A DNA stretch of 64,000 nt from an uncultured Gammaproteobacteria bacterium (GCA_945612235.1 CALZAE010000002.1:28085-92084); one strand, 5' to 3'. Counted from the first letter of the stretch, positions 1 through 64,000 are shown. Translations and numbers: made by a program. The notes: a model not told the origin generated them from the sequence alone.

Positions 1-2
1 TG

Positions 3-1700
3 TTAGACAGCCTGCAACACGCGCAACAACAGCTGCTACACGCACACACGCCTGAGGCATGGTTAAGCTTGATTGAAAGCCTGCTCTCCGACTTTTTTGT
101 TGAAAGCAACGCCGCTGACAGCTGGGCTTTAACTCACTTGGATATTCAGCTGGAAGCCTTGCAAAGCACTTGGTTGGATGCGGGTTTACAAGACGAACTG
201 CTCCCGCTCGAAGTGGTGCGTGAAGAGCTGTTAGCCAATCTCGACCAACCCAATTTAACGCAGAAGTTTTTAGGCGGCTCAATTAACTTTGCGACCTTAA
301 TGCCCATGCGTGCCATTCCTTTTCAGCAATTGTGGCTACTGGGTATGAATGACGGTGACTACCCGCGCAATGTGCGCCCGGCTGATTTTGATTTAATGGC
401 CATCGACTACCGCCCCGGCGATCGTTCGCGCCGCGAAGATGACCGTTATCTGTTTTTAGAAGCATTGCTCTCTGCGCGCCAACGCTTGGTGATCAGCTGG
501 GTCGGTAAGGATATTCGTGATAACTCAGAACGCCCGCCCTCGGTGATTATCAGCCAATTGCGCGATCACTTGAAAGCCGGTTGGCAGTTGGCCAACACAG
601 GAGGTGACTTATTAGCGGCGCTGACAACCGAGCATCCTTTGCAGCCCTTTAGCCAACGCTACTTTGCCGTTGATCGCGATCCTCGCTTGTTCACCTACGC
701 TGCAGAATGGCGCTCACTGCACAACACTCAGCCCAGCGCGCAAACTGAGTCGTCACATATCACTCTGCCTGCTTGGCAGCCAGAAGCGGCAATTAAACTG
801 GCGGATCTGGCCAGTTTCATGCGTAACCCCACCCAGTACCTCTATAAAAACCGTTTAGGGATTCAGTGGTTTGATCAAGGGCATGACATCGAAGACATTG
901 AGCCTTTCCACTTGGCCGGTTTAGCCAACTGGGCGTTACAAGATCAGGTCATTACACGAATCAAGCAGCAGCTTACACAGCAACCTGAATGCTTGATTTC
1001 TGAGGTTTTACACGACGAACTGCTGCGTTTGCAGCGTTCCGGTAGCCTGCCCTTAGCGCCTTTTGATCAGTTAATTCAAGAGAACTTAACGCAAACGCTG
1101 AGCGCGCCATTGAGCACCTATCAGCAATTGCTCGCAGACTATCCGCAGGTTTTACCGATCGAAATTCAGCGCTTACCTCTCAATGAGCAGCTAGTACTCG
1201 AAGACGGGATGGCCGATATACGGCGCAACGCGCAAGGCGAACACCTGCGCGTGGTCTTGCAGGCCAGCAATATGCATTCAGGCACCTCTAAAAAGTTTTA
1301 TAACTTAGTACGCCATTGGCCTGCGCACCTCTTGGCACAATTGCGCCAGCCTTTGCCGACCCGTTTACTGGGGCCCGGTACTGATTTGGTTTTCCCAGCG
1401 CTGGACGCACCAGTGGCCACACAGTTGCTGCTCGACATCATGCAAATTTACCAGCGCGGCATGAATGAACTGCTGCCTTTGGCCTGTAAAACCGTGTTTG
1501 CCAGTCTCATCGCAACAGGTAAACCGGCTGAAATCTATGAAGGCGGCTACAGCTATGGTGATTATGAAAATGCCGGTGAGCTCTCCGAAAACCCCGCTTT
1601 ACAACAACTCTGGCCCGACTATGCCAGCCTCAGTAGCGATCCACGTTTTACAGAATGTGCTGAGTTAATCTATCAACCACTCGTGGAGGCGTTCCAATGA
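3..1700 (+). CDS. recC: RecBCD enzyme subunit RecC, C-terminal part (5' truncated by window edge)
   Basis: Frame is open back to base 3 (LDSLQHAQQQLLHAH...), upstream of the listed ATG at 69; RecC-like C-terminal sequence (FLGGSINFATLMPMRAIPFQQLWLLGMNDGDYPR); directly followed by recB and recD. Confidence 0.93.
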   Translation, partial: LDSLQHAQQQLLHAHTPEAWLSLIESLLSDFFVESNAADSWALTHLDIQLEALQSTWLDAGLQDELLPLEVVREELLANLDQPNLTQKFLGGSINFATLMPMRAIPFQQLWLLGMNDGDYPRNVRPADFDLMAIDYRPGDRSRREDDRYLFLEALLSARQRLVISWVGKDIRDNSERPPSVIISQLRDHLKAGWQLANTGGDLLAALTTEHPLQPFSQRYFAVDRDPRLFTYAAEWRSLHNTQPSAQTESSHITLPAWQPEAAIKLADLASFMRNPTQYLYKNRLGIQWFDQGHDIEDIEPFHLAGLANWALQDQVITRIKQQLTQQPECLISEVLHDELLRLQRSGSLPLAPFDQLIQENLTQTLSAPLSTYQQLLADYPQVLPIEIQRLPLNEQLVLEDGMADIRRNAQGEHLRVVLQASNMHSGTSKKFYNLVRHWPAHLLAQLRQPLPTRLLGPGTDLVFPALDAPVATQLLLDIMQIYQRGMNELLPLACKTVFASLIATGKPAEIYEGGYSYGDYENAGELSENPALQQLWPDYASLSSDPRFTECAELIYQPLVEAFQ

Positions 1701-4700
1701 CTACAACCCAGACTACAGAAGTGGAACAGCTCAACCCCCTGAGTTTCCCACTGCATGGCAGCCGCCTGATTGAAGCCAGTGCCGGTACCGGTAAAACCTT
1801 CACCTTGGCCCTGCTCTATGTGCGTCTTATTTTAGGTCAGAGCTCAAATGGCCAGGGCTTTAGCCGTCCCCTGACGCCTAAAGAAATTCTGGTTGTCACC
1901 TTCACCGAGTTGGCCGCTGGCGAATTGCGTGATCGTATCCGCGCACGTTTAGTGGAAGTGGCTGAGTATTTTAAACAGCCCGATCACTCGGCGGACAGCC
2001 TGCTGGTTGATCTGCGTGATGATTACCCCGCTGCAGAGTGGCCCCGTTGTGCTTGGCGTTTGCAAATGGCCGCTGAAAGTATGGATGAGGCCAGCGTCTC
2101 GACCATTCACAGCTGGTGCAACCGTATGTTGGTTGAACACACCTTTGATACCCGTGGTTTATTTAGTCGTGAATTAGTCACAGATACCAGTGAGCTGCTA
2201 AGCGAAGTGGTGGAAGACTATTGGCGCGTGCATTTTTACAGCCTCAACGCTGGGCAAGCTAAGCAAGTCTTAAAAGAATACCAATCGCCCGCGCAGCTGG
2301 AAAAAGATCTAGCCAACCTGATTAAGCCCACCAGCCAAGGTGTGAGCTTTATTGGACAAGCTGTACAGCCCAACCCCCAACGACTAACTGACATTCTCAC
2401 TGCCAAACAAGCTCGCCAGCAGCTCATCGACAGCACAACGCAAGCTGCACAAGAGTATTGGGCGACTCACTGGGCCGATATTCAGGCGTATTTACTTGAG
2501 TTACAGCCCTACTTAAACGGCAATACGCACGGCAGTGCTAAGCTCGACAAATTCACTGTTCTGCTCGATGAGATACAGGCGTGGGCTCAAGATAATGGCT
2601 CTCAACCCAGCAAATTAAGCTCCTTTGCCGAAGGTGCTTTTAAATTTAAAGCCAAGGCTAAAATCGACCAGGTTGATCAGCACTTAGAAGCTTTTAAATT
2701 AATTAAAGAAATGAATGAAGCCACCCAGACAGAACCTGGGTTAAGTGTCGCTGCAGCACTCTTAGCCGATGCCGCGCATTGGGTTAAAAACACCTTTCAA
2801 CAGCGCATGGCGCAACATGCGCAGATGAGCTTTGATGACCTGCTGGTACAGCTGGAAAAAGCACTGGACCCTGAGCTCGCTGGCGAACATGCCTTGCAAT
2901 TGGCCGCTACCCTCAAGCGCAATTACCCCATTGCCATGATTGATGAGTTCCAAGATACCGACCCCATTCAATACAGTATCTTTAACCGTATTTATCAGGT
3001 GCAACAGAGCAGCGCTGACAGCGGTATTTTTATGATTGGCGACCCTAAGCAATCCATTTACAGCTTTCGTGGTGCCGATATACACACCTATTTAAAGGTG
3101 CGCAGCGCCACTCAAGGGCGTCATTACACGCTAAAGAAAAACTTCCGCTCCACCATCGGAGTTGTGGATGCCTGCAATGCGTTTTTTGCCCAAGCTGAAC
3201 AACACCCACAAGCAGCCTTTCGCTATAAAACCCCCGAGCAGAACGATAACCCCATTCCTTTTATTGAGGTCAGCGCGCAGGGCCGCGAGAACCAACTGTA
3301 TTTAGATCACCAAGCCGTTGACCCTATGACCTTGTGGTATTTCTCAGCGGAAGATCCAGCGCAACCCTTAAGCATGAGCGATTTTCGTCAGAATGCGGCT
3401 GCAGTGGCCGCCAGCCAGATTTCTGCTTGGTTAAACTCTGCCGCCACAGGCGCAACAGGTTTTGGTAAAGAAGGTGGAGTAGAGCAAGCCTTACAGCCTG
3501 CTGATATTGCCATCTTGGTGCGCACCGGTACTGAAGCTCAACAGATGACTCAAGCACTGCGCGAGCGTGGCATTGCCAGTGTCTATATGTCGGACCGTGA
3601 AGCTTTGTTGGTCAGCCAAGAAGCCGCAGATCTGCTGCATTGGTTATACGCCTGCGCTGAACCCACCGATGCCCGTTTAGTTAAAGCGGCACTGGGTACC
3701 TTTACCCTTGGTTTGCCATTGAGCCGACTGGCGCAGTGGCAAGAGGATGAGCTGGCTTGGGAGGATGAAATGCAGCAATTTAGCAAGCTGCATCTGATCT
3801 GGCGCAAGCAAGGCATTCTGGTGATGTTGCAACGTCTAATGGCCTACTACCAACTGCCCGCTCGTTTGCTGCAGCAGCCTAAGGGTGAGCGCAGCCTGAC
3901 TAACTTGCTGCACTTGGCTGAATGGCTGCAACAAGCGGCCAGCCAAATTGACGGTGAACAAGCCCTCATTCGCTATTTATATGAGCATCTAGGTAAAGAC
4001 AACCAACAGTTGCTCTTGCGCTTGGAAAGCGATGCGCGTCGGGTGAAAATCCTCACGATTCATAAATCCAAAGGCCTTGAGTTTCCCTTGGTGTTGCTGC
4101 CCTTTATCAGTTGCTGGCGTGAAACCAGCGGTAAAGATAAACAAGTGACCTACCACCAAGGCGATCAGATCTATACCGAGGTAGCCGGAAAAAGTAATTT
4201 CTCTGAGGCTTGGACCATCGCCAATGATGAACGTATTAAAGAAGATTTACGTTTGTTGTACGTGGCCCTAACCCGTGCCAGTCATGCCCTGTGGCTGGGT
4301 GTTGGGGCATTAAAATCGGGCAATGCCAAAACACCACAATTAGACAAATCAGCCATCGGCTATATGCTCAATGCTGGCCAAGCGTTTAAGAGTCCTGATG
4401 AGGTCTATAGCGCCCTCACTACTATCGCTGAGCATGCGTCGATCAAGCTGGTCGAAGCACCTGAGATCACAGACTTGCAGGCACCTCAGCTGAGCGAAAC
4501 AGTTTTGGAAGAGGCGCGCCCGGCTCCGCACTTAGGCCATTTAAGCAACTGGTGGATCGCCAGTTACTCGGCTCTACAATTTGCAGGGCACAACGCAGCC
4601 GTTACCCCAGCCGACAACGCTGAAGACGATCTTGCGCAACAGACCAACGAGCCCAGCACCGCACATGAAGACCAGCTGTTGGAATTGGCACAAAGCAGCC

Positions 4701-5581
4701 TAGAGACCACGACTCTGCTCACGCCGCAGCGACAAACCGAGGCTGCGCTGGCCAGCAACGATTTTATGCATCAGTTTCCTCGTGGCCCCAAGTGGGGTAC
4801 GTTTTTGCACAGTTTGCTTGAATGGGCTGCCGTCACCCGTGGTACCACTGAGCACAGCAAACATTTACGTGGTTTTAGCGCTGCTGCCGCGGACGATGCA
4901 GGGCGTGATGCCATGTTAGCCAGTCGTTGTAAATTACGAAAAATTGAACATTTTGCCGAGCCTTTAAGCCTGTGGATCAAAGACTTTATCCAGCAGCAGT
5001 GGCAGCCGACAGGTTTTGCGCTAACGGACTTAACACCAGCCAATCTAGCGGTGGAGTTGGAGTTTTTAATTGAGGTGCACAAAGTCAGCGCCCAACAACT
5101 CGACCAGCTTGTGCGCCCTTACACCGTAAAGGGTGCAAGCGCACCGCAGGCTAAACACACCACACTCAACGGTATGCTCAAAGGCTTTATTGACTTGGTC
5201 GCCGAGAAAGACGGTCAGTATTATGTGATTGACTGGAAGTCGAACTACTTAGGCGCCAGCGATGAGGATTACAGCCAAGCGGCCATGCACAAAGCCATTC
5301 TCGAACACCGTTATGATCTGCAATACCTGCTCTATATTTTAGCCCTACACCGCCAACTTAAAGCCCGCCTGCCTGAGTATGATTACGATCAACACGTGGG
5401 TGGTGCGGTGTATGTGTTTTTACGCGGCTGGCAGAACCCCAGCACCCAAGGTTTGTTCCATGACAAGCCCCCTAAAGCCTTGATCGAAGCCCTTGACGCT
5501 TTGTTCAGTCGGGCTCTGTTGAGTCAGTCTGTATCAAGTGACGCCATGTTAAGTCACACCACAGCAGGAGTTCACCCGTGA
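1697..5581 (+). CDS. recB: RecBCD enzyme subunit RecB (helicase/nuclease)
   Basis: Walker A (EASAGTGKTFTLA), UvrD-type motifs (IDEFQDTDPIQYSIF, GDPKQSIYSFRGAD, TIHKSKGLEFPLV), C-terminal nuclease motif (GFIDLV...YYVIDWKSN); ATGA overlap with recC. Confidence 0.97.
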   Translation: MTTTQTTEVEQLNPLSFPLHGSRLIEASAGTGKTFTLALLYVRLILGQSSNGQGFSRPLTPKEILVVTFTELAAGELRDRIRARLVEVAEYFKQPDHSADSLLVDLRDDYPAAEWPRCAWRLQMAAESMDEASVSTIHSWCNRMLVEHTFDTRGLFSRELVTDTSELLSEVVEDYWRVHFYSLNAGQAKQVLKEYQSPAQLEKDLANLIKPTSQGVSFIGQAVQPNPQRLTDILTAKQARQQLIDSTTQAAQEYWATHWADIQAYLLELQPYLNGNTHGSAKLDKFTVLLDEIQAWAQDNGSQPSKLSSFAEGAFKFKAKAKIDQVDQHLEAFKLIKEMNEATQTEPGLSVAAALLADAAHWVKNTFQQRMAQHAQMSFDDLLVQLEKALDPELAGEHALQLAATLKRNYPIAMIDEFQDTDPIQYSIFNRIYQVQQSSADSGIFMIGDPKQSIYSFRGADIHTYLKVRSATQGRHYTLKKNFRSTIGVVDACNAFFAQAEQHPQAAFRYKTPEQNDNPIPFIEVSAQGRENQLYLDHQAVDPMTLWYFSAEDPAQPLSMSDFRQNAAAVAASQISAWLNSAATGATGFGKEGGVEQALQPADIAILVRTGTEAQQMTQALRERGIASVYMSDREALLVSQEAADLLHWLYACAEPTDARLVKAALGTFTLGLPLSRLAQWQEDELAWEDEMQQFSKLHLIWRKQGILVMLQRLMAYYQLPARLLQQPKGERSLTNLLHLAEWLQQAASQIDGEQALIRYLYEHLGKDNQQLLLRLESDARRVKILTIHKSKGLEFPLVLLPFISCWRETSGKDKQVTYHQGDQIYTEVAGKSNFSEAWTIANDERIKEDLRLLYVALTRASHALWLGVGALKSGNAKTPQLDKSAIGYMLNAGQAFKSPDEVYSALTTIAEHASIKLVEAPEITDLQAPQLSETVLEEARPAPHLGHLSNWWIASYSALQFAGHNAAVTPADNAEDDLAQQTNEPSTAHEDQLLELAQSSLETTTLLTPQRQTEAALASNDFMHQFPRGPKWGTFLHSLLEWAAVTRGTTEHSKHLRGFSAAAADDAGRDAMLASRCKLRKIEHFAEPLSLWIKDFIQQQWQPTGFALTDLTPANLAVELEFLIEVHKVSAQQLDQLVRPYTVKGASAPQAKHTTLNGMLKGFIDLVAEKDGQYYVIDWKSNYLGASDEDYSQAAMHKAILEHRYDLQYLLYILALHRQLKARLPEYDYDQHVGGAVYVFLRGWQNPSTQGLFHDKPPKALIEALDALFSRALLSQSVSSDAMLSHTTAGVHP

Positions 5582-7611
5582 CCATTTCAACCTCTACCCC
5601 AACCCTGCTGCAACACATGGCCCACTGGGTCGAACAAGGTGCCTTGCGCAGTTTGGATTTAGCGCTCACTCGCCTGATTCAACAGCAATTACCTGACAGC
5701 AGCGATGCTCTATTATTGGGCGTGGCACTGGTCAGCGAACGCAATGCCCATGGCCATGTGTGTTTGGATTTACACAGCGCTTTACAGCAGCCGCAGTTAT
5801 TGTTATCAACGGTGAAACAACCCGATGAGGCCAGCAGCGCTAACCCCGCACGCGAAACATTGGTTGCACAACTGAGCCGCTTATCACTGAGCAGTTGGGT
5901 TGCTGCGCTAAGTGCCAGCCCAGCGGTGGAGACCTGCTTGAATGGCAGCTTCGCCCAAGGTAACTCGCCCTTGGTGTTGGCTGGCAGCCCTGAGCGGCCT
6001 TTATTGTATTTACGCCGCTATTGGCACTACGAACAGCAGATCAAAAGCGCTTTATCCCAGCGCCTCGCCACCACCCATGTGTTGCCAGAAGCTAATACGC
6101 ACATGCTCTTGGCCGCTTTATTTCCCGCAACGAGCCTACCCACTGCCACCGATTGGCAAAAAGTCGCCTGCTTATTGGCTGCACGCAGCAACTTTGCCAT
6201 TATCACCGGTGGCCCAGGCACAGGTAAAACCACCACTGTGGTTAAATTGCTGGCGTTATTACAAGGCCTGCGCGTCGCCAATAATGAACGACCGCTGCAC
6301 ATTCACTTAGCCGCCCCCACCGGTAAAGCGGCAGCCCGCTTAAGTGAGTCCATTGCCGGTAGCATCGAGCGCTTAGAATTACCAACAGCACTCGAGGCTG
6401 CGATTAAAAGCACGATTCCCAAAGAGGTGACCACCCTACACCGTTTGCTGGGCAGCTTACCCAATACCCGAAACTTTCGTCACCACGCCAGCCAGCCACT
6501 GCCCACTGACCTTGTAGTCGTGGATGAAGCCTCCATGATGGATGTGGAAATGATGGCGCAACTGGTCGATGCCTTACCCCGCCATGCTCGCTTGATTTTA
6601 TTAGGTGATAAAGACCAACTGGCTTCAGTGGAAGCCGGCTCAATTTTAGGCGATTTGTGCCAAACAGCTGATGCTGCGCATTACACACCCGCAACCCAAG
6701 CCTGGATTCAACAACTGAGCAACGAAGCGCTGGCCGATGAGTTTATTGACCCTCAAGGCTCAGCCTTGCAGCAAGCCACCTGCATGTTGCGCCACAGTTA
6801 CCGTTTTAGCGCACACCCCGGAATTGGCGCACTGGCCAGCCAAATCAACTCAGGCAAGGCTACACCCAAAAGCCTACAAGCTATTTTTGCGCAGCACCCT
6901 GACAGCCTAAACAGTGTGCAATTGCAGGCTGCAACCGGCAGCTATGGTATGCAATTAGCACCCTTAGAAAAACTCGCCACAGAGGGCTACCAAGGCTACT
7001 TGACCACACTCAAAACTCTGCAACCCACGCAGGATAACGCCAGCCCTGAAGTCATGCAGGCATGGGCATTACAGGTGTTTGCCGCACACAATCAATTTCA
7101 ACTGCTGACTGCGATGCGCCGTGGCGTGTTCGGTGTTGATAATCTCAATCTGTTAATCACCCAAGCCTTGCAGCGTAAAAAATTACTGCCAGACGTTGAG
7201 TCACGCTGGTATGCCGGCCGGCCATTACTGATCACGCGTAACGATTACAGCCTCAAACTGATGAATGGCGATATTGGTATTTGTCTGCAGTGGCCCGGCA
7301 AAGGTCTGCGCGTGGCCTTTCCTGATGGTAAACAAGGTATTCGCTGGGTGCTGCCCAGCCGTTTGCAGGCGGTGGAAACGGTCTTTGCAATGACGGTGCA
7401 TAAATCCCAAGGTTCAGAATTTACTCATACCGCACTGGTATTACCCGAATACGGCAATCCGGTCCTGAGTAAAGAGTTGATTTACACTGGTGTCACCCGC
7501 TCGAAAGAGCAGTTCACCTTGGTCTACAGCGCCGATCATGTCTTGCAACAAGCTCTGCAAACACAGGTGCAAAGAGCCAGTGGCCTGGTGGGGATTGCAA
7601 TGGATAGTTAA
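5578..7611 (+). CDS. recD: RecBCD enzyme subunit RecD
   Basis: GGPGTGKTTTVVKLLALL, VVDEASMMDVEMM, TVHKSQGSEFTH; 4-bp overlap with recB, GTG start. Confidence 0.96.
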   Translation: MTISTSTPTLLQHMAHWVEQGALRSLDLALTRLIQQQLPDSSDALLLGVALVSERNAHGHVCLDLHSALQQPQLLLSTVKQPDEASSANPARETLVAQLSRLSLSSWVAALSASPAVETCLNGSFAQGNSPLVLAGSPERPLLYLRRYWHYEQQIKSALSQRLATTHVLPEANTHMLLAALFPATSLPTATDWQKVACLLAARSNFAIITGGPGTGKTTTVVKLLALLQGLRVANNERPLHIHLAAPTGKAAARLSESIAGSIERLELPTALEAAIKSTIPKEVTTLHRLLGSLPNTRNFRHHASQPLPTDLVVVDEASMMDVEMMAQLVDALPRHARLILLGDKDQLASVEAGSILGDLCQTADAAHYTPATQAWIQQLSNEALADEFIDPQGSALQQATCMLRHSYRFSAHPGIGALASQINSGKATPKSLQAIFAQHPDSLNSVQLQAATGSYGMQLAPLEKLATEGYQGYLTTLKTLQPTQDNASPEVMQAWALQVFAAHNQFQLLTAMRRGVFGVDNLNLLITQALQRKKLLPDVESRWYAGRPLLITRNDYSLKLMNGDIGICLQWPGKGLRVAFPDGKQGIRWVLPSRLQAVETVFAMTVHKSQGSEFTHTALVLPEYGNPVLSKELIYTGVTRSKEQFTLVYSADHVLQQALQTQVQRASGLVGIAMDS

Positions 7612-7758
7612 AGACAAAGGCACATGCCAATGGCTCTACTCTAAAACGGATAAGTTAAGAGTAGAGTGTGCAGTAGACACATCACAAATCAACTGTTCAA
7701 TACAGGTCTTAGGTGCTGTCCAACTTCTTTTTATTGATGCTGAATCGCAGGCAAAACT

Positions 7759-8694
7759 ATGTTCGATATCATTGGTGATATTCACGGCCACGCTGCTGCG
7801 CTGGAGCGTTTACTGATTAAGCTCGGCTATGAGCTGCGTGCAGACGGCTGGCAGCAAGCCGGTCGTAAAGTGATTTTTTTAGGTGATTTTATTGACCGCG
7901 GCCCAGAGCAAGCTAAAACCATCGACATCGCGCAACGCATGATCGAAAATGATCATGCCTTAGCGGTGATGGGCAACCATGAGTTTAATGCCATCGCTTG
8001 GGCCACCGAAGACAGTCAAAACTCCGGAGCATTTTTACGCGCCCGCACCCAGAAAAACCTGCGCCAGCACGAAGCTTTTTTGCATGCTGTGGGTGCTGAT
8101 TCACGTGCACATCGCAAGACCATTGATTGGTTTAAAGAGTTACCACTGTTTTTAGATTTGGATCATATTCGTGTAGTGCATGCTTGTTGGCATGTAGAGC
8201 ACCTAGCCACACTCAAGCCTTTTTTAGATCGTCATGCTGTTGCGCATCCTGCATCTTGGACGCAGCTGTGTCGTGATGGCACTGAAGCTTTTGCGGCAGC
8301 CGAAACTATCCTCAAAGGTATGGAGATCCCATTACCCAAAGGTGTGGAGTTTACCGATAAGGATGGGCATATTCGTCAACGCACACGTACACACTGGTGG
8401 TTAGCGGACGATGATCTCACCTACCGTGATTTAGCCATGGTGCCCGCCGATATTATCGAGCAAATTCCACACCAGCCCGTGCCCACTGAACTGCAACCAG
8501 GCTACGACGCTTTAAAACCCCTATTTATTGGGCATTACTGGATGAGCGGTACACCAGAACCTATTAATAAACATATCGCCTGCGTGGACTGGAGCATTGC
8601 CGCCAGTGACAACCCTAAAGCCAAGCTCTGCGCCTATCAGTGGGACGGTGAGCACGAGCTGAGCGCAGACAATATGGTTTGGGTCGAGCGCTAA
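7759..8694 (+). CDS. Metallophosphoesterase family protein (serine/threonine phosphatase-like)
   Basis: Calcineurin-like motifs: FDIIGDIHGHAAALERLL, FLGDFIDRGPEQ, VMGNHEFNAI. Confidence 0.9.
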   Translation: MFDIIGDIHGHAAALERLLIKLGYELRADGWQQAGRKVIFLGDFIDRGPEQAKTIDIAQRMIENDHALAVMGNHEFNAIAWATEDSQNSGAFLRARTQKNLRQHEAFLHAVGADSRAHRKTIDWFKELPLFLDLDHIRVVHACWHVEHLATLKPFLDRHAVAHPASWTQLCRDGTEAFAAAETILKGMEIPLPKGVEFTDKDGHIRQRTRTHWWLADDDLTYRDLAMVPADIIEQIPHQPVPTELQPGYDALKPLFIGHYWMSGTPEPINKHIACVDWSIAASDNPKAKLCAYQWDGEHELSADNMVWVER

Positions 8695-8804
8695 ACCGCC
8701 TGCTCTGTATGAACTGCACCACACAGATGGGATTGGGTTAGTTATGATTCAATTTACTTGAATGATGGTTTAAAGTAGAGCCACATCACCGGCAAGGCAT
8801 TATC

Positions 8805-9698
8805 ATGGACAACCTTATTCTTAAGCAGCACTACAACGCACTGTGCGAGCAGCTCAATCGGTTGCAGTTTCTGATCACCCAATTGCAACCCGACTACGCC
8901 GCAGTGGCACAAATTCAGCCACTGACCAAAGCCCAAGAGCATGAGCCGCTCAACAGTATTCAGCCGATCATTCATAGCGATCAAAGCGCAGTTGAACTGG
9001 CGGTCAAGGCCTATAAAGACTTGCATACCATTGTTGGTTTTTCGCAAAAAAGTGCGCGGCGTACGCCTGGCGTGTTGTGGTTTAATACCAGCAATATGTC
9101 CGGCGCTGCAGAGATTGCCGCCTGTATTGAGGCGATCAATACCGCAAAGTTGGCCATTAAAGATTACGTAGTGAAAAACTTCAGTACCGCCACAGCACGT
9201 TTTGAAATTCTGAAACAGGCCTGCCCCGGTGTGATGACGGTGCATTTGTATCGTTTAATTCGCTGCTACCACAATGAAGGTGTGCGCTCGGTGCGTTTAA
9301 CCTGGGCGCAGCAGCAATCCTTGGTCTACCCCGATAAAGATAAGCTGGCAACCAAGATCCGTGTGGCCATTGAGCAGTCGTCCAACCCAGGCTATATCTC
9401 TATGCTGTCTGAGCTACTGAAAAACATCAGTGAAGCGCCCTATGGCTCGATTCGTATTCGTCGCCAAGTCAAGGTGCAGCCGGTGGCCAATGTCACGCAG
9501 TTTAACGGCGCCGCCAGCCCAGTCACCGCTCCTCTGCCGATCATTGTCCTACAGGATCAAGCGCCCATCATTAAGATGCTCGGCGACTTTGATGCACAAG
9601 TGGCCTCACAACGCAAAAAGCGCTCAGATACGCTGGGGACGATTGAGTTAGGGGTGTTTCAGGGGGAGACGATTGAGTTAGTGAATCAGCGGAAGTGA
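8805..9698 (+). CDS. tus: DNA replication terminus site-binding protein, Tus family
   Basis: By-eye match to recalled E. coli Tus blocks: EHEPLNSI (EHNPLNRI), KSARRTPGVLWFNTSNMS (KAAVRLPGVLCYQVDNLS), TATARFE...PGVMTVHLYR (PTAARFE...PGLITLNAYR), IRIRRQVKVQPVANV (LKIKRPVKVQPIARV). Confidence 0.85.
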   Translation: MDNLILKQHYNALCEQLNRLQFLITQLQPDYAAVAQIQPLTKAQEHEPLNSIQPIIHSDQSAVELAVKAYKDLHTIVGFSQKSARRTPGVLWFNTSNMSGAAEIAACIEAINTAKLAIKDYVVKNFSTATARFEILKQACPGVMTVHLYRLIRCYHNEGVRSVRLTWAQQQSLVYPDKDKLATKIRVAIEQSSNPGYISMLSELLKNISEAPYGSIRIRRQVKVQPVANVTQFNGAASPVTAPLPIIVLQDQAPIIKMLGDFDAQVASQRKKRSDTLGTIELGVFQGETIELVNQRK

Positions 9699-9755
9699 GC
9701 TTCAAAACACTGTCAGCCCCAGTGAGACCACTAACAATACATTGCATATGCGGCT

Positions 9756-10928
9756 CTATTTTCTACGATCCAAAAAGTTAATCGCTAAGCGGTCCACCCA
9801 GCCCCAGAGTCGTTGGCGCGCACGTTCTAGCAGCGGTCGTTGGCGCCAGCTTTCTTCGGTCACTTCGATGCTCTGGGCAAAATCATCCAGCAAGCAAGCC
9901 CGTACTTGCTCAAGCAGACCGCTATCGCGGGCCTCAAGATTGCCCTCAAGGTTAAAGCGCAAATTCCAGTGATCAAAGTTACACGAACCAATGCTGACCC
10001 AATCATCCACCACCACCATTTTCAAATGCAGAAAACGCGGCTGATATTCAAAGATACGCACACCTTTACGCAGCAAGGCTGGGTAATAGCGCTGTCCTGC
10101 CCAACGCACCGCAGGTAAATCTGTGTGCCGACCGGTGAGCAATAAGCGCACATCAACACCGCGTACCGCTGCTTTACGTAAAGCGCGACGCACCGCCCAG
10201 GTTGGTAAAAAATAAGGAGTAGCTAACCATACGGTTTGATGAGCACCTTTAAGTGCACGCAATAATGCTTTTTGAATATCACGGTGCTGTGTAGAAGCGG
10301 CATAGGCCACGCGGGCTTTGCCCACATTTGCAAATGGCAGCGCGGGCATATTGTATTGCGGTACTTTTTTCGGGCTGTTATTTTGCTGCCAAAAAAATCG
10401 CTGAATACAGCTGCGCCACTGCGAATCAAATAAATTTTGCCAATCATTGACCACCGGCCCGACCACGCGCACCATCACTTCGTGCCACTGACTGTACTCG
10501 CTATCGGGCTGCCAAAACTGGTCTGTTAGGCCTGTACCACCAATATAAGCCACTTGCTGGTCAACGATGAGTAACTTGCGGTGATCGCGGTAAAAGTTTT
10601 CTAAGCCTCGTTGCCAACGCAGAGGATTATAAAAGCGCAGTTCAATCCCCGCAGCCAGCCAATGCTGGCGTTGTGCGCTGCGTAAACGACGGCTGCCAAA
10701 GCTATCAAACAAACAACGTACACGCACGCCGCGCTGTACCGCTGCAATCAACGCCGCTTCAACACGATTAGCGCTCTCGCCGCTACTGACTAAGTAGAGC
10801 TCAATATCAATCTGCTCACGCGCCTGCTCAATACGCGCCAGCCAATCGGTAAAAAAAGCCGGACCATCAACCAACAACTGAAACTGATTACCGGCGCGCC
10901 AAGGGAAAATCAAACCGGCCATGCTCAA
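9756..10928 (-). CDS. Phospholipase D-like / cardiolipin synthase B-type protein
   Basis: Two HKD-type motifs (DHRKLLIVDQQVAYIGGTGLTDQF; HLKMVVVDDWVSIGSCNFDHWNLRFNLE). Confidence 0.88.
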   Translation of the reverse strand: MSMAGLIFPWRAGNQFQLLVDGPAFFTDWLARIEQAREQIDIELYLVSSGESANRVEAALIAAVQRGVRVRCLFDSFGSRRLRSAQRQHWLAAGIELRFYNPLRWQRGLENFYRDHRKLLIVDQQVAYIGGTGLTDQFWQPDSEYSQWHEVMVRVVGPVVNDWQNLFDSQWRSCIQRFFWQQNNSPKKVPQYNMPALPFANVGKARVAYAASTQHRDIQKALLRALKGAHQTVWLATPYFLPTWAVRRALRKAAVRGVDVRLLLTGRHTDLPAVRWAGQRYYPALLRKGVRIFEYQPRFLHLKMVVVDDWVSIGSCNFDHWNLRFNLEGNLEARDSGLLEQVRACLLDDFAQSIEVTEESWRQRPLLERARQRLWGWVDRLAINFLDRRK

Positions 10929-11003
10929 CCCTCTTTAACTGAATGCAACACACCAAGCGAAGATGCTTGCACCCTTCTATTTTACGATCAACTTTTGTAC
11001 CAC

Positions 11004-11046
11004 AAAAAAATAACCCGCGCAGGTGGTTCAACGCTGCGCGGGTTAT
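11004..11046 (-). terminator. Rho-independent terminator of the phosphoketolase gene
   Basis: 13-bp perfect stem ATAACCCGCGCAG/CTGCGCGGGTTAT next to A7 on the + strand (U-tract on the minus transcript), just downstream of the 11067 stop. Confidence 0.8.
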
Positions 11047-11066
11047 GGGTACGACTCTAGCGAGGT

Positions 11067-13475
11067 TTAACGCAGAATTTGCGGATCACCCTTGCCAGCC
11101 ACTGCTGCAGCTTCTTCAATGGTCAGCAAGGCCGTGCGGGGTAAGTCTTGCAGGCGCGCACAGGCGGCCAACACATTACCCCAGCACGCACGGTTCACAA
11201 ACTGCATACCAAACTCATCCAAGGTACCACCGCGGTTACGGTAGCCCAACACGTAGGTGTTGTTGGCATCCGGCAGAATGGTCCATAAATGGCCACGCAT
11301 CACTTCAGGGCGCATATGGGTTAACAGCACGCGCATACGGAAGCGACTTGGGAACAACTGCTCAACCAACTCATCACTGGCCAGGCTTTCTAATTCCCAA
11401 CGGTCACGTGGCGCACGGAAACGACCCGGCTCTTGTAAGTAGACAACGCGATAGCCCATCTCAGCTTCTTCTAAGCGCTGCGCAGCACGCAGTACCTGTT
11501 CTAGCTGGTAACTACCATTGGCAATCAACAGTAAGGGATCAGTGCCTGCAAATTCTTTCACCACAATGGCGCCATCACGGGCCAATTGCTCAGCTTGCGC
11601 TTGGGTAAAGTACGCCGGACGATCACGCTTAGCGGCAACCACACAAGCAATCTGCCCGCGCGCACTGTAAATCTGCGGCAAGAGCGCCAGCATACTGTTG
11701 TGGTCTGCTGGGAATAACACGCGTGACACATCATTCATCTCGCCCAATAAGGCTTCACAGAAGGTGGTGTCTTGGTGCGACTGTTGGTTTTTACCGTTTT
11801 CCCACGTGTGCGAGGTGGCCACTAGCGGCCAGCCTAACCAGCCTGCAGGTCGGCCAATTTCTTTTTGCTGGCGCGAGTAAATTAAACTTTGACGCACAGC
11901 GCCGAGCATTTTTACGCAGAAGGCTTCATAGCTGGCCACCAGATTTAAGCCGCTTTGGTTGGCTAAACACGCCGATACCACCGCCTCTTCGTTCAGCGCT
12001 GTGATGATTTTGCCATCCACGGCTTCAAGTTCGTTTTCTGGCTCAATGACGCGGTGACGCAAGGTTTTCAATACTTCAGTCAGACGGTTACTGGCCAACT
12101 CATCTGGGTTACCCACGCGTGGGCGCAAGTCTGGGTTGGCTGCCACTAAATCAACAAAGTAACGATCGATCGCCGCCATAGTTGAGCAGGCATCATCACG
12201 GTAATGCAACTCTGGCTGCACAGGAGCATGCGGATGGCGGTTGGCCAGCGGGTTATCACGCTCCAATGGACGATTTTGCGCTTGGTGCGTATTCAGCAAC
12301 TCTAGGGCTTCGCGCATATCTTCAGGGGTGACATATAGCGGTTTAATGTGTTTGTTAAATAAGTCGCGTGACTCAACATCCACATGCGGATTACCTGGCA
12401 GTGGTAAGTTATGCGCTTTATTTTCATCCGCACCGTAAAAACCAAAGCCTTTTACAGACTGGGCAATACCGTATGGAATCGGCAGCGGGTAGGACAAAAT
12501 ACCACTGTCTTTTTCTTGTACACGGCGCTCTAAACGCTGCTCCATTTCCCACAAAGTGCAGACAAAAGCTGCTGGGTCGCAGCCGTCAAACTCAATCGGA
12601 TCAAAGCCACAGCCACGTAAGTGACGCTCAAAACTGGCTAAACCTTCAGGGGTACCCATTTGTGTGCGCTGCTCAATACGACGGCCGTTAGCAATCATAA
12701 TGGGCAGTGCTGGGCCACTGTCTTCAGCGCGCCACCAACGGGGAATCCAATCGCTACCGCGTTGTTCTTCAGCGGCACCATCAGATAAGAATGCCACCAG
12801 CTTTTCACCCGGCAACGGCATATGCACGTATTGCAGCTCAGCAAAACCTAAGTAGCCACCTTCAATAATGCCGCCAGCCGTGTGCGGATTCACATGGCTA
12901 CCTAAAGGAGCTGCCATCGAACCATCTGCGGCAATTTCATAGCCGTAGAAGTCATTCAATAAGCGGTTGATACCTTCTTCACCGTTACCGTAAGCCTGCT
13001 CTTGCTCAGGGTGCAGGTTCCCCAACAGCACGTTCAGCGCTTCAATGGCTGCTACACTGTGGCCTTGGCCCATCATCCAAGCACGAGTTTCACCGGTTAA
13101 GGCATTTAATGCCATATAGGCTGCATAACCGGGCACCATATTCAGTGCTCCACCGGTATGGCCTTCAGGCTGAACTTTAAAATCGTCCGCAGTCAAATCA
13201 CTGCCGTCAAGGTGCACTTTGCGGGCATAAGTCATATGCACCACCAGCGACATGCCTGCGGCGGTAATTTTATCCAACGCACTCATTTTGCGGTAAACAG
13301 TGGCCAAGTCGGGCTGAGTTCCCGCTTGCACAAGTTGATGGGCAAGGCGATATACTGCAGCTTGTGTTTCAGCAGCATGCTCAATCGGGCCATAACCCTT
13401 TTGCCAGTGCGCAAAAGCTGGCTCAATTTTAGCGTGTTCAGTTAAGTCAGCGAGGCTCGGCAAAATCTGATGCAT
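11067..13475 (-). CDS. Phosphoketolase (xylulose-5-P/fructose-6-P type)
   Basis: 802 aa; EGHTGGALNMVPGYAAYMALNAL, MGQGHSVAAIEALNVLLG, QEHSHQDTTF-like SHQDTTFCEALLGEMNDVSRVLFPADHNSML, IANGSYQLEQVLRAA. Confidence 0.93.
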   Translation of the reverse strand: MHQILPSLADLTEHAKIEPAFAHWQKGYGPIEHAAETQAAVYRLAHQLVQAGTQPDLATVYRKMSALDKITAAGMSLVVHMTYARKVHLDGSDLTADDFKVQPEGHTGGALNMVPGYAAYMALNALTGETRAWMMGQGHSVAAIEALNVLLGNLHPEQEQAYGNGEEGINRLLNDFYGYEIAADGSMAAPLGSHVNPHTAGGIIEGGYLGFAELQYVHMPLPGEKLVAFLSDGAAEEQRGSDWIPRWWRAEDSGPALPIMIANGRRIEQRTQMGTPEGLASFERHLRGCGFDPIEFDGCDPAAFVCTLWEMEQRLERRVQEKDSGILSYPLPIPYGIAQSVKGFGFYGADENKAHNLPLPGNPHVDVESRDLFNKHIKPLYVTPEDMREALELLNTHQAQNRPLERDNPLANRHPHAPVQPELHYRDDACSTMAAIDRYFVDLVAANPDLRPRVGNPDELASNRLTEVLKTLRHRVIEPENELEAVDGKIITALNEEAVVSACLANQSGLNLVASYEAFCVKMLGAVRQSLIYSRQQKEIGRPAGWLGWPLVATSHTWENGKNQQSHQDTTFCEALLGEMNDVSRVLFPADHNSMLALLPQIYSARGQIACVVAAKRDRPAYFTQAQAEQLARDGAIVVKEFAGTDPLLLIANGSYQLEQVLRAAQRLEEAEMGYRVVYLQEPGRFRAPRDRWELESLASDELVEQLFPSRFRMRVLLTHMRPEVMRGHLWTILPDANNTYVLGYRNRGGTLDEFGMQFVNRACWGNVLAACARLQDLPRTALLTIEEAAAVAGKGDPQILR

Positions 13476-13597
13476 ATTAATACTCCATAAACTCGAATGT
13501 GGTGCAGTTTAAAGACAGCTCGATAAGGGTATCATGATACTCATCAATAACCGCTTACCCAGTCACACTCTATTCACACAGCCAAGAAGGAATCTCC

Positions 13598-15022
13598 ATG
13601 GCCTTACTTAATTTTCTCGGTGCCATTCAGCAAGTCACAGGCTCGTGCTACTTGATCGAAACATACGACAAGAAGAATATTCTACTCGAATGTGGCATGC
13701 AGCAAGGTGGTGATAGCGAAAACAACCGTGATGACAATGGCAATGAGCCACGCTCAGCCTTTGCGTTCAATCCTGAAACCATTGATGCAGTGGTAATCTC
13801 GCATGCGCACATTGATCACAGCGGTATGTTACCGCGTTTAGTCTCCGAAGGCTTTCGCGGACCTATTTATGCAACCGACGCCACCTGCGAGCTGATGGAG
13901 TTAATGCTGCTCGACTCAGCCCATATTCAAGAAAAAGATGCCGAGTGGGAAAACCGCTGGCGGGCCCGCAAAGGCCGCAAGCCCATCAAGCCGATGTATG
14001 TCAGTGCTGATGCTGCACGTGTGATGAAACAATTGGTCGCTGTGAGCTATGAAACGCTCACCAAAGTTGTGCCTGACGTTAAAGTCAGCTTCCATGATGC
14101 CGGTCATATTATTGGCTCGGCTATTGTTAAACTTGAGTTCCATGAGCCCAATGACAGTGTACGCACCTTGGTGTTCTCTGGTGACCTAGGTGGCGGTTGC
14201 TCACCTCTAATGAAAGACCCTGCAGTGCTTAAGCATGCCGACGTATTGATGCTGGAATCAACCTACGGTGACCGTGACCACCGCTGCAGTGAAGACACTT
14301 TAGATGAACTGGCGGAGATTCTGCGACAAGCCCACGAAGACGGCGGCAACGTACTGATTCCAGCCTTCTCAGTGGGTCGCACCCAAGACATTTTATTCCA
14401 CTTGGGTCGCTTCTATCAGGAAGGTCGCTTGCCACAGCATACGGTCTACCTCGATAGCCCAATGGCAATCCGCGCCAATGAAATTTATATGCGCCACCGT
14501 GAAGATTTTGATAAAACCAACAGCCAAGCATTGACCGAGAGCGGTTTTCAAAATGCTAAAGATTGGTTACCCATTCTCAAACTCACACCTACGCCTGAAG
14601 AATCTATGGCGATTAACAAGGTGACCAGCGGCGCAATCATTGTAGCTGGCAGTGGCATGTGCACCGGTGGCCGTATTATCCACCACTTTAAGCACAATCT
14701 ATGGCGTGAAAACTGCCATATGATTTTCACCGGCTTCCAAGCGCGTGGCACGACGGGTCGCGCAATTGTTGACGGTGCTAAAACAGTACGTGTCTTCCGT
14801 GAAGACATTATGGTCGGCCTAAAAGTGCATACCTTAGGTGGTTTCTCTGCACACGCAGGCCAGTCGCAACTGATTGAGTGGGCCAGCAATTTTGCAAACA
14901 AGCCTGAACTGCATTTGATTCATGGTGAAGTGGAAAAAATGAAAATTCTGCAAGACGAATTTAAGCAGCGCTTGGATTGGGACGTAAACATCCCAGAACT
15001 AGGCGATCGTGTTGCTCTATAA
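13598..15022 (+). CDS. MBL-fold metallo-hydrolase with beta-CASP domain (CPSF/RNase-like)
   Basis: HAHIDHSGMLPRL, LESTYGDRDH, GSGMCTGGRIIHH, GGFSAHAGQSQLIEW. Confidence 0.9.
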   Translation: MALLNFLGAIQQVTGSCYLIETYDKKNILLECGMQQGGDSENNRDDNGNEPRSAFAFNPETIDAVVISHAHIDHSGMLPRLVSEGFRGPIYATDATCELMELMLLDSAHIQEKDAEWENRWRARKGRKPIKPMYVSADAARVMKQLVAVSYETLTKVVPDVKVSFHDAGHIIGSAIVKLEFHEPNDSVRTLVFSGDLGGGCSPLMKDPAVLKHADVLMLESTYGDRDHRCSEDTLDELAEILRQAHEDGGNVLIPAFSVGRTQDILFHLGRFYQEGRLPQHTVYLDSPMAIRANEIYMRHREDFDKTNSQALTESGFQNAKDWLPILKLTPTPEESMAINKVTSGAIIVAGSGMCTGGRIIHHFKHNLWRENCHMIFTGFQARGTTGRAIVDGAKTVRVFREDIMVGLKVHTLGGFSAHAGQSQLIEWASNFANKPELHLIHGEVEKMKILQDEFKQRLDWDVNIPELGDRVAL

Positions 15023-15031
15023 GGAGTTGTT

Positions 15032-16111
15032 ATGTCGTTTCAAAATGATGATTATTTAGCTCGCCAATACCAAGTCAGCAGCATTGATTTGGACGCTAAA
15101 ATTGATGAACTGCTGAAGTTAGCGGTACCGCCGACCAGCCCTAATCTTGAACTGTATCGCGAAATGATGCTGACGGTTGCCCGCATGGCTGAAGCAGACC
15201 GCAATCGCTGGGATGCAAAAATCATGATGCAAACCCTACGGGAAATGGAAGCATCTTTTAGCTTACTTGAGCGCTTTAAGCGCCGTCGTAAAGTGACGGT
15301 ATTTGGCTCAGCCCGTACTGCACCTGAGCACCCTTTATATCAACAAGCCAAAGAGTTGGGTGAAATCCTCGCTCGCCATAACCTGATGGTGATCACCGGT
15401 GCTGGTGGCGGCATTATGGCGGCAGCGCACGAAGGTGCAGGCTTAGAAAACAGTCTGGGGTTAAATATTTACTTGCCCTTTGAACAAGGTGCAAACGAGA
15501 CAGTAAATGGCAGTGGTAATTTGCTCAACTTCCATTTCTTCTTTTTGCGTAAGCTGTTTTTTGTTAAAGAAGCCGATGCCTTGGTTCTGTGCCCAGGCGG
15601 TTTTGGTACCTTGGATGAAGCACTGGAAGTCTTGACCCTGATTCAAACAGGTAAGAGTCCGCTGGTGCCCGTAGTACTGCTTGATCAAGAAGGCGGTACT
15701 TATTGGGACAAAGCGCTGGAATTTATGCGCGAAGAACTGGCAGATAAAAACTATATCTTGCCCAGCGATCTCGGTTTAATGCGCTTAGTACGCACGCCAC
15801 AAGCTGCCGGGGAAGAAATTGCCCGCTTTTATCGCAGCTTCCACTCCACACGCTGGTTCAATGGCACTTTTGTCGTGCGCATCAACCATCCGCTGAACAA
15901 GCCAGCACTCGAAACACTGCATAAAGAGTTTGCGGATCTGTGCGTGAAAGGCGGCTTCAGTCAGGTTGCCTATTGCCCTGATAAACACAACGAACCTGAG
16001 TTCTGCAATCAGCACCGCTTAGAGTTTGTGTTTAATAACCGTGACTACGGTCGTTTGCGTGAACTGGTTGATTTTATTAACTTGCCACAAAACTGGAAAA
16101 CCAACAGCTGA
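15032..16111 (+). CDS. LOG family protein (Rossmann-fold nucleotide-binding, PGGxGTxxE)
   Basis: VFGSARTAPEHPLYQQA, ITGAGGGIMAAAHEGA, CPGGFGTLDEALEVLTLIQTGK. Confidence 0.88.
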   Translation: MSFQNDDYLARQYQVSSIDLDAKIDELLKLAVPPTSPNLELYREMMLTVARMAEADRNRWDAKIMMQTLREMEASFSLLERFKRRRKVTVFGSARTAPEHPLYQQAKELGEILARHNLMVITGAGGGIMAAAHEGAGLENSLGLNIYLPFEQGANETVNGSGNLLNFHFFFLRKLFFVKEADALVLCPGGFGTLDEALEVLTLIQTGKSPLVPVVLLDQEGGTYWDKALEFMREELADKNYILPSDLGLMRLVRTPQAAGEEIARFYRSFHSTRWFNGTFVVRINHPLNKPALETLHKEFADLCVKGGFSQVAYCPDKHNEPEFCNQHRLEFVFNNRDYGRLRELVDFINLPQNWKTNS

Positions 16112-16130
16112 TTGAATGGGCTGTTACAGT

Positions 16131-16150
16131 GGCGGGCACAAGTGCCCGCC
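16131..16150. terminator. Hairpin downstream of the LOG gene, between convergent genes
   Basis: GGCGGGCAC-AA-GTGCCCGCC perfect inverted repeat; no strong T-tract. Confidence 0.5.
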
Positions 16151-16187
16151 CTGCTTTCATCGATCAACAGTCGTCGCTAGCGGGTTA

Positions 16188-16877
16188 TCAGGCCAACTCG
16201 GCCAAAATATCACGCAAAGCTTGCGCTGGGTCGGCCGCTTGAGTGATAGGGCGCCCAATCACTAAGTAGTCTGAACCTGCCTGCATCGCTTGTGCCGGTG
16301 TCAGAATACGCTTTTGATCATCTTGAGCGCTGCCTGCTGGACGAATACCTGGCGTCACCAGTTGTCCTGCTGGCCATTGCTGCTTGAGTAAGCTGGCTTC
16401 TTGCGCAGAACACACTAAACCATCCAGCCCTGCTGCTTGCGCTAAGCGGGCTAAGCGTGTCACTTGCTCAGCCGGAGCCACATCCAAACCAATCCCAGCC
16501 AAGTCCGACTGCTCCATGCTGGTCAGCACAGTGACGCCAATCAGCAATGGTTTTTGACCTTGATGCTGATCCAAGACTTCACGACAGGCCTGCATCATTT
16601 TCAAACCACCCGAACAATGCACGTTCACCATCCAGACCCCCATCTCAGCCGCAGCTTTAACTGCCATGGCTGTGGTATTAGGAATATCGTGAAACTTCAG
16701 ATCTAAAAACACCTCAAAGCCTAACGCATGCAGCCCTTGCACCACTTGCGGACCACTGCGGGTAAACAACTCTTTACCGACTTTAAGGCGGCACTGCTGT
16801 GGATCTAAGCGCTCAGCAAGGGCTAAGGCTTGAGCGGCACTGGGGAAATCAAGGGCAACAACAATAGGGCTGGACAT
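16188..16877 (-). CDS. pyrF: Orotidine 5'-phosphate decarboxylase
   Basis: [50 protein letters not shown]. Confidence 0.96.
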
Positions 16878-17133
16878 GACTGAGCTCTCGTATCAATAAA
16901 AATGCGCTGCATTGTAGCCTTCCTCACAGCAAAGTGCCGCATCGACTTGACCCCTGATTAGTTTTTCTAATCTAAGCGATACCCAAGGGTAATCACAAAG
17001 TCTAATAGCATAGTGCTATAATCACTGAAATAAATGCTCTTGCAGGCCGCTGATTCTGGCAGTCCAAGCCATAAAGGTGTAGCATACCTCCTCTATGAGA
17101 TCTATTCTCATTTATAAGTTTTTGGAGGTCCGC

Positions 17134-17304
17134 ATGCCTTGGTATATTTGGTTATTAATCGCCCTAGTACTCGGATCCATAGTCGCTAGCCTCATGCTGC
17201 TGCGCAGTACTGCCAACAAAATGCCCATTAGCGCTGAGAAGCTAGAACTCATGCGTCAACGCAATGCCGAACTAGAAGCTCAAGAACGTCAGCAAGACCA
17301 GTAA
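17134..17304 (+). CDS. Small membrane protein, DUF2897-like
   Basis: [51 protein letters not shown]-like GGAGG before the ATG at 17134 (ORF track starts earlier, at 17095). Confidence 0.7.
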
Positions 17305-17332
17305 CTCACTGTTTATATCGTTGGAGATTATT

Positions 17333-18775
17333 ATGTCCCGTACAGAAACCGATAGTTTAGGTGCCATTGAAGTTCCCGCCAATGCTTACTGGGGCGCACA
17401 AACACAGCGTTCTAAGCACAATTTTGTGATTGGCTCGCAACCCATGCCGCTGGCATTAGTGCGCGCGCTAGCCCAAGTTAAAAAAGCCGCTGCGCGCGTT
17501 AATGCACGCCTCGGTGAACTGCCTAAAGATATCGCTTTGTTAATCGAACAAGCCGCTGACGAAGTGATTGCTGGCAAACTTGACGAGCACTTCCCTTTAG
17601 TGGTGTGGCAAACCGGTAGCGGTACGCAAAGCAATATGAACGTCAACGAAGTGATTGCCGGTCGTGCTAACGAAATTGCAGGCCAAGGTATAGGTGGCAA
17701 GTCACCTGTCCACCCCAATGATCACGTGAACCGCGCGCAAAGCTCCAACGACTGCTTCCCCACTGCAATGCATATCGCTACTTTACAAGCGGTGCACCAT
17801 GACTTGTTCCCAGCGGTAAAACTACTGCGTGACGGTCTAAATAAACAGGCGCAGCGTTATGCTAACTTAGTTAAAACTGGCCGCACCCATATGATGGATG
17901 CTACGCCTGTGACATTTGGCCAAGAACTATCCGCCTTTGTTGCGCAACTGGACTACGCCACCCACGCTATTGAAGCCACGCTGCCCGCAGTTGGTCAGTT
18001 GGCGCAAGGCGGCACTGCTGTCGGTACAGGCTTAAACGCTAATGCTAACTTTGCTGAGAATATTGCTCGCGAACTGGCTTCTGCGACTAAACTGCAGCTG
18101 ACTTCAGCACCGAACAAATTCGCTGCCTTGGCCGGTCACGAGCCATTGGTCAGTCTATCTGGCGCGCTGAAAACCTTAGCAGTGGCACTGATGAAAATCG
18201 CCAATGACTTGCGCTTACTCGGCTCAGGCCCACGTGCAGGTTTAGCTGAAGTGTTGCTACCGGCGAACGAGCCTGGCAGCTCAATTATGCCCGGCAAGGT
18301 CAACCCAACTCAGTGTGAAGCCTTATCCATGCTAGCCTGCCAGGTGATGGGTAATGATGTGACTATCGGTATTGCCGCCAGCCAAGGCCACTTACAACTC
18401 AACGTATTTAAGCCGGTGATCATTCACAACATGCTTGAATCCATTGAGTTACTGGCTGATGGTTGCCGTAATTTCCAAGAGCATTGCGTGGAAGGTATGC
18501 AAGCTAATGAGCAGCAAATGGCTGATCACTTGGAAAATGGCTTGATGCTAGTGACAGCACTCAACCGTCATATCGGTTATGACAATGCTGCAAAAATTGC
18601 GAAGAAAGCTTACGAAGAAAACCTCACGCTGCGCGCTGCAGCCATTGAGCTTGGCTTAGTGACTGACGAGCAGTTTAGCGAGTGGGTGCGTCCAGAAGAT
18701 ATGCTGCACCCCACCCCGCATAAAGGTGAAAGCATTAAATCAAGCTCGATCACCCCTCGTAGAAGCTGGTCTTAA
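17333..18775 (+). CDS. fumC: Class II fumarate hydratase
   Basis: [49 protein letters not shown] at 17333 preferred over TTG at 17321. Confidence 0.96.
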
Positions 18776-18784
18776 TTACCCAGC

Positions 18785-18814
18785 GCTAGGCGAACCATTC
18801 AAGGCTCGCCTAGC
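18785..18814 (+). terminator. Hairpin downstream of fumC
   Basis: GCTAGGCGA...TCGCCTAGC perfect 9-bp stem, 12-nt loop. Confidence 0.5.
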
Positions 18815-18853
18815 AACTACAAAAAGTACAGCCGAGCACAAGCTGTTATATGA

Positions 18854-19603
18854 TCAGCTGCGATTGGCCGCAGCGACGATGAGCGCCTTCATTTCTGCAA
18901 CTGCAGCTGGGAAGCCTACAAATAAAGCGTGCGCGATAATAGCGTGACCAATATTAAGCTCGTTAATACCGGCAATCGCGGCAATCGGCTCAACGTTATG
19001 GTAATTCAGACCATGACCCGCGTTCACCACCAAGCCTTGCTTTAAGGCAATCTCAGTCGCCTTGCGAATCAACTGCAATTGCTTGGTTTGCTCAGCTGGC
19101 GTCACCGCATCGGAGTAATGACCGGTGTGCAATTCAATAGTGGTCGCACCAACGCGCTTCGCCGCTAAAATCTGCTGCTCATCGGCATCAATAAACAACG
19201 ACACATCGCAACCCACTTTCTGCAAACGCTCAACCGCTTTAGCAATCCGCTCCTCTTGCGCAACCACATCCAAACCACCCTCAGTGGTCAGCTCCGCTCG
19301 GGTTTCTGGCACAAAGCAGGCATGTTCAGGACGAATCTCTTCGGCCAAGGCCAGCATTTCTTCAGTGACACCCATCTCAAAGTTCATTGGCGTATGCATC
19401 ACTTCACGTAACACACGCACATCACGGTCTTGAATATGGCGGCGATCTTCACGCAAATGCACGGTAATACCATCCGCACCGGCCTGCTCTGCATCTAACG
19501 CGGCTTTGACTGGATCAGGATAACGCGTACCACGTGCCTGACGCACAGTAGCGATATGATCAATATTGACGCCTAACAAAATACGCTTATTCAAATTCAT
19601 CAC
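18854..19603 (-). CDS. pdxJ: Pyridoxine 5'-phosphate synthase
   Basis: [43 protein letters not shown]. Confidence 0.97.
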
Positions 19604-20286
19604 TTAGACCCTTTTTGTGTCAAAAACAATTCACGACTCATCAGCGCACGCCCACCTAAGTGAGCCGCCAACGCCTGACGCATTAAACGCTTGGCGGTGT
19701 GCAATACAGTTGGCTGCTGCCAATCTGCTGCTGCCAAGGCTAAAATATCGGCACCTAAAAAAACACCCGACTGCAACAGCGATACCGCTTCAAAGCCGCT
19801 TTGCGGTAGCAGACGATACAACATTTGCGCATCCAATGCCCGCCCCTGCACATCTCGCTCAAAAGAAAAGCCATAGCCCAGTTGCTCCAGCAAGCGCCAC
19901 TCGAAGGTGCGCAGCAACGGCTCTACAGCCACGCCCTGAGCCAAACCTTGCACCGCCAGCATATAGTGCTCAAACAACAGCGGTTGTGGATCGTTGAGCG
20001 GTAGCAAGCGCACCAGCAGCTCATTGAGATACATGCCGCAAAATAAAGCCTGACCTTGCAAGAAATTAAACCCGCCAGCCGGCTCAATGCGACTGATGGT
20101 TTTTAATTCACTGCGGCCACGCAATTCAATCTCTAAAGCAGAAAAAGGACGTGCAACACTGCCCAACTTACCCCGCGCACCGCGCAAGACTGCAGACAAG
20201 CGCCCCGCCGGAGTAAAGACATCCATTAAGGCACTGGTTTCTTTATAGGGACGGCTGTGCAAGATAAAAGCTAACGACGACTGCAT
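19600..20286 (-). CDS. recO: DNA repair protein RecO
   Basis: [35 protein letters not shown]; position between pdxJ and era. Confidence 0.94.
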
Positions 20287-20340
20287 AGGTGTGCCTCAAG
20301 GCAACACAGACTCCAGAGCAGAGCCTGTGTTAAACAGCCA

Positions 20341-21240
20341 TCAATACTCTTGATAACCTAATGAACGCAGGGCGCGCTCATCATCAGACCAACCACCTTT
20401 CACTTTAACCCACAAGTTGAGCATGATCTTGGAGCCAAACATCGCCTCCATATCCTTACGGGCTTCTTGGCCAATGCGCTTAATACGCTCGCCTTTATCA
20501 CCAATAATGATTTTCTTCTGGCCATCACGCTCAACCAAAATCAGCGCGTGAATATGCAAGATGCGACCTTCTTGCTTAAATTCTTCAATCTCTACCGTAA
20601 TCTGATAAGGCAATTCTGCGCCCAACTGACGCATGATTTTCTCACGCACCAACTCTGCCGCCAAGAAACGACTGGAGCGGTCCGTGATCTGATCTTCAGG
20701 GAAGAAGTGCTCACTTTCTGGTAAGTAATCAGCAACCACTTGCTCAAGGGTTTCCAGATTATGGCCGTGCAAAGCCGATATCGGCACAATTTGTGCATTC
20801 GGCAACTTCTCAGCCAACCATTTTAGATGCGCTAAAAGCTGGCTTTTATCTTCTAAACGGTCAGCTTTATTGACGGCAATAATTAAGGGACACGTCAGGT
20901 GCTGAATGCGTTCAAAGACCATTTCGTCTTCTTCAGTCCAGCGCATACGATCCACGACAAAAATCGCCACATCAATATCTTTTAAAGCGGTTAAGGCACT
21001 GCGGTTCATAAAGCGATTGAGTGCAGTTTGCCCCCCCATATGTAAACCCGGGGTGTCCACATAAACGGTTTGCACAGCGCCTTCGGTTTTAATACCGAGC
21101 ATATTATGACGCGTGGTTTGCGGTTTACGCGAAGTGATAGCTAACTTTTGGCCCAAAATATGGTTGACCAACGTCGATTTACCGACGTTAGGACGACCTA
21201 CAATGGCCACATAGCCACAACGTGTTGCTTGTTCAGTCAT
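20341..21240 (-). CDS. era: GTPase Era
   Basis: [27 protein letters not shown]-terminal KH region [18 protein letters not shown]. Confidence 0.97.
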
Positions 21241-21928
21241 GCTGATGATTACTCTCTATACCCAAGGCGATCAGTGCAAGAGACGCTGCCACTTGTTCAG
21301 CAATGCGCCGACTGGCACCCTGACCTCGAGTTTTTTCATTAAGTAAGCTCACCTGACATTCCACATGAAATATGCGGCAATGCGGCTCGCCTTGAATATC
21401 CACCACCTCATAGTGTGGTAGATCCGTACTGCGTGATTGTAAAAATTCCTGCAGACGTGTTTTTGGGTCTTTATTGGTATCGACCAAGGTTAACTCAGAA
21501 AAGTGCTGTTCGAGCCAAGCTAAGACTCGCTCACGCGCAACTTCCATACCTGAGTCCAGGTAAATAGCCCCAATAATGGCTTCAGTGGTGTCAGCTAAAA
21601 TTGAATCGCGGCGAAAGCCACCACTTTTTAATTCGCCTGAACCTAAGCGTAAATACTCACCTAAGCCAAAGCCGCGCGCCAACACAGCTAAGGTTTCGCC
21701 TTTCACTAGACGCGAACGCAGACGTGACAACTGTCCTTCTTTGGCCTGTGCAAAGTGATGGAACAACTTCTCACCGGCAACAAAGTTTAAAATAGCATCT
21801 CCCAAAAACTCGAGACGCTCATTATTACGCCCAGAAAAACTACGGTGGGTTAACGCCAAGGTCAACAAAGCCGTATCTTTAAAGGTGTAGCCAATTCTTT
21901 TCTGTAAAATCAGTAATGGATCACTCAC
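21233..21928 (-). CDS. rnc: Ribonuclease III
   Basis: [28 protein letters not shown], dsRBD-like C-terminus; GTG start. Confidence 0.97.
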
Positions 21929-22040
21929 TAGGCACGCACACGATATTGTTTGTCAAAAGTTACCACCAAATCAAAATTGCACATCAGCCACCAGAGGCTG
22001 TTTATGGTGAAGACGCTGGTAAGTGTTCAGTTATACCCAA
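21928..22040 (-). pseudogene. Remnant of a DUF4845-type gene between lepB and rnc
   Basis: Hand translation of the minus strand: V-[stop]-LNTYQRLHHKQPLVADVQF-[frameshift in TTTT run][18 protein letters not shown]; TAG overlaps the rnc GTG (TAGTG). DUF4845 genes normally occupy this slot in Pseudomonas; only about 200 bp remain. Not in the ORF track. Confidence 0.55.
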
Positions 22041-22127
22041 ATATTGGAATCATAACCGCTGTTTAATACACTTCATAACACAGGCCTTCAGCCGCATGAC
22101 CCTCTCTGTAGAGGGGCAGGCGCAGAA

Positions 22128-22979
22128 TTAGTGAATTAAACCAACACGACTGAAACTGGGTAATATACCGAACTTAGGATCCGCCCATGTCAGCCAAATT
22201 GCAAAGGCTTTACCAACAATATACTCATCAGGAACCATACCTTGTAGCTCAAAAGGTATGCTGGGGTCATCCCAGTACCGACTGTCTTTTGAGTTATCTC
22301 GGTTATCGCCCATCATAAAATAATGACCCGCCGGAACATACCACTGACGAGTCGGTTCAATGCGGCGACGTGCTTCCTTACGAATATAGTGCTCTTGCTC
22401 GCCTAAGCTCTCAGTAAACACAGCGGCACTGCCTAAACTGCCGGGTTCTTCACCTAAAAAGCGCTCATCAATGGCCTTACCATTGACTAAAATACGCTTA
22501 TCTGAGGTGTAGGTCACCACGTCACCCGGCAAGCCCACCACGCGCTTAATGTAGTTAATACGGGTATCTTCAGGGTATTTAAACACCATGACATCGCCGC
22601 GCTTAGGGTCACTGATTTCCACGACTTTTTGATCAATAACCGGCAAACGAATACCGTAAGCGAATTTATTCACCAAAATAAAGTCGCCCACTTCCAAAGT
22701 TGGGATCATTGAGCCTGATGGAATTTGAAAAGGCTCAACAATAAACGAGCGCAAAACAAAGACCACCGCCAACACTGGAAAGAATGATTTCCCATATTCG
22801 ATCAGCAGCGGTTCTTTTTCTAAGCGTGCGCGAACCTCGGAATTAAGTGCCACTGCATCTTTTTCATATTGGGCCACTGCTGCGCGGCGACGCGGGGCAA
22901 AATACACCAGGTCAAGTAACGCAAGAAAACCTGTCACGGCAACCGCAATGACCAATATCAATGGGAAATTTAATGTCAT
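22128..22979 (-). CDS. lepB: Signal peptidase I
   Basis: EPFQIPSGSMIPTLEVGDFILVNKFAYG, INYIKRVVGLPGD, YFMMGDNRDNSKDSR. Confidence 0.97.
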   Translation of the reverse strand: MTLNFPLILVIAVAVTGFLALLDLVYFAPRRRAAVAQYEKDAVALNSEVRARLEKEPLLIEYGKSFFPVLAVVFVLRSFIVEPFQIPSGSMIPTLEVGDFILVNKFAYGIRLPVIDQKVVEISDPKRGDVMVFKYPEDTRINYIKRVVGLPGDVVTYTSDKRILVNGKAIDERFLGEEPGSLGSAAVFTESLGEQEHYIRKEARRRIEPTRQWYVPAGHYFMMGDNRDNSKDSRYWDDPSIPFELQGMVPDEYIVGKAFAIWLTWADPKFGILPSFSRVGLIH

Positions 22980-22982
22980 AGA

Positions 22983-24782
22983 TTATTCATCCACTCGCAG
23001 TACTGCCAAGAAGGCCTCTTGTGGGATTTCAACGTTACCCACTTGCTTCATTCTTTTCTTACCTGCTTTTTGTTTCTCAAGCAGTTTACGCTTACGGCTT
23101 ACATCACCACCATAGCACTTAGCCAAAACGTTTTTACGTAAGGCCTTGACCGAAGTACGTGCAACAATTTGTCCGCCAAGTGCCGCTTGAATTGCCACAT
23201 CGTACATTTGACGTGGAATCAGTTCCTTCATCTTTTCAGCCAAAGCACGGCCTTTGGATGCTGCTTTATCACGGTGCACAATTAAGGCTAGAGCATCAAC
23301 GCGCTCACCGTTAATCAAGACATCAAGACGTGACAACTGAGCCACTTGGTAGCGATCAAAGCTGTAGTCGAGTGATGCATAACCACGGCTCACCGATTTG
23401 AGACGGTCAAAGAAGTCCAAGACCACTTCGTTCATCGGCAACTCATACACCACCTGAACTTGACTGCCCAAGAAGTGCATATCAACTTGCACACCACGTT
23501 TTTCGATACACAGAGTAATCACGTTACCCAAGTGCTCTTGCGGCACAAGAATAGTCGCTTTGACGATCGGCTCACGCATTTCTTCAATCTGCGAAGGGTC
23601 TGGCATACGTGATGGGTTATCCACGTAAATGATATCGCCATTTTTCAGCACAACTTCAAAGATTACCGTTGGTGCTGTGGTAATCAGATCCAGGTCGTAC
23701 TCGCGCTCGAGACGCTCCTGAATAATCTCCATGTGCAGCATACCCAGGAATCCAATCCGGAAACCAAAGCCCAAGGCTTCTGAGCTTTCTGGCTCATATT
23801 GCAAAGCTGCATCATTGAGCGTGAGTTTTTCCAGCGCATCACGAAAGTCTTCAAAGTCATCGGAACTGACGGGGAATAAGCCCGCATACACCTGTGGCTG
23901 GACGCGCTTAAAACCTGGTAGCACATCAACATCCGGGGTGTTAGACAGGGTTAAGGTGTCACCTACCGGCGCACCTTGAATGTCTTTAATACCGGCAATA
24001 ATAAAGCCTACTTCACCGGCTTTCAGGTTTGCCGTGGGCGTGTGCTTAGGGTTAAACACACCGACACTGTCGACTTGGTGTACGCGACCGGTGGACTTCA
24101 CCAACACTTTATCGCCTTTCTTAATGCAGCCGTTCTTAACGCGCACTAAAGAAACAATGCCTAAGTAGTTGTCAAACCAAGAGTCAATAATCAATGCTTG
24201 TAATGGCGCATCAATTTCACCCACTGGCGGTGGAATCACTTTCACTAAGCGCTCAAGAACTTCATCAACACCTAAACCTGTTTTCGCACTGCAGGTTACG
24301 GCGTCAGTTGCATCAATACCAATCACATGCTCAATTTCTTCTTGCACGCGCTCAGGGTCGGCTTGCGGCAAGTCAATCTTATTGAGTACCGGCATCACTT
24401 CAAGACCTTGCTCAATCGCCGTATAGCAGTTAGCCACCGACTGAGCTTCAACACCTTGTCCGGCATCAACCACCAACAAGGCACCTTCACAGGCAGCCAA
24501 GGAGCGGCTCACTTCATAGCTGAAGTCAACGTGGCCAGGCGTGTCAATAAAGTTAAGCTGATAGATACGACCATCACGCGCAGTGTAGTTCAAGGTTACG
24601 CTGTGGGCTTTAATGGTAATGCCCCGTTCACGCTCGAGATCCATAGAGTCCAAGACCTGTGACGCCATTTCGCGCTCGGTCAAGCCACCGCACATTTGAA
24701 TCAAGCGGTCGGCCAAAGTGGATTTACCATGGTCGATGTGGGCAATAATGGAAAAATTACGGATATGACTCAAGTCACTCAC
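22983..24782 (-). CDS. lepA: Elongation factor 4 (LepA)
   Basis: [66 protein letters not shown]. Confidence 0.98.
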
Positions 24783-24920
24783 AGAACATCACTCTACAAT
24801 TCAGTCCGTCGGCCGACTGCCAACAGAAAATAGCCGATGAGTTTACCTGATTAGTAGGCTTCAAGTCATCTATCGACGACCGCACGCAGAAAAAACCAAG
24901 ACTCACAGCCAGTTAAAATT

Positions 24921-24947
24921 AAAAAAAGCGACCCGCAGGTCGCTTTT
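24921..24947 (-). terminator. Rho-independent terminator downstream of mucD
   Basis: AAAAGCGACC-CGCA-GGTCGCTTTT; U-tract on the minus transcript. Confidence 0.8.
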
Positions 24948-24978
24948 CAATGGGCTATTTAATCCGCTAGCGGATAGA

Positions 24979-26430
24979 TCAACTAGAGAGCTTAAAAGTA
25001 ATAAAGCTCGCACGTCCCTGACGCAACACACGCATCGATACCGAGCGGTTACTGGGTAAGTCTTGCGTAATCTTAGCGAAGGTTCTCGCTGAATCAATCA
25101 TTTGATTATTCAAGTGGGTAATCACATCACCAGCACGCAAGCCGATCATCGCTGCCGCGCCATCACGCACTTCTTGAATCAAGACAGCACCTTGTAAGTC
25201 GATGGCTTTTTTCTGCTCAGCTGTCAAATCAACCACAGTAATGCCTAAGCGATCACTTTTGCTGACATCACCTTTGCTATCAGCCAACGTCATTTCCTCA
25301 CCTTCGTTAGGCAAAGACCCTACTTTTACTTTTAAGATTTTACGTGAGCCTTCACGCATCACTTCTAATTTAACTGTTTTACCAGGCTTTACTGCACCGA
25401 CTAAATGCGGCAAGTCAGCAGACATCACCACGGGGTGATCATTCATGCTCAAAATCACATCACCGACTTTCAACCCACCTTTATCTGCTGGGCCTTTCTC
25501 CAACACTTGCGCAATTAAAGCACCGGCTGGCTTGTCTAAACCAAAGGATTCGGCCAGATCTTTATTCACTTCCTGAATCACCACACCCAACCAGCCACGA
25601 TCCACTTTACCGCTGGCTTTAAGCTGATCACTCACATTCAAGGCCACTTCCATTGGGATAGCAAAAGACAAGCCCATGAATCCGCCTGAACGGGTAAAGA
25701 TCTGTGAGTTAATCCCCACCACTTCACCTTTTAAGTTAAATAACGGACCACCTGAGTTACCCGGGTTAATGGCCACATCGGTTTGAATAAAGGGCACATA
25801 GTTGTCATTGGGCAAATTACGGCCTTTCGCCGACACAATGCCTGAGGTGACTGAGTGATCAAAACCAAAGGGTGAACCAATCGCTAATACCCACTCACCC
25901 ACTTTCAAATCTTTAGATTGACCCAGCTTAACTGTAGGTAAATTTTTGCCTTCGACTTTTAATAACGCCACATCAGTGCGTGGGTCAGTACCCACTAGTT
26001 TCGCCTGTAACTCACTGCGATCAGCAAGACGCACAATGATTTCATCAGCATCGGCAATCACGTGATTATTCGTCAGAATATAACCGTCTTTGGAGATAAT
26101 AAAACCTGAGCCCAAAGACTGGGCTTCGCGCTGACGACCTCTGTTATGTGGTCCTTGCTCAGAGCGCGGCATGGGCATACTGCGCTCAAAAAACTCACGG
26201 AAAATAGGTGGTAAACCTTCCAGTTCTGGCAAAGAGTGAAAACCACCTGAACCGGTTTGGGTTTTAGCGGTTTGTCGTGTACTGATATTCACTACAGCTG
26301 GGGCTGACTCCTCAACCAGAACAGTAAAGTCAGGTAATTGAGCTTGCGCTGTGGGCATCACCAGCACCATCAGTGCCATGCATGCGCCAAGCAATAACGA
26401 AGTTTTTTTCTGCAGCATAAGAGTCTCCAT
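24979..26430 (-). CDS. mucD: DegP/Do-family periplasmic serine endoprotease MucD
   Basis: HtrA triad context: YILTNNHVIADADEI, DPRTDVALLKVEG, NPGNSGGPLFNLKGEVVGINSQI; two PDZ regions; downstream of mucC. Confidence 0.96.
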   Translation of the reverse strand: METLMLQKKTSLLLGACMALMVLVMPTAQAQLPDFTVLVEESAPAVVNISTRQTAKTQTGSGGFHSLPELEGLPPIFREFFERSMPMPRSEQGPHNRGRQREAQSLGSGFIISKDGYILTNNHVIADADEIIVRLADRSELQAKLVGTDPRTDVALLKVEGKNLPTVKLGQSKDLKVGEWVLAIGSPFGFDHSVTSGIVSAKGRNLPNDNYVPFIQTDVAINPGNSGGPLFNLKGEVVGINSQIFTRSGGFMGLSFAIPMEVALNVSDQLKASGKVDRGWLGVVIQEVNKDLAESFGLDKPAGALIAQVLEKGPADKGGLKVGDVILSMNDHPVVMSADLPHLVGAVKPGKTVKLEVMREGSRKILKVKVGSLPNEGEEMTLADSKGDVSKSDRLGITVVDLTAEQKKAIDLQGAVLIQEVRDGAAAMIGLRAGDVITHLNNQMIDSARTFAKITQDLPSNRSVSMRVLRQGRASFITFKLSS

Positions 26431-26438
26431 TACTAAAA

Positions 26439-26897
26439 TTACACTTCAGGCGCAGTATTTAAAACAATCTGCGCTCTGAGCACAACAGGTTGCATTGTAG
26501 TTTCATCCATATAACGCGCGCTAAATAAGCGCACCCAAATTGCCCCACCGAGAAACCCCACCAACGCAGCTAATATCACCCAAGGTTCTGCTGCATTGAA
26601 TGCATTCACGGCTACAGCGGCAGCAAACATTGCTAACAACGGCAGCATATACACCAACATAGCACCACGAATTAATGAGTCTTCACTGATACCCAAGGTG
26701 ACTTGGTCACCTGCTTGCAAGTACAAATCAGAACGCACTTTAATAGTGTGAGGTTTGTGATCCGCCGATAAGCTATTGATGATGCCTTGACCGCATGCGG
26801 CTTTAGCTGCGCAACTACCACAGGTTGTTTTACGTTGCGTGGCAACCCAAACATCCTGTCCATCCACAGCTAACACCACTCCAGGCTCTTCAATCAT
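26439..26897 (-). CDS. mucC: SoxR-reducing system protein RseC / MucC
   Basis: TTCGSCAAKAACGQGIINSL Cys cluster, two TM helices; mucB-mucC-mucD order. Confidence 0.93.
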   Translation of the reverse strand: MIEEPGVVLAVDGQDVWVATQRKTTCGSCAAKAACGQGIINSLSADHKPHTIKVRSDLYLQAGDQVTLGISEDSLIRGAMLVYMLPLLAMFAAAVAVNAFNAAEPWVILAALVGFLGGAIWVRLFSARYMDETTMQPVVLRAQIVLNTAPEV

Positions 26898-27879
26898 CCA
26901 TCACACCTTGCTCAGCATGCGCTGATAACGCAATACGCTCGGCCGTACCCAAAGGGATCTCGCCAATCACTGTGACCATTTTATACTCGCTGCCCTGCTG
27001 TACTTTTTTAGATACCACTGCGGTTGGGCCAATTTGACGACGCCCCCCCTGAACCTTAGCATCTGCAAGCGGCTCAAAGAAAACCGAGAAGTGCGCCAAA
27101 CCATCAGAATAGACCTGACTGAGCACATCCCCGCTGTGCTCTAGAGCGGGCTTATAATGACTGCGCAACAAGGTAAAGCCTTGCGGCACCCAACTTGCTA
27201 CAGACTCACGCTGCACTTGTTGTGTTTTTGGCGCTTGCACTTGATCAACCGGCTGACACTGCTCGCTAACCACCAATAAGCCTTGCTCATCAACTTCATG
27301 TACCGCGCCAGCTTGCGCCTTAAACTGTACAAACTGGAAGCGCTCGAGTAACTCACCATGCTCATTGAGCAACAAGGTTTTCAAGGGTATGGCTGTGCTT
27401 TTATCCATATGCAATTCGACTGCATAACGGTGCTGATCACGCGGTGCAAATAACAAGACTGCAGTAGCATGCCCCGCCACTCTCGACTCATTCAGTACCC
27501 GTATATCATAAGAGTGCTGCAATTCTTGAATTTGCAGTACGGTTGCAGGCCACATATCCACCGTAGCTAATTCGTCAGCCACAGCAGAACTCATACATGC
27601 GACACGACCATCGATACGCATCATTTCATGCGCAGGACCATTGAGCTGCACAAAACGCTCAAGTAACTGCCCCTGAGCATTCACTTGATGCCAGACTTGG
27701 TGAGTAGAGAAAGCCCCTTTGCGCTCATAGATAAAGGAGCCTTGATAGTTTTGCGCTCCCTGCGCACTCTGTAATAGCTGCAACCACTGCTCTGCAGTGT
27801 GTGGCTGCGCCGCTGCTAACACCTGACCCGTTAGCATCATCCCTAATGCGACGCTAGAGCAAAGAGCTTTCACCCGCAT
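26890..27879 (-). CDS. mucB: MucB/RseB sigma factor regulatory protein
   Basis: Signal peptide, QNYQGSFIYERKGAFSTHQVWH, LPQGF-like WVPQGFTLLRS; position. Confidence 0.94.
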   Translation of the reverse strand: MRVKALCSSVALGMMLTGQVLAAAQPHTAEQWLQLLQSAQGAQNYQGSFIYERKGAFSTHQVWHQVNAQGQLLERFVQLNGPAHEMMRIDGRVACMSSAVADELATVDMWPATVLQIQELQHSYDIRVLNESRVAGHATAVLLFAPRDQHRYAVELHMDKSTAIPLKTLLLNEHGELLERFQFVQFKAQAGAVHEVDEQGLLVVSEQCQPVDQVQAPKTQQVQRESVASWVPQGFTLLRSHYKPALEHSGDVLSQVYSDGLAHFSVFFEPLADAKVQGGRRQIGPTAVVSKKVQQGSEYKMVTVIGEIPLGTAERIALSAHAEQGVMDD

Positions 27880-27882
27880 TGG

Positions 27883-28500
27883 TTATTGACCTTCCAAACT
27901 AGCAGCTCGCGCATATGGCAGTCCGCTTTCGGTTTTATTGACGCCGCTTTGCTGTGCATGCTGACGCATATAACTCGGCAAACGACGCTCATACCAAGCA
28001 TCTTGACCGTCGACAGCTTCGACAATAGGTGTTTTCTCACCTTGCGCGCTGTAACTGGCAAGCACTACAGGTCGATCAGCTTGAACATGAGTAGTTGCAG
28101 GCAAGCGCTGCTCACTCTGCACCAGCATGGTTTCTTGCTGTAACGAGTCTTGATTATAAAAACGCACACCACCCAACACAGCTAAAGTCACTGATGCTGC
28201 TACCGCCACACGTGTTAGCCACTGTAAGCGACCTTGCTTCGCTGCGGGTGTCGCAGTTTCTTGCTGGTCGATCAACGGCGCTGATTCTTCAGCGTCAATG
28301 GCCGCCATAATGCTTGCAGACAAGTCAATTTGAGCATGGCTCGGCTCATTATGCATAGCTGCACGCGCAGCATGATAGTGAGACCAATCAGCACGCACCT
28401 GTGGATCATTCACGGCATTGAGCACTCGGCGCAATTCCATCTCATCAGCCTCATTATCCATCAGGGCTGAGAGCGACTGCTTAAGAATGTCTTGACTCAT
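27883..28500 (-). CDS. mucA: Anti-sigma factor MucA/RseA
   Basis: LSALMDNEADEMELRRVLNAVNDPQVRADWSHYHAARAAM; single TM; directly after algU. Confidence 0.94.
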   Translation of the reverse strand: MSQDILKQSLSALMDNEADEMELRRVLNAVNDPQVRADWSHYHAARAAMHNEPSHAQIDLSASIMAAIDAEESAPLIDQQETATPAAKQGRLQWLTRVAVAASVTLAVLGGVRFYNQDSLQQETMLVQSEQRLPATTHVQADRPVVLASYSAQGEKTPIVEAVDGQDAWYERRLPSYMRQHAQQSGVNKTESGLPYARAASLEGQ

Positions 28501-28532
28501 ATTAGGATTCCTCTTTTATCGTGCGCCGCGCA

Positions 28533-29114
28533 TTAGTCAGCGTTTTGCAACAGGGGCCGCAAAGCTTTATCAACAGCCTCGCGTGCTCTAAATATGCGCG
28601 AACGCACTGTACCTACGGGACACTGCATCACGGTTGCAATGTCCTCATAACTGAGACCTTCAAATTCACGTAAAGTTAGCGCGCAACGCAAATCTTCTGG
28701 TAATTGTTTAATACTACGCTGTACGGTTTCATCAATTTCATCACGCAGCATTAGACGCTCAGGGGATGCCATATCTTTGAGGGCATGATCACCATCATAA
28801 AACTCAGCATCACTTGAATCCACATCACTACTGGGTGGGCGCCGATTGCGCGAAACCAAATAATTTTTTGCTGTATTAATAGCAATACGGTACAGCCATG
28901 TATAAAACGCACTGTCGCCACGAAAATTAGCCAGTGCTCGGTAGGCCTTGATAAAAGCTTCTTGGGTCACGTCTTGCGCCTCATGGGGGTCATGCACAAA
29001 ACGCACAACTAAACCCATGATTCGATTTTGATATTTTAAAACCAAAAGATCGAAAGCTCGCTTATCACCACCTTGTACACGCTTGACCAGTTGCTGATCA
29101 TCATCTGCGGTCAT
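28533..29114 (-). CDS. algU: RNA polymerase sigma-E factor AlgU/RpoE
   Basis: LVKRVQGGDKRAFDLLVLKYQNRIMGLV, EAQDVTQEAFIKAYRALANFRGDSAFYTWLYRIAINTAKN, GLSYEDIATVMQCPVGTVRSRIFRARE. Confidence 0.97.
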   Translation of the reverse strand: MTADDDQQLVKRVQGGDKRAFDLLVLKYQNRIMGLVVRFVHDPHEAQDVTQEAFIKAYRALANFRGDSAFYTWLYRIAINTAKNYLVSRNRRPPSSDVDSSDAEFYDGDHALKDMASPERLMLRDEIDETVQRSIKQLPEDLRCALTLREFEGLSYEDIATVMQCPVGTVRSRIFRAREAVDKALRPLLQNAD

Positions 29115-29310
29115 GCAGCGTCTCCAATACAGACGCCTGTCACATTACTTTTCATAGCACATTGTGTTTGCGCCATAATTAACTCCCCACATTAAATATG
29201 TACAGCAGCCCGTCTGGTGTCGATAAAAAGAACCATCACAGCAGCGCCCCGTTTTATTTAACTTTAACCTGTTTCTTTGAGTGACGCGCAGTTTAATGTT
29301 GTATGCCATT

Positions 29311-29338
29311 ATTGAGCCATCAAGCAATTGAAAAGTTC
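29311..29338 (-). promoter_or_regulatory. Candidate sigma-E (AlgU)-type autoregulatory promoter of algU
   Basis: Minus strand GAACTT (29333-29338) - 17 nt - TCAAT (29311-29315), about 195 nt upstream of the algU start; resembles GAACTT-N16/17-TC(C/T)(A/G)A. Confidence 0.5.
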
Positions 29339-29410
29339 CATCCATTTGGAAGTATTTTGCAAAGCCAACCAGCGTTATACTCATGCGCATCCTTGGAGTG
29401 GACCTTATTT

Positions 29411-31018
29411 ATGAGCCAATCTTATCAATATGATGTTTTGATTATCGGCAGTGGCGCGGCAGGTTTAACCACAGCGCTCACCCTGCCCAACCATTTGCGC
29501 ATTGCGGTACTCAGCAAAGGTGACTTATCCAGCGGCTCAACCTATTGGGCGCAAGGCGGTGTCGCTGGCGTACTCGATGATACCGATACCGTTGAGTCGC
29601 ATGTGCAAGACACCTTGATTGCTGGTGCTGGTTTATGTAATGAAGACGCCGTACGTTTTACTGTTGAAAACAGTCGCAGTGCAATTGATTGGCTGATTGA
29701 GCAAGGTGTGCCCTTCACGCGTAACGACACCGATGATGTTCACTATGATTATCACCTCACCCGTGAAGGCGGTCACAGTCATCGCCGTATTATTCATGCG
29801 GCCGATGCCACAGGTGCGGCAATTTTCACGACATTACTTGCACGTGCGCGCCAGCACAGCAATATTCATTTAATTGAGCAGCAAGTAGCGGTTGACTTAA
29901 TTATGGCTAGCAAGCTGGGCCGCGAGGGCAATGCGTGCTTAGGTGCCTATGTACTCAACCGCGCTACCGATGAAGTGGACACCTATGCCGCGCGCTTTAC
30001 CGTCTTAGCCACCGGCGGTGCAGCTAAGGTCTACTTATATACCAGCAATCCAGACAGTGCCTGCGGTGATGGCATCGCTATGGCTTGGCGTGCCGGTTGC
30101 AGCGTGGGTAATTTAGAGTTTAATCAGTTTCACCCCACCTGCTTATACCACCCACAAGCGAAAAACTTTTTAATCACCGAAGCCTTACGCGGCGAAGGCG
30201 CCCACCTGAAGCTCCCTAATGGCGAGCGTTTTATGGCGCGCTTTGATAGCCGTGAAGAACTTGCACCACGCGATATTGTGGCCCGCGCCATTGACCATGA
30301 GATGAAGCGCTTAGGGATTGATTGTGTATATTTGGATATCAGCCACAAATCCACTGAGTTTATTCAAGAACACTTCCCAACTGTCTATGAGCGCTGCCTG
30401 ACCTTTGGTATCGATATCACCAAAGAACCCATTCCAGTGGTGCCCGCTGCGCACTATACCTGTGGTGGCGTGGTGGTTGACCAGCACGGTCATACCGATA
30501 TCAACAACCTCTACGCCATTGGTGAAACCAGTTTTACCGGTCTGCACGGTGCCAACCGCATGGCCAGTAATTCTCTGTTGGAATGTTTTGTTTATGCCCG
30601 CTCTGCTGCCAACGACATCATCCAGCAAGACACTCAAGTGCCCATGCCCGAAGATTTGCCACAATGGGATGCCAGTTTAGTCACTGACTCAGATGAAGAT
30701 GTGATTATTGCGCACAACTGGGATGAGCTGCGACGCTTTATGTGGGATTACGTTGGCATTGTTCGCACCAATAAACGCTTGCTGCGCGCACTACACCGCG
30801 TGCGTTTACTGCAGTATGAGATTGATGAGTTTTACAGCAACTACCGTGTGAGTCGCGACCTGATTGAACTGCGCAACTTAGCTGTTGTAGCAGATTTAAT
30901 TATTCGTTCCGCCATGCGCCGCAAAGAAAGTCGGGGGCTGCACTACACCTTAGACTACCCACAACTGAGCGACTCAATTGTCGATACTATTTTACGGCCT
31001 GCCAGCGCCGACGACTGA
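29411..31018 (+). CDS. nadB: L-aspartate oxidase
   Basis: [64 protein letters not shown] at 29411. Confidence 0.96.
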
Positions 31019-31442
31019 ATTTGAGTTGCACGCGCAGGCGGCGATGGCTGTCCTGCGCTAAGCTATCAAAAGGCACCGCGGCACTGCGGTAAAACCATTG
31101 CTCAGGATAGCGATAACGCAACAGTACCAGAGCGGGTATCGCCATGCTGTCAGCTCGCAATTGCACAGGACGCCAACCGGTTTGACTGCTCCACATCTGC
31201 CAGCCTTGTGCTGTGCGCTTGAGCCCCATTCGTAACCGGGGTTGCTGCGCCTGATTGATGCGCAACCATTGTGCATAGATCTGCAAAGCTAACAGCAGCA
31301 ACAGCACACATTTAACACTTGCAGCAATGGCTGCCAAAACAGCAGCCACACTTGCCAACACTAAAACACCAATAACCGCCCATGACAGCCTGATTGAAGG
31401 CTGCCAAAAGCACATAAAATGCTGTCTATGCAGGCTTGGCAT
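30987..31442 (-). CDS. YgfX (CptA)-like membrane protein
   Basis: Two TM helices followed by a beta-rich C-terminus; directly downstream of sdhE; 3' end overlaps nadB by 32 bp. Confidence 0.75.
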
Positions 31443-31680
31443 GCTCTAAAATCAATCCAACAATACGCTTTAAATCGTCACTTTCCGGCTCGGCACGCAA
31501 CATGCACCAACCAAAAATATCTTGGTCTTCACAATCGAGCAACATACGGTAGCGCTCACGGTCCGCTTCATCGAGCTTTAAGTACTGCTCTTCAACAAAG
31601 GGCACCAGTAATTGATCCAGCTCCCACATGCCTCGGCGACTGTGCCAATAGAGACGTTTTACTTCAACTTCGATAGACAT
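31426..31680 (-). CDS. sdhE: FAD assembly factor SdhE
   Basis: [36 protein letters not shown]; RGxxE motif; start MSIEVEV preferred over the listed 31692. Confidence 0.92.
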
Positions 31681-31800
31681 GGCGCACTCCAAATATTAGT
31701 GGACTCAGTATAAGACAAATTTAACAAAGTGGCATACGCTGACAAGAGGCTGTTAGCACTCTATGATAGACGCATGCATTATTTAACAAGCGAGACGATC

Positions 31801-32742
31801 ATGACTGGTTGTGCAAGTTTTACCCCATTAACCCACGAAGGCGTATTTGCTGTTCGTGGTCCTGACGCAAAAGCTTTTTTACAAGGTCAAGTGACCTGCA
31901 ATCTTGCTTACATTAGCGATGAACGCAGCAGCCTCGGCGCTCGCTGCACGCCTAAAGGGCGCATGTTATCAAGTTTTCGTGTGCTTTTAGAAAATGACGG
32001 CTATTTATTAGCAATGGATAGCGAAATTTTAGCTGCGCAACTGGCAGAAATGCAGAAGTATGCCGTTTTCTCTAAATCCAAACTGACCAATGACAGCGCA
32101 CTCTGGAGTCGTTTTGGCCTGTATCAAGGCGATGCTGCACTCAGCGCACTGGGGATTGATTTACCTAAGGAAGTCAACAGCACTGTGCATAGCAATCAGA
32201 TGATCGCTATTCGCGTCTCTGACTTGCTCACTGAGTTGTGGGTCAGCGCCGATGAAGGCCCCTGCCTGCGCAAGCGCTTATTGAACCTGTTACCCGAAGC
32301 ACCGCTCAACACTTGGCTGCTGGGGCAGATCCGTAGCGGTATTGGCCATGTCAGCATGCCGGTACGTGAGCAATTTATCCCGCAAATGCTTAATTTGCCG
32401 GCACTGGATGCTGTGAGCTTTAAAAAGGGCTGTTACACCGGCCAAGAAATCGTTGCGCGCATGCAGTATTTGGGCAAACTCAAGCGCCATATGTACCACT
32501 TTAAAATGGCCGGCACTGATCTGCCTGTGCCAGGCACAGCTTTGCTATCACCGGTGCACTCCAGTGCTGTCGGTGAAGTGGTCAGCGCCGCACAAAGTGA
32601 GCACGGCATTGAACTGCTCGCAACAGCACTTGATGAAGCTGTAGGCGATGGACGTATTTACTTAGAAGGCAACGAGCACGCACTGCTTGAGAAGCTTGAA
32701 CTGCCCTACTTATTAGATACCGAACGCGAAATTTTGCGTTAA
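31801..32742 (+). CDS. ygfZ: tRNA-modifying / Fe-S cluster assembly protein YgfZ
   Basis: FLQGQVTCNL, GARCTPKGRMLSSFRV, KKGCYTGQEIVARMQYLGKLKR. Confidence 0.94.
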   Translation: MTGCASFTPLTHEGVFAVRGPDAKAFLQGQVTCNLAYISDERSSLGARCTPKGRMLSSFRVLLENDGYLLAMDSEILAAQLAEMQKYAVFSKSKLTNDSALWSRFGLYQGDAALSALGIDLPKEVNSTVHSNQMIAIRVSDLLTELWVSADEGPCLRKRLLNLLPEAPLNTWLLGQIRSGIGHVSMPVREQFIPQMLNLPALDAVSFKKGCYTGQEIVARMQYLGKLKRHMYHFKMAGTDLPVPGTALLSPVHSSAVGEVVSAAQSEHGIELLATALDEAVGDGRIYLEGNEHALLEKLELPYLLDTEREILR

Positions 32743-32774
32743 GACGCTAGGCTTAACATCAGTGGAGCACCATC

Positions 32775-33080
32775 ATGCTAACTCTATTGCAAATTGATTT
32801 TCCATTTACGGGCCCCTTCGGTGAAGCTATGGCTCAGGCTATGCAACCCTTAGCTGAGACTATTATTGAAGAGCCGGGCCTACTGTGGAAAATCTGGACG
32901 GAAAACGTCGAAACACAAGAAGCCGGTGGCATCTATTTATTTAGTGATGCGCCAGCAGCACAAGCCTACTTAGAGATGCACAGCGCCCGCTTAAGCGCCA
33001 GTGGTGTGACCGGCATTCGTGCTAAATTATTTGACGTCAACCGCCCTCTTAGCGAAATTTGTAAAGGTCCAATGCAATGA
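32775..33080 (+). CDS. YdhR-family monooxygenase-like protein
   Basis: [13 protein letters not shown]...[25 protein letters not shown]. Confidence 0.85.
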
Positions 33081-33430
33081 CAACCAGTAAGCTCGATAAA
33101 ATTCTAGCCCAAGCGCAGAAAGAAAATGAAAGCGGCTACCGACAAAAAGCTTTAAGAATGTACCCACACTTTTGTGGTCGTTGCAGTCGTGAGTTTAGCG
33201 GTAAGGGTCTGAGTGAATTAACCGTGCACCACCGTGACCATAATCACGATAACAATCCGTCCGACGGCTCCAACTGGGAACTGCTGTGCTTGTATTGTCA
33301 CGATAATGAGCACCAGCGCCAAGTGGATCTGCATTATCAAAAAGAAGAGCGCGCCGGGCAAAAAGGTCCGCAGCAAACCTTTAAAGGCTTAGCGGGTCTT
33401 GCAGATCTTCTGAAGAAAAACGACAGCTAA
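33077..33430 (+). CDS. YajD family HNH nuclease
   Basis: [47 protein letters not shown]. Confidence 0.92.
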
Positions 33431-33501
33431 CAGGCTGTGCTCCATGCTACTTTTTCAGTAAGAAGCAGCGTGGAGCATAGTACTCACCAATACAGTCAAA
33501 C

Positions 33502-33951
33502 TTAGCCCGATCTGAAAATCAGATGTTTTTCCCAATCCTCATCAGCAACATCCACTTCGCTGACCATACGCCCGAGTCGTGAAATGCTTTCGGTATGCAC
33601 CGCATCTGTATTGCCACAGACTAGATGATGCCAAACAAACAAATCTTTACCTTCACTGACCAAGCGATAAGCGCAGGTGGTGGGCAGCCATTTAAAAGAC
33701 TCAGCTTGATCAGCAGTCAATTGAATGCAGTCGGCCACATAGCGCTTACGGTCTGGATAATTACTGCAGCGCGCTGTATCTAAATCCAATAACTTACAAG
33801 CAATATTGGTGTAATACACCGCACCATCATCTTCATCTTCAAGCTTTTGCAAACAGCACAAACCACAACCATCACAGAGTGATTCCCACTCTTCCTGATC
33901 CAACTCAGCTAAGGTTTTACGTTTCCAAAAGGGTTCAACAATTGCGGCCAT
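33502..33951 (-). CDS. YcgN family cysteine cluster protein
   Basis: [36 protein letters not shown]. Confidence 0.92.
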
Positions 33952-33997
33952 TCTCTGCTCTACCTAGGCCAAGCACTAAACTTGGCGGATATAATAA

Positions 33998-34312
33998 TTA
34001 ATCTTGCTTGCACTCAACTTTAACGCGCATTTTAATCACCGTAGTGCTAAATCGCGCAGTCAAATGTGCAGTTTCACCTGCGGCCAAACGGGCTTTACGT
34101 GTGCGCGGGCTTTCTGGCCCATTGCGAAAACGCACTGTGCACACAGCAGCCTGCTGACCATAGTTATGTAACGAGACTGAAGCGCCATTATTACCTAAAT
34201 CAGCAGTGGTCACGGCGATTTCAGCGCCATTAAGTTGCTGCTCAACTTCAAATGCAAAGGCCAAAGCCGCTGCTGGACACAGCAGCGCTAACATTATTAG
34301 ATATTTTCTCAT
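33998..34312 (-). CDS. Small exported protein of unknown function
   Basis: Signal peptide MRKYLIMLALLCPAAALAFA followed by about 85 aa; start chosen at the signal peptide Met. Confidence 0.7.
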   Translation of the reverse strand: MRKYLIMLALLCPAAALAFAFEVEQQLNGAEIAVTTADLGNNGASVSLHNYGQQAAVCTVRFRNGPESPRTRKARLAAGETAHLTARFSTTVIKMRVKVECKQD

Positions 34313-34525
34313 ACTTTCTTCTCGCAGCAGTCTAGCCATGCAGTGTAACGCATCAATCAATACAAACCGCCCACCCAATTAGAAAAGTGTGGAAAAAATG
34401 CTTTATTTGCCAGTAACAGCCATCTATCATCCTGTACTTCTCTTCTTTTATTTGACCAGCAGTCGCACCATCACACCGCAATACCTGCTGATTCCCACCT
34501 TAATACAGTACGACTTAATCCTCTT

Positions 34526-35869
34526 ATGCAAACACTTAATAGCGCAGTAACGACCATCAATAACTGGGTCTGGGGCACACCCATGCTGATTGCCATCTTA
34601 GGCAGCGGCTTGTTTCTCATGCTGGCACTCAAATTTATGCCGATCCTTAATATCAAGCGCGGCTTTTTAGAGATTTGGAATGGCCGTAAAAAAGGTGACG
34701 CTAGCATCGGCCAAATCAGCCCCTTCGCGGCACTCATGACCACACTGGCGGCCACTGTGGGTACCGGTAATATCGCTGGAGTAGCGACTGCTATTGTTCT
34801 GGGTGGCCCAGGTGCTCTATTTTGGATGTGGTGTACCGCCCTAGTTGGCATGGCGACTAAATATTGCGAAGTGGTCTTGGCAGTACATTTTCGCGAGAAA
34901 AACAGCAGCAAGCATTTTGTTGGTGGCCCCATGTATGCAATTAAAAATGGTTTAGGTCGTAAATGGGCTTGGCTGGGCGCGTGCTTTGCTTTATTCGGTG
35001 GCTTAGCCAGTTTTGGCATTGGCAATATGGTGCAGGTCAACAGCATGACCGCTGGACTGGCGGTCTCCTTTGCCATTCCAGCGTGGATCAGCGGGCTGTG
35101 CATTATGGTGCTGGTTGGACTGGTTATTTTAGGCGGCATCCAGCGTATAGGAGCAGTGGCACAGACTCTGGTACCCTTTATGTGCGTGGCTTACATCATC
35201 GCCACTGGGTTTATTTTAATCAGCCACTACCAAGCGATTCCTGCAGCATTTATCTTGATTTTTGATTCGGCATTTAATGGTCACGCGGCTGTTGGTGGCT
35301 TTGCCGGTGCGGCGATGATTGCGGCAATACGTTTTGGTGTGGCGCGCGGGGTTTTCTCGAACGAGGCAGGTTTGGGTAGCGCGGGTATTGCACAAGCAGC
35401 AGGCACCAGTGATGACCCTGTAGTGTCTGGTTTAATTGGCATGATGGGCACTTTTATTGACACATTAATAGTGTGCACCATGACCGGCTTAGCCATTATT
35501 TGCTCGGGTGTCTGGAGCAGTGGTTTAAGTGGCGCGGCCTTATCATCTGCAGCTTTTGAGTCGGCAATGCCAGGCATAGGCAATTATTTATTGACCACCG
35601 CTCTTGTGGTATTTGCTTTCACTACTATTTTAGGCTGGAGCTATTATGGCGAACGCTGCTGGGAGTTTTTATTCGGCAAGCGCGCCATTTTACCCTACCG
35701 TTTAATCTGGGTCGCAGTAGTGCCCTTAGGGGCTATTACGCAACTGGATACTGTCTGGCTGCTAGCTGACACTTTAAATGGCCTAATGGCGCTGCCCAAC
35801 TTGGTTGCTTTACTGGTGCTCAGCCCTGTGGTGATTAAACTGACTCAAGCGCACTTTGCTCAACACTAA
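34526..35869 (+). CDS. Alanine/glycine:cation symporter family protein (AGCS)
   Basis: FAALMTTLAATVGTGNIAGVATAIVLGGPGALFWMW, FSNEAGLGSAGIAQAA. Confidence 0.95.
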   Translation: MQTLNSAVTTINNWVWGTPMLIAILGSGLFLMLALKFMPILNIKRGFLEIWNGRKKGDASIGQISPFAALMTTLAATVGTGNIAGVATAIVLGGPGALFWMWCTALVGMATKYCEVVLAVHFREKNSSKHFVGGPMYAIKNGLGRKWAWLGACFALFGGLASFGIGNMVQVNSMTAGLAVSFAIPAWISGLCIMVLVGLVILGGIQRIGAVAQTLVPFMCVAYIIATGFILISHYQAIPAAFILIFDSAFNGHAAVGGFAGAAMIAAIRFGVARGVFSNEAGLGSAGIAQAAGTSDDPVVSGLIGMMGTFIDTLIVCTMTGLAIICSGVWSSGLSGAALSSAAFESAMPGIGNYLLTTALVVFAFTTILGWSYYGERCWEFLFGKRAILPYRLIWVAVVPLGAITQLDTVWLLADTLNGLMALPNLVALLVLSPVVIKLTQAHFAQH

Positions 35870-36756
35870 TTGCTTTGCGTCTCATTTAGCGCGCTGTAAG
35901 TGCCTTCAGGTACGCGCGATAGCACAATATTCACCCGGCGATTGAGCGCGCGGTTAGCAGCAGTATTATTGGGTTTAAGTGGGTAGCGCTCGCCATGGAA
36001 GCGCACTATCACTTGCTCTTCAGGTATCCCTTGATCCAAAAAATACTGCTTGACCGTTAGCGCTCGCTGGCGAGAGATTTCACGATTACTTAAGCGGTTG
36101 CCCCAACTGTCAGAATGGCCATCAACTTCAATCTGATTCACTGTAGGATCTTCTTTTAAGTAATCCACAATGGCTTTTAAACGCCCTGTAGCTGACTCAC
36201 TCAACACCATATTGGTATCTACAAAAGCAATTCGCGTTTGTTTGAGCTGATCAAAATTATAGGGTAGCAAACTGGCTGTGCACTCTAAGTAACGCTGATA
36301 GGCATCCGAAAAGCGGGCTGGAAGAATGCGCACCTCAAGGCGATCACCTTGATTGGTGCGGTGACGAATCAACGGCCCACGCCCTTCAAGCAAGCCGGTT
36401 AACAAGCGTCCAGCCTGTAAAGGTGATGCATATAGCGCATGACTATTGGCCGGCACCAAGACAACCCCTAAATTAATATCGCCTTGGCCGGCACGCCAAG
36501 GTGCCGCGGCAGCCAATAAAGTTGCTGAACCACGACTGAGCCAAGCTTCTTGTGCTTGCAAACGAAAGGTTGGGCCTTCACCGGCACGACGCACAAACTC
36601 GCCATGACCAAAGCCTTGCACAGGCTGCGCCAATCGGCATTCAAAACGATCACCTTCCACACTCCACTCAACATGCTCTAAGGGCGTTTGAAAGGTGATG
36701 GCTGAGGCAGGCAAGGCTAACAGGCTCGCCCATATCGAAAATACAGCTAAGCGCAT
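35866..36756 (-). CDS. motY: MotY-like OmpA-domain flagellar stator protein
   Basis: C-terminal OmpA motif (IEVDGHSDSWGNRLSNREISRQRALTVKQYF); adjacent to pyrC/rnt, as motY is in Pseudomonas. Confidence 0.88.
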   Translation of the reverse strand: MRLAVFSIWASLLALPASAITFQTPLEHVEWSVEGDRFECRLAQPVQGFGHGEFVRRAGEGPTFRLQAQEAWLSRGSATLLAAAAPWRAGQGDINLGVVLVPANSHALYASPLQAGRLLTGLLEGRGPLIRHRTNQGDRLEVRILPARFSDAYQRYLECTASLLPYNFDQLKQTRIAFVDTNMVLSESATGRLKAIVDYLKEDPTVNQIEVDGHSDSWGNRLSNREISRQRALTVKQYFLDQGIPEEQVIVRFHGERYPLKPNNTAANRALNRRVNIVLSRVPEGTYSALNETQSN

Positions 36757-36890
36757 TGCGCTCTCCAGTCACGAAAATACTTAACTAAGTTATCGGTCAG
36801 ACTCAAGAAAACTTTAAAGCAGATGCCCGCATCGCGCTTTTACGGTAGCATTCTACTTATTCAAGATAAATTGACTGACTGGAAGCCTTC

Positions 36891-37937
36891 ATGATTGACC
36901 GTCTTACCTTGCTGCGACCCGACGATTGGCATATACACTTGCGCGATGGCGCATTTTTGCCACATACAGTTGCGGATGCCGCACGCACCTTTGCTCGTGC
37001 GATTGTTATGCCTAACCTGGTTCCGCCCGTACGCAATACTGCACAAGCCGATCAATACCGCGAACGTATTTTAAATGCTCGTCCGGCACAGAGCAGTTTT
37101 GACCCCTTAATGGTGCTCTACCTCACGGATCACACTACAGCCCACGACATTCAAGAAGCTAAAGCCAGCGGCTTTGTGCACGCAGCAAAGCTGTATCCAG
37201 CGGGCGCCACCACCAACTCCGACTCTGGCGTGACTTCATTAGAAGCCATTTACCCAGCACTAGAAGCCATGAGTGCAGTGGGTATGCCTTTATTGGTGCA
37301 CGGTGAAGTCACCCACAGTGACGTGGATATTTTTGATCGTGAAAAGCGCTTTATTGACGATCAGTTAGTTGGCTTAGTCCAACGCTTCCCAGATTTAAAA
37401 GTCGTTTTAGAACACATCACTACAGCAGATGCGGCCCAGTTTGTTAGCGCAGCCAGCAATAAGGTTGCCGCGACCATCACCGCGCATCACTTACTGTATA
37501 ACCGCAACCATATGTTAGCCGGTGGTATTCGCCCGCACTTTTATTGCCTGCCGATTCTCAAGCGCAACACACACCAAGAAGCGTTACTCGATGCAGCCAC
37601 CAGCGGTTCAAGTAAGTTCTTTTTAGGCACCGACTCAGCACCCCACGCACAAAACGCCAAAGAAATTGCTTGTGGTTGTGCCGGTTGCTACACCGCCTAT
37701 GCCGCCATTGAGTTATATGCTGAAGCCTTTGAGCAACGCAATGCATTGGACAAGCTCGAAGCCTTTGCCAGCCACTTCGGTGCAGACTTCTACGGTTTAC
37801 CACGCAACCAAGACAGCATCACCCTAGTGCGTGAGCCTTGGACGGTGCCAGATTCCTTTGACTACGCCGAGCAAAAACTGGTGCCACTGCGTGCTGGCGA
37901 AACCTTAAACTGGCGTGTATTAGGAGCTCAAGCATGA
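36891..37937 (+). CDS. pyrC: Dihydroorotase
   Basis: [45 protein letters not shown]. Confidence 0.97.
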
Positions 37938-38638
37938 GCAACGATATCCCAGATTACGAGTTCGAAGAGTACATCAATAAAGAAAGCAACAACGCTCACG
38001 ACAAGCACAGCGGTGGTTTAAAATCGGCCATGGCGCGTCGCTTCCGTGGCTATTTGCCCGTAGTCATTGATGTGGAAACCGGCGGTTTTAATTGCGCTAC
38101 TGATGCTTTATTAGAAATCGCTGCAGTGATTCCAGCGATGGATGAAGACGGTTTACTCTACGCCGAGCACACCTTATTTTTCCGCGTCAAGCCGTTTGAA
38201 GGCGCTAACATTGAACAAGCTGCCTTAGACTTTACCGGCATCAAGCTTGATCACCCGTTACGCATGGCCGTCACTGAAGATCACGCCCTCGGTGAGATTT
38301 TCAAAAGCGTACGCAAATCGCTAAAAGCCGCAGGCTGCAAACGCGCCATTTTAGTCGGCCATAACAGCCACTTTGATTTAGGCTTTCTTAATGCGGCAGT
38401 AGAGCGCTGCGGCATTAAGCGCAACCCCTTCCACCCTTTCTCCAGCTTTGATACTGCAACTCTGGGCGGCCTTGCTTACGGTCAAACCGTGTTAGCTAAA
38501 GCCTGTGAAGCGGCTGATATCAGTTTTGATAGCCGTGAAGCTCATAACGCACGTTACGATACTGAAAAAACGGCTGAACTGTTTTGCGGTATCGTCAACC
38601 GCTGGAAAGAAATGGGTGGCTGGGACGATTTCGAATAA
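37934..38638 (+). CDS. rnt: Ribonuclease T
   Basis: [59 protein letters not shown]. Confidence 0.97.
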
Positions 38639-38669
38639 ACTTTGAGATCTTAACTGCACCAACAAAAAG

Positions 38670-38702
38670 GGGCGCTCGGCAATTAATCACTGCCCAGCGC
38701 CC
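38670..38702. terminator. Bidirectional terminator between rnt and ppsR
   Basis: GGGCGCTCGGCA...TGCCCAGCGCCC with A-rich left and T-rich right flanks. Confidence 0.7.
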
Positions 38703-38731
38703 GCTTTTATTAACGCTAATAGTCCATACGC

Positions 38732-39559
38732 TTATTTAAAGCGGCGCTCAATCCCCTTCTCAACCAAAATCTTGGCTGAAATTTCTTCAACAGAAAAATG
38801 CGTCGTATTAATAAAATTAATATTTTCACGCTTAAACAAGCCTTCCACTTCACGCACTTCAAATTCACACTGCGCGTAACTGGCATAACGACTATTGGGC
38901 TTGCGCTCATTACGAATCGCTGCCAGACGGTCTGCATCAATGGTTAAACCAAAGAGCTTATCTTTATGCTCTTTTAACGAATTGGGCAGTTGTAAGCTTT
39001 CCATATCATCTTCAGTTAACGGATAGTTAGCAGCACGAATACCGTACTGCATCGCCATATACAAACAGGTTGGCGTTTTACCACAGCGCGACACACCCAC
39101 TAAAATAATATCAGCACTGTCATAATGACGCGTGCGCCCACCATCATCGTTATCCAGCGCAAAATGCACCGCTTCAATACGCTCCATATAATTGGCGCTG
39201 TGGGTAATAGAATGTGATTTACCCACCGAATAGGATGAGCGATCATTTAGCTCTTCTTCAAGTGGCGATAAAAAGCTGGAGAAAATATCCACTTTAAAGG
39301 TATTTGCAGTGGATAAAATATCGCGAATTTCAGTATTCACAATAGTATCGAAAACAATGGGACGTATGCCCTCACTTTCCGCAACAGCATTAATTTGCTG
39401 TACCATAGCCTGTGCTTTTTCAACAGTGTCAATATAGGGTCGAGTTAAGCGGCGGAAGTCGATATTATCGAATTGAGCCAATAAACTTTGCCCGAGCGTT
39501 TCGGCAGTAATACCCGTTCCATCAGAAATAAAAAAAGCTGTACGTTTCATAATTGCCAA
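38732..39559 (-). CDS. ppsR: PEP synthetase regulatory protein (kinase/phosphorylase)
   Basis: [45 protein letters not shown]; divergent from ppsA. Confidence 0.96.
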
Positions 39560-39701
39560 AAGCCTTAAGTCGTGAACATTTCTCGGTTAGTATAGGCAGG
39601 TTATTGCAATAGATGTTGCCTGGCGACATTGTGACCCATTTTCCCCAAACAAGGCCAATAGATTAAACTGGCCCTTTCAATACAGACGTGGAGAGATCAC
39701 C

Positions 39702-42068
39702 TTGGTTGAATACGTAGTTTCCCTCGATAAGCTCGGTAACCATGATGTTGAGCGTGTAGGGGGCAAAAACGCTTCCCTAGGCGAAATGATCAGTAACCTT
39801 GCCGGCGCCGGCGTTTCAGTACCGGGTGGTTTTGCGACCACCGCCCAAGCCTACCGTGACTTTATTGATGCCAATAATCTAGATGCTCGCATCCATGACC
39901 TACTGGACGCTTTAGATACTGACGACGTCAATGCTTTGGCTAAAGCCGGCTCACAGATTCGCCAATGGATCTTAGAAGCAGATTTCCCAGCGCAACTGGA
40001 TGCCGATATTCGTACTGCTTTTGCGCAGATGGCCAACGGCAATGACAATATGGCTGTTGCCGTGCGCTCCTCTGCCACGGCAGAAGACTTGCCTGACGCA
40101 TCCTTTGCCGGCCAGCAAGAAACCTTCTTAAATATTCGTGGCGTGGATAATGTGATCTACGCTGCCAAAGAAGTGTTTGCCTCACTCTTTAATGACCGTG
40201 CTATTTCTTACCGTGTGCACCAAGGTTTTGACCACCGTAACGTGGCGTTATCTGTCGGTGTACAGCGTATGGTGCGCTCAGAGACAGCCGCAGCTGGTGT
40301 GATGTTCAGTTTGGATACCGAGTCAGGTTTCCGCGATGTGGTATTTATCACTGGTGCTTACGGCTTAGGTGAAACCGTTGTACAAGGCGCGGTCAACCCT
40401 GACGAGTTTTATGTACATAAACAAACGTTAGCCGCTGGTCGTCCAGCGATTTTACGTCGCAACTTGGGCAGTAAAGCGCTGAAAATGATTTACGGCAGCG
40501 ACGCCAGTGCTGGCAAGTCCATTGAAACAGTCGACGTGGACCAAGCCGAGCGCATGCGCTTTTGCCTGACCGATGCTGAAGTATCCAACCTTGCCCAGCA
40601 AGCAGTAATTATTGAGCAACACTACGGCTGCCCCATGGATATCGAGTGGGCGAAAGACGGCGATGATGGCCAGTTGTATATCGTTCAAGCCCGCCCTGAA
40701 ACAGTTAAAAGCCGTAGCAACCTCAATGTCATGGAGCGCTACTTGCTCAAAGAGCAAGGCACTGTTTTAGTTGAAGGTCGTGCTATTGGTCAACGCATCG
40801 GTGCAGGCCGTGTACGCATTATCAATGATGTCTCGGAAATGGATAAAGTCCAGCCAGGCGATGTACTGGTTTCAGATATGACCGACCCTGACTGGGAGCC
40901 GGTGATGAAACGCGCCAGCGCCATTGTCACTAACCGTGGCGGCCGTACCTGTCACGCAGCGATTATCGCCCGCGAACTGGGTATCCCTGCAGTCGTCGGT
41001 TGTGGTAATGCCACCTCTTTGCTGAAAGACGGTCAAGGCGTTACCGTATCCTGTGCGGAAGGTGATACCGGTTATGTGTTTGAAGGTGAGCTGAATTTTG
41101 ATATTCGCACCAACTCAGTGGAAGCGATGCCTGATCTGCCCTTCAAAATAATGATGAACGTGGGTAACCCTGACCGCGCTTTTGATTTTGCGCAATTGCC
41201 CAACGAAGGTGTCGGTTTAGCCCGCCTTGAGTTTATTATTAACCGCATGATTGGCGTGCACCCCAAAGCGCTACTGAACTTTGATAGTCTGCCAAGCGAC
41301 TTACAAGACAGCATCGAAAAGCGCATCGCAGGTTACGCCAGCCCGATTGATTTCTATGTCGACAAACTGGTGGAAGGTGTCAGCACCCTCGCCGCAGCGT
41401 TCTGGCCCAAGAAAGTCATAGTGCGTCTGTCTGACTTTAAGTCTAACGAATACGCCAACCTGATCGGCGGCAAGCTGTATGAGCCGACCGAAGAAAACCC
41501 GATGCTGGGTTTCCGTGGCGCTTCACGCTATATCAGCGAATCATTCCGCGACTGCTTTGAATTAGAGTGCCGCGCGATGAAACGTGTACGTGACGTGATG
41601 GGTTTAACCAACGTTGAGTTGATGGTGCCTTTCGTGCGTACTGTCAATGAAGCGGCACAGGTTGTGAGCTTGCTTGAAGAGTACGGCCTTAAGCGCGGCG
41701 AAAACGGTTTACGCCTGATTATGATGTGCGAGTTACCGTCCAACGCCTTATTAGCAGACGAATTCTTGGAGCACTTTGATGGTTTCTCCATCGGCTCTAA
41801 CGATATGACGCAGCTGACCTTAGGTCTAGACCGTGACTCAGGAGTGATTGCACACTTATTTGACGAGCGTGATCCTGCAGTGAAAAAACTGCTATCGATG
41901 GCCATCCAAGCCTGCAACAAAGCCGGTAAATACATCGGTATTTGTGGCCAAGGCCCATCGGATCACCCTGATCTGGCGCGCTGGTTAATGGAGCAAGGCA
42001 TCGAAAGCGTATCGCTCAACCCTGACTCAGTCTTAGACACTTGGTTCTTCCTCGCGGAAAACAACTAA
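39702..42068 (+). CDS. ppsA: Phosphoenolpyruvate synthase
   Basis: [79 protein letters not shown]. Confidence 0.97.
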
Positions 42069-42079
42069 GCACTGCACTG

Positions 42080-42108
42080 AGCTGTGCGCTGGACAACAGC
42101 GTACAGCT
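42080..42108 (+). terminator. Hairpin downstream of ppsA
   Basis: AGCTGTGCGCTG...CAGCGTACAGCT, one mismatch; no T-tract. Confidence 0.45.
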
Positions 42109-42316
42109 CAGCTTGGCCCGCAGCTCTACTAAGCCCAAGGCTCTAGCTACCCCACCCTTTCTACACACTCCTAGGCGCTTAGCCGCACACATTAAGTGCA
42201 GCCCGACACCAAACCGGTTATAAGAAACGCTTTCTATATAACCATATAGCTAATCATTCCTTTTGCAGCAGCAAACACTGTGACATCATTGCGCCACAGT
42301 TATAGGAGTCATTGCT

Positions 42317-43261
42317 ATGAAACATTTTTACGCCAGTGTGGTGTTTTTTTTATCCCTGATTTTGACTCATGCACAGGCTGCCATTCATCAGCCCTTGCTT
42401 GAAGCCGCTCAATTATCTGAGGCCATCACGACCGAAGCGCAATTGCGTATCATCGATATTCGCAGCCCCGAAGATTTTGCCGCAGGTCATATCCCTCAAG
42501 CATTATCGGCACCTTATGGTCAGTGGCGCGGTCCAGCACACAACCCAGGTCAATTAGCGGATGACGCTTATTTTCAAGACTTAGTGCGCAAGCTGGGTTT
42601 AACCCAAGATCAACCCATAGTGGTGTATTCCAGCGGTGTGGATGAAACCGACTTTGGCGCTGCTGCACGCGTTTACTGGACTTTAAAATACTTAGGTTTT
42701 ACTGACTTAAGCATTCTCAATGGCGGCTTACAACAATGGCAGCAGGCTACCAGCACGCAAGCTACAGCGGTACCAGCCAGCCAAGTGACAGTGCACAGTA
42801 ATCCCAAATTAGTGATTTTTAAAGACGAGTTACTGGATAAAATCACTCAGCAAGATACAACCTATCAGCTGCTTGATGCGCGTCCGCCCATTTTCTACCA
42901 AGGCCAAGTTAAAGCTCCTACGGCCAGCACTGGCGGTACTATTGCTAGCGCGCAAAATATCCCTTTTGGCCAGTGGTTTAATAGCAATGACACGCGCCTG
43001 CGCCCAGTAGCAGAAATCAAACAACTGGTCGCCGAACAAGGTTTAGCGCAGGCTCAAGAAACCGTATCTTTTTGTAATACGGGTCACTGGGCCGCAACCA
43101 ACTGGTTTGTACTGTCAGAACTGGCCGGCTTACAAGATGTACGCCTCTACCCTGCTTCACTGGCTGAGTGGACACAGGCTCAAGAAGGTTTGCCGATGGA
43201 GAATACACCCAGCCGTTTCGAGCAAATCAAATCCAAGCTTTCTCAGTTAGTGAAGAATTAA
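42317..43261 (+). CDS. Exported two-domain rhodanese-like sulfurtransferase
   Basis: Signal peptide (MKHFYASVVFFLSLILTHAQA); first domain IIDIRSPEDFAAGHIPQA; second domain catalytic loop SFCNTGHWAA. Confidence 0.9.
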   Translation: MKHFYASVVFFLSLILTHAQAAIHQPLLEAAQLSEAITTEAQLRIIDIRSPEDFAAGHIPQALSAPYGQWRGPAHNPGQLADDAYFQDLVRKLGLTQDQPIVVYSSGVDETDFGAAARVYWTLKYLGFTDLSILNGGLQQWQQATSTQATAVPASQVTVHSNPKLVIFKDELLDKITQQDTTYQLLDARPPIFYQGQVKAPTASTGGTIASAQNIPFGQWFNSNDTRLRPVAEIKQLVAEQGLAQAQETVSFCNTGHWAATNWFVLSELAGLQDVRLYPASLAEWTQAQEGLPMENTPSRFEQIKSKLSQLVKN

Positions 43262-43262
43262 T

Positions 43263-44354
43263 ATGAACAATCGTTTAGCGCTCACTGTCGTTTTCGCAGT
43301 GTTTACCGCATTTTTATTTTGGTTTGTCTCGGTCCGCCAAAGTCTATTATTCTTAGTAGGTATTGGCTTAGGTACTGTGTTGGCCGGCGCCCGCTTTGGC
43401 TTCACCACCGGCTGGCGCAATCTAATTGAAAAGCGTGATGCCAGTGGTGTCTTTGCACAAATCTTACTACTGGCCATTGCCGCTGCCTTCTCTATGCCGT
43501 TATTGGCCAGCTTTCCAACCGAACTTAGCGCCGCATTAGGCCCACCGAGCATCAGCTTATTGATTGGTGCTTTAGTGTTTGGTGGCGCGATGCAGATTGC
43601 TGATGGTTGTGGTTCAGGCACGTTGTATAAAGCAGGTCTTGGCATTCCATTAAATATGGCAATTTTACCCGTGTTTGCGCTGGGTAGTTTCTTAGGCTCA
43701 GCCCACTTAGGCTGGTGGTTGGATTTAGGGCATTTAGAGCCTGTGGGCCTAGTCGATGAAGTTGGTTTAGGTGGTGCACTGGGTTTAACTTACCTTGGTT
43801 TACTACTGGTCGGCCTCGCCGCTTGGTGGTGGTCAAAAACCAATACAACGGTGCACAGCCTGTTCAATAAAAAACTGCTAGTGGGCGCTGTGGCCATTGC
43901 TATTCTCGCTGTACTGATTTTAGTGATCGCCGGCAAACCTTGGGGTGTGGTGTATGGCTTTGGTTTGTGGGCGGCAAAAATTGCGCAAGCTGGCAACTTA
44001 TTTGACCCCAGTACCAATGCGTTTTGGAGTCAGCCAGTCAATGCCACGGCACTTGAGCAGTCGGTCTTTTTAGACTTAACCTCGATTACCAATATCGGTA
44101 TTTTAGCCGGTGCACTGTGGATTTTCTCACGCAACAAATCAGGCACCGCGAAAAAACTCAACACCCAGCAATGGATTGTCGGCATTCTTGCAGGCTTTTT
44201 ATTGGGCTACAGTTCACGCTTAGCTTTTGGCTGTAATGTGGGCGCAATGGTCAGTGGTATTTCCACTGGCAGTATTCATGGCTGGATTTGGGTGGTGATG
44301 GCCTTTTTAGGCTCACTGCTGGGTGTCCGTGTACGCCGCTATTTTGGATATTAA
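43263..44354 (+). CDS. YeeE/YedE (TsuA-like) sulfur-compound transporter
   Basis: Polytopic; conserved Cys loops GGAMQIADGCGSGTLYKAG and RLAFGCNVGAMVSGISTGSIHGW. Confidence 0.9.
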   Translation: MNNRLALTVVFAVFTAFLFWFVSVRQSLLFLVGIGLGTVLAGARFGFTTGWRNLIEKRDASGVFAQILLLAIAAAFSMPLLASFPTELSAALGPPSISLLIGALVFGGAMQIADGCGSGTLYKAGLGIPLNMAILPVFALGSFLGSAHLGWWLDLGHLEPVGLVDEVGLGGALGLTYLGLLLVGLAAWWWSKTNTTVHSLFNKKLLVGAVAIAILAVLILVIAGKPWGVVYGFGLWAAKIAQAGNLFDPSTNAFWSQPVNATALEQSVFLDLTSITNIGILAGALWIFSRNKSGTAKKLNTQQWIVGILAGFLLGYSSRLAFGCNVGAMVSGISTGSIHGWIWVVMAFLGSLLGVRVRRYFGY

Positions 44355-44355
44355 G

Positions 44356-44514
44356 ATGAATAAATTACGTATTGTGGTGTTTTGGACACTGTTAATCGGC
44401 TTCTTTGTCTGGGATTGGCACACAGCGCAGCCAGTCAACTTACGCCTAGAAGCACCAGTGATTGCCATCGGCTCCGGTCAAGCGCCCTCCGGCGGGCATT
44501 GCGCTACTTTCTAG
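44356..44514 (+). CDS. 52-aa small protein with N-terminal TM and C-terminal GHC motif
   Basis: MNKLRIVVFWTLLIGFFVWDWHTAQPVNLRLEAPVIAIGSGQAPSGGHCATF; starts 2 nt after the transporter stop and ends just before a strong terminator. Confidence 0.6.
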   Translation: MNKLRIVVFWTLLIGFFVWDWHTAQPVNLRLEAPVIAIGSGQAPSGGHCATF

Positions 44515-44540
44515 TCGTTAAAAAACCGAGTGGCAAAAAA

Positions 44541-44576
44541 ATAGCCGAACTCAAAATCAATTGAGTTCGGCTATTT
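44541..44576. terminator. Strong (bidirectional) rho-independent terminator
   Basis: 15-bp perfect stem AATAGCCGAACTCAA / TTGAGTTCGGCTATT, 6-nt loop, A-rich left and T-containing right flank. Confidence 0.85.
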
Positions 44577-44604
44577 TCATTGTATCTAGGGGGCACTTAT
44601 TCGC

Positions 44605-45390
44605 TTAAGCCTCTAAACGAATACCTGCCGAGACTTGCTTACTGTCTACAGCCGGCAACAACACACCCTCTTGATAATCTGACATAAAGACTTCAGCAGC
44701 TTGCGTGACTGCGGTTTGAATCACTAAACGCACACGACTGCCCAAAACTTTAGCTTCGACCAACTCCACTTGCTCGCCATCAATCCACGCCTGGCCACTG
44801 AGCATTTGGAAGGTTTGATCCAGTACCACACGGTACACTTTCCCCTCATCACTGAGCCATTCCCACGTGCCTTGTAAAGGCGCCGGGACCACCCACTTAT
44901 ATAAATACACTCCACCCATCGCGCGCTTGGCATCAGGCTGCCAACGCCCCATATTAAAGGCATGGGCAATAATACGGGTACCGGGTTTGAGCTCAGTTAA
45001 AATACGGGCTTTAAGCTTCACGTTCAGAGACGGCAACAAATATAGAGTCAGAACTGTGGCTTCACTGAAATCAACCGTAAGTAAATCTTCCTGTAAAAAC
45101 TCAACTCGATCCTCAACTCCGATGGTGGCAGCTAAAGCATTGGCTTCAGCAATACGACGTGGATCCATATCAACACCAATGGCACGCGCACCACGCTCCA
45201 TTGCTGCAGCAACCACGATACGACCATCACCACAACCAAGGTCATAGAGCACATCATCTTTAGTCACCGCCGCCATTTTCAGCATGGCCTCAACGACTAA
45301 CTCATCGGTTGGCACAAAGATGACATCAAGTTCAGCATCCACCTTGGTAAATCCTTCTTCAAAAATCAATTCAGTAAACAATAAAAACAC
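44605..45390 (-). CDS. Class I SAM-dependent methyltransferase
   Basis: VLYDLGCGDGRIVVAAAMERGARAIGVDMDPRRIAEA. Confidence 0.88.
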   Translation of the reverse strand: MFLLFTELIFEEGFTKVDAELDVIFVPTDELVVEAMLKMAAVTKDDVLYDLGCGDGRIVVAAAMERGARAIGVDMDPRRIAEANALAATIGVEDRVEFLQEDLLTVDFSEATVLTLYLLPSLNVKLKARILTELKPGTRIIAHAFNMGRWQPDAKRAMGGVYLYKWVVPAPLQGTWEWLSDEGKVYRVVLDQTFQMLSGQAWIDGEQVELVEAKVLGSRVRLVIQTAVTQAAEVFMSDYQEGVLLPAVDSKQVSAGIRLEA

Positions 45391-45667
45391 CTAGCAGGTT
45401 AACAAAGCAATCAGCGTCCACTCATCATAAGATTGATGACCCTTAATGCGCAGATCGTGGCATATATTCTGTGATTTAGCATATATCTACAGAACATTGT
45501 ATACCTAGATGCAGCAAAACCCTAAGAGCGACTGCGCAAGCAGCAAGCCCACACTAAAACACAGTGCGACATTAAGGAGCAGTAACTACTTTACAACCCA
45601 GTATAATGGCTGTGAATTATACACTGTAGAGTGTTTATCAGTGCCTCTGCGCACAATGGAGATCAGT

Positions 45668-46630
45668 ATGAAATACATCACCTGGCTCAGTAAAAACTTG
45701 AGCTTAAGCATTCCATTATTTTTATTACTGGGCTTGGCCACCGGCCTTACTTTACCCACCACGCATCTGAGTATGCTCATTGCGCCACTGACCCTGCTGA
45801 TGGTGTACCCGATGATGGTCGGCGTCAAACCTAAACAACTGCTGGTCGGCGGTGATAATGCGGTGCAAGGCTGGGCCATTGCCATCAACTTTATCTTGAT
45901 TCCTGCGGCGGCTTTTGTGCTCGGGCGTATCTTTTTTGCTGAGCAACCTGAATTGGCCTTAGGCTTATTACTTGCAGCGCTGCTACCCACCAGTGGCATG
46001 ACTATTTCTTGGACGGGTTTTGCCAAGGGTAATGTACCGGCTGCGATTAAGCTGACGTTGATTGGTTTATTTCTTGGTTCGTTACTGACACCTTTTTACG
46101 TCAAGATGCTACTGGGCTCAGAAATCCCAGTGCAGTTAGGCTTAGTGTTTCAGCAAATTGTGATGTTTATTGCCATTCCCTTAATCGCCGGACAAATCAC
46201 CCGCACGCTATTAGTGCGCAAGCATGGCATCGACAGCTTCCAGAAAAGCTACGCACCCAAGTTCCCACCTATTTCTAGCCTCGGCGTACTCGGGATTGTA
46301 TTTGTCGCTATGGCGCTAAAAGGCCCAGGCTTGATTGAATCACCCAGCTTAGTACTGCGCTTATTGCTACCGCTACTCCTACTGTACGGTATCAATTATG
46401 CCATCAGTACTGTCATTGCTAAAAAACGTCTGAACCGTGGCGATGGTATTGCATTGGTGTATGGCACAGTCATGCGTAACCTCTCAATTGCCCTTGCTTT
46501 ATCAATGACTGCCTTTGGTGAGGCAGGAGCACAGGCAGCGCTCCTGATTGCGCTGGCCTATATCATCCAAGTGCAATCCGCTGCGTGGTATGTCAAATTT
46601 TCTGAAAAACTATTCCCTTTAAAAGAATAA
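45668..46630 (+). CDS. Bile acid:sodium symporter (BASS) family transporter
   Basis: Polytopic protein with PTSGMTISWTGFAKGN and GTVMRNLSIALALS; start at MKYITW preferred over the listed 45509. Confidence 0.82.
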   Translation: MKYITWLSKNLSLSIPLFLLLGLATGLTLPTTHLSMLIAPLTLLMVYPMMVGVKPKQLLVGGDNAVQGWAIAINFILIPAAAFVLGRIFFAEQPELALGLLLAALLPTSGMTISWTGFAKGNVPAAIKLTLIGLFLGSLLTPFYVKMLLGSEIPVQLGLVFQQIVMFIAIPLIAGQITRTLLVRKHGIDSFQKSYAPKFPPISSLGVLGIVFVAMALKGPGLIESPSLVLRLLLPLLLLYGINYAISTVIAKKRLNRGDGIALVYGTVMRNLSIALALSMTAFGEAGAQAALLIALAYIIQVQSAAWYVKFSEKLFPLKE

Positions 46631-46722
46631 AAAGAGATCCCACTGAGCGGCAAGGGAAACACAAAACAACTCACACTTACTATTGATCAACTGCGATTAT
46701 TTTCTATAGGACGCTGCTACTG

Positions 46723-47775
46723 ATGCACTCACCACTTCGCTGCAAAGCCATTCTTTTATCTTTATGCATATTTTTGGGTTCGCTCGGCTCTACAACCTAC
46801 ATCTATGCCAGTGACATTATTTTTGCCTCATGGAATATTCAGCACTTAGGCCAAGGTGACCACAAGAAATACAACGCTTTAGCTGCTATCGCAGGCAAAG
46901 TTGACGTACTCGCCATTCAGGAAGTCATGAGCGAAGATGGTGTATTACGACTCAAAAAAGCAGTCGAAAAACATACAGATGAGCAATGGAGCTATCTAAT
47001 CTCACCTCCAGTGGGCTCCAAAAGCTATAAGGAAATGTACGCGTTCTTATGGCGTAACTCTGCCGTTGAGTCCGTGCGCAGCCAGACAATCTATCCAGAC
47101 AAAGGCGATCGCTTTATTCGTGAACCATTCTCGGCAAAATTCAAATCAAAACATGACGATAGCGAACTTGCCATAGGTACGGTGCATATTTTATACGGTC
47201 AAGGCGTAACAGATCGGACACCTGAAATTAAAGCTTTAGCCGACTACTGGCGCTGGATGCAAACCACCTACCCTGGCACTCCCATCATAGTTGCCGGTGA
47301 CTTCAATATGCCACCTACACACGAATCATGGAGCGCATTAAAAAGGTACGCAAAACCTTTGATTACTGAAGGCGCTAGTACTTTATCAGAGAAAAATGGA
47401 CAATATGCCAACCTCTACGACAACATCTGGGTCGGCCTTGATACACAGCTCCAGATTGGTCAAGCAGGCATTATCGCCTTCCCAAAAATGCTTAAAATGA
47501 ATCATAAAGATAGCCGCAAACACATGTCTGATCATGCGCCGGTTTATATGACGCTCGGCGCTGCTAGATTAGATGACAGCGTGGTCACCATCATCACCCC
47601 TGAATCACATTTCAGCCTGCCAGACACACCCGAAGAGATTATCAGTCTCGCACTGGCTTTACTCATTGCACTCTTGGCAATTTTAACTACAAAAAATAAA
47701 ACGCGCCGACAAAAGCTCATGATGGCTTGGAAAGAAATCCAGAAAACCATGAAGAAACACAAGCGTTCTAAATAA
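46723..47775 (+). CDS. Exported endonuclease/exonuclease/phosphatase (DNase I-like) protein with C-terminal TM anchor
   Basis: Signal peptide; FASWNIQHLG, VLAIQEVM, VAGDFNMPP, SDHAPVYMTL; C-terminal helix EEIISLALALLIALLAILTT plus basic tail. Confidence 0.88.
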   Translation: MHSPLRCKAILLSLCIFLGSLGSTTYIYASDIIFASWNIQHLGQGDHKKYNALAAIAGKVDVLAIQEVMSEDGVLRLKKAVEKHTDEQWSYLISPPVGSKSYKEMYAFLWRNSAVESVRSQTIYPDKGDRFIREPFSAKFKSKHDDSELAIGTVHILYGQGVTDRTPEIKALADYWRWMQTTYPGTPIIVAGDFNMPPTHESWSALKRYAKPLITEGASTLSEKNGQYANLYDNIWVGLDTQLQIGQAGIIAFPKMLKMNHKDSRKHMSDHAPVYMTLGAARLDDSVVTIITPESHFSLPDTPEEIISLALALLIALLAILTTKNKTRRQKLMMAWKEIQKTMKKHKRSK

Positions 47776-47859
47776 GTGTCAAAGACGCGATGGCTGAGCA
47801 GTTATATGCTGACTGACTGTTGCAGCACCTGTAGCTAAGACTAGACTGTCGGCAACAAA

Positions 47860-47893
47860 AAAACCTCAGTACCGTTACCAGTACTGAGGTTTT
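47860..47893. terminator. Bidirectional terminator between the nuclease and peroxiredoxin genes
   Basis: AAAACCTCAGTAC-CGTTACCA-GTACTGAGGTTTT perfect 13-bp stem. Confidence 0.8.
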
Positions 47894-47928
47894 CAAATCA
47901 GAGCAATTAAGTCTGAGTATTAACTGTC

Positions 47929-48582
47929 TTACAGTTGCTTAGTGCAGAAGTAGAAGTCAGTGCACTCGTACTCACCTGACTTAACACGCGCATCGGCTTC
48001 AGCGGCAGTACCTGCTGGTGGCACGATCACGCGATCACCGGGTCTCCAGCCTTCTGGCGTTGCAACTTTGTGCTCATCACTGGTTTGCAGCGCATCGAGC
48101 AGACGCAAGAACTCTTCGATCAAACGACCGTTGCTCATTGGGTAGTACACCATCGCACGCAATACACCATTGGGATCAATGATAAAGGTTGCACGCACTG
48201 CTGAAGTATCCGCAGCACCTGGGTGAATCATACCGTAGGCACGCGCTACATCCATTTTCAGGTCAGCGATGATGGGGAATGGAATCTTCACGCCGAATTT
48301 TTCTTCGATGTTACGCATCCAAGCAATGTGTGAGTGGGTGCTATCAATTGATAAGCCTAATAGCTCACAGTTACGCTTGTTGAATTCAGGGGCTGCTTTA
48401 GCAAAGGCTACAAACTCAGTGGTGCACACTGGTGTAAAGTCAGCTGGGTGTGAGAACAGCACCAGCCACTTACCCTTATAATCATCTAGGCACTTTTCAC
48501 CATCAGTGGTCGGTGCTTTAAATTCTGGTGCACGCTCGTTTAAACGTGGCAAGCCGTAAACGGCAGTTTCAGTATTTTGCAT
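47929..48582 (-). CDS. Peroxiredoxin (Prx6/AhpC-TSA family)
   Basis: LFSHPADFTPVCTTEFVAFAKAAPEFNKRNCELLGLSIDS. Confidence 0.95.
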   Translation of the reverse strand: MQNTETAVYGLPRLNERAPEFKAPTTDGEKCLDDYKGKWLVLFSHPADFTPVCTTEFVAFAKAAPEFNKRNCELLGLSIDSTHSHIAWMRNIEEKFGVKIPFPIIADLKMDVARAYGMIHPGAADTSAVRATFIIDPNGVLRAMVYYPMSNGRLIEEFLRLLDALQTSDEHKVATPEGWRPGDRVIVPPAGTAAEADARVKSGEYECTDFYFCTKQL

Positions 48583-48797
48583 CGTCTTGCTCCAAGGTTG
48601 TTTGCTTAAGTGGCTACTAATATAGCACGCTTATCGCATTAAGGAATATGCATATAACTATACTATCGATAGCTTTTTACTATTAAAGACCATTCTAACA
48701 AGCATTAAACGCATCTATCTCACTCTCTCAATACCTTGAGTTAACCAGCCAGCAGAGTGCGCCCCAAACCACAGATTAAGGCTTGTATAGCAGAAAC

Positions 48798-48826
48798 AAA
48801 AAAGCGCCCATCACGAGCGCTTTTTT
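48798..48826. terminator. Terminator downstream of prpF
   Basis: AAAAAAGCGC...GCGCTTTTTT perfect stem. Confidence 0.8.
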
Positions 48827-48847
48827 GTATGAACAACAGGTTGCAGC

Positions 48848-50035
48848 TTAGAAGCTATCGCCAGGAATACGTACCCAGCCTTCCATCAGCACACGCGCAC
48901 TGCGGCTCATAATGGCTTTTTTCACCACCCATGTGCCGTTTTCCTGTGCTGCTTCAGCACCTACACGTAAAGTGCCGGACGGATGACCAAAGTTCACCGC
49001 TTGGCGATCTGTACCGCCTGCGGCCAAGTTCACCAAGGTACCAGGAATGGCTGCCGCAGTACCAATAGCGACTGCAGCAGTACCCATCATCGCATGGTGT
49101 AACTGCCCCATGGATAGCGCACGCACTAACACATCAATATCAGTAGCTTTGATCTCTTTACCACTGGATGCTGTGTAGTCTGCTGGTGCAGCAACAAAAG
49201 CCACTTTGGGCGTATGCTGACGCGCAGCAGCCTCGGCAACATCTTTGATCAAGCCCATTTTCACTGCACCGTGCGAGCGGATCAGCTCAAATTTAGCTAA
49301 AGCCTCTTTATCGCTATTGATCGCTGATTGCAGTTCTGTACCTGTGTAACCAATATCAGCAGCATTGACAAAGATAGTTGGAATACCGGCATTGATCAGC
49401 GTGGCTTTTAAAGTACCCACACCTGGTACTTCGAGATCATCAACTACATTGCCCGTTGGGAACATCGCCGCATCATCGCCATCACCATCGGCTGGATCGA
49501 GGAATTCAACTTGCACTTCAGCGGCAGGGAAAGTCACACCATCCAGTTCAAAATCACCCGTCTCTTGTACTTCACCATTGGTGATAGGGACATGAGCAAT
49601 AATGGTTTTTTCAATGTTAACCTGCCAAATGCGTACCGTGCAGATACCATTTTCCGGAATTTTATCGGCAGCGACTAAGCCATTAGAGATTGCAAAAGAG
49701 CCCACTGCCGCAGTTAAATTACCGCAGTTACCGCTCCAATCGACAAAAGGCTTATCGATCGACACTTGACCAAACAAGTAATCCACATCGTGATCAGCAC
49801 CTGCACTTTTCGACAGTAATACTGTTTTACTGGTACTTGAGGTTGCACCACCCATACCGTCGGTTTGCTTACCGTAAGGGTCGGGACTACCAATCACCCG
49901 CAGCAATAACGCATCACGTGCCGCACCGGGCTGTTGCGCCGCAGCGGGCAAATCATCAACACGGAAAAACACACCTTTACTGGTACCACCACGTATATAA
50001 GTGGCGGGGATTTTAATCTGTGGGACCTGACTCAT
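48848..50035 (-). CDS. prpF: 2-methylaconitate cis-trans isomerase PrpF
   Basis: IPATYIRGGTSKGVFF, GMGGATSSTSKTVLLSKS, DWSGNCGNLTAAVGSFAI; downstream of acnD. Confidence 0.96.
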   Translation of the reverse strand: MSQVPQIKIPATYIRGGTSKGVFFRVDDLPAAAQQPGAARDALLLRVIGSPDPYGKQTDGMGGATSSTSKTVLLSKSAGADHDVDYLFGQVSIDKPFVDWSGNCGNLTAAVGSFAISNGLVAADKIPENGICTVRIWQVNIEKTIIAHVPITNGEVQETGDFELDGVTFPAAEVQVEFLDPADGDGDDAAMFPTGNVVDDLEVPGVGTLKATLINAGIPTIFVNAADIGYTGTELQSAINSDKEALAKFELIRSHGAVKMGLIKDVAEAAARQHTPKVAFVAAPADYTASSGKEIKATDIDVLVRALSMGQLHHAMMGTAAVAIGTAAAIPGTLVNLAAGGTDRQAVNFGHPSGTLRVGAEAAQENGTWVVKKAIMSRSARVLMEGWVRIPGDSF

Positions 50036-50101
50036 AGTGGAATCTCCCTAACTGAATAATTGAGCAAGACTGCCATGATAAAAACAGTCTTTAGAAAATA
50101 A

Positions 50102-50138
50102 GAACCCGCGCAACAAGTCACCTTATTGAGCGGGTTCG
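50102..50138 (-). terminator. Terminator-like hairpin after acnD, before prpF
   Basis: GAACCCGC-G-CAACAAG-TCAC-CTTATTG-A-GCGGGTTC. Confidence 0.55.
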
Positions 50139-50156
50139 GTCATGCTTTAATGAAGA

Positions 50157-52751
50157 TTAAGCACTGGTGGTTTCCGCAAGAAACTCTTGCGCAAAACGCT
50201 GCAAGACACCGCCTGCTTCGTAAACCACTTGCTCGGCTGCCGTATCAATACGGCTGAGCATAGGTACACGCACCACTTCACCATTCTTACGGGTGATGAC
50301 TAAAGTCATAGTGTTGCCTGGCTTCAACTCGCCTTCTACGTCGTAGGTTTCAGTACCGTCTAAACCTAATGTTTTACGGGTCGTGCCTTCAGCAAATTGC
50401 AGTGGCAACACACCCATACCAATCAGGTTGGTACGGTGAATACGCTCAAAGCCTTCAGCAGCAATCACTTCAACACCGGCCAAACGCACACCTTTAGCAG
50501 CCCAGTCACGGGATGAACCCTGACCGTAGTCAGCACCGGCAACAATAATCAGCGGCTGTTTGCGCTCCATATAGGTTTCAATCGCTTCCCACATACGGGT
50601 CACTTGGCCTTCTGGCTCAATGCGCGCCAGTGATCCTTGACGGACCTTGCCCTGCTCATCCAAGACCATTTCGTTAAAGAGTTTTGGGTTAGCGAAAGTG
50701 GCACGCTGTGCAGTCAGGTGGTCACCACGGTGGGTAGCGTAGGAGTTGAAGTCAACTTCTGGCAAGCCCATTTTGTGCAGGTATTCACCCGCCGCACTAT
50801 CCATCATGATAGCGTTGGATGGCGACAAGTGGTCCGTGGTGATGTTGTCACCCAGTACCGCTAATGGACGCATACCTTTCATAGTGCGCTCACCAGCCAA
50901 GGCACCTTCCCAGTATGGCGGACGGCGGATATAGGTACTCATCGGACGCCAGTCATACAGCGGGCTTGGTGATTGAGTGATTGAACCTAAGTCAAACATT
51001 GGAATGTAAACTTGGTTGAACTGCTCAGGTTTAACGCTAGCAGCAACAATCGCATCAATCTCAGCATCGGTTGGCCACAGGTCTTTGAGGGTAATTGGAT
51101 TACCTTCTTTATCATGACCCAGTGCATCTTTTTCGATATCGAAACGGATGGTACCGGCGATGGCGTAAGCCACCACTAATGGCGGTGATGCCAAGAATGC
51201 TTGTTTCGCATACGGGTGGATACGGCCATCAAAGTTACGGTTACCCGACAGTACAGCTGTGGCGTACAGGTCGCGGTCAATGATTTCTTGCTGGATCACT
51301 GGATCCAACGCACCGCTCATGCCGTTACAGGTGGTGCAAGCAAAACCAACAATACCGAAACCTAACTGCTCAAGCTCTTCCAGCAGATTGGCATCTTTCA
51401 GGTACAGCTCAGCCACTTTAGAACCTGGAGCAAAGGAAGTTTTCACCCATGGTTTGCGCTCTAAGCCCAACTCGTTGGCTTTACGAGCCACCAATGCCGC
51501 AGCCACGACGTTACGCGGGTTACTGGTGTTGGTACAGCTGGTGATGGCAGCAATAATCACTGCACCATCAGGCATTAAACCTTCTTCTTTTTCCCATCCG
51601 CCAGCAATGCCTTTGGCAGCTAAATCACTGGTCGATACACGTGCATGCGGATTGGATGGGCCAGCCATATTGCGGCCAACAGCAGACAAGTCAAACTTCA
51701 GTACGCGTTCATATTCAGCATCAACTAAGCTATCCGCCCATAAGCCAGATACTTTAGCGTAGTTTTCAACCAAGGCAACTTGCTCTGGCTCGCGACCGGT
51801 CAGGGTTAGATACTCAGTGGTCTGCTGGTCAATGTAGAACATACCAGCGGTTGCGCCGTACTCAGGTGTCATATTAGAAATAGTGGCACGGTCGCCAATC
51901 GACAGAGTCGCAGCACCTTCACCAAAGAACTCGAGGTAAGCACCAACAACGCGCTCTTTACGCAAGAACTCGGTCATTTCCAACACAATATCAGTCGCAG
52001 TAATGCCCGGCTGACGCTGGCCAACCAGCTCAACACCAACGATATTGGGTAAGCGCATCATGGATGGCAAACCAAGCATCACAGTTTCTGCTTCCAAACC
52101 ACCTACACCAATGGCCAATACGCCCAAGGCATCAACGTGCGGGGTATGGCTATCGGTACCAACGCAAGTATCTGGGAAGGCAACACCGTCACGCGCCTGA
52201 ATCACTGGAGACATTTTCTCCAAGTTGATCTGGTGCATGATGCCGTTACCGGCTGGAATCACATCAACGTTTTTAAAGGCTGTTTTGGTCCACTCAATAA
52301 AGTGGAAGCGGTCTTCGTTACGACGATCTTCAATCGTACGGTTTTTATCAAAGGCATCAGGATCACAACCACCGTGCTCAACCGCTAACGAGTGGTCAAC
52401 AATCAACTGAGTTGGGACTACTGGATTGACTTTAGATGGATCGCCACCTTGCTCGGCAATCGCATCACGCAAGCCAGCTAAGTCAACCAGTGCGGTTTGG
52501 CCCAAAATATCATGACAAACAACGCGTGCCGGGTACCAAGGGAAATCTAGATCACTTTTGCGATAAATCAGTTGCTTAAGCGCATCCGTAAGCTCACTCG
52601 GCTCGCAGCGGCGCACTAAGTTTTCTGCAAATATGCGTGATGTGTAAGGCAGCTTGGCATAAGCGCCCGGTTCAATGGCATCAACCGCTTCGCGCACGTC
52701 GTAATAATCGAGTGCTGTGCCAGGTAGTTTTTTACGGAATTGGGTATTCAT
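50157..52751 (-). CDS. acnD: Fe/S-dependent 2-methylisocitrate dehydratase AcnD
   Basis: 864-aa aconitase-family protein (PVVPTQLIVDHSLAVEHGG, CVGTDSHTPHVDALGVLAIGVGGLEAE, AITSCTNTSNPRNVVAAALVARKA) in a prp cluster with prpF. Confidence 0.95.
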   Translation of the reverse strand: MNTQFRKKLPGTALDYYDVREAVDAIEPGAYAKLPYTSRIFAENLVRRCEPSELTDALKQLIYRKSDLDFPWYPARVVCHDILGQTALVDLAGLRDAIAEQGGDPSKVNPVVPTQLIVDHSLAVEHGGCDPDAFDKNRTIEDRRNEDRFHFIEWTKTAFKNVDVIPAGNGIMHQINLEKMSPVIQARDGVAFPDTCVGTDSHTPHVDALGVLAIGVGGLEAETVMLGLPSMMRLPNIVGVELVGQRQPGITATDIVLEMTEFLRKERVVGAYLEFFGEGAATLSIGDRATISNMTPEYGATAGMFYIDQQTTEYLTLTGREPEQVALVENYAKVSGLWADSLVDAEYERVLKFDLSAVGRNMAGPSNPHARVSTSDLAAKGIAGGWEKEEGLMPDGAVIIAAITSCTNTSNPRNVVAAALVARKANELGLERKPWVKTSFAPGSKVAELYLKDANLLEELEQLGFGIVGFACTTCNGMSGALDPVIQQEIIDRDLYATAVLSGNRNFDGRIHPYAKQAFLASPPLVVAYAIAGTIRFDIEKDALGHDKEGNPITLKDLWPTDAEIDAIVAASVKPEQFNQVYIPMFDLGSITQSPSPLYDWRPMSTYIRRPPYWEGALAGERTMKGMRPLAVLGDNITTDHLSPSNAIMMDSAAGEYLHKMGLPEVDFNSYATHRGDHLTAQRATFANPKLFNEMVLDEQGKVRQGSLARIEPEGQVTRMWEAIETYMERKQPLIIVAGADYGQGSSRDWAAKGVRLAGVEVIAAEGFERIHRTNLIGMGVLPLQFAEGTTRKTLGLDGTETYDVEGELKPGNTMTLVITRKNGEVVRVPMLSRIDTAAEQVVYEAGGVLQRFAQEFLAETTSA

Positions 52752-52806
52752 AACGTTTTAAATCCATCAGGTAAACACGGGGGAACGCACCAGACTCAAG
52801 CACAAA

Positions 52807-52834
52807 AACCAGCTATGCGATCACACAGCTGGTT
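52807..52834 (-). terminator. Intercistronic terminator/attenuator-like hairpin between prpC and acnD
   Basis: AACCAGCT-N12-AGCTGGTT perfect 8-bp stem followed on the minus strand by TTTTTG. Confidence 0.5.
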
Positions 52835-52863
52835 CTGGTTTTGGCCGTTAAGCGTTCAAACTC

Positions 52864-54000
52864 TTAGCGCTCGCCAATTGCTGGTACAGGACGCTGCTCT
52901 TCACCGGTGTATTCAGCACTTGGGCGAATAATACGGTTGTTAGCGCGCTGCTCAAAAATATGCGCAGCCCAACCAGTGACGCGTGAGCAGACAAAGATTG
53001 GTGTAAACAGCGGCGTTGGAATACCCATAAAGCGGTACGCAGAAGCATGGAAGAAGTCAGCGTTAGGGAACAAACGCTTTTCATCCCACATAAACTTCTC
53101 GATCGCTTCGGATACAGGGTAAATCACCGTATCGCTAACTTCATCAGCCAGCTTTTTGGCGTAGCCTTTAATCACTTCGTTACGAGGATCAGAATCACGG
53201 TAGATCGCGTGACCAAAGCCCATGATCAGATCTTTACGGGCAATCATCGCCTTGAGTTCAGTCACAGCTTCTTCTGGCGAAGTGAAGCGCTCGATCAACT
53301 CCATCGCAGCTTCGTTTGCACCACCATGCAGAGGACCACGCAGTGAACCAATAGCACCAGTAATGCACGAATACAGATCAGATAGCGTTGACGCACACAC
53401 GCGACCGGTAAAGGTTGATGCGTTAAACTCATGCTCAGCATAGAGAATCAAAGATACGTTCATCACTTCACGGTGCAGCGCACTTGGCGATTTGCCATGC
53501 AACAATGCCAAGAAGTGGCTACCAATATCAGGCTCACTGGTCATGCAATCGATGCGTACACCGTCATGACTGAAGCGGTACCAGTACAGTAAAATTGCAG
53601 GGAACGCTGCAAGCAGACGATCAACTACATCTTGCTGCTGCTCAAAGCTTAACTCTGGCTCTAAAGTACCCAGCATCGCCGTACCCACACGCATCACATC
53701 CATAGGGTGTGCATCAGCTGGAATACGCTCGAGTACTTCTTTGAGCGTGACTGGTAAATCGCGCATATCATGCAAACGCTTTAAATAAGCGGTGAGCTCA
53801 GTCTGGCTTGGCAAATGACCACGCAACAGTAAAAAGGCCACTTCTTCAAAGGTTTTGCAATGCTCGGCTAAATCACGCACATCATAACCACGATAAGTTA
53901 GGCCTGCGCCCTCTTTACCCACAGTACACAATGCTGTTTGTCCAGCAATTTGGCCGCGCAATCCAGCGCCGCTGAGTACTTTTTTCTTTGCTTCAGTCAT
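52864..54000 (-). CDS. prpC: 2-methylcitrate synthase PrpC
   Basis: GLRGQIAGQTALCTVGKEGAGLTYRGYDVRDLAEH, MGFGHAIYRDSDPRNEVIK; start at MTEAKKKVLSGAG preferred over 54078. Confidence 0.95.
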   Translation of the reverse strand: MTEAKKKVLSGAGLRGQIAGQTALCTVGKEGAGLTYRGYDVRDLAEHCKTFEEVAFLLLRGHLPSQTELTAYLKRLHDMRDLPVTLKEVLERIPADAHPMDVMRVGTAMLGTLEPELSFEQQQDVVDRLLAAFPAILLYWYRFSHDGVRIDCMTSEPDIGSHFLALLHGKSPSALHREVMNVSLILYAEHEFNASTFTGRVCASTLSDLYSCITGAIGSLRGPLHGGANEAAMELIERFTSPEEAVTELKAMIARKDLIMGFGHAIYRDSDPRNEVIKGYAKKLADEVSDTVIYPVSEAIEKFMWDEKRLFPNADFFHASAYRFMGIPTPLFTPIFVCSRVTGWAAHIFEQRANNRIIRPSAEYTGEEQRPVPAIGER

Positions 54001-54058
54001 CACGTTATTCCTCGTACTTTTATTATTGGTTCTCACTCTACGGTGATGAACTTTTAAA

Positions 54059-54946
54059 CTAGCTTTTTTTCTGAGCAAACAAAGCGTCTAGGCTCTGCTC
54101 AAAAGCGTGGTAGTTAATGCGGTCATACAATTCCATACGGGTTTGCATGGTATCGACTACATTCTTTTGCGTGCCATCACGACGCACTGCCTCATAGACA
54201 TTTTCCGCGGCTTTGTTCATCGCACGGAACGCTGACAATGGGTACAGTACTAGACCAACATTAGCCGTTCTGAGCTCATCCACAGTAAAGAGTGGTGTTG
54301 CGCCAAACTCGGTAATATTCGCTAAAATTGGTGCATTCACCCGCTCAGCAAACAATTTGTACATCTCAAGTTCAGTAATGGCTTCTGGGAAGACCATATC
54401 AGCACCGGCTTCAACGCACGCTGCTGCGCGGTCTAATGCTGAGTTCAAACCTTCAACCGCTAACGCATCAGTACGCGCCATAATGACAAAACTGTCATCT
54501 TCACGCGCATCAACGGCAGCTTTAATACGGTCAACCATTTCTTGCTGAGTCACGATTTCTTTATTCGGACGGTGGCCACAACGCTTAGCACCCACTTGGT
54601 CTTCAATATGGATCGCAGCAGCGCCCGCTTTACTCATAGATTTCACGGTGCGTGCAACGTTAAACGCAGATGAGCCAAAACCGGTATCCACGTCAACCAG
54701 CAAAGGTAGATCGCAAACGTCGGTAATACGACGCACATCAATCAGCACATCTTCAAGACCGGTAATACCTAAGTCAGGTAAACCCAGTGAACCTGCGGCC
54801 ACACCACCACCTGACAGGTAAATGGCTTTAAAGCCAGCGCGCTGTGCTAATAAAGCATGGTTAGCGTTAATTGCACCGATAACTTGTAGTGGGCTTTCCT
54901 CGATAACCGCATCACGAAAGCGTTGACCTGGAGTTATACGACTCAT
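54059..54946 (-). CDS. prpB: Methylisocitrate lyase PrpB
   Basis: [69 protein letters not shown]. Confidence 0.97.
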
Positions 54947-55665
54947 AATTTACCTCGTAGAGATTGGACGGTGTCATTGGCACCTAGATAATGACGCTCA
55001 ATATTGCGTCGCGATGCAGCGATATGGCGACGCATCAGTAACTCGGCTAATTCACCATCGCCTGCGGCAATGGCATCTAATATGCCGTGGTGTTCTTTAA
55101 AGGCCTGCTGGGGACGGTTGGGCGTGGTCGAATATTGAATTCGGTACATGCGCACCAACTGATACAGTTCCTCAGTCAGCAGTTGCATCAACATGTGATT
55201 GCCACTGCCTTGAATAATTTTGTAATGGAAGTCGTAATCACCTTCTTGCTGGTAATAGCCCACTCCCGCTTGAAATGATGCATCACGCTCATGGGTATCG
55301 AGCACACTGCGCAACTGATTCACTTCAGCAAGGGTCATGCGCTGCGCCGCTAAGCGACATGCCATGCTTTCCAGTGACTCACGTATTTCATACAACTCAA
55401 TTAACTCCGCATGCGACAGCGCAACAACGCGCGCACCTACATGCGGCACCCGAACTAAAAGACGCTGACCTTCTAAGCGATGAATAGCTTCCCGTAACGG
55501 GCCACGACTGATACCGTAAGTGCGCGCTAATTCAGGCTCTGAAATCTTACTGCCTGGCGCAATATCACCGCAGATGATCGCGGCTTGTATGCTACGAAAA
55601 ACCTGTTCGGATAAGGTTGCAGAATCACTGCTGATACGCACAGTCTCATCGTGAAGATCCGCCAC
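54943..55665 (-). CDS. GntR family transcriptional regulator of the prp cluster
   Basis: wHTH ([36 protein letters not shown]) plus FCD-type C-terminus; 4-bp overlap with prpB; GTG start. Confidence 0.93.
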
Positions 55666-55666
55666 A

Positions 55667-55751
55667 GTGTCGACACCTTTAGTTAACCAATGCCTGAAAG
55701 CTACATTCCAGCGCAGTACTTGTCAACAATCTGCGCAACATTGTCGACAAT
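55667..55751. promoter_or_regulatory. Cluster of three TGTC(G/A)ACA operator-like sites upstream of the prp regulator
   Basis: GTGTCGACAC (55667-55676), TTGTCAACAA (55720-55729), ATTGTCGACAAT (55740-55751). Confidence 0.65.
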
Positions 55752-56006
55752 CTTGCGACCAAGGTCGAATATCTGAACATCCAGAGTTAATTATGGTCAA
55801 CTGACCCACGCACTCACTCTATGCTACGCAGCGACCAAGCCACATACGAAAGCACTACAGACGCAGGATTGCATGGTTATTTCTCAGATTGGCGATTAGA
55901 ATAGATCGCCCACCATGCTCAATCTTTATAATAGGGTCGGTTGCAAGCGCCCTAGCCTGAGTCTTACAGCATAGGACACACTTATATTTTGATATTTGCG
56001 AGCACT

Positions 56007-56564
56007 ATGAGATTTAATATTTTTGCACTATTAACCTGCCTAATTGTATTGCCTACCATGAGCAGCGCTGACGAAAAAACTCACTCAAAAAACATCTTCG
56101 GTTTAAATGAGCATGTTTATATTGCTGATATTGATATGAACATGTCCGCTAAACTCGACACTGGAGCAAAAACTGCTTCACTCAGCGCTCGTGATATAGA
56201 GCGCTTTAAACGTGACGGAAAGTCGTGGGTGCGTTTTTACTTGGCGGTAGATGAAGCGCACGAACGTGCTTTTGAACTGCCCTTGGCCCGCATCAGTAAA
56301 ATCAAACGCCGCTCAGGTGACTATGATCCTGAAGAAGATAAAAGCTATACACCAAGACCGGTGGTGCATATGTCAGTTTGCATGGGTAATACACTCAGAA
56401 CAATTGAAGTTAACTTGACCGATCGCAGTACGTTCCAATACCCTTTTCTGTTAGGTTCAAATGCTTTAAAAAAGTTTAGCGCATTAATTGACCCCAGTTT
56501 GAAATACTCTGTCGGTCAACCACAATGCGATACCCAAAATATCAACACTGCCTTTGCTGAGTAA
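56007..56564 (+). CDS. Exported retropepsin-like / 'ATP-dependent zinc protease' family protein
   Basis: Signal peptide; KLDTGAKTASLSA (DTG motif); RPVVHMSVCMGN; FLLGSNAL; start at MRFNIF preferred over TTG at 55989. Confidence 0.85.
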   Translation: MRFNIFALLTCLIVLPTMSSADEKTHSKNIFGLNEHVYIADIDMNMSAKLDTGAKTASLSARDIERFKRDGKSWVRFYLAVDEAHERAFELPLARISKIKRRSGDYDPEEDKSYTPRPVVHMSVCMGNTLRTIEVNLTDRSTFQYPFLLGSNALKKFSALIDPSLKYSVGQPQCDTQNINTAFAE

Positions 56565-56569
56565 TTAAC

Positions 56570-58096
56570 ATGCGTTCTTTGACACTGCACTTAAAAATAC
56601 TAATCGCTCTTTGTGTCATTATTGGCGCATCAGTCACGGCCTATCAGATTTATGTTTTAGGTATTCCTGTATCAGCGGATGAAACAGATAACCTCTGGAA
56701 CATTGATGCCAAGGTTGAGTTTAATGCCAATTCTCGCGAACCAGTCAAGCTGCAGATGTTTGTGCCGCCGCTGAATCAAGACTATGTCAGCCTTAATGAA
56801 AGCTTTATCTCCAACAATTACGGTGTCAGCGTTAATCGCCGTGATGATAACCGTCGTGTGACTTGGTCGGCACGTCGCGCCAGTGGTAAGCAAACCTTGT
56901 ATTACCGCTTGGTGATGACCAAACGCTACAGCGGCGAGCAGATCAAGGCTCAAGGCCCGATTTATCGTGAAACCTTACCCGTCGCCGGCGCTGAAAAAAT
57001 TGCTGCTGAAGCATTGCTCGCACCGATACGCCAGCACTCAGCTGACGTAGAAACCTTTATCAGTGAAGCCATTAAGCGTGTCAATAACACCGCGGACGAT
57101 AATGTACGCTTACTGCTCGGTGGCGACAGCTCCAGTGAGCGCAAGGCGGATGTGATTGATACTTTGCTATCCATTGCCCACGTACCCATGCAGCGCCTCC
57201 ACACCATTCGCCTGCAAGCAGATATCGCACAAACACCTGAACTGTGGCTGCGCAGCTTTAATGGCGAAAAATGGCTGTATTTTAATCCACAGTCAGGCGA
57301 GCAAGGCTTACCTGTTGACCGCATGATTTGGTGGCTCGGCGATGAGCCACTGGTTGAACTGGAAGGGGGTAGCAAAGCGGCGGTGACCTTCACTCTTAAC
57401 AACAGTGAAATCAACGCTATTCGTTTAGCCCAATTGAGCAACGAGAATGCTAACTCAAGCTTCTTAGACTACTCACTGTACGGCTTACCGCTACAAACTC
57501 AGCAAACCTACCAAGTGATGATTATGATCCCGCTGGGCGTGATGATTATTTTGATCTTGCGCAACCTAGGCGGCTTACAAACCTTGGGTACCTTTACCCC
57601 CGTGTTGATTGCTCTAGCCTTCCGTGAAACGCAACTGGGTTTCGGTATTGTGCTGTTTACTATTATTACGTCGCTCGGCTTAGCGCTGCGCTCCTATCTA
57701 GAGCACCTCAAACTACAGATGCTGCCAAGGCTGTCGGTGGTCTTGACCTTTGTTGTGGTCCTGATTGCTGTAATCAGCTTGTTTAGCCACAAGTTAGGTT
57801 TAGAGCGCGGCTTGTCCGTGTCCTTGTTCCCAATGGTGATTTTGACTATGACCATTGAGCGCCTATCAATTACTTGGGAAGAGCGCGGTGGCAGTCATGC
57901 CTTTAAAGTGGCCATCGGTACTTTGTTTGCCGCATCACTGGCGCATTACTTAATGAGCATCTCGGAGCTGAACTACTTTATCTTTACCTTCCCAGCGGTA
58001 CTGTTAATTATGGTGGGCTTTATGTTGGCGATGGGTCGCTACCGCGGCTACCGTTTAACAGAGTTGTTCCGTTTCAAAGCCTTCTTAAAGGACTGA
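56570..58096 (+). CDS. Inactive transglutaminase-domain protein with C-terminal 7TM region
   Basis: N-terminal TM, periplasmic transglutaminase-like region (ADVIDTLLSIAHVPMQRLHTIRL...GEKWLYFNPQSGEQGLP) without a Cys, then multiple TM helices. Confidence 0.85.
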   Translation: MRSLTLHLKILIALCVIIGASVTAYQIYVLGIPVSADETDNLWNIDAKVEFNANSREPVKLQMFVPPLNQDYVSLNESFISNNYGVSVNRRDDNRRVTWSARRASGKQTLYYRLVMTKRYSGEQIKAQGPIYRETLPVAGAEKIAAEALLAPIRQHSADVETFISEAIKRVNNTADDNVRLLLGGDSSSERKADVIDTLLSIAHVPMQRLHTIRLQADIAQTPELWLRSFNGEKWLYFNPQSGEQGLPVDRMIWWLGDEPLVELEGGSKAAVTFTLNNSEINAIRLAQLSNENANSSFLDYSLYGLPLQTQQTYQVMIMIPLGVMIILILRNLGGLQTLGTFTPVLIALAFRETQLGFGIVLFTIITSLGLALRSYLEHLKLQMLPRLSVVLTFVVVLIAVISLFSHKLGLERGLSVSLFPMVILTMTIERLSITWEERGGSHAFKVAIGTLFAASLAHYLMSISELNYFIFTFPAVLLIMVGFMLAMGRYRGYRLTELFRFKAFLKD

Positions 58097-58100
58097 TGCC

Positions 58101-59087
58101 ATGTTTGGGTTTGGTTTAATTAAAACGTGGCGCGAGCTTAACGCCAAAGGCATTATGGGCATCAACCGCCGTAATGCCGATTATGTACTCAAGTACAATA
58201 AGCGCAGCTTGTATCCAGTGGTGGATGACAAAATCCTCACCAAAGAACGAGCAATTAAAGCTGGCATTAATGTGCCAGAAATGTACGGTATTATTTCCAG
58301 TGAAAAGGAAATTGAAAAGCTCAATCAAATCATCGGCGAGCGCACTGACTTTGTGATCAAACCTGCCATGGGTGCAGGTGGTGACGGTATTTTAGTGATC
58401 GCCGACCGTTTTGAGGATCGCTATAAAACAGTCTCCGGAAAAATCATCAGTCACGAAGAAATCGAACATCAGATTTCTAGTATCCTGACCGGCTTATATT
58501 CTTTAGGTGGCTCACGTGACCGCGCGTTAATTGAATACCGCGTCAAGCCTGATCCACTGTTTAAAAGCATCAGCTATGAAGGTGTACCGGATATTCGCGT
58601 CATTGTACTGATGGGCTACCCCATTATGGCGATGCTGCGTTTACCCACACGCCAGTCCGGCGGTAAAGCCAACCTGCACCAAGGTGCAATTGGCGTAGGT
58701 GTGGATCTAGCCACGGGTCTGACATTGCAAGGCACTTGGCTGAATAACAAAATCAGCAAGCACCCAGATACCAGTAACTTTGTTGCCGGTGTGCAACTGC
58801 CAGACTGGGATGGCTTTATGACCCTGTCTGCAGGCTGCTATGAGCTGTGTGGCTTGGGTTATATTGGTGTAGATATGGTGCTAGACCAAGAGTTAGGCCC
58901 GCTGATTTTAGAGCTTAACGCCCGTCCAGGCCTCAATATTCAGATCGCTAACAACGCCGGTTTAACTTTACGCGCGCATGCTGTCGAGCATCATATTGCT
59001 GATCTAAAACGCAAAGGCATCACTGAGACTGTTGAAGAGCGCGTGCGCTTCTCACAATCTTTATTCGCCGCCACTCCCTCTCAATAA
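58101..59087 (+). CDS. Alpha-L-glutamate ligase-like ATP-grasp protein
   Basis: DFVIKPAMGAGGDGILVI, PDIRVIVLMGYPIMAMLRLPT, GPLILELNARPGLNIQIAN; no signal peptide. Confidence 0.9.
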   Translation: MFGFGLIKTWRELNAKGIMGINRRNADYVLKYNKRSLYPVVDDKILTKERAIKAGINVPEMYGIISSEKEIEKLNQIIGERTDFVIKPAMGAGGDGILVIADRFEDRYKTVSGKIISHEEIEHQISSILTGLYSLGGSRDRALIEYRVKPDPLFKSISYEGVPDIRVIVLMGYPIMAMLRLPTRQSGGKANLHQGAIGVGVDLATGLTLQGTWLNNKISKHPDTSNFVAGVQLPDWDGFMTLSAGCYELCGLGYIGVDMVLDQELGPLILELNARPGLNIQIANNAGLTLRAHAVEHHIADLKRKGITETVEERVRFSQSLFAATPSQ

Positions 59088-59103
59088 GACCGCGAGGCTT
59101 TTT

Positions 59104-59135
59104 ACCTTCAGTCAGCCTCTAGGCCGGCTGAAGGT
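59104..59135. terminator. Hairpin downstream of the ATP-grasp operon
   Basis: ACCTTCAGTCAGCC-TCTA-GGCCGGCTGAAGGT, 12/14 paired. Confidence 0.5.
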
Positions 59136-59148
59136 GACTTAAGTGTTT

Positions 59149-60504
59149 ATGCATACTTGCCTGCTTGTTCCGCTCACCTATCACACTAATCCTGCACACT
59201 ACTTCCAACGGATTCATGCCCAAAGCGGCGCGGTCTTACTCGACTCGGGCTACCCTGTCAGCCAGCGTGGACGTTTTGATATCCTCAGTGCTCAACCTTT
59301 AGAGACTATTACGCCGCAGCCCAATGAACAGGTTGATGCCTTTCGCCAACGCTGCCAAGCGCTACTGCAACAGTTGCCTCTATGCCATGCACCTACAGAC
59401 GCTGAACTACCCTTTACCGGTGGTTTAATCGGCTACCTGACCTATGAGTTCAATAGCTTAGCGCAATGCACGCAGACCGAAGGCTTAGCCAGTGCCGCGG
59501 TGGGGTTGTATAACTGGGCGGTGATCAGCGACCATCAACTGCAGCGCTGCTGGTTCATGTGCCACCCCAGCTTAAGCGCTGAACGTCAAAACGAGCTGTT
59601 GAGTCTGTTTACGAGTACTGCCGCACTGCAGCCCACTGCGGCTTTCACCTTAAACAGCCCCTTTACTGCACAGATAAATGCGCAGCGTTATCGTGATGAC
59701 CTTGAGCGTATTCATAACTATATTGCCGCCGGCGACTGCTATCAGGTTAACTACACTCAGCGCTTTAACAGCACATACCAAGGCGATGCCTGGTACGCGT
59801 ACAAGAGTTTACGGGAACGCTGCCCGACTCCTTTTGCTAGTTTTATCCGAGTTAATCAGCAACAAGCCATTATCAGCCTTTCGCCTGAGCGTTTTTTGCA
59901 GGTACGCCAAGGTCAGGTTGAAAGCCGCCCAATCAAAGGTACGCGCGCGCGCAGTGCAACTCCAGCGCAGGATCAAGCGTTGTCCGATGATTTATTAGCC
60001 AGCCCGAAAGACCGTGCTGAGAACCTGATGATTGTTGATTTACTGCGCAATGATTTAGGCCGCTACTGCACGCCGGGCAGTATTCGCGTCCCTGAGTTAT
60101 TTGCCCTAGAAAGCTATCCTAATGTGCACCATATGGTCAGTAGCGTCACTGGCACACTGGCACATCAGCACAACGCTCTAGACGTACTTATCGGCAGCTT
60201 CCCTGGCGGCTCAATCACCGGCGCACCCAAGCGTCGGGCCATGCAAATCATTAGTGAGCTGGAAGCCAGCGTGCGCAGTATTTATTGCGGCAGTATTTTC
60301 TATCTCGATACGCGCGGTGAAATGGACAGCTCCATCACCATTCGCACTTTACTGGCTAATCACGGCGCCATCAGCTGCTGGGGTGGCGGCGGGATTGTCT
60401 ATGACTCGTCGATTGACGATGAATATCAGGAGTCCATCCAAAAAGTGCAGGTGCTGATGAGCGCACTGGAAGAACTGCATACAGCACCAGCCACACCGAA
60501 TTAA
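59149..60504 (+). CDS. pabB: Aminodeoxychorismate synthase component I
   Basis: FTGGLIGYLTYEF, AGDCYQVNYTQRF, PIKGTRARS, ENLMIVDLLRNDLGRYC, GSFPGGSITGAPKRRAMQII. Confidence 0.95.
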   Translation: MHTCLLVPLTYHTNPAHYFQRIHAQSGAVLLDSGYPVSQRGRFDILSAQPLETITPQPNEQVDAFRQRCQALLQQLPLCHAPTDAELPFTGGLIGYLTYEFNSLAQCTQTEGLASAAVGLYNWAVISDHQLQRCWFMCHPSLSAERQNELLSLFTSTAALQPTAAFTLNSPFTAQINAQRYRDDLERIHNYIAAGDCYQVNYTQRFNSTYQGDAWYAYKSLRERCPTPFASFIRVNQQQAIISLSPERFLQVRQGQVESRPIKGTRARSATPAQDQALSDDLLASPKDRAENLMIVDLLRNDLGRYCTPGSIRVPELFALESYPNVHHMVSSVTGTLAHQHNALDVLIGSFPGGSITGAPKRRAMQIISELEASVRSIYCGSIFYLDTRGEMDSSITIRTLLANHGAISCWGGGGIVYDSSIDDEYQESIQKVQVLMSALEELHTAPATPN

Positions 60505-61400
60505 AACTGCGTTTTGATAATATAAGCTGCTGCTAATGCGCCACCCAGACAGGCTATAAAACCCACCAGCGCTTGCCCGTACAAGCGCTTGGCAATACTT
60601 TCTTCGCTGTAATTGGACAACACAAATGGCCGCCCTTCTAAGGATTGACGCAAATAATGTTGTGCTGGCTCAAGCTGCTGCGCTTGCTGCATCGATAGGG
60701 CCTGCTGCTCGGCCGCTGCACGCACAGTTTGCCACTCCGTCAAATCCAGCTCGCCATTGCCATCGCGATCAAAGCGTTGCAGCAAATCGTTAAAGTCATC
60801 CTTCCACTCACGAATCACTGCACCTTGAGTGGCGCGCAGATCAAGTACTTCACGCCCTTGCCCACGGGTGACAAAGTCACCTATGGCATAGAGCGGCTCA
60901 TGCACATGCAAGCGCTGTTCCGTATAGCGATAACGCTTACTGCCAACCAGAAAATTACGTAAGAAATGCCTGTGCATTTGATGTTTTAACGGGTGTCTAC
61001 TTTGGCCATACCACACCTGTTTTGTCATAGGTATAACGTGCGCACCCTGAGGGTCAATCCAACACTCGCCGGTGCCATCGCTCAAACATAACAATGCGGT
61101 ACTGCGACCTTTTTCAACATTCTTCCAACGCGTAGCATTACGCTCGCTTTGCACTTGCTCATCAATAGCAAAAGACCACCAGACACAGGGTTGCGCACTG
61201 AGCGGGCCATTGAGCGACTCTGCGCGCGGCTCAATCACGCCGTACAACTCAACATAACCTTGCGCTGCTGAGCGTATTTTAGAGGTGGGCGTATCCAGTA
61301 AATAGCGGGCTTTCTTCAGATTGTGCAAACACCACCAGCCGCCACCCAAAGTTGCTAGCGCAGTAACAGCCAAGGTCACAATCAGCCCAAAACTATCCAC
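60501..61400 (-). CDS. GIDE-domain (MULAN-like) membrane protein with an EF-hand
   Basis: N-terminal TM, KIRSAAQGYVELYGVIEPRAE...LSAQPCVWWSF; canonical EF-hand loop DRDGNGELDLTEW; C-terminal TM. Confidence 0.75.
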   Translation of the reverse strand: MDSFGLIVTLAVTALATLGGGWWCLHNLKKARYLLDTPTSKIRSAAQGYVELYGVIEPRAESLNGPLSAQPCVWWSFAIDEQVQSERNATRWKNVEKGRSTALLCLSDGTGECWIDPQGAHVIPMTKQVWYGQSRHPLKHQMHRHFLRNFLVGSKRYRYTEQRLHVHEPLYAIGDFVTRGQGREVLDLRATQGAVIREWKDDFNDLLQRFDRDGNGELDLTEWQTVRAAAEQQALSMQQAQQLEPAQHYLRQSLEGRPFVLSNYSEESIAKRLYGQALVGFIACLGGALAAAYIIKTQF

Positions 61401-61406
61401 TGCGGG

Positions 61407-61979
61407 TTAACCGAATAGGCTTTTAATATCAACATCAGCTAACTCGGCATCGCTAAAGCGCAACAACTCAGCTGCCACAAAGTTAAAGTAACGCGCAATC
61501 AACACATCAGGAAATTGCTCAATACGCACATTATTCAAATTCACTGCTTCGTTATACAACTCCCGACGATCAGCAATGGCGCTTTCTAAGGCACTGATGC
61601 GCTGCTGTAAAAACTTAAAGTTTTCATTGGCTTTCAATTCGGGGTAATTTTCTGCCAAAGCAAATAACTTGCCTAGACCTAAACGCAAGCCTGTTTCTGC
61701 TGTGCCCAGCGCACTGACATCATGCTGCTCACGGGCATTGGAAACCGCATTACGCGCAGTAATCACCGCTTCTAAAGTTTGACGCTCATGCTGCATATAC
61801 TGTTTGCAGGTTTCCACCAACTTAGGCAACTCTTCATGACGCTGCTTGAGCAAAACATCAATATTGGCCCACGCCTTAGTCACACTATGTTTTAAGCGTA
61901 CCAAGGCGTTGTATAAGCTGACCGCCCAAGCCGCAAGCAAAATAGCTACGACCACCACAGCCACCAGGAAAAAACTCAT
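61407..61979 (-). CDS. LemA family protein
   Basis: N-terminal TM, YNALVRLKHSVTKAWANIDVLLKQRHEELPKLVETCKQYMQHE, AENYPELKANENFKFLQQRISALESAIADRRELYNEAVN. Confidence 0.95.
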   Translation of the reverse strand: MSFFLVAVVVVAILLAAWAVSLYNALVRLKHSVTKAWANIDVLLKQRHEELPKLVETCKQYMQHERQTLEAVITARNAVSNAREQHDVSALGTAETGLRLGLGKLFALAENYPELKANENFKFLQQRISALESAIADRRELYNEAVNLNNVRIEQFPDVLIARYFNFVAAELLRFSDAELADVDIKSLFG

Positions 61980-62180
61980 CGTACGCTCCCAAACTGTAAT
62001 AAAATAAAGTGCTGCATCTTAAGCCTCAAGACGCTTCTAGACCACTGTTTATTCGGCGTCATTGATCGACAAACTGAACTTGCGCAACGCTAGGTTATCT
62101 ATTGTGCTACATCAAGGCTGCAACTGCGGTTGCGCTATACTCAATTTATGTTTAACCGCCTGACCGAGTGATTTTTACTT

Positions 62181-63143
62181 ATGCGTAATGACACTGACGA
62201 TGATCTGGACGATCTATCCAGCCTGCCCAATGGGCGCATTGAACCCCAACTCAATACATCAGCAACAGATACGGCTCACCCCTTGACCCCGACTCGCCCA
62301 GCAGCGCCACAGCGTAGCAAAGGCGTTGGCGTTTTATCTGCATTGACTCTCGCCATTCTCTGTTCAAGCGCAGCTTTTGGTTGGTGGAGCATCCAGCGTA
62401 TGCAGTTATTGGAACAGCAACTGGTGGCCACACAAAACAGCTTCTCGAAAACCAGCGAAGCAGCTGCCGGACGTATCCAAGATATCACCGGCAAAGTGGA
62501 TGCTGCGCAAAGCAGTGTACTCAACGATAACACTACATTAAAAAAACGCCTGGAAGCCCTAGAACGTGCAGCCGTGGAAACGCAAAAACAACAACAAACG
62601 CAGAGCACTGAGCAAGCCTCAAGCATCAACACGCTCAGCAGTGAACTTGCCCACCTCACACAATTGAGCGAGCGCTTCAAAAACAATTTAGATGCGCAGC
62701 AAAACAGCCTCTCTCAGCAGGAAAAAACGCTAGCTGCACTTGAACCCACATTGGCACAACACAGCAAAACTCTAACCAAGCTACAGGCTGATGTAAGCCA
62801 GCAGATTGACAGTCAACGCACGCAACTGCAGCAACTGGCATCCAAATTACAAGAGCAGCAACCGCAGCTCGCGCAACTCGAGCAGCTCAACACCAAGCTC
62901 AACACCCTCAGCAGCCAAACCACAGCACTACAAAAAAGCACATCCAATCCGGACGACATCACACGCTTGCAACAAGACATGTTGATCTTACGCAGCGAAC
63001 TCGACAATCGCCCTGCAGCCAAAGCTGCTCCTGCTGCACCAGCCCCTTCATTGGCTGACTTTGATGCCTATCGAGCACAAACCAATCGCACCATCAGCGC
63101 ATTACAAGAGCAGATTCGCAACCTACAAAAAAGCACGCCGTAG
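62181..63143 (+). CDS. Membrane-anchored coiled-coil protein of unknown function
   Basis: Single TM (GVGVLSALTLAILCSSAAFGWWSI) followed by about 230 aa of Gln/Ser/Leu-rich coiled coil. Confidence 0.75.
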   Translation: MRNDTDDDLDDLSSLPNGRIEPQLNTSATDTAHPLTPTRPAAPQRSKGVGVLSALTLAILCSSAAFGWWSIQRMQLLEQQLVATQNSFSKTSEAAAGRIQDITGKVDAAQSSVLNDNTTLKKRLEALERAAVETQKQQQTQSTEQASSINTLSSELAHLTQLSERFKNNLDAQQNSLSQQEKTLAALEPTLAQHSKTLTKLQADVSQQIDSQRTQLQQLASKLQEQQPQLAQLEQLNTKLNTLSSQTTALQKSTSNPDDITRLQQDMLILRSELDNRPAAKAAPAAPAPSLADFDAYRAQTNRTISALQEQIRNLQKSTP

Positions 63144-63150
63144 CGTGCTT
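63131..63150 (+). terminator. Terminator overlapping the stop codon of the coiled-coil gene
   Basis: AAGCACGC-CGTA-GCGTGCTT preceded by A-run; downstream CTTGTCTT. Confidence 0.6.
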
Positions 63151-63182
63151 CTTGTCTTATTCACTAAGCCTAAGGCTAGCTT

Positions 63183-64000
63183 TTACAACTTAAATTGACT
63201 GACTAAGCGGCGCAATTCAGCAGTCAAGCGTAATAAATCTTCACTGCTGTGTGCCGTCTGTGTTGCGCCCGATGAAGTGTTATCTGCAATATTACTGATA
63301 CGGGTGACGTTACGGTTAATCTCTTCCGCAACCGCGCTTTGCTCTTCAGCAGCTGTAGCAATCTGCAGATTCATATTATTAATAGTCGCCACTTCCGCAG
63401 CAATCACATGCAAGCTTTGTGAGGCTTTTTCCACACAGACTGAGCCCGTTGTCGCACGCTCTTGCGCACCCGTCATGGCATTCACAGCATTTTTCACCCC
63501 AAGTTGCAAACGCTCAATCATCTGCTGAATTTCTTCAGTGGACTTTTGCGTGCGCGAGGCTAAGGTACGCACCTCATCAGCCACGACCGCAAAACCACGA
63601 CCTTGCTCACCCGCGCGTGCCGCTTCAATCGCCGCATTAAGTGCCAGTAAGTTGGTTTGCTCAGCAATGCCTTTAATCACATCTAAAACTTCACTGATAC
63701 TCGCTGTATCACTTTCTACATGCTGCACTACGGCGGCGGCGCTTTCGATTTCAGCAATTAAGTTCTTAATTCCTATAATGGCTTCTTGCGCCACCAACAC
63801 ACCAGCTCTAGACTCATCATCGGCACCTTGCGAGGCTTGCGCCGTTTGTGTGGCATGGCGAGCAACTTCTTGCACTGTTGCACTCATTTGCTTCATCGCA
63901 GAGGCCACCATATCAGTCTCAGTGCGTTGCTCAACCACAGCTTTAAGGGTTGAATCTGCGACATCTGCCACTCGGTCAGAGACACCATTGAGCTGCTGAG
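63183..64000 (-). CDS. Methyl-accepting chemotaxis protein, C-terminal part (truncated by window edge)
   Basis: Signalling hairpin EQTNLLALNAAIEAARAGEQGRGFAVVADEVRTLASRTQKSTEEIQQMIERLQ; frame stays open (QQLNGVSDR...) to the window edge. Confidence 0.95.
   Translation of the reverse strand, partial: QQLNGVSDRVADVADSTLKAVVEQRTETDMVASAMKQMSATVQEVARHATQTAQASQGADDESRAGVLVAQEAIIGIKNLIAEIESAAAVVQHVESDTASISEVLDVIKGIAEQTNLLALNAAIEAARAGEQGRGFAVVADEVRTLASRTQKSTEEIQQMIERLQLGVKNAVNAMTGAQERATTGSVCVEKASQSLHVIAAEVATINNMNLQIATAAEEQSAVAEEINRNVTRISNIADNTSSGATQTAHSSEDLLRLTAELRRLVSQFKL

Follow-up and report, generated by a model that had tools for sequence, protein, structure and literature searches.

Polyglutamylation of RpsF is carried out by RimK, and the Glu chain is removed in the cytosol by RimB. 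RimK also produces free polyglutamate (polyE; PMC11957791). The rloABC operon, characterised in Pseudomonas aeruginosa in June 2025, protects cells in low-salt media (PMC12239564). The three proteases RloA, RloA2 and RloA3 are retropepsin-like and carry signal peptides; in vitro, RloA cuts stretches of at least eight Glu residues (reporters with 8 or 10 were cleaved, those with 6 were not) and also cleaves RimB substrates, its orthologues form homodimers with a shared active site, and the catalytic Asp together with R114 and R137 is required in vivo (PMC12239564). A mutant lacking all three RloA proteases does not grow without salt, has short and wide cells, forms poor biofilms and is sensitive to β-lactams, while deletion of rloB or rloC in this background fully rescues the low-salt growth and partly the other phenotypes (PMC12239564). 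When the exopolysaccharide levels of flagellar mutants were studied, insertions in PA1766-PA1768 came up among the suppressors (PMC7314104), and in Shewanella vesicle output rises when a gene annotated as an inactive transglutaminase fused to seven transmembrane (TM) helices is disrupted (PMC12096838).

The window analysed here, a stretch of 64,000 nucleotides from an uncultured member of the Gammaproteobacteria, carries on its plus strand three tightly packed genes that almost certainly constitute an rloABC operon. The ORF calls place the intergenic gaps at exactly 5 bp (rloA/rloB) and 4 bp (rloB/rloC), as the initial annotation had it. The domain calls made there, namely a DTG protease, a membrane protein and a RimK-like ATP-grasp ligase, were borne out by Pfam and NCBIfam matches (NCBIfam release 20, with the cut-offs of the models for RloA1, RloB and TIGR02291), the searches with PF05618, PF14400/PF14402 and TIGR02291 all giving matches. 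The locus encodes a secreted RloA with a DTGA site and all eight polyE-contact residues, an RloB with a dead transglutaminase-like domain and a seven-TM (7TM) part, and an ATP-grasp RloC of the TIGR02291 type, in the order A-B-C on one strand; a survey of the neighbourhoods in relatives found this order kept through the family, far beyond chance. The initial annotation knew of no firmly established substrate for such a trio and had named a characterised role as something that would tell against its proposal of a candidate envelope peptide-modification system; such a role now exists (PMC12239564), so that on this point the proposal is partly overtaken. Its idea of an envelope function involving glutamate is supported. 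The operon itself is thus already known, and the additions made here are its setting in the genus and a sister family with a live transglutaminase.

The intergenic region upstream of rloA (55666..56006), presumed to hold the promoter, lies between rloA and a divergent GntR-type regulator gene (54943-55665, minus strand; ORF call). Sigma-70-like sites in this region scored no better than chance in a scan, and no AlgU-like site was convincingly conserved across the relatives; a conserved promoter for the rlo operon was therefore rejected. The minus strand of the window at 50157-55665 carries a propionate/methylcitrate-type cluster with aconitase-, citrate-synthase-, isocitrate-lyase- and GntR-type genes, named from ORF reading only, the end of which lies directly upstream of rloA. 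On the same strand at 60501-61979, downstream of a pabB-like gene, a LemA-like gene adjoins one for a membrane protein with an EF-hand-like segment (DRDGNGELDLTEW), the names again being given by reading only.

The mechanism that we favour, at about even odds, is that RloC makes a glutamate chain that the 7TM part of RloB exports and RloA trims. RloC, a RimK-like ATP-grasp enzyme, would build an α-linked glutamate chain in the cytosol, either free or on a carrier; the 7TM part of RloB, forming a unit with RloC, would carry the chain through the inner membrane; on the periplasmic side, the dead transglutaminase-like domain would hold but not cut it, and RloA, the secreted, dimeric retropepsin, would trim it. 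The uncut product may damage the wall or the turgor balance at low osmolarity, which would explain why the loss of RloA is lethal under that condition only while RloB and RloC are present.

RloA (56007..56564, plus strand; 185 aa) matches PF05618 with 148 bits and the NCBIfam RloA1 model NF052262 with 288.6 bits (cut-off 280). The PDB search returned the solved homologues 9g58 (E 2e-67) and 9g59 (E 2e-43), which agree in length with the constructs of P. fluorescens RloA and P. aeruginosa RloA2 (PMC12239564), and also 2pma. This close homology supports a retropepsin fold (clan AA, A2-like) for the predicted protein, as the initial annotation had expected of its DTG protein, and the D-T-G motif (56157..56165) is followed by A as in clan AA proteases. 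The zinc protease suggested by the old Pfam name of PF05618 was rejected in view of the DTG aspartic site and the solved homologues. The gene probably starts at the ATG at 56007 and not, as originally called, at the TTG at 55989, since the N-terminus MRFNIFALL... is common to the genus and the TTG-derived extension finds no support; the ATG yields the N-terminus MRFNIFALLTCLIVLPTMSSA-DEK, in which MRFNIFALLTCLIVLPTMSSA is, on reading of the sequence, a type-I-like signal peptide (56007..56069), with the same type of N-terminus in the genus relatives. The residues that contact polyE in P. aeruginosa RloA (K46, R92, K95, K97, R99, K109, R114 and R137) are all identical in the window protein, the numbering differing by a constant offset of +9 when counted from the TTG, and both Cys residues that match the published disulfide are present. 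Among 114 RloB-linked RloA sequences the catalytic Asp is invariant (114/114), and the equivalents of R114 and R137 are kept in 110 and 108, respectively. The conservation of these residues for polyE cleavage, and their requirement in vivo, speak against the reading that RloA cuts RloB itself in a form of regulated proteolysis, with the activity on Glu chains being incidental. The epistasis of the rloB and rloC deletions to the loss of the RloA proteases would fit such proteolysis, but RloA needs about eight consecutive Glu residues and the RloB sequence has no such stretch, which makes this reading very improbable.

RloB (56570..58096, plus strand; 508 aa) matches PF14400 (160 bits) and PF14402 (320 bits) and scores 1026 with NF052267 (cut-off 900). 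Its AlphaFold2 model (pLDDT 84) comprises an N-terminal TM helix, a periplasmic domain (residues 31-300; 56660..57469) and a C-terminal 7TM domain (residues 301-508; 57470..58093). The best PDB match of the model is 3isr, a transglutaminase-like cysteine-protease fold (E 1e-8), and the periplasmic domain is accordingly modelled as transglutaminase-like in fold. The alignment places Ser, Glu and Asn at the columns of the Cys-His-Asp triad, so that the domain, judged by these residues, is dead and not an active transglutaminase or papain-like enzyme. The only cysteine of the protein, C15 (56612..56614), lies in TM1, is not catalytic and is missing from most relatives outside the genus; the place of this Cys and the lack of the usual triad chemistry had been correctly read in the initial annotation. 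No solved structure resembles the 7TM part of the model, and no solved transporter fold was matched; PDB sequence searches with RloB and with RloC gave nothing significant. Conservation in the rlo-type RloB proteins is concentrated in the 7TM part, which holds 42 of the 53 invariant positions (42/208 positions, vs 11/270 in the periplasmic part); R331, R374, E430-R431, W436-G440 and G489-F502 are conserved and presumably face the cytosol. These features bear on a second alternative, in which the polyglutamate made by RloC would serve as a cytosolic osmolyte or signal in turgor regulation and RloB would be no transporter but a sensor binding released glutamate peptides in the periplasm. The want of a known transporter fold in the 7TM part, the low-osmolarity growth phenotype and the ability of dead enzyme domains to act as binding domains are all in keeping with it; the invariant residues, however, lie in the 7TM part and not in the putative sensor domain, and a cytosolic product of RloC would not meet RloA, which is predicted to be outside the cytosol. 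We therefore consider it improbable.

RloC (58101..59087, plus strand; 328 aa) is predicted to be a cytosolic ATP-grasp ligase in which the conserved ATP-grasp residues are present by alignment. It scores 532 bits with TIGR02291 (cut-off 314), and its AlphaFold2 model (pLDDT 93) finds its nearest PDB folds in ArgX with bound LysW/Glu (3vpb) and in RimK (5zct). Its best Pfam match is PF14397, the 'sugar-transfer associated' ATP-grasp family (316 bits), that to PF08443 (RimK) being weaker (35), and it falls far under the RimK model (50.6 vs a cut-off of 143.4). Membership in the Rim system was rejected on the model scores and the extracytosolic location, RloA carrying a signal peptide where a Rim protease is cytosolic and has none; a defence system was rejected as well, PADLOC giving no match. 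The association in the name of PF14397 fits a further possibility, that RloC glutamylates an existing molecule, such as an envelope protein before export or a lipid-linked or peptidoglycan precursor, which RloB flips or guides and whose Glu chain RloA strips off in the periplasm, the counterpart of the action of RimB on RpsF in the cytosol. RimK and RimB provide the precedent for a protein substrate, and the mutant phenotypes, shape and β-lactam sensitivity, concern the wall. Against this, RimK as the closest precedent also makes free polyE (PMC11957791), and the loci of the relatives contain no candidate carrier gene conserved within the operon; we regard glutamylation of an existing molecule as a serious but rather unlikely explanation.

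The 46 of 59 relatives that have RloB are also precisely those that have RloC. In a sample of 229 genomes of the class, 42 had an RloC match over 100 bits and every one of these also had RloB; five genomes carried a divergent 7TM protein with no RloC. The two proteins are thus coupled in their occurrence and almost never found apart, while RloA usually adjoins the pair and is unlinked in some genomes. One metagenome-assembled genome carries RloB and RloC fused in a single ORF of 838 aa (L048:2976-5492, G238:C24), in which TM1 and the 7TM part flank a transglutaminase core (PF01841) with a live Cys-His-Asp triad; being a single case, it may be an assembly error. The C-terminus of RloB would be cytosolic, since TM1 enters from the cytosol and is followed by seven further TM helices, and the fusion to RloC requires the same. 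In two genomes (G360 and G401), a 7TM-only RloB of about 375-385 aa with no transglutaminase domain still adjoins RloC. Such a 7TM-only RloB beside RloC is seen at L096:2400-4458 and L097, the former with a putative outer-membrane-barrel gene just upstream. Three loci (L052, L053 and L054) encode divergent PF14402 proteins that lack the catalytic Cys; they have no RloC, and a PF05618 gene lies close by on the other strand.

For the reading in which RloC synthesises polyglutamate, RloB transports it and the dead domain holds it, we infer each role, and the coupling of RloB with RloC and the conservation of the 7TM part strengthen the case for export and binding by RloB. Orthology, the polyE-contact residues, the fusion, the 7TM-only RloB beside RloC, the Glu ligases among the nearest folds of RloC, the lack of RimK and of other PF05618 proteases in the genus (see below) and the published genetics also favour it, and the low RimK score of RloC, its best match to PF14397, the 7TM part without a solved transporter match and the dead-domain loci with no rloA (see below) count against it.

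The genus to which the window belongs offers a simple setting for this system. Each of the 12 genus genomes considered (the window's own genome and 11 relatives, G001-G011, of which G005 and G009 are single-contig) encodes exactly one PF05618 protein, RloA. None of the 12 has a RimK over the cut-off (the best score in the own genome being 63.6 bits vs 143.4) or a RimB; the own genome is 82.5% complete, so that these absences lean on its complete relatives. RimK over the cut-off is also absent from three other genomes of the family (G013, G018, G035) and four of the order (G045, G046, G051, G054), whereas most other members of the family have two to five PF05618 proteins and a RimK, and RimB too is present in most of them. 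Should the substrate of RloA be polyglutamate, RloC is left as the RimK-like candidate for making it, and we infer that it is the best candidate source of the polyglutamate cut by RloA in the genus. The work in P. aeruginosa, where the operon bears on shape, biofilm and β-lactam sensitivity, was hampered by three redundant proteases and by RimB/RimK; with a single RloA and no RimK, neither that redundancy nor confusion with RimK polyglutamate arises here, leaving one ligase and one protease, and deleting rloA by itself should be enough to give the phenotype.

An alignment of 135 RloB homologues revealed a full Cys-His-Asp triad (ASCNGK ... SHQW ... PFD) in 11 loci and no Cys at the triad column in the others. 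RloA is adjacent in none of the 11 live-triad loci, while the fetched stretch contains an rloA in 109 of 118 distinct dead-domain loci and none in the remaining nine (about 8%). A genome-wide search, covering the 11 live-triad genomes only, found seven without any PF05618 protein, two (G238, G368) with one each beside a RimK-like gene, one (G159) with one that lacks a signal peptide, and one (G091) that also has a normal rlo operon. Scanning named genomes for matches to the live-type profile gave 227 relatives, of which the best 80 were examined (L144-L223). These came from the Gammaproteobacteria, Zetaproteobacteria (Mariprofundaceae, Ghiorsea), Nitrospirota, Desulfobulbaceae, Campylobacterota, Myxococcota, Bdellovibrionota, Bacteroidota, Spirochaetota, Fibrobacterota, Calditrichota and Krumholzibacteriota, and the live-triad sister group thus spans at least 10 phyla. 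Of the best 80 loci, 75 have a full RloC gene next to them or close by, the other five ending at or near contig ends, and RloA is in none of the 80; over both samples the count is 0/91, which is not a count of distinct loci because the samples share at least nine records. As the peptide ASCNGK served as the scan pattern, the Cys is present in all 80 by construction, and the informative results are that RloA is absent and RloC present. A TPR gene family occurs in 66 of the 80 loci and outer-membrane-barrel-like families in 31 and 8, mostly downstream. None of the live-type proteins tested passes the NCBIfam RloB or TIGR02291 cut-off, and the literature search for the live version yielded only the 2025 Rlo paper (PMC12239564) and the Shewanella vesicle screen as relevant.

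In a tree built on the 7TM part of the RloB homologues, the rlo type (I), the live type (II), a third type (III; Cys-less, with no RloC and usually with RloA nearby) and the 7TM-only type (IV) each fall on one side of a branch. The tree separates types I and III, but a single clade of the two is compatible with the data (p-AU 0.30), and two independent losses of the catalytic Cys are thus unsupported; a single change may therefore underlie the association of the dead domain with RloA, and the pattern may rest on few evolutionary events. We tentatively suggest, with more doubt than confidence, that RloB-RloC is the common core of envelope machines in at least 10 phyla, which would all keep the 7TM exporter and the Glu ligase and exchange the periplasmic module: this would be a live transglutaminase accompanied by TPR and outer-membrane partners, a dead domain with RloA, or missing altogether. 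The live module would attach or cut the exported chain, and the rlo domain would have given up its catalytic residues as RloA assumed the task. The live sister also provides an independent handle, as its catalytic Cys can be changed to Ala and the change should report the action of the periplasmic module on the product, and the outer-membrane-type genes of its operon point to where the product may go.

Amongst the named systems, rloABC of P. aeruginosa PA14 (PA14_41690-41730; PA1768-1766; PMC12239564) has the same three genes in the same order as the window, whose proteins each pass the corresponding NCBIfam model with identical catalytic and polyE-contact residues; PA14 has RloA2, RloA3 and RimB/RimK in addition, whereas the window's genus has the single PF05618 protein and no RimK over the cut-off. 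RimB-RimK likewise pairs a PF05618 protease with a RimK-like ATP-grasp ligase, but RimB has no signal peptide, rim has no 7TM partner, and the window proteins fall far under both the RimB model (78.8 of 200) and, as described above, that for RimK (50.6 of 143.4). ArgX/LysX, the LysW-glutamate/-aminoadipate ligases, provide the nearest solved fold to RloC, including the Glu-bound complex 3vpb, although the identity is 16% and the rlo operon has no LysW carrier gene. The live-transglutaminase sister shares the 7TM core and the ATP-grasp partner (about 22% identity for the window's RloB and 38% for its RloC) and differs in its intact triad, the absence of an adjacent RloA, the extra TPR and outer-membrane-type genes and its occurrence in many phyla.
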